NCBI GenBank assembly: GCA_021802645.1
Contig: JAJZRO010000021.1
Location: forward strand, 2,146 to 34,544
DNA from: Deltaproteobacteria bacterium
Lineage (GTDB): Bacteria > Desulfobacterota > Desulfobulbia > Desulfobulbales > Desulfurivibrionaceae
DNA length: 32,399 bases
Reading direction: 5' to 3'
Under the pieces are notes generated by a model. That model worked only from the letters and a program-made list of their open reading frames with translations. It made no database searches and was not told the DNA's origin. The position numbers were made by a program, and so were the translations under genes. Shown in pieces: positions 1 to 32,399 of this stretch; positions within the stretch are counted from its first letter, which is position 1; each line of letters starts with the position of its first letter.

Positions 1-680
1 GCCACCTGCACGGCCCCGTCGTTGAGGGACAGGCTGATATTCCGCAGGCTTTTGGCCGTGCTCTTCGAGATCAGGAACGAGATGACCGCCCCGGCCACGA
101 TGGCGGCGGCACCCAAGGCAAGGGCGAGAATGCCCAGGTACTTGGCCCGGTCCCTGGTGGTCTGGGTCTTCTGGGCGGCGGCGGTCATGCCATCCTCATG
201 CAGCTTGTCCAGCGGCGCGGCGATAACCATGGCCTTTTCCTTCATGATGGGGTCATGGCTGAGCCGCTCCGCCTCCGGGGCGGCAGCCATGGCCTTGAAG
301 GCCTTGAGATAGGCATCGGAAAGATCCACGACCTGTTTGGTCAGATCAACGACGGCGGATTGGTCGGTTTTCTTGGCCAGGGCACTGATGGTGTCCATCT
401 CATCCTGGAGTTTGTAGATCTGCTCGTCGACCTGTTTGGCTGCCGACTCGTCGTGCCGGAATTCAAAGTCCTTTTGCGCGTGACGGGCCTCCAGCAGGGC
501 AATCTTGGCGGCGTTGGTCCGCATGGCGATGGCCATTTCATTCTCGGTGAGACTGGTAAAGCCCGAGGTGGTGGTTATCACCGCGAACTGGCTGATGCCG
601 AGAGCCACGGCGAGCAGCACCAGGACGACGGTGAAGCCGAGTCCGATCTTTTTACCAATGGTGGTTTGTGTCTTGCGCAT
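1..680 (-). CDS. Methyl-accepting chemotaxis protein, N-terminal part (cut by window edge)
   Basis: Read on minus from ATG at 680, the frame stays open to the window edge, giving about 226 residues. The product begins MRKTQTTIGKKIGLGF, has a first membrane segment at about residues 11-33, a helical periplasmic-type region rich in Lys, Glu and Ala (about 35-180, resembling a four-helix-bundle sensor) and a second membrane segment at about 182-205, followed by the start of a HAMP-like stretch. This is the N-terminal plan of a chemoreceptor; the HAMP remainder and the methyl-accepting signalling domain lie outside the window. It would sense a ligand in the periplasm and control CheA through CheW. 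A GGAGG sits 14 nt and GGGGAG directly upstream of the ATG. It follows the DUF445 gene on the same strand after 133 bp. The ligand cannot be inferred. Confidence 0.85.
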   Translation of the reverse strand, partial: MRKTQTTIGKKIGLGFTVVLVLLAVALGISQFAVITTTSGFTSLTENEMAIAMRTNAAKIALLEARHAQKDFEFRHDESAAKQVDEQIYKLQDEMDTISALAKKTDQSAVVDLTKQVVDLSDAYLKAFKAMAAAPEAERLSHDPIMKEKAMVIAAPLDKLHEDGMTAAAQKTQTTRDRAKYLGILALALGAAAIVAGAVISFLISKSTAKSLRNISLSLNDGAVQV

Positions 681-813
681 CTCCCCTTTTTCCTCCCCAA
701 TGTTGCGATGCAAGCCGGATTGACAGAATGCAGTCCCAAGCATAGCGGGAACCAGGCCGAAAAAGCAAGAAAATTGGAGAGGATTGGGGTGCGAGACAGC
801 AGGGGGTCAGGGA

Positions 814-1689
814 TTAGCTAGGGGGCAGGAGCAGAAGAGCGACGAGGCCGAGGCCCAGGCCAAGGAGGGTGCCCAGGAGCGCGATGCTATTGGTCCGCCG
901 GGCCATGGTCCGTCGCAGCATGGCTTCATACTCGCGCGGGGCGATTTCCTCCACCCGTTGGGCCGCCATGGTTTTGATGTTCATGGTGGCGAACAGCGCC
1001 GGTATCTCGCGAATCAGCAGGGTGCGCACTTCCCGCAACAGGAGGGTGGTCAGGCCTTGCTGCACTTCGGCGGGCACCAGGTTGGCGAGTGGGCCGATGG
1101 GCTGGGCCAGTACCCTGTCCGTCAGCAGTTGGGCCAGCAAGGTGTCGAGCAGTCGCTTGCCTTGCGGGGAACGGATAAGCGCGATGAGGTTCTCGATCTC
1201 CGTCGTGTCGGCGGCCATCCCCTGGCGGCTCAACTCCTGCCGCAGATTCTCGGCAAAGGCCGGGCTGTCGAGGTGGTGGTGGAGCAGTTGCTGGGAGCGG
1301 AGGCGGAGCACCTTGCCGCCCATTTCGTAAACGCCGCGGAAGCGGCTGGGCACCAGGCTGGCGGCCGGACCGAGATCGTGATCGAGCAGCTCGGCGAGAC
1401 GTGTTTCGATGGTGTGGCGCAGGTCTTCCGCGAAATGCGGGTCGGCCAGGACAGCGTCGATTTCCTCGCGGCTTAAGAGGTCGCTGCCCACCCTTTCGCC
1501 GATGGCGGCGGCCAGGTGATGGCGGCCGGCGGCAAAGGCGCCGGGGGTGAACGGCAGGGTGAGACCAAAGAGGCGCCAGGGGCGGCGCGGTTTGAAGAGC
1601 AGGAAGATGGCCAGACGGCTGGCGGTGTAACCGGCAAGGGTGCCGATAAGCGGCGGGCCGAGGCTGGCAATGAGCTGCGGATCGACCAT
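814..1689 (-). CDS. DUF445 family membrane protein
   Basis: A 291-residue protein of the DUF445 family, whose function is unknown. Recognition rests on the N-terminus: a hydrophobic segment at about residues 10-32 ending in LFKPRRPWRLFG and followed by LPFTPGAFAAGRHHLA, which matches the family signature of a membrane helix, then F(R/K)P..PW..FG..PFTPG. The middle is a charged, amphipathic helical region with repeats of the form LLSREEIDAVLADP, and the last 20 residues form a second membrane helix. Members sit in the inner membrane with a large helical soluble domain. It starts 5 bp after the stop of the prephenate dehydratase-dehydrogenase gene, so the two are probably co-transcribed and translationally close, but no functional link to aromatic amino acids is evident. 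Confidence 0.8.
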   Translation of the reverse strand: MVDPQLIASLGPPLIGTLAGYTASRLAIFLLFKPRRPWRLFGLTLPFTPGAFAAGRHHLAAAIGERVGSDLLSREEIDAVLADPHFAEDLRHTIETRLAELLDHDLGPAASLVPSRFRGVYEMGGKVLRLRSQQLLHHHLDSPAFAENLRQELSRQGMAADTTEIENLIALIRSPQGKRLLDTLLAQLLTDRVLAQPIGPLANLVPAEVQQGLTTLLLREVRTLLIREIPALFATMNIKTMAAQRVEEIAPREYEAMLRRTMARRTNSIALLGTLLGLGLGLVALLLLPPS

Positions 1690-1694
1690 CGCGG

Positions 1695-3371
1695 TCAGCG
1701 GCTGATGATCCGGCCCAGGGTTTTATCGACCTCCAGCGCTTGCCGCATGCGGTTGCGCAGGAAGTCGTCGGTAAGATAGCCGCGGTTGGCTTCGATGAGT
1801 CGGCAGAGCCCCTCGATGTTGCCGGCGTCGGCCAAGTCGAGCACCCGCAGCAGGTTGGCGGCAAAGGCATGGGCAATGGCGCGCCCCTCGCCGGGGCTGG
1901 CCAGAATCTCGCCGTAGGTGCGGGCGTTCTGGATGTGGACCCGGGCCAGGGAGAGGATCGAGTAGAGCGAGGTGAGCGTCGAGTGGCTTTCGATGGCCTC
2001 CGGCGCGATTTCCTTCTCCTTCAGGGTCATGGCCAGGGCGATGGAGATGGCGGTGGGCAACTTCTGGCTCACCCCCATCATCAGATCATGCCGCGGTGCG
2101 CTGTCCAGGCAGATATTGGCGCCGTGTTTGTAGAGGAAGGATTCGAACTCGCTGCACAACACGCCGCTCTTGGGCGTGCGGACCACCGAGGCGTTCTTGT
2201 CCTTCATGGTGGCGGCCTTGGGCCCCCAAAGGTTGTGGACCAGCAGTACCTCGACCCCTGGCTTGGTATGGGCCAAGGCGGTCGCCAGGATGTTTTCCGC
2301 CGCGCCGGCGAGCAGGATCAGGGCCTGATCCTCCTTGAGCAGCGGACCGTACTGGCGGATGGTGGCCTCGGTGGCGCTGATCGGCACGCAGATCACCACC
2401 ACGTCCACCTGCGGGATCATCTGCTCCGGCCGCAGTTCGGTGGTGCGGCCGGTGACCAGGGTTTCGTAGCCCTCACTGGCCAACCGCTTGGCGAACCAGA
2501 GGCTCATGTCGCCGGAGCCGATAAAGCCGAAGCTCTTGATCCGTTTGGTCCGCATGTCGAGCCGCGGATAGCTGCCGAGCACCCGCAGGGCATCGCGTTC
2601 CTGCACCACCTGCCGCTCGATGCGGGCCAGCGCCTCGGCCACCGCCGGGTCGGCGGCGTGGCCTTCCATCTCGAAGAAGAAGCGCAGCTTTTGGCTGGTC
2701 GGGTCGGTCTCGGTCTGCATGTCGAGCAGGTTGATGCCGCGGCTGGAGAATTCGCCCAACAGCTCGTAGAGGATGCCGACCCGGTCTTTCAGCGGTTCGG
2801 TGGTGACGGCGGTGGCGTCGTAGCCGGTGGCCGGCGGCAGCGCGCGGCCGATGAGGGCGAAACGGGTGCTGTTGTAGGGAGTGATCTCCCGTTCGCGGAG
2901 CACGAGGCCGAGTCGTTTCAAGACCTCCTCGGTGTCGATCACCGCGCGGTCGGTAAGATTCTGGGCGACGATCTCCCGCACTGCCAGCTCCAGATCGTTC
3001 ACCGCGATGAGGGTGGCATCCGGGAAGCGGCTGGTGAGGTAATCCCGGCACTGGCGCAGGCTGGTGGACTTGGCGATGATGGTGCGCACCCGTGTGGTCT
3101 GGTCGAGGCCGCCCAGGGAGAGGTGGATCGCCAGCATGGTGTTGCCGATCCAGTGGCCTTTGGCCGTGCGCATGTGGGCGAAAAATTCCCGGCTGTGCCC
3201 CTCGCGGGTGTTGTAAACCGGAACCAGGGCCTGGTCGGTCTCGCCCCGCTGGAATGCCTCGAAGACGGCAGTCATGTGGGGGCAGACCACGATGGTGGCC
3301 AGCGGGTCGTATTGCCGGGCCGCCTGCCAGGCGTGGGAGCCTTCCGGCCCTATGGTGGCGATTGTGGCCAT
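1695..3371 (-). CDS. Fused prephenate dehydratase - ACT - prephenate dehydrogenase
   Basis: A 558-residue fusion covering both branches from prephenate. Residues 1-180 resemble prephenate dehydratase (prephenate to phenylpyruvate), opening with IGPEGSHAWQAA and carrying the TRF motif at 169-171 (YNSTRFALIG). Residues about 193-265 form an ACT domain (DRVGILYELLGEFSSRGINLLDMQTE). From about 278 there is a Rossmann fold (GFIGSGDM, 282-289) and a TyrA-like prephenate dehydrogenase with the catalytic-type histidine at about 379 (LLVHNLWGPKAA, in the place of the usual HPMFGP). There is no chorismate mutase domain. The ACT lacks the usual GALxxxL and ESRP phenylalanine-binding motifs (here VGILYELL and QTETDP), and the dehydratase segment has VPVYNTREG where VPxENSxxG is usual, so regulation, and perhaps dehydratase activity, may differ. 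The ATG at 3371 follows AGGA and a promoter at 3416-3444. Confidence 0.85.
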   Translation of the reverse strand: MATIATIGPEGSHAWQAARQYDPLATIVVCPHMTAVFEAFQRGETDQALVPVYNTREGHSREFFAHMRTAKGHWIGNTMLAIHLSLGGLDQTTRVRTIIAKSTSLRQCRDYLTSRFPDATLIAVNDLELAVREIVAQNLTDRAVIDTEEVLKRLGLVLREREITPYNSTRFALIGRALPPATGYDATAVTTEPLKDRVGILYELLGEFSSRGINLLDMQTETDPTSQKLRFFFEMEGHAADPAVAEALARIERQVVQERDALRVLGSYPRLDMRTKRIKSFGFIGSGDMSLWFAKRLASEGYETLVTGRTTELRPEQMIPQVDVVVICVPISATEATIRQYGPLLKEDQALILLAGAAENILATALAHTKPGVEVLLVHNLWGPKAATMKDKNASVVRTPKSGVLCSEFESFLYKHGANICLDSAPRHDLMMGVSQKLPTAISIALAMTLKEKEIAPEAIESHSTLTSLYSILSLARVHIQNARTYGEILASPGEGRAIAHAFAANLLRVLDLADAGNIEGLCRLIEANRGYLTDDFLRNRMRQALEVDKTLGRIISR

Positions 3372-3415
3372 CGTGAGGTTCCTGATTTACAAGTCATGTT
3401 GCACGGTTATTCTCC

Positions 3416-3444
3416 TATGTAGTGTGTTCCGATCAGGCGGTCAA
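3416..3444 (-). promoter_or_regulatory. Sigma-70-type promoter for the prephenate dehydratase-dehydrogenase gene
   Basis: On minus, TTGACC at 3444-3439 (5 of 6 to TTGACA), a 17-bp spacer, and TACATA at 3421-3416 (3 of 6 to TATAAT). The start would fall near 3409, about 38 nt before the ATG at 3371. The -35 and spacing are good and the -10 is poor. It implies that the aromatic gene pair can be transcribed separately from the chemotaxis genes upstream. Confidence 0.45.
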
Positions 3445-3527
3445 CCGTTTTTCACACGCCGTGGCCGAGCGGATATCCGCGATGCGGACGCGGGCGACAG
3501 GGAGAGCGAGGCGGGCAACTGCGGGAA

Positions 3528-3920
3528 TCAGACGGGAAGCGGGGCCGGGTGATGGAGGAGGTCGGCCACCCGACGGAGGAGGTCGGCCGGTTGGAAGGGC
3601 TTGTCGAGGTAAGCCGCGCAGCGACGGCGTCGCACCTTGCAGGCCACCTCGCGGTTGCCGTAGCCGGTGATGACGATGACCGGAATGGCGATTCGTCGTT
3701 CGTGGAGCCGGTCGATGAGTTCCAGACCACCGAGTTCCGGCATCTGGAGGTCGGTGATCAGCAGGTGGAAGGGGGAGGCCGCCGGGTGAGCCAGTTTGTG
3801 CAGCGCCTCGTCGCCGTCGGCGGCCACTTCCACCTCGTAGCCTTCCTGGCGGAGGAGCAGCGACAGGGCAAGGCGGATGTGTCTTTCGTCTTCCGCGATG
3901 AGGATGCGTGGCGCTTTCAT
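3528..3920 (-). CDS. Single-domain response regulator (CheY-like receiver)
   Basis: A 130-residue stand-alone receiver domain. It has the acidic pocket (ILIAEDERHIR), the phospho-acceptor aspartate in LLITDLQMPELGG (about residue 57), the switch threonine in VIVITGYG and the invariant lysine in YLDKPF. There is no output domain, so it would act by protein-protein contact like CheY, or as a phosphate sink. The stretch ACKVRRRRCAAYLDKPF is unusually arginine- and cysteine-rich where most receivers read AxxALxxGAxxYLxKP. It follows cheD on the same strand with a 120-bp gap containing a perfect 16-bp stem hairpin. No clear ribosome site precedes the ATG at 3920. The context suggests chemotaxis or a related pathway, but no kinase partner is directly attached. 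Confidence 0.88.
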   Translation of the reverse strand: MKAPRILIAEDERHIRLALSLLLRQEGYEVEVAADGDEALHKLAHPAASPFHLLITDLQMPELGGLELIDRLHERRIAIPVIVITGYGNREVACKVRRRRCAAYLDKPFQPADLLRRVADLLHHPAPLPV

Positions 3921-3956
3921 GGGGCTCGCCGGGGTCGCCGTCGTGGCGGGAAGGGC

Positions 3957-3994
3957 ATGCTGGAAGGCGGTAGGGGGATACCGCCTTCCAGCAT
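3957..3994 (-). repeat. Perfect 16-bp inverted repeat between cheD and the receiver gene
   Basis: Plus-strand arms ATGCTGGAAGGCGGTA (3957-3972) and TACCGCCTTCCAGCAT (3979-3994) are exact reverse complements around a 6-nt loop. In the minus-strand transcript the loop reads UCCCCC. No U-tract follows on either strand, so it is not a standard intrinsic terminator. It could protect mRNA ends, act as a processing site, or cause partial termination between cheD and the receiver gene. A weaker 6-bp palindrome (GAGAAA/TTTCTC, 3998-4016) lies alongside. Confidence 0.8.
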
Positions 3995-4040
3995 AAGGAG
4001 AAAGAGGGGGTTTCTCTTGCCCTTGAGCCGTAAGGTTTGG

Positions 4041-4634
4041 TTAGTTTTTCCGGCGGCATTCGCTGGGGATCTCATGCTCGTCCACTCGTGAGTTTTTGAC
4101 CCGCCGCAGCAGGACCTCGCCGTTTTCCGTATTGAAAAAGACCTTGTAGCCTTGCTCGCCGCCGACACATTCGGCCACCAGCGGCAGGTCGTGTTCTCGC
4201 AGCGCCCGGCGCGCGGCCTCGACGTTCCGGCGGCCGATGGTGGCGGCCTCCTCGTCGGCTTCGGCATCAGCCGGGAGCAGGTTGGCCCCGCCGAAGAGCT
4301 TGGCCTTGATTTTGGCGGGAAGCACTTTGTGACGCCGGGTCAACTCCTCCAGCATGTTGCTGACGCAGCTATCCACGCAGCAGTGCGGGTTGTCGCGTTG
4401 CATGTGCGCCTCCGACCGCGACGGCAGGATGCAGTGGCACATGGCGCCGATTTTGGTCGTCGGGCTATAGAGGCAGACCGAGACGCAGGAGCCGAGCACG
4501 GTGCTGATCAGGGTCGGGGTCGCGGCCACGTGCATCTCCCCCGGCTTGAGGTCGACCGAGGTCAAGCGGGCGCGCAGGGCATCGAGTTCCTTCGCCGAGG
4601 CCTTGATCGGGATGTGTGGCAGGTTGGCGGGCAT
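4041..4634 (-). CDS. cheD: Chemoreceptor glutamine deamidase CheD
   Basis: A 197-residue CheD. The family deamidates specific glutamines on chemoreceptors (and can act as a phosphatase partner of CheC), tuning receptor methylation and adaptation. The catalytic cysteine lies in VLGSCVSVCLY (C50) and the catalytic histidine in GAMCHCILP (H67), with the usual 17-residue separation. The residue six before the cysteine, Thr in Thermotoga CheD, is Ser44 here. Conserved KIKAKLFGGANLL and TIGRRNVEAARRAL follow. It is richer in cysteine than usual (CHC, HCCVDSC). The start chosen (MPANLPHIPIK) is the first ATG in frame; SD pairing is weak, with GGAAG about 15 nt upstream. It lies between cheW and a single-domain response regulator, and the chemoreceptor at the left edge is a possible substrate. 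Confidence 0.93.
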   Translation of the reverse strand: MPANLPHIPIKASAKELDALRARLTSVDLKPGEMHVAATPTLISTVLGSCVSVCLYSPTTKIGAMCHCILPSRSEAHMQRDNPHCCVDSCVSNMLEELTRRHKVLPAKIKAKLFGGANLLPADAEADEEAATIGRRNVEAARRALREHDLPLVAECVGGEQGYKVFFNTENGEVLLRRVKNSRVDEHEIPSECRRKN

Positions 4635-4682
4635 CGCGTCGAATGGTTTCTTCCATATTATTGGTTGCGGAATCAGCCTTGA

Positions 4683-4716
4683 CCTCCTGCCAGACCCTTG
4701 CGGGTCTGGCAGGAGG
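4683..4716 (-). repeat. Perfect 15-bp hairpin upstream of cheD
   Basis: Arms CCTCCTGCCAGACCC (4683-4697) and GGGTCTGGCAGGAGG (4702-4716) are exact complements with a 4-nt loop, a very stable structure. It lies in the 127-bp cheW-cheD gap, one base from a second perfect hairpin. In the transcript the 3' arm ends GGCAGGAGG; this Shine-Dalgarno-like sequence would be buried in the stem, but it is about 50 nt from the cheD ATG, too far to be its ribosome site. There is no U-tract. Confidence 0.8.
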
Positions 4717-4717
4717 C

Positions 4718-4746
4718 TTGGTCCGATGAGGGGGGTATCGGACCAA
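4718..4746 (-). repeat. Perfect 10-bp hairpin downstream of cheW
   Basis: Arms TTGGTCCGAT (4718-4727) and ATCGGACCAA (4737-4746) pair exactly around a 9-nt loop that reads ACCCCCCUC in the minus-strand transcript. It begins 15 nt after the cheW stop and is directly followed by the 15-bp hairpin at 4683-4716. Together they could stabilise the cheW mRNA end or reduce read-through into cheD. Without a U-tract I do not call it a terminator. Confidence 0.8.
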
Positions 4747-4761
4747 CGGCATTCGGATGCG

Positions 4762-5106
4762 CTAATGCGTGGTGCCGAGCACCAGTTCGTAGGCTGCGGC
4801 CTCTGATTCTACGAGGGCGCCGAGGATGATCGCCGCATGCTGCCCGGTTTCTCCGGCAAGTATGCAGATCTGCTCTTCCTGCGGCAAGGGCAGGAGAGAG
4901 GTGCCCATGCGCAGGTCAATGACCGGTACGGTCTTGCCGTGGAAGGAGATCAGGCCGAAGACCGTGTTGTTTCCTTGCCGCATGGCGGTCACCGGCAGCA
5001 TGCCCACGATTTCCTTGATGGTGATATTGTTCAGCGTCTGGCCGGCAAGGGGACCGGCGGAGAGGATGGTTGTTGTCCTTGGTGTGTGCGTGATCAGGGT
5101 ACTCAT
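4762..5106 (-). CDS. cheW: Short CheW-like chemotaxis coupling protein
   Basis: A 114-residue CheW-domain protein, compared with about 150-170 for standard CheW. The family signature is clear in the middle: NITIKEIVGMLPVTAM, then VFGLISFHGKTVPVIDLRMG (the motif vrGvinlRGkvvPviDLr) and a strand pair ending AAIILGALVES. The first beta strands that normally carry a YLtFxLGxExYgidI motif are replaced by a Ser/Thr-rich segment (MSTLITHTPRTTTILSAG), and the C-terminal helix region is missing. CheW links chemoreceptors to CheA; a minimal version might form a non-standard coupling layer. No cheA lies in the window. The weak ribosome site is AGGGGG before the ATG. A tandem sigma-70/sigma-54-like promoter region lies 60-120 bp upstream, and cheD follows. 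Confidence 0.8.
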   Translation of the reverse strand: MSTLITHTPRTTTILSAGPLAGQTLNNITIKEIVGMLPVTAMRQGNNTVFGLISFHGKTVPVIDLRMGTSLLPLPQEEQICILAGETGQHAAIILGALVESEAAAYELVLGTTH

Positions 5107-5167
5107 GTGGCACCCCCTGTTTGCTTGCGTTTGTCTCGGCTTCCACCTTTAGTTGTCTTTTTTCCTT

Positions 5168-5183
5168 TGGAAGAAGCGTGCCA
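5168..5183 (-). promoter_or_regulatory. Sigma-54-like promoter upstream of cheW
   Basis: Read on minus: TGGCACG (5183-5177), 4 nt, TTCCA (5172-5168). The sigma-54 consensus is TGGCACG-N4-TTGCW, so the -24 half is perfect and the only mismatch is in the conserved GC of the -12 half (CC here). A start near 5156 would give a 50-nt leader for cheW. A sigma-54 activator gene lies 1.6 kb upstream on the same strand. The -12 mismatch is at an important base, so activity is uncertain. Confidence 0.4.
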
Positions 5184-5195
5184 ATACGCGATTTT

Positions 5196-5224
5196 TTTAT
5201 AACTTATTGAAATAACTATGTAAA
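5196..5224 (-). promoter_or_regulatory. Sigma-70-type promoter upstream of cheW
   Basis: On minus, TTTACA (5224-5219), a spacer of exactly 17 bp, and TATAAA (5201-5196). Each hexamer matches 5 of 6. The surrounding 60 bp are strikingly AT-rich against the GC-rich genome. The predicted start near 5189 leaves a leader of about 83 nt and lies just upstream of the sigma-54-like element, so the two promoters would be stacked. Confidence 0.65.
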
Positions 5225-5378
5225 ATCTGTGGCAACCGGCGGGGGCCTGGGGAAAGTCCAGCAGGTTTTCTTGATGGGAAAGGGCTGGCCGCGTGGAACA
5301 GCACCACCGGCGGGCGGCTGACGGCATCAAGGTTCGGTGGCGATCAATAAATATTGACATGGCTGGAAAGATCGCGGG

Positions 5379-6731
5379 TCAGGAGATGACCGCCGGGAAG
5401 ATGGCCGCGACGGTAGTGCCCTTGCTGGGTTGCGAGGTGAATTCAAGCCGGCCGCCGTGTTCCTCCATGATGCCGGCGGAGATCGAAAGGCCCAGACCGG
5501 TGCCGCCGGTATCGCGCTTGGTGGTGAAGAAGGGGTCCTGGACGTGCTTGAGGTTCCTTTTGCTGATGCCGCAGCCGCTGTCCCGCACCCTGAGCACCAC
5601 CTCCTTGCCCTTTTTGGCGGTGGTGGTGGCAATGGTGAGGCGTTGCTCCGGATCGGGCAGCGATTGGTAGGCGTTCTGGATCAGGTTGATCACCACCTGT
5701 TCGGCCCGCTGGAAGTTGCCGCGGAGAGGCGGCAGGGCCTCGCCATACTCCACCACCAGATGGTTGGTGGCCTTTTTGAGGGGGGTGGCCAGCAGGGTGA
5801 GAGCCGCCCGCACCACCTGGTTCAGGTCGAAGAGCTGATCCATGGCGGCGGTGCCTTGGCGGGCATAGTCGCGCAGATTGAGGACGATCTTCTTGATCCG
5901 TTCCGAACCGTCGGCAATGCCGGCGAAGAGTTCCGGCACATGGTGGCGCATCTCGGAATAGGGGATCCCGGCCACCAGGAAGTCGCCGTGTTCCGCGAGG
6001 TGCGCCTCGAGGATCGGCACGAAATCCTCCCAGGCCTGCCGGAGAATGGGGGTGTTGATGGTGATGAAGTTGTTGGGGTTGTTGATCTCGTGGGCCACGC
6101 CCGCCACCAGCACGCCGAGGGAGGCCATCTTGTCCGCCTCGATGAGTTGCTGCCGCCGTTGCTCCGCCTCCTTTTCCGCCCGGATTCTGGCCTTGATATC
6201 CTTCTGTAGCTGTCGGTTGGTGGTGGCCAGCTCGGCAGTGCGTTCCGCGACCAGGTGTTCCAGGTGGTCCCGGTGCTCCGAGAGCTGGCGGGCCGCCTTT
6301 TCGAGCAGGAGTTGTTTTTCCCGCAACTGCCGGACGAGCCCCAGCCGTTCCATGGCCTTTGCAAAGGCCATCTCCAGTTCCTGGATGGAGATCGGCTTGG
6401 GCAGGTAGTTGATGGCGCCCTGCCGCATGGCCTCCACCGCCGTCGTGACCTCATGCTGGCCGGAGGCCATGATGCACTGGAGGTCGGGCTGGAGGTGGAG
6501 CGCCTCGCGCAGCAGGGTGAGACCATTCATTCCCGGCATCAGGATGTCGGTGAGCAGGATGTCGCAAGGGTGCTGGCGGAGCAGTTCCAGGGCCTTGGCG
6601 CCGCTGTCGGCGGTGCGGATGGCGTAGCCCAGCTTGGTGGCTTGGCTGGCAACGAGGCGGAGGACCAGCGGTTCGTCGTCCACCGCCAGGACGGAGCCCT
6701 TGGATGTTGCCGTCGAGGAGGAGGGCGGCAT
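5379..6731 (-). CDS. Receiver - histidine kinase (REC-HisKA-HATPase)
   Basis: A 450-residue cytoplasmic kinase with its receiver at the N-terminus. The REC domain is at about residues 12-125: acidic pair in VLAVDDEP, acceptor D62 in LLTDILMPGMNG, Lys112 in YLPKP. A coiled coil rich in Glu, Arg and Gln (about 126-200) leads to the HisKA phosphorylation site H214 in GVAHEINNP. The HATPase_c domain has the N box (NLIQNAYQSL, N353), the G1 box (DSGCGIS, 384-390), the F box (DPFFTTK) and the G2 box (GTGLGLSIS). There is no membrane segment, so it is controlled through its receiver or by partner proteins. The gene starts 3 bp after the stop of the NtrC-like regulator, so the two form an operon and almost certainly a phosphorelay. 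A role in chemotaxis or motility is inferred only from the adjacent cheW operon. Confidence 0.92.
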   Translation of the reverse strand: MPPSSSTATSKGSVLAVDDEPLVLRLVASQATKLGYAIRTADSGAKALELLRQHPCDILLTDILMPGMNGLTLLREALHLQPDLQCIMASGQHEVTTAVEAMRQGAINYLPKPISIQELEMAFAKAMERLGLVRQLREKQLLLEKAARQLSEHRDHLEHLVAERTAELATTNRQLQKDIKARIRAEKEAEQRRQQLIEADKMASLGVLVAGVAHEINNPNNFITINTPILRQAWEDFVPILEAHLAEHGDFLVAGIPYSEMRHHVPELFAGIADGSERIKKIVLNLRDYARQGTAAMDQLFDLNQVVRAALTLLATPLKKATNHLVVEYGEALPPLRGNFQRAEQVVINLIQNAYQSLPDPEQRLTIATTTAKKGKEVVLRVRDSGCGISKRNLKHVQDPFFTTKRDTGGTGLGLSISAGIMEEHGGRLEFTSQPSKGTTVAAIFPAVIS

Positions 6732-6734
6732 GGC

Positions 6735-8153
6735 TTATTGCCGTTTGAGTCGCTGGTTGAGGGCCTGTGGCGTGATGCCCAGCATGTGCGCCGCCACCCG
6801 CTGATTGTTGCTGGCACGGTGCAACGCCTCCTGGATCAGGAGTTGGGTGGCCTCCTTGATGGTCGGCAACCGGTCGACGGTCGCCAGCCAGTGGCCGTTG
6901 TTGTCCTGCTCCGGGTCGGCTGCGGCGGCGTTGATAGCGGCCTGGCGTTCGCTGGCCATCACCGCGCGGAAGGCCTCCGCGCCCAGCATCCGCGAGGTAT
7001 AGCCGCTCATCGCATCGAAGACCATCGCCTTCAGTTCCCGCACGTTGCCGGGGAAGTGGTAGCCCTTGAGCAGGGTGATGAGTTCCTTGTGATAGGTGGG
7101 TTTCTTCTTGTGGAACTCGCGGGCGGCTTCGTCGAGAAAGTGGTCCAGCAGCAGGGGGATGTCTTCCTTGCGTTCCCGGAGCGGCGGAATATGGACATGG
7201 TGGGTGCGGAGGCGGTAGTAGAGGTCCTTGCGGAAGACCCCCTCGCGCTGGAGGGTATCCACCTCCTTGTGGGTGGCGACCAGCACCCTGGCATCCGAGC
7301 GTTTGGCGAGGTCGGAGCCCAGGGGATAATACTCCCGTCCTTCGAGGAAACGGAGGAGTTTGACCTGCGAGGCGTGGCTCAGATCGCCGATTTCATCGAG
7401 AAAGAGGGTGCCGCCGGCCGCCTTTTCGACCAGGCCGGGCCGCGGGCGGTCCGCGCCGGTAAAGGCGCCTTTGGCGTGGCCGAAGAGGGTATCGGCAAAG
7501 ACCTGGTCGTCGAGGCCGGCGACGTTCACCGCCACGAACTGGCCGGTGCGGCCGCTCAACTGATGGAGTGCCAAGGCGATCAGCTCCTTGCCCACGCCGG
7601 TTTCGCCGCTGATCAGCACCGGTTGCTGGCCGCCGGCCACCGCCTCGCAGTAGCGGAAGACCCGCTGCATCTTGGGGTGGCCGGTGCGGATGGCGGCGAA
7701 CATCTCGGGGTGCGCCAGGGTGTCGGCCAGAAAACGGCTGCTCAACTCCGAATTTTCCCGGCGCAGGCGGCGAATTTCCAGGGCCCGGCCGATGCTGGGC
7801 AGCAGCCGCTCCGCCTCCACCGGCTTGAGGACGTAATCGAAGGCGCCGTGCTGGATGCACTGCACCGCGGTGCCGACGTCGTTGACGCCGGTGACGATGA
7901 TCACCGGCAGGTCAGGGTAGTCGCGGCTTGCCTGGGCGAGGATTTCCTGACCGGAACGGTGTGGCATCATGAGATCGAGGAGCATGACCTCGATCTCGGT
8001 CGTTTTGAGGATGGACTCGACCTCGCGGCCGTCCTGACAGCGCAGGATATTGGTGAGGCCGTTCGCCCGCAGTGCGATATCGAAGCTCGCCAGGGTATGC
8101 GCTTCGTCGTCCACCAGCAGGATGGGGTGGAGCGGGTATGCTCCCGAGGCCAT
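6735..8153 (-). CDS. NtrC-family sigma-54-dependent response regulator
   Basis: A 472-residue enhancer-binding protein. The receiver domain occupies residues 8-125 (phospho-acceptor D60 in LLDLMMP, Lys110 in VLKP). The AAA+ domain has Walker A GETGVGKE (183-190), the sigma-54-contacting GAFTGA loop (229-234), Walker B FLDEIGD (251-257) and an arginine-rich LYYRL...PPLRER segment. A Fis-type helix-turn-helix lies at about 432-470 (RVAAHMLGITPQALNQRL). It hydrolyses ATP to open sigma-54 RNA polymerase complexes. I chose the ATG at 8153, which has GAGGGGG 7 nt upstream and lies about 50 nt downstream of an extended -10 promoter; the frame stays open to a TTG at 8228, but that codon is upstream of the promoter and lacks a ribosome site. 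The partner kinase gene follows after 3 bp. Confidence 0.93.
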   Translation of the reverse strand: MASGAYPLHPILLVDDEAHTLASFDIALRANGLTNILRCQDGREVESILKTTEIEVMLLDLMMPHRSGQEILAQASRDYPDLPVIIVTGVNDVGTAVQCIQHGAFDYVLKPVEAERLLPSIGRALEIRRLRRENSELSSRFLADTLAHPEMFAAIRTGHPKMQRVFRYCEAVAGGQQPVLISGETGVGKELIALALHQLSGRTGQFVAVNVAGLDDQVFADTLFGHAKGAFTGADRPRPGLVEKAAGGTLFLDEIGDLSHASQVKLLRFLEGREYYPLGSDLAKRSDARVLVATHKEVDTLQREGVFRKDLYYRLRTHHVHIPPLRERKEDIPLLLDHFLDEAAREFHKKKPTYHKELITLLKGYHFPGNVRELKAMVFDAMSGYTSRMLGAEAFRAVMASERQAAINAAAADPEQDNNGHWLATVDRLPTIKEATQLLIQEALHRASNNQRVAAHMLGITPQALNQRLKRQ

Positions 8154-8208
8154 GCCGTGCCCCCTCGTTATCGGCTTGAAAGAGTGGCGATCATGCGTCG
8201 CTGGCATC

Positions 8209-8217
8209 AGTATAGCA
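8209..8217 (-). promoter_or_regulatory. Extended -10 promoter for the sigma-54 activator operon
   Basis: On minus, TGC followed by TATACT (8217-8209) matches an extended -10 element. No good -35 is seen at 16-18 bp. A start near 8202 would give a 49-nt leader to the ATG at 8153 and argues against the upstream TTG start. A T8 tract (A8 on plus, 8227-8234) just upstream, behind only a 4-bp CAGA/TCTG stem, may weakly terminate the SH3b gene. Confidence 0.45.
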
Positions 8218-8285
8218 TCGTTTGGCAAAAAAAAGCAGATGTCGTCTGTTCCGGGCGGTCGGCGGGTGGCCCCAGGAGCGGTCGG

Positions 8286-8762
8286 CTATGGCAGTTTGGA
8301 TGGCCAGATAAGCGTATCCCTAAGCCAGCCGACGGTGCCGTCGGCGTGTTTGACCTTGACCCAGTCGCCATCGCGATCGAGCGGAGTGAAGATCACCCCG
8401 TACTTCACCAGCGCCACGGGCTCGTAATTGACCCCGGGCCCTACCCGCAGGTTGATGTCCTTGCCCTTGACGATGACGGTCTTCTGGTCGGAAAGGAGCA
8501 GGGTGATGATCCAGCCCTTGGCCCCCTCGAAGTCGACCACCTCGGACCATTTGTCCTGCTGCTGAAGGATGCGCAGGGGGTAGCCTTTGCCGACCTCCCA
8601 GAGGAGCTCATAGTTCGAGCCGGGGCCGGAGCGGATGTTGGCGCCGTTCTTGGCGACGCTGGCGTACTCGGCGGCGCCGGCGGTGGTGGCGGTCAGGAAG
8701 AGGAACGCGGTGAACAGAAAGAGAAGGGCCTTGCCGGCCAGGTGGCGACAGGGATTCGTCAT
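8286..8762 (-). CDS. Secreted protein with two bacterial SH3 (SH3b) domains
   Basis: A 158-residue exported protein. An N-terminal signal peptide (basic MTNPCRHLAGK, hydrophobic LLFLFTAFLFLTATT, AGAA cleavage region near residue 31) precedes two SH3b repeats at about 33-88 (ANIRSGPGSNYELLWEVGKG...GWI) and 94-150 (INLRVGPGVNYEPVALVKYG...GWL). SH3b domains usually bind peptidoglycan peptides or proteins in the envelope; no catalytic domain is attached, so this is probably an adaptor or an uncharacterised envelope protein. The ATG at 8762 is chosen because AAGGAG lies 7 nt upstream and the signal peptide begins there; the longer frame to 8861 would put non-signal sequence before it and overlap the promoter at 8852-8880. 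Confidence 0.85.
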   Translation of the reverse strand: MTNPCRHLAGKALLFLFTAFLFLTATTAGAAEYASVAKNGANIRSGPGSNYELLWEVGKGYPLRILQQQDKWSEVVDFEGAKGWIITLLLSDQKTVIVKGKDINLRVGPGVNYEPVALVKYGVIFTPLDRDGDWVKVKHADGTVGWLRDTLIWPSKLP

Positions 8763-8851
8763 GCGGGTTCTCCTTGGTGACATGGCAGGGGGCTGGGCCT
8801 TACCGGAAGGGCGACTCCTTGGTACCTGCCCGCCTCCTGGAATCAAGGCAC

Positions 8852-8880
8852 AGCCTAGCACGCCGCGGCACGCAAGTCAA
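8852..8880 (-). promoter_or_regulatory. Sigma-70-type promoter for the SH3b gene
   Basis: On minus, TTGACT (8880-8875), a 17-bp spacer and TAGGCT (8857-8852). The -35 matches 5 of 6, the -10 only 3 of 6. The start would be near 8845, about 83 nt before the ATG. It lies in the 327-bp gap between this gene and the divergent HD-GYP gene; apart from the two promoters I see only a G-rich stretch before the HD-GYP start in that gap. Confidence 0.45.
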
Positions 8881-9004
8881 CATGGGGCGTGTCGGAGTGG
8901 TCTTCGTTGGTAGCGTTGGGAATGGCCATCTTACGGGAGAGGCCTGTCAGGGCGGGGAAAGTAAGGGGGCAGAGTGATTTTTTTTCTTGGCCGGCCGCGT
9001 TTCT

Positions 9005-9013
9005 TGTTATCAT
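9005..9013 (+). promoter_or_regulatory. Extended -10 element upstream of the HD-GYP gene
   Basis: TGT followed by TATCAT (9008-9013, 5 of 6 to TATAAT) forms an extended -10 motif. A poor -35 (TTGGCC) lies at a 15-bp spacing. The start would be near 9020, about 70 nt before the ATG at 9090. The leader contains G-runs (G7 near 9030, G6 and G5 just before the ATG). Confidence 0.35.
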
Positions 9014-9089
9014 TGCGACAGGAGCAAGGGGGGGCGGCCGACGGCGGCGAGGCATCTTGTTTGATCGGTGGTTGGGGGGATAGGGGGAC

Positions 9090-10868
9090 ATGGATCGTGT
9101 GAGTGGCAACAACTGGGGCCGGGAACACCCGGCGGTGGAAAAACTGGTGCGCCGGATCGCCGGCGATATCCGTCGTTGCGCCGTGCGGCAGCGGCCTGAT
9201 ATCCCTGACGCCCTCATTGAGGAACTGCTCGACGATGTGGTCGTCAGTGTCCGGGACTTTGCCGAACGCCAGCTTTCCCACATTTACAAGCTGGTGCGGA
9301 TCGGCCTTGGCCTTTCCGCCGAGAAACAGCTCGACCGCCTGCTGGAGATGATCGTCCGTGAGGCACGGCGTTTCACCAATGCCGACGGCGGCGCCCTCTA
9401 TATCCGCGACGACGAACGCGAGGTGCTCGACTTCGCCATCGTGCAGAACGAATCCATGGCCGTTCACATGGGGGGGGGCGGCACGCCGGTCACCTGGGCG
9501 TCGGTCCCTCTTTATCAACCGGATGGCAGCGAGAATCACCGGAATGTCTCGGCCCACTGCGCCCTGACCGGCATGCCGGTCAACATCCCGGATGTCTATA
9601 GCGCCAAGGGCTTCGATTTTCAAGGCACCAAAGATTTTGACGCCACCACCGGCTATCGCTCGCAATCCATGCTGGTCATTCCCATGCGCGACCACGAGGA
9701 GGAGATCATCGGGGTGCTGCAGCTCATCAACGCTCGGGCGCTGGATACCGGGTTGGTTGGCCCTTTTCCGGACGAAGAGGTGGAGATGGTTACCGCCCTG
9801 GCCTCCGAGGCGGCGGTGGCGGTGACCAACATGCGGCTGGTACGGGGGCTGGAGAACCTGCTCAACTCCTTCATCCAGACTATTGCCGACGCCATCGACG
9901 AGAAATCCCCTTATACCGCGGGCCACATCCTGCGGGTGGCGGCGGTGACCGAATGTCTGGTCGAACAGATCAATGGCGCGACCCAAGGCCCCTTTGCCGA
10001 TGTTTCCTTCTCGGCGGCCGAGGTGGAAGAGATCCGCATGGCCGCCTGGCTGCATGACATCGGCAAGATCACCACGCCGGAGTTCATGGTGGACAAGGCG
10101 ACCAAGCTGGAGACGGTTTTCGACCGCATCGAACTCGTGCGTTGCCGGGTCGAGATCCTCAAACGGGACCGGGAGATCCGGCGGCTCAAAAAAGAGCTGG
10201 CCAGCGGCGACAACGTGGGTGCCAGTGCCACCACCGAGGCCGATCACGGCGACCTCGACGAATATCTCCGTTTTTTGGAGGCGATCAATTCCGGCGGGGA
10301 GAACCTGTCGGAGGAGGGCCTGCAACGGATCCAAAAAATCGCCGGCGTGGGGCTAACCATTGGCGGCAGGCCCACGCCACTTCTGGATGCCAACGAGGTG
10401 GAGAATCTCTCCATCCGCCGGGGTACCCTGACGGAAAACGAACGACAGCGGATCAGTAACCATGTCAGGATGAGCATCAGGATGCTCGAAGGGTTGCCCT
10501 TTCCCAGGAAGCTGCGCCGGGTACCGTTCTATGCCGGGCTGCATCACGAAAAACTTGACGGCAGCGGCTATCCCAGGGGACTGACCAACGGCGCCATCCC
10601 GCTGCCGGGACGGGTCATGGCGGTGGCGGACATTTTCGAGGCGCTTACCGCGTCGGATCGTCCTTATAAGCGGGGCAAAAAGCTTTCCGAGGCCATGCGT
10701 ATCCTCGAACAGATGGTGGGCGACGGCAAGCTTGACGGCGATGTCTGCGATCTTCTGGTGGAATCCGGCCTGGTGATGCAATATGCCCGTGAATCGCTGG
10801 CTGCCTCGCAGATCGACGACTTCGAGTGGCGGGGCAGACGGTACCTGGTCGGCAATCGCCAGGGCTAA
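9090..10868 (+). CDS. GAF/HD-GYP cyclic-di-GMP phosphodiesterase with insertion
   Basis: A 592-residue soluble signalling enzyme. A helical N-terminus (1-70) precedes a GAF domain (about 70-250; ADGGALYIRDD, SMLVIPMRDHEEEIIGVLQLINA). The C-terminal HD-GYP domain keeps the metal and catalytic residues: H279 (TAGHILRV), HDIGK (322-326), H458 (ISNHV), HHEKLDGSGYP (485-495) and D514 (VADIFEALT). It should therefore hydrolyse c-di-GMP, lowering it and favouring motility. About 130 residues separate HDIGK from H458, whereas about 30 is usual; the extra roughly 100 residues begin with a charged, coiled-coil-like segment (ETVFDRIELVRCRVEILKRDREIRRLKKEL). A run of nine G at 9470-9478 encodes part of GGGG (128-131) in the GAF domain. 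AGGGGGAC precedes the ATG. The gene stands alone, convergent with the slipin gene. Confidence 0.93.
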   Translation: MDRVSGNNWGREHPAVEKLVRRIAGDIRRCAVRQRPDIPDALIEELLDDVVVSVRDFAERQLSHIYKLVRIGLGLSAEKQLDRLLEMIVREARRFTNADGGALYIRDDEREVLDFAIVQNESMAVHMGGGGTPVTWASVPLYQPDGSENHRNVSAHCALTGMPVNIPDVYSAKGFDFQGTKDFDATTGYRSQSMLVIPMRDHEEEIIGVLQLINARALDTGLVGPFPDEEVEMVTALASEAAVAVTNMRLVRGLENLLNSFIQTIADAIDEKSPYTAGHILRVAAVTECLVEQINGATQGPFADVSFSAAEVEEIRMAAWLHDIGKITTPEFMVDKATKLETVFDRIELVRCRVEILKRDREIRRLKKELASGDNVGASATTEADHGDLDEYLRFLEAINSGGENLSEEGLQRIQKIAGVGLTIGGRPTPLLDANEVENLSIRRGTLTENERQRISNHVRMSIRMLEGLPFPRKLRRVPFYAGLHHEKLDGSGYPRGLTNGAIPLPGRVMAVADIFEALTASDRPYKRGKKLSEAMRILEQMVGDGKLDGDVCDLLVESGLVMQYARESLAASQIDDFEWRGRRYLVGNRQG

Positions 10869-10964
10869 GTGTTATCGTGGTCGTTCCCAGCCGTTCTTGC
10901 CCCCCTCCGATCACACCTCGCCAGGGCGAGGCCGGCCGATAACGCGCTGGCCGGGTTCCGGGTG

Positions 10965-11711
10965 CTATTTTTTCTCGAGCGTATCCCGGATCGCGTTGAT
11001 GAATTCATAGGGGAAGAGGATAGTCGAGTTTTTTTCCGCGGAAATCTCGGTCATGGTTTGCAGGGTTCTGAGTTGCAGCGCCGAGGGCGTCTCCGCCAGT
11101 TTGGCAGCGGCCTCCGCCAGCTTGGCCGAGGCCTGGAGTTCGCCATCCGCGTGGATTATCTTGGCCCGGCGTTCCCGTTCCGCCTCGGCCTCCTTTGCCA
11201 TGGCCCGCTGCATTTCCACCGGGAGATCGATATTCTTCATCTCCACGTGATCGATTTTTACGCCCCATTTGTCGGTCTGGCTGGCAAGGGCGGTGCTGAG
11301 CGACTCCTGGAGTTTGACTTGCTCCCCCAACACCTCGTCCAGAATATGTTGGCCGATGACGGCTCGCAGCGCGGTCTGCGCCAGTTGGCTCAAGGCGTAT
11401 TTGTAGCTTTCGACCTCGATGATCGCCCTTTGCGGATCGACGACCTTTGAATAGACCACCGCCGTGACCTTCACGGTCACGTTGTCCTTGGTGACCACGT
11501 CCTGAGGGGGTATCTCGGTGGCCACCGTACGCAGGGAAACCGTGGTCATCTGTTCGAGGGCCGGCATGAGCAGAATGAGGCCGGGGCCGCGGATACCGAC
11601 ACAGCGTCCCAGTCGCAGGATTACTCCGCGCTCGTATTCCTTGAGAATGCGGATTGACGAGATGAGGAGCGCGATGATTCCGATCAGGATGAGTAGTGTA
11701 ATCATTTCCAT
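10965..11711 (-). CDS. Slipin / stomatin-like SPFH protein
   Basis: A 248-residue SPFH (stomatin/prohibitin) protein. One N-terminal membrane segment (MITLLILIGIIALLISSI, about residues 3-22) is followed by the SPFH signature ILKEYERGVILRLGRCVGIRGPGLILLMP, then VSLRTVATEIPPQDVVTKDNVTVKVTAVVYSKV, and a C-terminal coiled coil rich in Ala and Glu (RAMAKEAEAERERRAKIIHADGELQASAKLAEAA). Slipins oligomerise in the inner membrane, probably organising lipid or protease microdomains; they are often next to an NfeD gene, but none is present here. Start at 11711: GGGAGG lies 6 nt upstream, whereas the longer frame to 11750 has no ribosome site. It follows tlyA by 127 bp and is convergent with the HD-GYP gene. 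Confidence 0.93.
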   Translation of the reverse strand: MEMITLLILIGIIALLISSIRILKEYERGVILRLGRCVGIRGPGLILLMPALEQMTTVSLRTVATEIPPQDVVTKDNVTVKVTAVVYSKVVDPQRAIIEVESYKYALSQLAQTALRAVIGQHILDEVLGEQVKLQESLSTALASQTDKWGVKIDHVEMKNIDLPVEMQRAMAKEAEAERERRAKIIHADGELQASAKLAEAAAKLAETPSALQLRTLQTMTEISAEKNSTILFPYEFINAIRDTLEKK

Positions 11712-11838
11712 GACGAGCCTCCCTTGAAGGATGGTGTTGCCTTGCGGCAAGGCGGCGAGCCAGCGACGATTGCCTCACTATATCGTATTACGGGGTGGGG
11801 TTTCGATTTTTTTGCGCCAGCCCGCGGCGGTCGGTTTG

Positions 11839-12567
11839 CTACCGCGTGAAATAGGCGACGAATTCGCGGTTGCCCTTGGGGCCCAAGATCGGCGAGGGGG
11901 TGACCCCGTGGCTGGTCAGCCCGAGCCCTTCGGCAAAGGCGACGATCTCCGCCACCACCGCCTCGTGGAGCGCCGGGTCCCGCACCACTCCGCCCTTGCC
12001 CACCTTCTCCTTGCCCACTTCGAACTGCGGCTTGATGAGCGCCATGATCCGTACGGTCTGGCCGAAGAGCGGCAAGAGGGGCGGCAGCAGCAACTTGAGC
12101 GAGATGAAGGCCGCGTCGATCACCGCGAGATCGAGCGGTTCGGCGACATCGGCTGGGGTGAGATTGCGGGCATTGACCCGTTCCCGCACCACCACCCGCG
12201 GGTCGTTGCGCAGCTTCCAGTCGAGTTGGCCGTAACCCACGTCGATGGCATAGACCTTGGCCGCCCCGCGTTGCAAGAGGCAGTCGGTGAAGCCGCCGGT
12301 GGAGGCGCCGATATCGGCGCAGACAAAACCGGTGGGGTCGAGGGCGAAGAAGTCGAGGCCCGCTTCGAGTTTGAGCCCGCCGCGGCTCACATAGGGGCAG
12401 GCCTTGCCCTTGAGTTCCAGGGTGGCGGTGTCGCTCACCTCGGTGCCGGCCTTGTCCACTGGCTGGCCGTCCACCAGCACCAACCCCGCGGCAATCAGCG
12501 CTTGCGCCTTTTGGCGGGTGGGAGCGAGACCGTGGGTCACCAGGAGCTTGTCGAGGCGTTCTTTCAT
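11839..12567 (-). CDS. tlyA: TlyA-family rRNA 2'-O-methyltransferase (S4 + FtsJ domains)
   Basis: A 242-residue TlyA. Residues 1-60 form an S4 RNA-binding domain (RLDKLLVTHGLAPTRQKAQALIAAGLVLVDG), followed by YVSRGGLKL and an FtsJ/RrmJ-like SAM domain (ADIGASTGGFTDCLLQRGA, VYAIDVGYGQLDWKLR, IMALIKPQFEVGKEKVGKGGVVRD). Family members methylate ribose 2'-OH of cytidines in 16S and/or 23S rRNA; some were annotated as haemolysins because of effects seen in heterologous hosts. The ATG at 12567 gives MKERLDKLLV, the usual beginning; neither it nor a TTG six codons upstream has a Shine-Dalgarno sequence, because a 14-bp tandem repeat lies directly upstream. It follows glmM with a 92-bp gap. Confidence 0.92.
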   Translation of the reverse strand: MKERLDKLLVTHGLAPTRQKAQALIAAGLVLVDGQPVDKAGTEVSDTATLELKGKACPYVSRGGLKLEAGLDFFALDPTGFVCADIGASTGGFTDCLLQRGAAKVYAIDVGYGQLDWKLRNDPRVVVRERVNARNLTPADVAEPLDLAVIDAAFISLKLLLPPLLPLFGQTVRIMALIKPQFEVGKEKVGKGGVVRDPALHEAVVAEIVAFAEGLGLTSHGVTPSPILGPKGNREFVAYFTR

Positions 12568-12573
12568 GGAAAC

Positions 12574-12654
12574 GTCAAAAGGCAAGAGTCAAAAGGAAAA
12601 AGTCAAAAAGGGTGGTTCCATTCTTTTTGCCTTGTAACTTTTACCTTTTGACTC
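12574..12654. repeat. 14-bp tandem repeat with inverted copy between tlyA and glmM
   Basis: Plus-strand GTCAAAA recurs at 12574, 12588 and 12602, exactly 14 bp apart (units beginning GTCAAAAGGCAAGA and GTCAAAAGGAAAAA). About 40 bp further, CCTTTTGACTC (12644-12654) is the exact inverse of GAGTCAAAAGG (12586-12596), and the arms continue as an imperfect palindrome of roughly 26 bp. The A/T-rich, heptamer-based sequence contrasts with the flanking genes. It fills most of the 92-bp gap. It resembles short intergenic tandem repeats known in cyanobacteria and others and may be mobile or slippage-prone. Confidence 0.8.
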
Positions 12655-12659
12655 GCTTT

Positions 12660-14015
12660 TCATGCCGAGGTGTCGGCTCGGCGGATCAGCTCGCAGAGCT
12701 CGTCGGCCATGGCGTCGATCTCCTTGTGCTCTTTGCCCTCCACCATGACACGGATCACCGGCTCGGTGCCGGAGGGGCGGACGAGGATGCGGCCTTCGTG
12801 GCCGAGCTTTTTCTCCAAGGCCTTCACCCGCTTGGCAAAGCCAGGCACCTGGTCGAGGGCGATCTTTTTGGCGGTGCGCACGTTTTTCAATACCTGGGGA
12901 AAGGTGGTGAGTTGGGTGGCGAGTTCGGAGAGGGGTTTGTTCCGTTTGATCATGATCGCGAGCAATTGCAGGGCCGCCAGGATGCCGTCGCCGGTGGTGT
13001 TGTGGTCGAGGAAGATGAGGTGGCCCGACTGCTCGCCCCCGAAGTTGTAGCCCTTGGCCCGCATGGCTTCCACCACGTAGCGGTCGCCGACCTTGGTGCG
13101 TTCGAGCTTGCCGCCTAAGTCCTGCATGAAGAGTTCGAGCCCCAGGTTGCTCATCACCGTGGCGACCAGGGTTTTCTTTTTGAGCTGTTTGGCGGCCATC
13201 AGTTCGGCGGCGCAGATGGCCATGAGGTGGTCGCCGTCGACGATGCGGCCATGCTCGTCGCAGACGATGAGGCGGTCGCCGTCGCCATCCAGCGCAATGC
13301 CGATGTCCGCCCCCAGTTCGCGGACTTTGGCCGCCATGTGTTCCGGGTACAGCGCCCCGCACTGGTGGTTGATGTTGGTGCCGTTCGGTTCCGCCGCCAG
13401 CACCGTGACCGTGGCGCCCAGTTCCTCAAAGACGTGCGGGGCCACGCCGTAGGTGGCGCCGTTGGCGCAGTCGAGTACGATGTGGAAGGCATCCAGCGTA
13501 TATTCCTGCGGGAAGGTATGTTTGAGGAAGACGATGTAGCGGCCCTTGGCGTCGTCGATGCGGGTGGCGCGGCCCACCTCCTCCGCCACCGGCCGGAGTG
13601 CCGACATTTTCTGGGAGAAAATGAGATGTTCGATCTCCAATTCCTGCTCGTCGGGCAGCTTGAAGCCGTTGCGGGCAAAGATCTTGATGCCGTTGTCCTG
13701 AAAGGGGTTGTGCGAGGCGGAGATCACCACTCCGGCGTCGGCCCGCATGCCGGTGGTGATGAAGGCGATCCCCGGCGTGGGCAGGGGGCCGACCAGGAGG
13801 ATGTCCACCCCCATGGAGCAGATGCCGGCGGCCAGGGCATTTTCGAGCATGTAGCCGGAGAGGCGGGTATCCTTGCCGATGACGATGCCGTGGCCGCGCC
13901 GCACGTCTTTCACCAGAAAGGCCAGGGCCCGGCCGATCTGCATGGCGATCTCGGTGGTCATCGGATCGACATTGGCTACGCCGCGTACTCCGTCGGTGCC
14001 GAACAGTCGTCTCAT
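12660..14015 (-). CDS. glmM: Phosphoglucosamine mutase
   Basis: A 451-residue GlmM, converting glucosamine-6-phosphate to glucosamine-1-phosphate for UDP-GlcNAc, peptidoglycan and lipopolysaccharide. All signature motifs are present: LFGTDGVRG near the start, the phosphoserine loop [16 protein letters not shown] (S at about 101), the metal-binding loop ALDGDGDR, the sugar-binding loop GGEQSGH and the phosphate-binding loop [15 protein letters not shown] near the C-terminus. Length is standard. It is the third gene of a cdaA-ybbR-glmM cluster, 38 bp after ybbR; in Gram-positives this arrangement couples c-di-AMP synthesis with cell-wall precursor supply, and GlmM can bind and inhibit CdaA. The ribosome site is weak (GGAG about 13 nt upstream). 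Confidence 0.97.
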
Positions 14016-14053
14016 GGCAGGAGGCGCTCCATGGTGGTTGGGAACAATGCGGT

Positions 14054-15028
14054 TTAGTGCCTGGCCGGAGCCACCCGCACCGTCACGGTTTTCGGCGCGA
14101 AGCCTTCGACGAGCAGAGGTGCCTGGGCGTTGACTTCAATGGGGACTTTGTGTCTGCCCGGCTTGATGCCGCCGACATTGAGGGTGGCATGGATTTTTGG
14201 AATCAGGCGGTCGGGGTCGTGCACCAGGCTCAACGGCACCTTGGCGGTGACCGTGACGGAGGCCGGGATCATCTGGTAGAGCAGGCTGGGGTCGGTCTGG
14301 GTGAGTGTCAGCGGAATGGCGCCGAAACGCCGGGGGGTGGTCTTTTCCTTAATCACGATGCGGGCGCTTACCACGGTTTCGCCGATGAGGTCGATGACCG
14401 CCGGGGCGAGCCGCAGGGGGATCTGTTTGGTGATACTGCCGTCGAGTCCGTTGATATCCACCGGTTCGGTGAGCAGTTGGGTTTCCGGACCCAGCGTACC
14501 CAGGGGGCCGCTGATGGCAATGACCGATGGTTCGACCTCGGCCGAGACCAGCTCGTAGCCCTCGGCCGGCCGGCCGACGATCTTCAATTCCACCGGCAGC
14601 GTCTTTTCGACCAGGCGGTCGATCAGCAGCGTGATGTTGGTGGGTTGGATGCGGAGGATGTTGATCCCGCGCGGCAGCGAGATGGAATCCGGTTCATTGC
14701 GCACGACCATGGTGCCGGGGGTGGCCTTGGCCAGGTTTACCCGGCGGCTGATGTGCTGCCGCCGGACGCTGTCGATCAGGCCGCGCGGACCGCTGACCGA
14801 GACCTCCATCTGTTTTTTGAACTGGTTGGCGATCACCAGGTGACGAGGCAGGTTGACGATCTCCACCGGGATGTAGAGGCTGGTGTCGACCTTGTCTTCG
14901 CCCACCACGAAATACCACAGGAAAATGGCGATCAGGAGCGACAGCAGCCGCAGGAGCCAGTCCTTGGGCCAGCGCGGCTTGCGCAGCGTTTGCAGCTTTT
15001 TCTCTATTTGCGGCGCCAGGTTTTCCAT
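14054..15028 (-). CDS. YbbR-domain protein, CdaA regulator-like
   Basis: A 324-residue membrane-anchored protein. A positively charged N-terminus ([15 protein letters not shown]) and one membrane helix at about 25-43 ([19 protein letters not shown]) precede an extracytoplasmic region of successive YbbR repeats of about 80 residues, each with a VEIVNLP- or [30 protein letters not shown]-like pattern. YbbR (CdaR) proteins associate with diadenylate cyclase CdaA and modulate it. Its start overlaps the cdaA 3' end by 25 bp, indicating translational coupling, and glmM follows. Regulation of CdaA by this protein is inferred from synteny. Confidence 0.88.
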
Positions 15029-15795
15029 AGTTGTGAGGTGGGGGATTCTTTGGACAGGAGGATGGCGTCAAGCCGGGCCCGCAGGGCGTTTTCGTCGAGG
15101 TCGGTGGTGATGGCGCCGTGCTGGACCAGGGAAATCTTGCCGGTTTCTTCGCTGATGACGATGACCACGGTATCGGTCTCTTCGGACAGGCCGATGGCAG
15201 CCCGATGACGGGTGCCGAGCTGTTTGCTGATGTAGGGGTTGCGGCTGAGCGGCAGCACGCAGCCGGCGGCGACGATGCGGCCGTTGCGCACGATCACCGC
15301 GCCGTCATGCAGAGGGGACTCGTGCAGAAAGAGACTGAGGAGGATCTGCCGGCTGATGGTCGCATCCACCACCTGGCCGGTTTCGATATAATCCTTGAGC
15401 CCGGTTTCGCGTTCGATGGCGATGAGGCCGCCGATCTTGCGGTGCGCCATGATTTGGGCGGCCTTGACGATTTCGAGCAGAGCGTGCACCGTTTCCTCGT
15501 CGGCCATGCCGAATGGGGTCCGGCCGACCTGGGTCAGGGCGCGCCGGATGTCGCGCTGGAAGATGATGATGATGATCAGGAAGATCGAACTGAGGAAGGT
15601 GCCGAGCAGCCAGTAAAGGGTCAGGAATTCCAGCTCGCGGGCCGCGAAATAGACCACGATCAGCACCGCGATGCCGATGAGCATCTGGACCGCGCGGGTG
15701 CCCTTGATGAGGAGGATGACGCGGTAGATGAGGTAGGCAACGATCAGGATATCGCAGATGTCTTGCCAGCGGATCGTGGTAATCGTGTCCAGCAT
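15004..15795 (-). CDS. cdaA: Membrane diadenylate cyclase (c-di-AMP synthase)
   Basis: A 263-residue CdaA. Three membrane helices (about 12-30, 36-52, 56-78) precede a DAC domain carrying the catalytic DGA motif (PLHDGAVIV, 164-166) and the RHR motif (GTRHRAAIGLSEETD, 196-198). These residues condense two ATP into c-di-AMP, a messenger that controls potassium, osmotic balance and wall synthesis where studied. The ATG at 15795 gives the typical short N-terminus before the first helix; the longer frame to 15891 would overlap the predicted promoter (15864-15891) and encodes low-complexity Arg/Pro residues. It is divergent from rpsT and forms an operon with ybbR and glmM. Confidence 0.94.
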   Translation of the reverse strand: MLDTITTIRWQDICDILIVAYLIYRVILLIKGTRAVQMLIGIAVLIVVYFAARELEFLTLYWLLGTFLSSIFLIIIIIFQRDIRRALTQVGRTPFGMADEETVHALLEIVKAAQIMAHRKIGGLIAIERETGLKDYIETGQVVDATISRQILLSLFLHESPLHDGAVIVRNGRIVAAGCVLPLSRNPYISKQLGTRHRAAIGLSEETDTVVIVISEETGKISLVQHGAITTDLDENALRARLDAILLSKESPTSQLWKTWRRK

Positions 15796-15863
15796 TGTGT
15801 TGGTGCACCGACGGAAGCGTGATGGATGCGGCGGGCGGGCCGTGGCCACGCCTTCTGCCTCAG

Positions 15864-15891
15864 AGTATACGAAAGAGGACGCTTTGGGCAA
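15864..15891 (-). promoter_or_regulatory. Sigma-70-type promoter for cdaA-ybbR-glmM
   Basis: On minus, TTGCCC (15891-15886), a 16-bp spacer and TATACT (15869-15864). The -10 matches 5 of 6, the -35 4 of 6. The start near 15857 would give a leader of about 62 nt to the ATG at 15795. In the 367-bp cdaA-rpsT gap the remaining sequence holds the rpsT promoter and leader; between the two promoters I see only a short GGCGG/CCGCC palindrome. Confidence 0.5.
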
Positions 15892-15991
15892 GAGGAACTC
15901 GCTGATTTTGGTAAAAAAAATGATGATGGTGGGCGGTGGTTTTTCGCCGCCAGCCGTTTTGGAAAAAACTTTGGGGCCTCAGGGTTGCGGC

Positions 15992-16020
15992 TTGACATGG
16001 GGGGGGATTTGCAGTAGTAT
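15992..16020 (+). promoter_or_regulatory. Strong sigma-70-type promoter for rpsT
   Basis: A perfect TTGACA (15992-15997), exactly 17 bp, and TAGTAT (16015-16020, 4 of 6 to TATAAT). The spacer contains eight consecutive G (15999-16006). Transcription should start near 16027, leaving a leader of about 136 nt before the rpsT start codon. Confidence 0.75.
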
Positions 16021-16067
16021 CGCGAAATTTTCCGGGCGCCCCCCAATCTGGCGGCTGCCAAAAAGTG

Positions 16068-16094
16068 CCGTAATCCGGAAGGGTTACGGTTTTT
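16068..16094 (+). terminator. Terminator-like hairpin in the rpsT leader (candidate attenuator)
   Basis: CCGTAATCC (16068-16076) pairs with GGGTTACGG (16081-16089), a 9-bp stem with one U-G pair and a GGAA (GNRA) tetraloop, immediately followed by five T (16090-16094). This is the form of an intrinsic terminator, placed about 42-68 nt after the predicted start and about 69 nt before rpsT. No gene ends upstream on this strand, so it can only act on the rpsT transcript or define a short leader RNA. Confidence 0.65.
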
Positions 16095-16162
16095 CCGTTG
16101 TGGATGTGAGTGCCGTGGGCGGCATTCGGCAAGCGATAATTATCTGGTAAGGAGAGCAGGCG

Positions 16163-16435
16163 TTGGCTAATCACAAATCAGCACTGAAGAGAAACCGTCA
16201 GAGCCAGGTGCGTCGGGCACGGAATCGTGCCAACCGGAGCGAGGTGAAGACCGCGATCCGTCGGGTCACCGATGCCATCGATCAGAAGTCGGTGGATGTT
16301 GCCCAGGAGGCATTGAAGGCCGCTATTCCGGTCATCGACCGGGCGGCGGTGAAGGGCGCCATCCACAAGAATACCGCCTCGCGCAAGGTTTCCCGACTGA
16401 CCAAGCATGTGAACGATTTGGCCAAGGGAGCGTAA
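16163..16435 (+). CDS. rpsT: 30S ribosomal protein S20 (TTG start)
   Basis: A 90-residue S20, full length and highly typical: ANHKSALKRNRQSQVRRARNRANRSEVKTA, a very basic three-helix 16S rRNA-binding protein, with the conserved C-terminal GAIHKNTASRKVSRLTK. The start codon is TTG at 16163, preceded by AAGGAG 8 nt upstream; no ATG or GTG start is available in register. E. coli rpsT also begins with UUG, where this codon is part of translational autoregulation, so the unusual start may be functionally conserved. It has its own strong promoter and a hairpin in the leader, and its transcript ends at the terminator at 16586-16621, or continues into trpE. Confidence 0.97.
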   Translation: MANHKSALKRNRQSQVRRARNRANRSEVKTAIRRVTDAIDQKSVDVAQEALKAAIPVIDRAAVKGAIHKNTASRKVSRLTKHVNDLAKGA

Positions 16436-16585
16436 CCGGCGCCGTTTTCAGGCGGCGTGATGCCGGGAAGCGGAACGGCGCGGAGGAATGGAGCCGCACG
16501 CTGACAACATGGCCAGCACCTGCGGCGGCCGATTGCAAACCGGCGGGAGGCCGGTCCACGCTTCCTGGATATAATTCCGAAGTTC

Positions 16586-16621
16586 AAAAGCCATGGCATC
16601 TTCTGAGGCCATGGCTTTTTT
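16586..16621 (+). terminator. Intrinsic terminator between rpsT and trpE
   Basis: AAAAGCCATGGC (16586-16597) and GCCATGGCTTTT (16608-16619) form a perfect 12-bp stem with a 10-nt loop, running into a T6 tract. It should end rpsT transcription about 150 nt after the stop. Because it is only 62 nt before the trpE ATG, it could also serve as a trp attenuator; a 28-codon frame just upstream has a Trp codon two before its stop (16488-16574). Confidence 0.85.
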
Positions 16622-16683
16622 ATTTGGCGGGCGCGGCACCACCCCGGGTGGCCGTGACGCCGTAGCGGCAGGCAGGGAAAATC

Positions 16684-18168
16684 ATGCATCAGCCCTCGTT
16701 TGACGATTTCAGCAAGTTGGCCGACCGTTTTGGCCTGGTGCCGGTGTATCGGGAGGTGATCGCCGACCTCGATACGCCGCTCACCATCTTTGCCAAGGTG
16801 GCGGGCGCGGAGTCCCACGCCTTTCTCTTCGAGAGTCTGGAGGGCGGTGAGAAATGGGGGCGTTACTCCTTTATCGGCCTGGATCCCTTCCTGACCTTCG
16901 AAAGCCGGGGCACTGCCATCACGATTCGCCGCAACGGCAAGGCCGAGGCGCAGGCCGGGGATCCGCTCGCGGCCCTCGAAGCGCTGCTCGATTCGCTCAA
17001 CGCCTGCTCCTCCGACGCCTATCTCCCCCGTTTCTTCGGCGGCGCGGTCGGCTATCTCGGCTACGACATGGTGCGGTTCATGGAGCGGCTGCCGGAGCAC
17101 AATCCGCCGCTGGCCGATTTTCCGGATTCCGCCTTCATGGTGCCGCGGCTGGTGCTGATCTACGACAACCTCCGGCAGGCGTTGACCGTGGTCAACTGCG
17201 TGGAGGTGGGGCAAGACGCCGATCCCCGGCAACTCTATGACGCGGCCCTGAAGCGGATCGACGCCATCATCGAGCGCCTGCAGCGCCCGTTGCCGGCCGA
17301 GATGCTGGGCAGCAACGGGCATGCCGCCGCGCCCCACCAGTTCACCCCCAACATGGAGCGGTCCGCCTTCGAGCAGATGGTGGAAAAGGCCAAGGAATAC
17401 ATCAAGGCCGGCGACATCATCCAGGTGGTCCTTTCCCAGCGTTTCCGCACGGTCACCGATCTGCCGCCCTTCAAGCTTTACCGGGCGCTCAGGCACATCA
17501 ATCCCAGCCCCTATCTCTTCTTCCTCAAACTGGGCGACCTGGTCCAGATTGGCTCGTCGCCGGAGATCCTGGTGCGGCTGGAGGGCGACGATATCGAGCT
17601 GCGGCCCATTGCCGGCACCCGCCGCCGCGGCCGCAACCCGGAAGAGGACCTGGCCCTGGAACAAGAACTGCTGGCCGATCCCAAGGAGCGGGCCGAACAC
17701 CTCATGTTGGTCGATCTCGGCCGCAACGATGTGGGGCGGGTCGCGCGTTACGGCTCGGTCGAGGTGCGCGATCTCCTGGTGATCGAGCGTTACAGCCATG
17801 TCATGCACATCGTCTCCGGCGTGCATGGCAAGCTGGCGCCCGGCAAGAGCCAGTTCGACGTGATCAAGGCCTGCTTCCCGGCCGGGACCGTGAGCGGGGC
17901 GCCGAAGATCCGGGCCATGGAGATCATCGAGGAGTTGGAACCGGAACGGCGCGGGCCCTATGCCGGGGCCGTCGGGTATTTCGGTTTTTCCGGCAACATG
18001 GATTTCTGCATCACCATCCGGACCTTCATCCTGCGGGGCACCGACCTCTGGGTGCAGGCCGGGGCCGGGATCGTCGCCGATTCCGACCCGCAGCTCGAAT
18101 ACGAGGAGACCGTCAACAAGTCCATGGGGCTGCGCCGCGCGGTGGAACTGGCCGAAAAGGAGTTCTAG
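16684..18168 (+). CDS. trpE: Anthranilate synthase component I
   Basis: A 494-residue TrpE, which converts chorismate to anthranilate with ammonia from TrpG. The N-terminal domain carries the tryptophan feedback site, here FLFESLEGGEKWGRYSFIG (normally LLES), with the serine retained, so feedback inhibition is expected. The C-terminal chorismate-binding domain has the conserved PSPYLFFLKLGD, GSSPEILVRLEGDDIELRPIAGTRRRG, EHLMLVDLGRNDVGRV, FPAGTVSGAPKIRAMEII and QAGAGIVADSDP blocks. AGGGA lies upstream of the ATG. It opens the trpEGDCF run; trpA and trpB are not in the window. Para-aminobenzoate synthase PabB is excluded by full-length TrpE similarity and by the following genes. Confidence 0.96.
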   Translation: MHQPSFDDFSKLADRFGLVPVYREVIADLDTPLTIFAKVAGAESHAFLFESLEGGEKWGRYSFIGLDPFLTFESRGTAITIRRNGKAEAQAGDPLAALEALLDSLNACSSDAYLPRFFGGAVGYLGYDMVRFMERLPEHNPPLADFPDSAFMVPRLVLIYDNLRQALTVVNCVEVGQDADPRQLYDAALKRIDAIIERLQRPLPAEMLGSNGHAAAPHQFTPNMERSAFEQMVEKAKEYIKAGDIIQVVLSQRFRTVTDLPPFKLYRALRHINPSPYLFFLKLGDLVQIGSSPEILVRLEGDDIELRPIAGTRRRGRNPEEDLALEQELLADPKERAEHLMLVDLGRNDVGRVARYGSVEVRDLLVIERYSHVMHIVSGVHGKLAPGKSQFDVIKACFPAGTVSGAPKIRAMEIIEELEPERRGPYAGAVGYFGFSGNMDFCITIRTFILRGTDLWVQAGAGIVADSDPQLEYEETVNKSMGLRRAVELAEKEF

Positions 18169-18228
18169 CCGGCCGCGGTCAAGAGAGAACCACTTCAACG
18201 GGATGTCCGGTGCGTCCGGAGCTGAACC

Positions 18229-18831
18229 ATGATCGTCATCATCGACAACTACGACTCCTTTACCTACAACATCGTCCAGACCCTGGGCGGGCTCGGCGCG
18301 GAACTCCAAATCTTCCGCAACGACGAGGTGGACCTCTCCTTCATCGAGGGGCTGAAGCCCTCGCGGCTCCTGGTCTCCCCTGGCCCATGCAGTCCGGCCC
18401 AGGCCGGCATCTCCATCGCGGCGATCCGCCATTTTGCCGGTCGTATCCCGGTGCTGGGCGTCTGCCTCGGCCATCAGTCCATCGGTGAGGCCTTTGGCGG
18501 CAAGACGGTGCGGGCCGGGCGCCTCATGCACGGTAAGACCAGCCTCATCACCCACGACGGCAAAGGGATTTTCGCCGGGCTGCCCAACCCCTTCGAGGCC
18601 ATGCGCTACCATTCGCTGGTGGTGGAGGAGCCGCTGCCCGACTGTCTCATTGCCACGGCCCGTTCGGAGCAGGGCGAGTTGATGGGGGTGCGCCACCGGA
18701 GCCTGGCGGTGGAAGGGGTGCAGTTCCACCCGGAATCGATCATGACGCCGGACGGCGTGCAGTTGCTCGCCAATTTCATCGCGCCGGAGTATCCGGCTTT
18801 GCTGGCTAAGGCACAGGAGGAGGGGGCGTGA
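18229..18831 (+). CDS. trpG: Anthranilate synthase glutamine amidotransferase subunit
   Basis: A 200-residue class I glutamine amidotransferase. It begins [20 protein letters not shown] and has the oxyanion segment (SPGPCSP), the nucleophile cysteine in [11 protein letters not shown] (about residue 80) and the His-Glu pair in GVQFHPESI. It supplies ammonia from glutamine to TrpE, and members of this family can also serve PabB for folate synthesis (TrpG/PabA). It lies 60 bp after trpE, and its TGA overlaps the GTG start of trpD. Confidence 0.95.
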
Positions 18832-19856
18832 TCCGGGAGGCGATTGCCAAGGTGGTGGGTGGCACCCATTTGACCGAGGCGGAGATGGTGGGAGTCATGC
18901 AGGAGATCATGGGCGGTGAGGCAACTGCCGCCCAGATCGGTGCCTTTATTACGGCGCTGCGCATCAAGGGCGAGACCGTGGATGAGATCACCGGCGCGGC
19001 CCGGGTCATGCGCGACAAGGCTACCAAGGTCGAGGCGCGGGTGGCCGGCGATATCCTGGTGGATACCTGCGGCACCGGCGGCGACGCCTCCGGCACCTTC
19101 AACGTCTCCACCACCGCGGCCTTTGTGGTGGCCGGTGCCGGTATCCCGGTGGCCAAACACGGCAACCGCGCGATGTCGAGCACCTGCGGCAGCGCCGACG
19201 TGCTGGAGGCCCTGGGCGTCAACCTCACCCTCGCGCCCGACCAGATCGGCCAGGCCATCCGTGAGGTGGGCATTGGTTTCATGTTCGCGCCCGCTTTGCA
19301 TGGGGCCATGAAGTACGCCATCGGCCCGCGACGGGAAATCGGCATCCGTACCATCTTCAACGTACTGGGGCCGCTCACCAACCCGGCTGGGGCCAATGTG
19401 CAGGTGATGGGGGTTTACGACCCACGGCTGGTCGAACCCCTGGCCCAGGTGCTCGGCAAATTGGGAGCCAAACGGGCACTGGTGGTCTGCGGCGCCGGCA
19501 ACCTCGACGAGATCACCATCACCGGCGAAACCCTGGTGGCGGAATACCACGCCGGATCGGTAACGACCTACACCATCACCCCGGAACAGTGCGGACTGAC
19601 GCGGGCCACCCTGGTCGACATCCGCGGCGGTGCTTCCGCCGCCGAGGCGGCCGCGTTGCTGCGGGAGGTCTTGCGGGGCACCCCCGGCCCCCGGCTCGAC
19701 ATGGTGCTGCTGAACGCCGGGGCGGCGATTATGGCCGCCGGCAAGGCGGTTGATCTGCCGGCCGGCGTGGCCGTGGCCCGCCAGGTGATCGAGAGCGGGG
19801 CGGCCCTGGCCAAGCTTGAGGCGTTGGTTGCTTTCGGCAAGGGGGCAGCGGCGTGA
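18828..19856 (+). CDS. trpD: Anthranilate phosphoribosyltransferase (GTG start)
   Basis: A 342-residue TrpD that transfers phosphoribosyl from PRPP to anthranilate. Signature motifs are [17 protein letters not shown] (PRPP and pyrophosphate binding), [21 protein letters not shown] and [37 protein letters not shown]. The GTG at 18828 shares its TG with the trpG stop, and AGGAGG lies 6-11 nt before it, so translation is coupled. Length is normal and it is not fused to TrpG, unlike the enterobacterial form. Confidence 0.96.
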
Positions 19857-20617
19857 TTCTCGATACCATCGTGGCCCGCAAGCGCGAGGAGGTGGCAGCC
19901 CTCAAACGCCAGGGCATCAGCGAGCCCGAGGGACCGGTGGCCCCGCCCCGCGGCTTTGCCAAAGCACTCACCGACTATGCCGGGGTGGCGATCATTGCCG
20001 AGGCCAAGAAGGCCTCGCCCTCCAAGGGGGTGATCCGGCCGGACTTCGATCCGGTGGCCATTGCCCAGCAGTACCAGGCTGGCGGGGCGCAGGCCCTCTC
20101 GGTGCTCACCGACGAGCAGTTTTTTCAGGGCAGCCTCCGCTACCTCAGCCAGGTCCGGGCCGCGGTCACCCTGCCGGTGCTGCGCAAGGAGTTCATCATC
20201 GATCCCTTGCAGATCACCGAGGCGAGCCGCCACGGGGCGGACGCCATCCTGCTCATTGCCGCCATCCTCGACACTGTCCAGCTGCGGGATTTCCGCCAGC
20301 AGGCCGAGGATCTCGGCATGGACGTGCTGGTCGAGGTCCATGACGAGGCGGAGGCGGAGCAGGCCATGGCGGCGGGCAGCCGGCTCATTGGGGTGAATAA
20401 CCGCGATCTCCGTGATTTTTCCGTGGACCTTGACACCACCTTCCGCCTGCGGCGCCTCATTCCCGCCACCATCCCGCTGGTGAGCGAATCAGGCATCCGC
20501 GATCATCGCGACATGGCACGTCTCGCCGAACATGGCATTGCCGCCGCCCTGGTGGGCGAAACTCTGATGCGGGCCCCGGATCAGGCCCAGGCGCTACGGG
20601 CATTGCGCGGCGAGTGA
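19853..20617 (+). CDS. trpC: Indole-3-glycerol phosphate synthase (GTG start)
   Basis: A 254-residue TIM-barrel enzyme converting carboxyphenylaminodeoxyribulose phosphate to indole-3-glycerol phosphate. The phosphate- and substrate-binding motifs are [15 protein letters not shown] (catalytic lysine), [30 protein letters not shown] and SESGIRD. It starts with GTG overlapping the trpD stop (GTGA), with AAGGGGG a few bases upstream. It is a separate protein, not fused to TrpF. Confidence 0.96.
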
Positions 20618-20631
20618 GGAACGAGAACGGT

Positions 20632-21279
20632 ATGGCAGGACGCACCCGGATCAAGATCTGCGGCATGACCCGGTCGGAAGAGGTCGCCGCCGTGGTGGCG
20701 GCCGGGGTGGATGCGGTGGGATTCATCTTCGCCGCAGCCAGCCCCCGGGCCATCACCCCGGAACAGGCCCGCGGGATCATCCGGCAGCTGCCGCCCTTTG
20801 TCGATGCAGTCGGCGTCTTTGTCAACGAAGAGGCGGGCGTGGTGCGGGAGATCGTCCAGTACTGCGGCCTGACCCTGGTGCAGCTCCACGGGGCTGAACC
20901 CCCGGCCTATTGCCGGGAGATGGGTTGCCGGGTGCTGAAGGCCTTCCGCGTCGGTCCGCAGACCAACCCTGCGGAATTGGCGGCTTACGCGGAGGTGGTG
21001 AGCGGCTTCCTGCTTGATACCTTCCATGAGAACATGGCCGGCGGCACCGGCCAGACTTTTGACTGGCAGCGGGTGGCGCAACTCCGTCCGCCCGGTCCGG
21101 TGATTCTGGCCGGCGGCCTTACGCCGGCCAATGTCGGCCAGGCCGTCCGCCAGGTGCGGCCTTTTGCCGTGGATTGCAATTCCGGGGTGGAGATCGCCCC
21201 TGGCCGCAAGGACCTGGGAAAGGTGCGGCAGGTGGTGGATGCGGTGCGGCAGGCCGATGCGGCCAATGCCGCGGGCTGA
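20632..21279 (+). CDS. trpF: Phosphoribosylanthranilate isomerase
   Basis: A 215-residue TIM-barrel isomerase (Amadori rearrangement in tryptophan synthesis). The catalytic cysteine lies in RIKICGMTR and the general-acid aspartate in FLLDTF; VGFIFAAASPRAI, LVQLHG and ILAGGLTPANV follow. The phosphate-binding loop reads VDCNSGVE where VDVSSGVE is usual. I chose the ATG at 20632 (MAGRTRIKICG); a GTG at 20614 overlapping the trpC stop, like the other junctions in this operon, would add six residues but has no ribosome site. It ends the trp run, convergent with a lipoprotein gene 26 bp away. Confidence 0.94.
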   Translation: MAGRTRIKICGMTRSEEVAAVVAAGVDAVGFIFAAASPRAITPEQARGIIRQLPPFVDAVGVFVNEEAGVVREIVQYCGLTLVQLHGAEPPAYCREMGCRVLKAFRVGPQTNPAELAAYAEVVSGFLLDTFHENMAGGTGQTFDWQRVAQLRPPGPVILAGGLTPANVGQAVRQVRPFAVDCNSGVEIAPGRKDLGKVRQVVDAVRQADAANAAG

Positions 21280-21305
21280 GAGTGCCTGCCGCCCGGTAAT
21301 CCGCG

Positions 21306-22058
21306 TCAGCGCAGCGGCAGCCGCACGATCTGAGTCTGGTTGCCGATGGTGAGGGCCAGCCGGAGTTCAGTGGCCCCCTGCGCCTCGTCCTTGCCCATGC
21401 CCGGGAAGAAGAGCACGCCATAGGCGATCTGGTTCGGCAGGATCGGCGCGCTGGAGAGGCGTTTGGCGGCCAGATCCTCCCGGATTTTGTCGCCGCTGGT
21501 GGCATAGCCCTTGGCGCCACCGGCCACGGCCCCGACCGCGGCCCCGAGTACCGCCCCTTTGCCTGCCGCCTCCCCGACATTCTTGCCGCTGATAATGCCG
21601 ATCGCCGCCCCGGCGATGGCGCCGGCGGCGCCGAGGAGCAGGGCTGGTTTGCCCGTTTCCTTGGCGATTTCACCGACATCCACATGTCCCTCGGTCCGCT
21701 GATAGGTTTTCTCCAGGCTCAGGATGGGCCATGCCTTGTTGTTCCGGTCGATCAGGAAGGTTTGGTCGGGATTGACGTGGACGGTTTCGTTGCCGTCGTT
21801 CTGGAAGGTGACCTGAACCGGCAGCAGGCCGGCGCCATGGGCATCGAAGCCAAAGGCCTGTTCCGCCTTTTTCGCATCGGTAAAGGCCTCGGCCGACATC
21901 TTGAGGCCACCGGGCAAGGTGACGCCGTTGGTGGCATCGGGCAGGTTGAGCGGGGCGACGCGATCCTGGTAGGTGCAAGCGCTGGTGAAGAGAATGAGGC
22001 TCAACACCGCGATCAGGCGCATCTGCCGGGAGGCGCCCCTTGTCCGTGAAATCAACAT
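21306..22058 (-). CDS. Putative lipoprotein with glycine-zipper segment
   Basis: A 250-residue envelope protein of no family I can name. The N-terminus is a signal sequence (MRLIAVLSLILFTSAC) ending in a lipobox-like TSAC, with Cys at about residue 28. Residues about 60-130 look like a small beta domain (VTFQNDGNETVHVNPDQTFLIDRNNKAWPI). A glycine zipper follows at about 140-190 (GAAGAIAGAAIGIISGKNVGEAAGKGAVLGAAVGAVAGG), a pattern seen in membrane-inserting or outer-membrane lipoproteins. The C-terminus is a second strand-rich part. The ATG at 22058 has GGAG and AAGGAT upstream; an internal ATG at 22022 lacks a ribosome site. It lies 30 bp after htrA and is probably expressed with it as a stress-response envelope gene. 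Confidence 0.8.
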   Translation of the reverse strand: MLISRTRGASRQMRLIAVLSLILFTSACTYQDRVAPLNLPDATNGVTLPGGLKMSAEAFTDAKKAEQAFGFDAHGAGLLPVQVTFQNDGNETVHVNPDQTFLIDRNNKAWPILSLEKTYQRTEGHVDVGEIAKETGKPALLLGAAGAIAGAAIGIISGKNVGEAAGKGAVLGAAVGAVAGGAKGYATSGDKIREDLAAKRLSSAPILPNQIAYGVLFFPGMGKDEAQGATELRLALTIGNQTQIVRLPLR

Positions 22059-22088
22059 ATCCTTTCTCCCTGACAGGGTGGTTTTTTG

Positions 22089-23534
22089 TTACTTGAGGCG
22101 GATGGCCACGTAACGGGTGTGGCCGTCGCGTTTCACCAGCAGGAGCAGGCTGCCCTGCCTTTGTGCCGCCTTGGCGACCTTGCTGAATTCGGCAACGTTC
22201 TTGACCGCCTGCCGGTTGGCCTCCAGGATGAGGTCGCCGCGCCGGAGCCCCTTGTCGGCGGCCGGCGAGTCGGGATCGACGTTGACCACCAGCACTCCCC
22301 GCTTGTCTTTGATGCCCAAGGAATTGGCGAGTTCAGGGGTGAGATTCTGCACACTCAGGCCGAGTTCCATGCTGGGCTGGTTGCCGTTTTCATTGGCCGC
22401 CGCCTGTTCTTCATTGAGTTTGGCAATGGTGACGGTCACCGTCCTTTCCTTGCCGCCGCGGATCAGCGCGAGGTTGGCCCGGCTGCCGATCGGGCTCTGG
22501 GCAACCAGGGTGGGCAGCGAATTGACCTGGGAGATCTCCTTGCCGTTGTAACGGACAATGATATCACCCTGCTTGATGCCGGCCTTGTCGGCCGGACCGC
22601 CCGGGGTCACCTCACCGACCAGGGCGCCGATCGGCCGGTCGAGATGGAACTGCTTGGCCAGTTCCGGGGTGACCTGCTGGATCATCACCCCGAGCCAGCC
22701 GCGCACCACCGAACCATGCTCCTTGAGCTGGCCGATGACATTCTTGGCGAGATTGACCGGGATGGCGAAGCCGATGCCGATGTTGCCGCCGCTGCGACTG
22801 TAGATCGCGGTATTGATGCCGACCATCTCGCCGTTCAGGTTGAAGAGCGGCCCACCGGAGTTGCCGGGGTTGATGGAGGCGTCGGTCTGAATGAAGTTTT
22901 CATAGGGGCCGCTGCCCAGCGAACGGCCTTTACCGCTGACGATGCCGGCGGTGACCGTCTGCTCGAAGCCGAAGGGGTTGCCGATGGCAAGCACCCAGTC
23001 GCCTACCCGGAGCTTTTCCGAATCGCCGAAGGTGACGGCCGGCAGCGACCTTTTGGGATTGATCTTGATCAGGGCCAGGTCGGTCTTGGGGTCGCGGCCG
23101 ATGAGCTTGGCATCATACTCCTCGTTGTCGGCCAGGCGGACGCTGATGGAGTCGGCATTTTCCACCACATGGTTATTGGTGACGATATAGCCGTCCGGCG
23201 ACGAGATGACGCCGGAACCGAGGCTGGTGCGCTTCAGGTCCCGTGGTGCCTCCTGCTGCTGGCCGAAGGGCGACGGCCCGCCGAAGAAGTGGCGGAAGAG
23301 TTCCGGCATCTCGTCGTCCTGGAAGAAGAAGTCGTGGGGCGAGCGCTGCATTTTCACGGTTTGGGTGGTGTAGATGTTCACGACCGTGGGGCTTAACCGT
23401 TCGGCGAGATCGGCGAACGAGTCAGGGGCGCCGGCCATGGAGCGCGCGGCGGCCGGACCGCCAAAGCCCAAAAGCATCACGAGAACGAGGGCTGCCGCGA
23501 CACGCAGGGTGGACATGGAGAATGAGGTCTGCAT
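22089..23534 (-). CDS. Do-family periplasmic serine protease (HtrA/DegP/MucD)
   Basis: A 481-residue Do-type protease/chaperone that degrades misfolded envelope proteins. It has a signal peptide (about 1-31), a trypsin-like domain with catalytic triad H122 (TNNHVVENAD), D152 (KTDLALIKI) and S226 (GNSGGPLF), and two PDZ domains (about 278-370 and 385-475; RGWLGVMIQQVTPELAKQF, GLSVQNLTPELANSLG). The start at 23534 has AAGGAG about 9 nt upstream and begins a proper signal sequence; the longer frame to 23585 does not. It lies 297 bp downstream of the anti-sigma gene on the same strand, in the familiar rpoE-rseA-mucD/degP order, and has its own ECF-type and sigma-70-type promoters. Confidence 0.96.
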   Translation of the reverse strand: MQTSFSMSTLRVAAALVLVMLLGFGGPAAARSMAGAPDSFADLAERLSPTVVNIYTTQTVKMQRSPHDFFFQDDEMPELFRHFFGGPSPFGQQQEAPRDLKRTSLGSGVISSPDGYIVTNNHVVENADSISVRLADNEEYDAKLIGRDPKTDLALIKINPKRSLPAVTFGDSEKLRVGDWVLAIGNPFGFEQTVTAGIVSGKGRSLGSGPYENFIQTDASINPGNSGGPLFNLNGEMVGINTAIYSRSGGNIGIGFAIPVNLAKNVIGQLKEHGSVVRGWLGVMIQQVTPELAKQFHLDRPIGALVGEVTPGGPADKAGIKQGDIIVRYNGKEISQVNSLPTLVAQSPIGSRANLALIRGGKERTVTVTIAKLNEEQAAANENGNQPSMELGLSVQNLTPELANSLGIKDKRGVLVVNVDPDSPAADKGLRRGDLILEANRQAVKNVAEFSKVAKAAQRQGSLLLLVKRDGHTRYVAIRLK

Positions 23535-23578
23535 AGATTCGAGCTCCTTCAACAATGAGGCAACTGACAGTGAACAGG

Positions 23579-23609
23579 TTATCAACAGGGTATCAACATG
23601 TTGTGCACA
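23579..23609. promoter_or_regulatory. Three DnaA-box-like nonamers at 11-bp spacing in the htrA leader
   Basis: Plus-strand TTATCAACA (23579), GTATCAACA (23590) and TTGTGCACA (23601) start exactly 11 bp apart. Against the E. coli DnaA box TTATNCACA they have one, two and one mismatches. All face the same way and the same side of the helix. They lie about 10-40 bp downstream of the predicted sigma-70 start for htrA, a position typical of repressor sites. They may equally bind another factor. Confidence 0.4.
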
Positions 23610-23626
23610 GGCTCATCTAGTTCTTC

Positions 23627-23654
23627 ATGATAGGACGGGTGAAAACTTTGTCAA
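23627..23654 (-). promoter_or_regulatory. Sigma-70-type promoter for htrA
   Basis: On minus, a perfect TTGACA (23654-23649), a 16-bp spacer and TATCAT (23632-23627, 5 of 6). The start near 23620 would give a leader of about 86 nt to the ATG at 23534. Confidence 0.65.
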
Positions 23655-23779
23655 GCATCGCCTTGCGGCGCAGAGAGAAAGATGGGACCGCCAGGCCGGG
23701 CAAGCAAGGCGGTCCCCAGGGGACCCTTCCGGGAAGAAGGGGGAGGAAGAGAGGATGCGAATTGCTCGCATCTGAGGAA

Positions 23780-23807
23780 AAAGACCATACTGATCCCAAA
23801 AAGTTCC
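23780..23807 (-). promoter_or_regulatory. ECF (sigma-E-type) promoter upstream of htrA
   Basis: On minus, GGAACTT (23807-23801), 16 bp, TCTTT (23784-23780), identical in both hexamers and spacing to the element before the sigma gene at 25204-25231. GGAACTT is the classic -35 of RpoE-type sigma factors. The start near 23773 gives a 240-nt leader that opens with a GATGCGA/TCGCATC hairpin (23754-23772) and contains the palindrome GGTCCCC-A-GGGGACC (23711-23725). Confidence 0.65.
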
Positions 23808-23831
23808 ATGAAAAAAAAGAGGGGCGCATTC

Positions 23832-24596
23832 TTATTGGAGACGGATGGCCACCAGCAGGAGTTTCTTGTGGCGCGGGCCGCCGGGGGGAACGGTTTCCTG
23901 CGGAAAGACCACGGCCTGCCGATTGCCCAGCGCCTCGCCCAGGAGCGGGAGGTCGTCGGGGTGGAGACGGAGCATGAGTCCGTGGGGGCTGACGACATGA
24001 GGGAAGAGATGGCGGTCGGTCAAGGCCTGTTGCAGCAGGAGAATATCTTGGGGGGTTTCGGCCCGCACGGTGATGAAGACATCCGGATGGACGACCTCCC
24101 AATCCGCCGCCGAGGGTGGATGGGCCGCCATGACCTGGGGGAGCGGCACGCGGAAATCATTGGTCACGGTGGTCAAACGGGAACCCGGAATAATCAAGGG
24201 GGTCGTGTGACGGATGACCTGCTGGGTGGCCTGGTCAGGTACCCCTACAGGCGCAAGATGCATCTTGAAGAAGAGGCCTGCCGCCATGGCCACCACCACG
24301 GTGGCGGTGGCGGCGGATAGCGACATGGAAAAGTCGAACCGGCTGGCAAGGTCGCGGAGACGGATCCAGAAGGCAGGGCGGTGCAGTTTGGCCTGAATGC
24401 CCGGCAACAGGTCGGACGGCGGCTGCTCGTGGCGCAGGTTGGCAATATGGCCCAGAGTCAGGGAGAAGAGGCGCCATTCTCTGGCACAGTGCGGGCAGGC
24501 GGCAAGATGGTCCTCCAGCCGTTGCCGGTCGCTGGCGGTCAGCTCCTGGTCGAGGTAGGGCGTAAATCGCGCCTGATGTTCGTCGCATTCCTTCAT
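23832..24596 (-). CDS. Zinc-finger anti-sigma factor (ZAS-type, RseA-like role)
   Basis: A 254-residue single-pass membrane protein. The N-terminal cytoplasmic zinc-binding anti-sigma domain has the H-x3-C-x2-C motif (DHLAACPHC; H30, C34, C37) after CDEHQARFTPYLDQELTASDR. One membrane helix at about 92-110 (LSAATATVVVAMAAGLFF) leads to a periplasmic domain of about 140 residues with no family I recognise. It should hold the upstream ECF sigma factor inactive until envelope stress triggers its proteolysis. The ATG at 24596 lies 5 bp after the sigma gene stop, with GGAG 8 nt upstream inside the sigma gene; the frame stays open further upstream only as a shadow of the sigma gene. Confidence 0.9.
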   Translation of the reverse strand: MKECDEHQARFTPYLDQELTASDRQRLEDHLAACPHCAREWRLFSLTLGHIANLRHEQPPSDLLPGIQAKLHRPAFWIRLRDLASRFDFSMSLSAATATVVVAMAAGLFFKMHLAPVGVPDQATQQVIRHTTPLIIPGSRLTTVTNDFRVPLPQVMAAHPPSAADWEVVHPDVFITVRAETPQDILLLQQALTDRHLFPHVVSPHGLMLRLHPDDLPLLGEALGNRQAVVFPQETVPPGGPRHKKLLLVAIRLQ

Positions 24597-24601
24597 CGTC
24601 G

Positions 24602-25165
24602 TTACTCCAGCATCTTCTTCAGTCGGTCTTTCAGGGCCAATCGCGCCCGGTTCAGCTTTGATTTGACCGTGCCCAACGGGATATCGAGAATGGCGCTGAT
24701 CTCCTCGTAAGAGAGCTCCTGGAGATCGCGCAGCAGCAGAATCTCCTTCTCCGTGGGCGGCATGGCGGCAATGGCGTTGCGTACCACCGCATTCACATCC
24801 CGGCGCTCCAGTTGCCGTTCCGGGGTGTCGTCCTGGCTGAGTTGAATCGGGTTGTCCGGATCGTCCAGCGACAGATTGCTGAAAAAACCCCGGCGCTTGA
24901 GGCGCTTGTACCGGTTGCGACAATGGTTGAGGGCCAGTTGGTACAACCAGGCGCCGAACTTGGCGTCATCGCGCAGATGGCCGAGGGAACGGTAGGCGGT
25001 GACAAAGATATCCTGGGTGAGATCTTTGGCCTCTTCCTCGTCCTTGACATAGGTGCGCGTCAGGTTCCATATCCTGGCCTGGTAGATCCGGACCAGTTGG
25101 TTGAAGGCCTGTTCTTCGCCTTGGCGCAGGGCGCGGACCAGGCCCGCGACATCGTGTTCGGTCAT
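24602..25165 (-). CDS. ECF RNA polymerase sigma factor, RpoE-like
   Basis: A 187-residue group 4 sigma factor. Region 2 spans about 12-90, with EEAKDLTQDIFVTAYRSL (2.2), FGAWLYQLALNHCRNRYKRLKRR (2.3-2.4), and region 4 spans about 128-185 with MPPTEKEILLLRDLQELSYEEISAILDIPLGTVKSKLNRAR, a helix-turn-helix for the -35. There is no sigma 1.1 or region 3. The linked zinc-finger anti-sigma and HtrA protease identify it as an envelope-stress sigma. Its own promoter (25204-25231) has the GGAACTT-N16-TCTTT sequence also found before htrA, so it probably activates itself. It is divergent from the PTS cluster. Confidence 0.95.
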   Translation of the reverse strand: MTEHDVAGLVRALRQGEEQAFNQLVRIYQARIWNLTRTYVKDEEEAKDLTQDIFVTAYRSLGHLRDDAKFGAWLYQLALNHCRNRYKRLKRRGFFSNLSLDDPDNPIQLSQDDTPERQLERRDVNAVVRNAIAAMPPTEKEILLLRDLQELSYEEISAILDIPLGTVKSKLNRARLALKDRLKKMLE

Positions 25166-25203
25166 CGGCTCATGCGAGTTAAGTCCGATGGCGTTTCTTC
25201 CTT

Positions 25204-25231
25204 AAAGACAGGAAGGAGCGAAAAAAGTTCC
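25204..25231 (-). promoter_or_regulatory. ECF (sigma-E-type) autoregulatory promoter
   Basis: On minus, GGAACTT (25231-25225), a 16-bp spacer, TCTTT (25208-25204). The transcript would start near 25197, 32 nt before the sigma ATG at 25165. The same motif with the same spacing precedes htrA. In the remainder of the 302-bp divergent gap (to 25467) I see no further clear element; a candidate -35/-10 for the plus strand near 25370-25396 (TTGCGC, N18, TACCCT) is too weak to call. Confidence 0.7.
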
Positions 25232-25467
25232 GCCATCGGGAGTTTTTAGGCAATGTTTTTATTCCGGGCATTGGCGGCCCGTTCCTCTTCTTCATACCGC
25301 AAAAGAGGGTTGGTAGCCATCGAGAAAAAACGGCCTGGCGACCTGATCGGCGGCGGTGCCTTGCTGTTGCGCCGCCGGGGAGCAGTGTGGTACCCTGATC
25401 GGTGTTGACGGCAGGCGGGGTCCGTTTGCGGCGGCCGCCGTTTTTCCCTCCAGCAAGAGCGAAACCC

Positions 25468-25845
25468 ATGGAACATGATGCCGACGTGGAAAAGATCGTG
25501 CACGATCTTAAAAATATCATGCCGTTCAAGGAAACCACCGTGCCGGGGGATATCGTGCTGGTGGTGGCCGAGCATCTGCTCTATGCCGTAGTGAGCGGTA
25601 TCGAGCGGGATGTGACCAAGCGTGACGAGTGGTGGCACCTCACCCTCCAGTTGCTCACCGTGCCGCCCAAGCAGGTGGTGTGGACCCTGCGCGAACCGCA
25701 GTTCACCGGCCAGGAGATCTTCACCATGGGTGGCGAGAAACGGTTTGTCAAGGCCGTGGCGTTTGAGGGCTGGGCTCCCCATGTGGATCAGCCGTCAGCG
25801 GCGAAAAAGGTGACGAAGAGGCCGATGCTGAAGGTGATCAAGTAA
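25468..25845 (+). CDS. Conserved-looking protein of unknown function, PTS-linked
   Basis: A 125-residue soluble protein that I do not recognise. It begins MEHDADVEKIVHDLKNIMPFKETTVPGD, continues with a hydrophobic VLVVAEHLLYAVV and an alpha/beta-like segment (WWHLTLQLLTVPPKQVVWTLREPQFTGQEIF), and has a Lys-rich tail (KKVTKRPMLKVIK). There is no signal peptide or membrane helix. The ATG at 25468 is chosen because the upstream extension of the frame is Arg/Pro-rich shadow sequence; the ribosome site is weak (AAGAG). It lies 35 bp before the HPr gene on the same strand and is probably co-transcribed with ptsH and ptsI, which is the only clue to its role. Confidence 0.75.
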   Translation: MEHDADVEKIVHDLKNIMPFKETTVPGDIVLVVAEHLLYAVVSGIERDVTKRDEWWHLTLQLLTVPPKQVVWTLREPQFTGQEIFTMGGEKRFVKAVAFEGWAPHVDQPSAAKKVTKRPMLKVIK

Positions 25846-25880
25846 GACGGCGCGGGCGGCGGCGGACAGTGGAGAAAGGC

Positions 25881-26159
25881 ATGGCGGACAAGGTGGTGGA
25901 GAGGGAGTTTTGCATCGGCAACCGTTATGGCTTACACGGCCGGACCTCGGCCCGCCTGGTGGAGACCGCCCGCGGTTTCGAGGCGGATGTGCGGCTGATC
26001 AGGAACGGCGAGGCGGTGGATTGCAAGAGCATTCTCGATGTGCTGACCCTGGCGTGCGGGCAGGGGACGCCGGTAACCATCCGCATCGAGGGGCGGGATG
26101 CCCAGGCCGCCATGGCCGCCCTGGAACAACTGGTAGCCAGCAACTTTGACGAGGAATGA
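25881..26159 (+). CDS. ptsH: HPr-like phosphocarrier protein
   Basis: A 92-residue HPr. The phosphorylatable histidine is in YGLHGRTSARLVETARGF, where the family consensus is GLHARPA: histidine and arginine are kept, but Ala is Gly and Pro is Thr. The regulatory serine region is conserved (DCKSILDVLTLA, compare NaKSimgvmsL), so HPr kinase control is possible. HPr accepts phosphate from Enzyme I and passes it to EIIA domains or regulators. The ATG at 25881 with GGAG upstream is preferred over a GTG four codons earlier. Enzyme I follows after 103 bp. No EII permease is present nearby, so the pair may be regulatory or may serve a transporter encoded elsewhere. Confidence 0.9.
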   Translation: MADKVVEREFCIGNRYGLHGRTSARLVETARGFEADVRLIRNGEAVDCKSILDVLTLACGQGTPVTIRIEGRDAQAAMAALEQLVASNFDEE

Positions 26160-26262
26160 TGATCTCGCAAGAAAAATCGAAGCTCGGCGGGCGGGAACGA
26201 AAAAGCGACAGGTCACGCAGCGTGAACCGTCGGCGGAGCGGGCTTTGGCGAGGCCGACCAGA

Positions 26263-28125
26263 ATGAAAGCCACTGTCGACCGCACCCCCCGGACTTTTTA
26301 TGGAATCGGCGCCTCGCCGGGCATCATCATCGGCCAGTTGCGGTTGCTGGGGCGCCGGAAGGGCCGGCGCCACGAGCATGCGCATCTTGATCCGGCCCGG
26401 ATCGACGCCGAGATGGTGCGCTTCAAGGCCGCGGTGGATCGCGCCGAGGCCCAGCTTCGCACCGCCCGCCAGCAATTTGCCGAGCAGCTTGCCGGCTACA
26501 CCGCCATCATCGATTCCCATTTGCTGATGCTGCGGGACCGGATGATCTTCGACCGTACGCTGGCGGCCATTGCCCAGCAGGGGATCGATGCCGAATGGGC
26601 GCTGGAAAAGGCGCTCAACGAGACCCGTGCCGCCTTCGCCGCCATCGACGATCCCTATCTGCGGGCCAGGGTCCATGACGTGGAGCAGGTGGCGGAGCGG
26701 ATCTTCCGCCAGCTCGGCGAGCAGGGGGAAGAGGAACTCGCGGCGGGGGCGGAAAAGGTGGTCCTGGTGGCCCGTGATTTTGCCCCCGAGGAGATTCTGC
26801 GGATGCAGACCGAGCGGGTGCTCGGCTTCGTTGCCGAGCAGGGCGGCGCCACCTCCCATTCCGCCATCGTGGCCCGCACCCTGGGTATCCCCTCGGTGGT
26901 CGGGGCAGCGGGGATCACCAACGCGGCCGCCTCCGGCGACCGCATCGTGGTGGATGGCGGGACCGGGCTGCTCCATCTCCATCCGACCCAGGATCAGCTC
27001 GACTATTACCGCGAGTATCAGCAGCAGTACCAGCGCTACAGCGAAGAGGTGGCAGCCTATACCCATCTCGCCGCCGAAACCATCGACGGCCTCGCGGTGC
27101 GGGTCGAAGCCAACATCGGCAAGAACGAGGAGGCGGCGTTGGCCGTGGAATACGGGGCGGGCGGCGTCGGCCTCTTCCGCAGCGAATATACGTATCTGAA
27201 CCGTCAGACTGTGCCGGACGAGGAGGAACTCTTCGACCTCTACCGCGGGCTCCTGGTCAGCCTGTCGCCCTTTTCGGTGACCATCCGCACCCTGGACGCC
27301 GGCGGCGACAAGTTCCCCACCAGCCTTCGCTGGGCCAGCGAGCTGAATCCGGCCCTGGGGCTGCGGGCCATCCGCTTCTCCTTGCGGGAGCCGGCGATCT
27401 TCACGGCCCAGTTGCGGGCGTTGTTCCGGGCCGGGGTCCATGGTCGGTTGCGCATCATGTTCCCGATGATCACCTCGCTCTGCGAGGTGCAGCGGGTGAA
27501 GGAGCTGATCGCCTCGGTGCAGGCGGAATTGGGGCGCGAGGGCGTGCCCTTTGCCACCCGGGTGCCGGTCGGCATCATGATCGAGGTGCCGAGCGCGGTG
27601 TCGGTGGCCGACGTGCTGGCGCGGGAGGTGGATTTTTTCAGCATCGGCACCAACGACCTCATCCAGTACGCCCTGGCCATCGACCGCGGCAACGAGCAGG
27701 TGGCCCACATGTATGAGCCGCTGCATCCCGCGGTGCTGCGCATGATCCGGCAGGTGACCGAGGCGGGCCACGAGGCGGGGATTCCGGTAGCCATGTGCGG
27801 CGAGATGGCCGGCGACCTAGCCGTGCTGCCGGTGCTGCTGGGGCTGGGTATCGACGAATTGAGCATGCATCCCTATGCCATTCCCTATGTGAAGCGGATG
27901 ATCCGTCAGAGCACCGCCGAGGAATGCGAACGACTGGCGGCCGAGGTGCTGACCTGCGCCTCGGCCCAGGAGGTGCATGATTGCCTGAACCGTTGCCTGC
28001 CGGCGCGCTACCCCGAGGAGTTCGGCCAGGGAGGGATCCGGCGGCTCAAGACCACCTGCTGTTCGCTGCTCACGACCCCGGCTGCCTCGCCCGACAGAGA
28101 GGGCGGAGAGCGGTGCTGCCCATGA
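26263..28125 (+). CDS. ptsI: PTS Enzyme I (phosphoenolpyruvate-protein phosphotransferase)
   Basis: A 620-residue Enzyme I. The N-terminal HPr-binding helical domain (about 10-140) is followed by the phosphohistidine domain (GGATSHSAIVARTLGIPSVVG, H199) and the PEP-binding TIM barrel (LFRSEYTYLNR, DAGGDKFPTSL, MIEVPSAVSVADVL, SIGTNDLIQYALAIDRGNEQVAHMYEPLHPAVLR, VAMCGEMAGD with the catalytic Cys512). It transfers phosphate from PEP to HPr. About 40 residues at the end (581-620, with two CC pairs) exceed the usual length of about 575 and are absent from standard EI. ATG at 26263 has GAGG 9 nt upstream; the frame is open upstream into ptsH, but that stretch does not look like EI. Its stop overlaps the thiL start (ATGA). 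Confidence 0.94.
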   Translation: MKATVDRTPRTFYGIGASPGIIIGQLRLLGRRKGRRHEHAHLDPARIDAEMVRFKAAVDRAEAQLRTARQQFAEQLAGYTAIIDSHLLMLRDRMIFDRTLAAIAQQGIDAEWALEKALNETRAAFAAIDDPYLRARVHDVEQVAERIFRQLGEQGEEELAAGAEKVVLVARDFAPEEILRMQTERVLGFVAEQGGATSHSAIVARTLGIPSVVGAAGITNAAASGDRIVVDGGTGLLHLHPTQDQLDYYREYQQQYQRYSEEVAAYTHLAAETIDGLAVRVEANIGKNEEAALAVEYGAGGVGLFRSEYTYLNRQTVPDEEELFDLYRGLLVSLSPFSVTIRTLDAGGDKFPTSLRWASELNPALGLRAIRFSLREPAIFTAQLRALFRAGVHGRLRIMFPMITSLCEVQRVKELIASVQAELGREGVPFATRVPVGIMIEVPSAVSVADVLAREVDFFSIGTNDLIQYALAIDRGNEQVAHMYEPLHPAVLRMIRQVTEAGHEAGIPVAMCGEMAGDLAVLPVLLGLGIDELSMHPYAIPYVKRMIRQSTAEECERLAAEVLTCASAQEVHDCLNRCLPARYPEEFGQGGIRRLKTTCCSLLTTPAASPDREGGERCCP

Positions 28126-29123
28126 CGCCGCTTCTGAGCGAACGGGAACTCATCGCCCGCATCCGGGCCGAGGCGAGCGGGCAGGTCAGCGACCTGCTGC
28201 GGGGCATCGGCGACGACTGCGCCGTTTTCCGGCAGGCGGGCGGCGAAGTGGTCTCGCTGGTGACCACCGACACCTTGGTGGAGGGGGTGCATTTCGATCG
28301 GCGTTGGCATCCGCCGCACCTGTTGGGCCGCAAGGCGGTGGCGGTCAACATGAGCGACATCGCCGCCATGGGCGGTACCCCACGCTTCGTGCTGCTCTCC
28401 CTGGCGGCGCCGGCCCCAATGGATAGCGCCTGGCTCGACGCGCTGCTGGCCGGTTTTCTCGAGTCGGTGCGGGAATACGGCGCCATCCTCATCGGCGGCG
28501 ATACGGTCAAAAGCGGCCATGAGGTGGTGCTCTCGGTCACCGTACTGGGCGAGGCGCCAGTGAATCAGGTCTGCTACCGGAGCGGCGCAAAGCCGGGGGA
28601 TGCGGTGCTGGTTTCCGGTTCGCTCGGTCAGGCCGCTGCCGGGCTCGGCCTCTGTCAGCAGGGGCGGCAACAGGAAAACCCAGCCTGGCAGCCGCTCATC
28701 GCCGCCCATTGCGATCCCCAGGCCCAGGTCGCCTTGGGGCGGCTGCTGGCGGCAAGCGGCCTGGTCCATGCGATGATGGATCTCTCCGACGGCTTGGCCA
28801 CCGATCTCGCCCATCTCTGCGCGGAAAGCAAGGTGGGCGCCGAGATCGACCGTGCGGCCCTGCCGCTTTCTTCCGAATTACCTGAAGCGGCCGTGGCCTG
28901 CGGCGTCGATCCGCTCCACTGGGCGCTCTCTGGCGGCGAGGATTATCAGCTGGTCTGCACCTGCGCGGAGGCCGATGCCGCGACCCTAGGGCAATCGGCC
29001 CAGGAGCGCCTTGGGCTCACCCTCACCCAGGTAGGTCGGATCGTGGCGGGCCAGGGGGTGGCACTGCTGGATGGTGCCGCCTGTCGCGACATCAGCTATC
29101 AGGGCTATGACCATTTCCGCTGA
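28122..29123 (+). CDS. thiL: Thiamine-monophosphate kinase
   Basis: A 333-residue ThiL of the PurM/AIRS superfamily, which phosphorylates thiamine monophosphate to thiamine pyrophosphate with ATP. Motifs are GIGDDCAVF near the N-terminus, TTDTLVEGVHFD, KAVAVNMSDIAAMGGTP, LIGGDTVKS, MMDLSDGLATDL and SGGEDYQLV. The ATG at 28122 overlaps the ptsI TGA (ATGA), so translation is coupled. uvrB follows after 6 bp. Length is normal. Confidence 0.95.
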   Translation: MTPLLSERELIARIRAEASGQVSDLLRGIGDDCAVFRQAGGEVVSLVTTDTLVEGVHFDRRWHPPHLLGRKAVAVNMSDIAAMGGTPRFVLLSLAAPAPMDSAWLDALLAGFLESVREYGAILIGGDTVKSGHEVVLSVTVLGEAPVNQVCYRSGAKPGDAVLVSGSLGQAAAGLGLCQQGRQQENPAWQPLIAAHCDPQAQVALGRLLAASGLVHAMMDLSDGLATDLAHLCAESKVGAEIDRAALPLSSELPEAAVACGVDPLHWALSGGEDYQLVCTCAEADAATLGQSAQERLGLTLTQVGRIVAGQGVALLDGAACRDISYQGYDHFR

Positions 29124-29129
29124 GCCGCC

Positions 29130-31111
<1,982 letters not shown>

Positions 31112-31121
<10 letters not shown>

Positions 31122-31804
31122 AATCAGGATTCGGACGACGTGTGGCCCTCTGGCTGGTGCCGCGGCTGTATAGCGTGGTTGCCCGGCTGCTTTTTGCCAC
31201 CTATCGGATCACGGTGGTCGGCGGCGAGCACCTGCGCCGCTGTGAGGCGGCGCCTGTCCCTGTTGTTGCCGCCTTCTGGCATTACTGTGTCTTTATCATC
31301 GTCGAGATTAACCGGAACCGCGACCAGGGCTGGGCCGCGATGGTGAGCGCCAGCGATGACGCCGAATTTGTGGCGCGGATCCTGGAGCGGCGGGGGGTGG
31401 TTACCGTTCGCGGCTCGCGCAACCGGAGCGGCATGCGGGCCTTGAAAGGATTGATCGATTTGATGCGGCAGGGGCTCAATGCGGTCATCGTGGCCGACGG
31501 CTCCCAGGGGCCACGACGGGTGATGCAGGCCGGGGCTTTGTTCCTGGCCGGCAAGACGGGGGCGCCGATCCTGCCGATGGCGGTGGCGGCGGATCGCTAC
31601 TGGACCTTCCACAGTTGGGACCGCACCATGCTGCCCAAGCCCTTTGCCCGGCTCATCGTCGCCTATGGCGAGCCATTCAACGTGCCGGCCGAGTGCGATA
31701 GCGAACTCCTCGAAACGTTCCGGCGGGAAGCGGAAGAACGGTTGAATCGCCTCTATGAACTGGCCTGGCGCCAAGTCGGCCGATCACCCCACGACGAGGC
31801 ATGA
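31112..31804 (+). CDS. DUF374 lysophospholipid acyltransferase family protein
   Basis: A 230-residue protein of the DUF374/LPLAT-like family. It has an N-terminal hydrophobic segment ([23 protein letters not shown]), the HxxxxF-type block ([11 protein letters not shown]), [18 protein letters not shown], the [22 protein letters not shown] box and [33 protein letters not shown], typical of glycerolipid or lipid A acyltransferase relatives. The acyl acceptor is unknown; family members often lie near lipopolysaccharide genes. Its ATG is within the uvrB end, and its TGA overlaps the ATG of the potassium channel gene. Confidence 0.88.
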
Positions 31805-32399
31805 CGATGGCGCATGATCTTGAAAAACGGAGTTATCAGGCCGTCCTTTTCCTGATCGCCATCCTTGCCGTCGGCACCGGGGGTTATTATCTGCTCGGCT
31901 ATCTTGCCCATGGCCGCCCTTTCTGGGGACTCGGCGACTGCTTTTACATGACCGTCATTACCCTCACCACCGTCGGGTTTGGTGAACTCAACGATCTGGC
32001 CCAGGTGCCGGGCGCCCGGTTTTTCACCGTATTCATCCTGTTCGGCGGGTTGGGCATCGCCGCCTATGCCTTTTCGAACCTCACCGCCTTTCTGGTGGAG
32101 GGCGAACTCACCAACGTATTCTGGAGAAAGAAGATGGTGAAAAAGATTCGGCAACTGTCCGGCCATCTCATTCTCTGCGGGGTGGGCAGAATTGGCTGCT
32201 CCATCATGCAGGAACTGGTGCGGACCCAGGCCCCCTTTGTGGTCATTGATCTCGACGAAAAGCGGCTCCGAGGGCTGCAGGAAGAATACGGCGAGTTTCC
32301 GGCCGTGGTGGGGGATGCCACCCATGCGGCTGATCTGCATACCGCCGGGGTTGGGACGGCCAAGGGGGTGATCTCCACGCTGGACGACGACAAGGACAA
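31801..32399 (+). CDS. Two-TM potassium channel with TrkA-N/RCK domain (cut by window end)
   Basis: About 199 residues are visible; the frame remains open at the window end. A first membrane helix (AVLFLIAILAVGTGGYYLLGY, about 14-34) precedes the pore loop and selectivity filter TLTTVGFGE (TVGFG in place of TVGYG; both occur in potassium channels) and a second helix (FFTVFILFGGLGIAAYAFSNL). A cytoplasmic Rossmann RCK/TrkA-N domain then starts with HLILCGVGRIGCSIMQEL, followed by VVIDLDEKRLRGL and GDATHAADLHTAG. It should be a ligand-gated K+ channel; a C-terminal RCK-C domain, if present, lies outside the window. The ATG at 31801 overlaps the DUF374 stop. The window also encodes a c-di-AMP synthase, and c-di-AMP binds RCK-C in other bacteria, but no link is shown here. 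Confidence 0.9.
   Translation, partial: MTMAHDLEKRSYQAVLFLIAILAVGTGGYYLLGYLAHGRPFWGLGDCFYMTVITLTTVGFGELNDLAQVPGARFFTVFILFGGLGIAAYAFSNLTAFLVEGELTNVFWRKKMVKKIRQLSGHLILCGVGRIGCSIMQELVRTQAPFVVIDLDEKRLRGLQEEYGEFPAVVGDATHAADLHTAGVGTAKGVISTLDDDKD

Follow-up and report, generated by a model that had tools for sequence, protein, structure and literature searches.

The window, that is, the whole stretch of DNA analysed here, comprises 32,399 nucleotides from a deltaproteobacterium of the Desulfurivibrionaceae. Its minus strand carries, in this order, a promoter of the ECF (sigma-E) type that we designate P1, a gene for an RpoE-like ECF sigma factor, a gene for a zf-HC2 anti-sigma factor, a second promoter of the same type, P2, and htrA (Table 1). 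The best NCBIfam match of the sigma factor is to TIGR02939 (RpoE), with a score of 148.7 bits that falls under the equivalog cut-off of 236.15. Relatives of this protein are present in 48 of 58 genomes, the closest named one being 94% identical and encoded by the MAG SKS1.bin83 'Deltaproteobacteria bacterium' (L071); Desulfurivibrio sp. AMeS2 (L073) is also among the family members, and the anti-sigma gene adjoins the sigma gene in relatives. With a candidate autoregulatory promoter ahead of it and an anti-sigma gene next to it, the operon has the predicted organisation of an RpoE-type system.

Table 1. Features of the sigma factor locus, in window coordinates.
Feature	Position	Strand	Evidence
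P1, ECF (sigma-E-type) promoter 5' of the sigma gene	25204..25231	-	Exact match to GGAACTT-N16-TCTTT
RpoE-like ECF sigma factor, 187 aa	24602..25165	-	Pfam Sigma70_r2 and r4_2
Anti-sigma factor with N-terminal zf-HC2 zinc finger	23832..24596	-	PF13490, 36.8 bits
P2, ECF (sigma-E-type) promoter of the predicted small RNA	23780..23807	-	Exact match to GGAACTT-N16-TCTTT
sRNA1, predicted noncoding RNA of ~99 nt (ends approximate)	23675..23773	-	Fold, covariance model and covariation
sRNA1 stem 1, GATGCGA-GCAAT-TCGCATC	23754..23772	-	Two-sided changes in 4/5 model pairs
sRNA1 unpaired pyrimidine linker with CCUCC (anti-Shine-Dalgarno-like)	23742..23753	-	Predicted fold and CCUCC count
sRNA1 stem 2, CCCUUCU-UCCC-GGAAGGG	23724..23741	-	Two-sided changes in 6/7 model pairs
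sRNA1 terminator hairpin, GGGACCGCC...GGCGGUCCC, with weak U-tract AUCUUUCUCUC	23673..23716	-	Fold and covariation; U-tract by reading
Sigma-70-type promoter TTGACA-N16-TATCAT, proposed main promoter of htrA	23627..23654	-	11/12 consensus
HtrA/DegP-type (Do family) protease with two PDZ domains	22089..23534	-	TIGR02037, 557 bits, above cut-off

Promoters P1 and P2

Two exact copies of the pattern GGAACTT-N16-TCTTT were found in the window, both on the minus strand, against a chance expectation of 0.01, and two copies occurred in none of 100 shuffled sequences; GGAACTT by itself is found three times, equal to expectation. The two copies are P1, which reads GGAACTTTTTTCGCTCCTTCCTGTCTTT, and P2, which reads GGAACTTTTTGGGATCAGTATGGTCTTT, and an earlier sequence-only reading of this DNA had correctly identified both. 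That reading placed the sigma gene 32 nt from P1, a distance that we correct to 39 nt as counted to the sigma ATG (25165). P2 follows the anti-sigma stop codon at a distance of 25 nt and precedes the htrA ATG (23534) by about 245 nt, an interval occupied by a hairpin that resembles a terminator and by a promoter of the sigma-70 type. When the spacer between GGAACTT and TCTTT was allowed to range from 15 to 17, one extra match was obtained in the whole genome, at C38:47830, within a predicted CDS.

P1 is retained 5' of the sigma gene in most members of the family (Desulfurivibrio relatives, Desulfobulbales), which supports the earlier proposal of an autoregulated RpoE-like sigma factor, and in most of the family P2 is retained 3' of the anti-sigma gene and immediately 5' of the RNA described below. 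The consensus over 64 family-wide sites is GGAACYTTT-N-TGTCTTW with a spacer of 15 or 16; it is partly fixed by the search pattern, which did not impose the T that follows GGAACYTT (92%) or the one that precedes GTC (73%). The corresponding sigma-E elements of Salmonella rybB and micA are GGAACTTTT and GTCAAA (PMC1804206). The suggestion of a -10 preference specific to this lineage is borne out insofar as TGTCTTW is found lineage-wide, but the contrast with Enterobacteria is smaller than claimed because the GTC core is common to the Salmonella sites and to TGTCTTW.

Two further features accompany the 5' end of the sigma operon. A perfect 9-bp inverted repeat, CCGATGGCG/CGCCATCGG, lies around P1 (25185-25239, minus strand), its 37-nt interior holding most of the promoter, and a second, imperfect inverted repeat (25192-25220) encloses the P1 -10 element; these repeats could be a regulator binding site or form a hairpin at the 5' end of the sigma mRNA. 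In one genus (L004-L023), the leader of the sigma mRNA has no obvious Shine-Dalgarno sequence and contains a conserved small hairpin just 5' of the start codon, for example TTGCCC...GGGGCAA, making translational control possible.

The region between the anti-sigma gene and htrA

The sequence that follows P2, here called sRNA1, has a predicted start at about 23773 and is predicted to fold into three hairpins, with z = -2.9, or z = -4.3 for the 99-nt version. The third hairpin, GGGACCGCC/GGCGGTCCC, is followed by ATCTTTCTCTC; it is absent from the terminator-scan list for the window, and no Rfam family was matched in the window at the gathering threshold. The architecture of hairpin, pyrimidine-rich linker, hairpin and terminator recurs after P2 across most of the family, and the T-run of the terminator is present in most relatives, the U-tract being weak in the genus of the window itself. 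Of the cells of a 21-sequence structural alignment, itself fitted to the structure, 96.9% are paired. Two-sided changes were observed in 16 of the 25 sRNA1 base pairs; shuffles gave 5.8 +/- 1.7 such pairs and slid controls 3-7. A first covariance model, built from 11 sequences of a single genus, detects the RNA outside that genus as well: in a search space of about 100 kb, matches from other genera and families have E values of 1e-6 to 1e-16 and those from three order-level relatives E ~1e-6, and all of them are at the sigma locus. A second model, applied to 194 genomes of the order, gave single strong matches per genome (E < 1e-5 in about 27 genomes); those examined were located at the sigma locus, save for one at the adk locus. 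Searching 297 genomes of the phylum (R2) gave nothing convincing outside the order, where three marginal matches were examined and found to be without the architecture.

The possibility that sRNA1 encodes a small protein was rejected: its linker varies in length by non-multiples of three among otherwise near-identical sequences, which breaks the frame between close relatives, so that sRNA1 is not a conserved ORF. It is missing between the anti-sigma gene and htrA in L014, L021 and L025-L028; in L015 the linker, stem 2 and terminator are retained, and P2 and stem 1 are seemingly lost. By its fold and conservation, sRNA1 appears to be a discrete, terminated, noncoding RNA, and a sigma-E-type promoter stands immediately 5' of it.

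The sequence-only reading had assigned P2 to htrA, and among the classic targets of sigma-E is degP. P2 might accordingly be a plain sigma-E promoter of htrA, with the intervening region as an ordinary 5' leader, an explanation that fits the position of htrA as the next gene in most genomes and the weak U-tract here, which makes read-through possible. We nevertheless regard it as unlikely. P2 and htrA are separated by a conserved terminator-like hairpin and by a TTGACA promoter, the RNA shows covariation, and equivalent RNAs occur elsewhere in the absence of htrA. Furthermore, in G053 the sigma gene, anti-sigma gene, P2 and RNA are all present and the next gene is one other than htrA, indicating that sRNA1 is not simply an htrA leader. 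A TTGAC[AT] element lies 3' of the terminator and 5' of htrA in 19 of 19 relatives scanned, and is retained in L021 and L025, both of which are without sRNA1. Given the conserved RNA that follows P2 and the separate, conserved TTGACA promoter of htrA, the most likely product of P2 is a small RNA dependent on sigma-E, and htrA would be reached at most by read-through, which the weak U-tract in the genus of the window makes possible; to that extent the assignment of P2 to htrA may hold in part.

Synteny with htrA in most genomes, together with a hairpin that ends in a terminator, would also be expected if the conserved RNA were a cis-acting attenuator, a regulated terminator that sets the supply of P2 transcript to htrA. 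This too is improbable, given that a non-systematic look revealed no conserved antiterminator, that a promoter lies between the hairpin and htrA, that G053 is without htrA at this place, and that paralogous RNAs with promoters of their own are found at unrelated loci. It is very hard to credit that the structure merely closes the sigma/anti-sigma operon, as its 3' end and terminator, and is otherwise functionless: it lies just 3' of the anti-sigma gene and probably ends that transcript too, but relatives retain a sigma-E promoter for the RNA in the interval that follows the anti-sigma stop codon, and conservation extends to stems 1 and 2 and to the pyrimidine linker, though the last stem suffices for termination. 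The interpretation that we favour, and consider probable on the sequence features described, is of a sigma-E-type envelope-stress module in which P2 makes a noncoding RNA of about 100 nt that ends at the hairpin before htrA.

Other sites of the same promoter type

A search of the whole genome with GGAACYTT-N13-16-GTC returned seven matches, namely P1, P2, a site ahead of htpX, two intergenic sites and two sites within CDS. This is not above the reversed control (7 vs 8 and 7 vs 15), and the same is true of family-wide pattern counts taken alone; membership of the regulon accordingly rests on intergenic context and conservation. The sequence-only reading had described the regulon as local, which is contradicted by the presence of the same promoter at htpX and at two more sRNA-like loci elsewhere in the genome. 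The htpX site, GGAACCTTTTCAGGCACCGGATGTCTTT, is positioned some 45 nt before the ATG; the same promoter type directly 5' of this membrane metalloprotease gene is seen at L070 (G000:C37:54600) and L148 (G001).

The two intergenic sites are identical promoters, one located at C13:965-992, which is about 1.2 kb beyond the window, and the other at C34:61137-61164; each leads into an RNA of about 90 nt that consists of a hairpin, a CU-rich loop and linker, and a long terminator stem, with a fold z of about -7.6. The C13 element (G000:C13:868-992, L064), on the upstream side of the window, is flanked by two chemotaxis-receptor genes. Over the promoter and the first ~25 nt it matches the hsp20-linked copy on contig C34 (L069, L155) without a difference. 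Across the family, comparable RNAs adjoin hsp20/adk or a chemotaxis-receptor (MCP) gene. Tandem pairs of sRNA-like elements, about 158 nt apart and each with its own ECF promoter, were observed at the hsp20 locus in G005 (L112/L145) and G010 (L114/L146). In pairs of paralogous RNAs the single strand UUUACCCUCUCUCCUUCC is invariant, and the terminators differ yet remain paired, with two-sided changes in 17 cells (5 sequences). A variant ECF-like site, GGAACCTATCCCAATTTTCATGGTCTTT, occurs just 3' of a nitrilase-like ORF at G000:C4:78363 (L209).

Pyrimidine-rich stretches and a model for RNA action

Every RNA of the set contains pyrimidine runs, the longest of at least 11 nt. CCUCC is found in 15 of 18 RNAs, compared with 7.25 +/- 1.96 in shuffles, a count reached by none of 1000 shuffles, and is mostly unpaired in the predicted folds, which suggests that the CCUCC and CU-rich stretches may pair with Shine-Dalgarno regions. 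A search for near-perfect seed complements in G005 and in the genome of the window gave no clear outer-membrane targets and no pattern; the matches fell in a few start regions, among them those of an HDOD-like protein and a YeiH-like membrane protein (named by eye). As these searches gave no targets, we infer repression in trans from the anatomy of the RNAs and from precedent. Hfq was found in none of 43 genomes and ProQ in none of 28, with positive controls working in both cases, so that pairing by these RNAs would be unaided or would proceed via another protein.

Several known RNAs resemble the set described here. Like MicA and RybB (PMC1804206), these are small intergenic RNAs with conserved sigma-E promoters, and the regulatory logic is probably similar, MicA and RybB being the silencing arm of the envelope-stress sigma factor. 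However, we saw no sequence relation to MicA or RybB, which are Hfq-bound seed RNAs, whereas those described here have three stems and CU-rich loops and belong to a lineage in which neither Hfq nor ProQ was found. The alpha-r14/NfeR1 ('cuckoo', RF02344) sRNAs are about 120 nt long, with three hairpins that each expose CCUCCUCCC and stems that are variable, occur in multiple copies and are Hfq-independent (PMC10746234). They share with our set a CCUCCUCCC-like or CCUCC-type anti-Shine-Dalgarno motif in unpaired regions and variable stems, but come from a different phylum, and the RNAs described here have sigma-E-type promoters. For the second RNA class the Rfam alpha-r14 model gave 37.9 and 29.7 bits, short of the gathering score of 58.8, and it matched neither sRNA1 nor anything else in the window; we do not claim that these RNAs are members of alpha-r14. 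AbcR1 and AbcR2 likewise have three stem loops, two CU-rich anti-Shine-Dalgarno motifs and tandem copies (PMC7143759), but they are Hfq-binding and alphaproteobacterial and have other promoters. RepG of Helicobacter pylori acts in trans where both Hfq and ProQ are absent (PMC8322730), but is a single sRNA, aimed at a G-repeat and outside any sigma-E regulon. No sRNAs in Desulfurivibrio, nor sigma-E sRNAs in Deltaproteobacteria, were reported in the literature searched, which included few subscription papers.

According to the model that we propose, the RpoE-like sigma factor would be restrained by its zf-HC2 anti-sigma factor and would transcribe its own operon from P1 and the noncoding RNA from P2 as far as the hairpin 5' of htrA. 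htrA itself would be expressed from its sigma-70-type promoter, with possible added sigma-E read-through in the genus of the window. sRNA1 would be one of three sigma-E-dependent sRNAs in the genome that expose pyrimidine-rich, anti-Shine-Dalgarno-like stretches, and these probably bind purine-rich ribosome-binding sites in trans and, under envelope stress, reduce the translation of particular mRNAs. MicA and RybB act likewise in Enterobacteria, though here the process would do without Hfq or ProQ. The model is built on observed features, namely the promoters, a conserved RNA structure, gene order, further sRNA-like loci and the lack of detectable Hfq or ProQ; from these we infer transcription by this sigma factor, the RNA ends, base-pairing, targets and the direction of regulation.

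In Enterobacteria, envelope-stress sigma factors silence genes through sRNAs in an Hfq-dependent manner. Whether the Desulfobulbales counterpart has independently evolved to act largely through anti-Shine-Dalgarno sRNAs without Hfq or ProQ is, in our estimation, evenly poised; if so, at least three of the five clear sigma promoters in the genome would drive RNAs rather than proteins. The analysis provides a defined group of RNAs that Rfam does not contain, built on anti-Shine-Dalgarno motifs like those of rhizobia, with directly testable promoters, and it raises the question of how targets are chosen by seeds that look so general. If the model holds in the sulfur-cycling Desulfobulbales, it would suggest that the wiring of sigma-E to sRNAs arises repeatedly, and without need of Hfq or ProQ.
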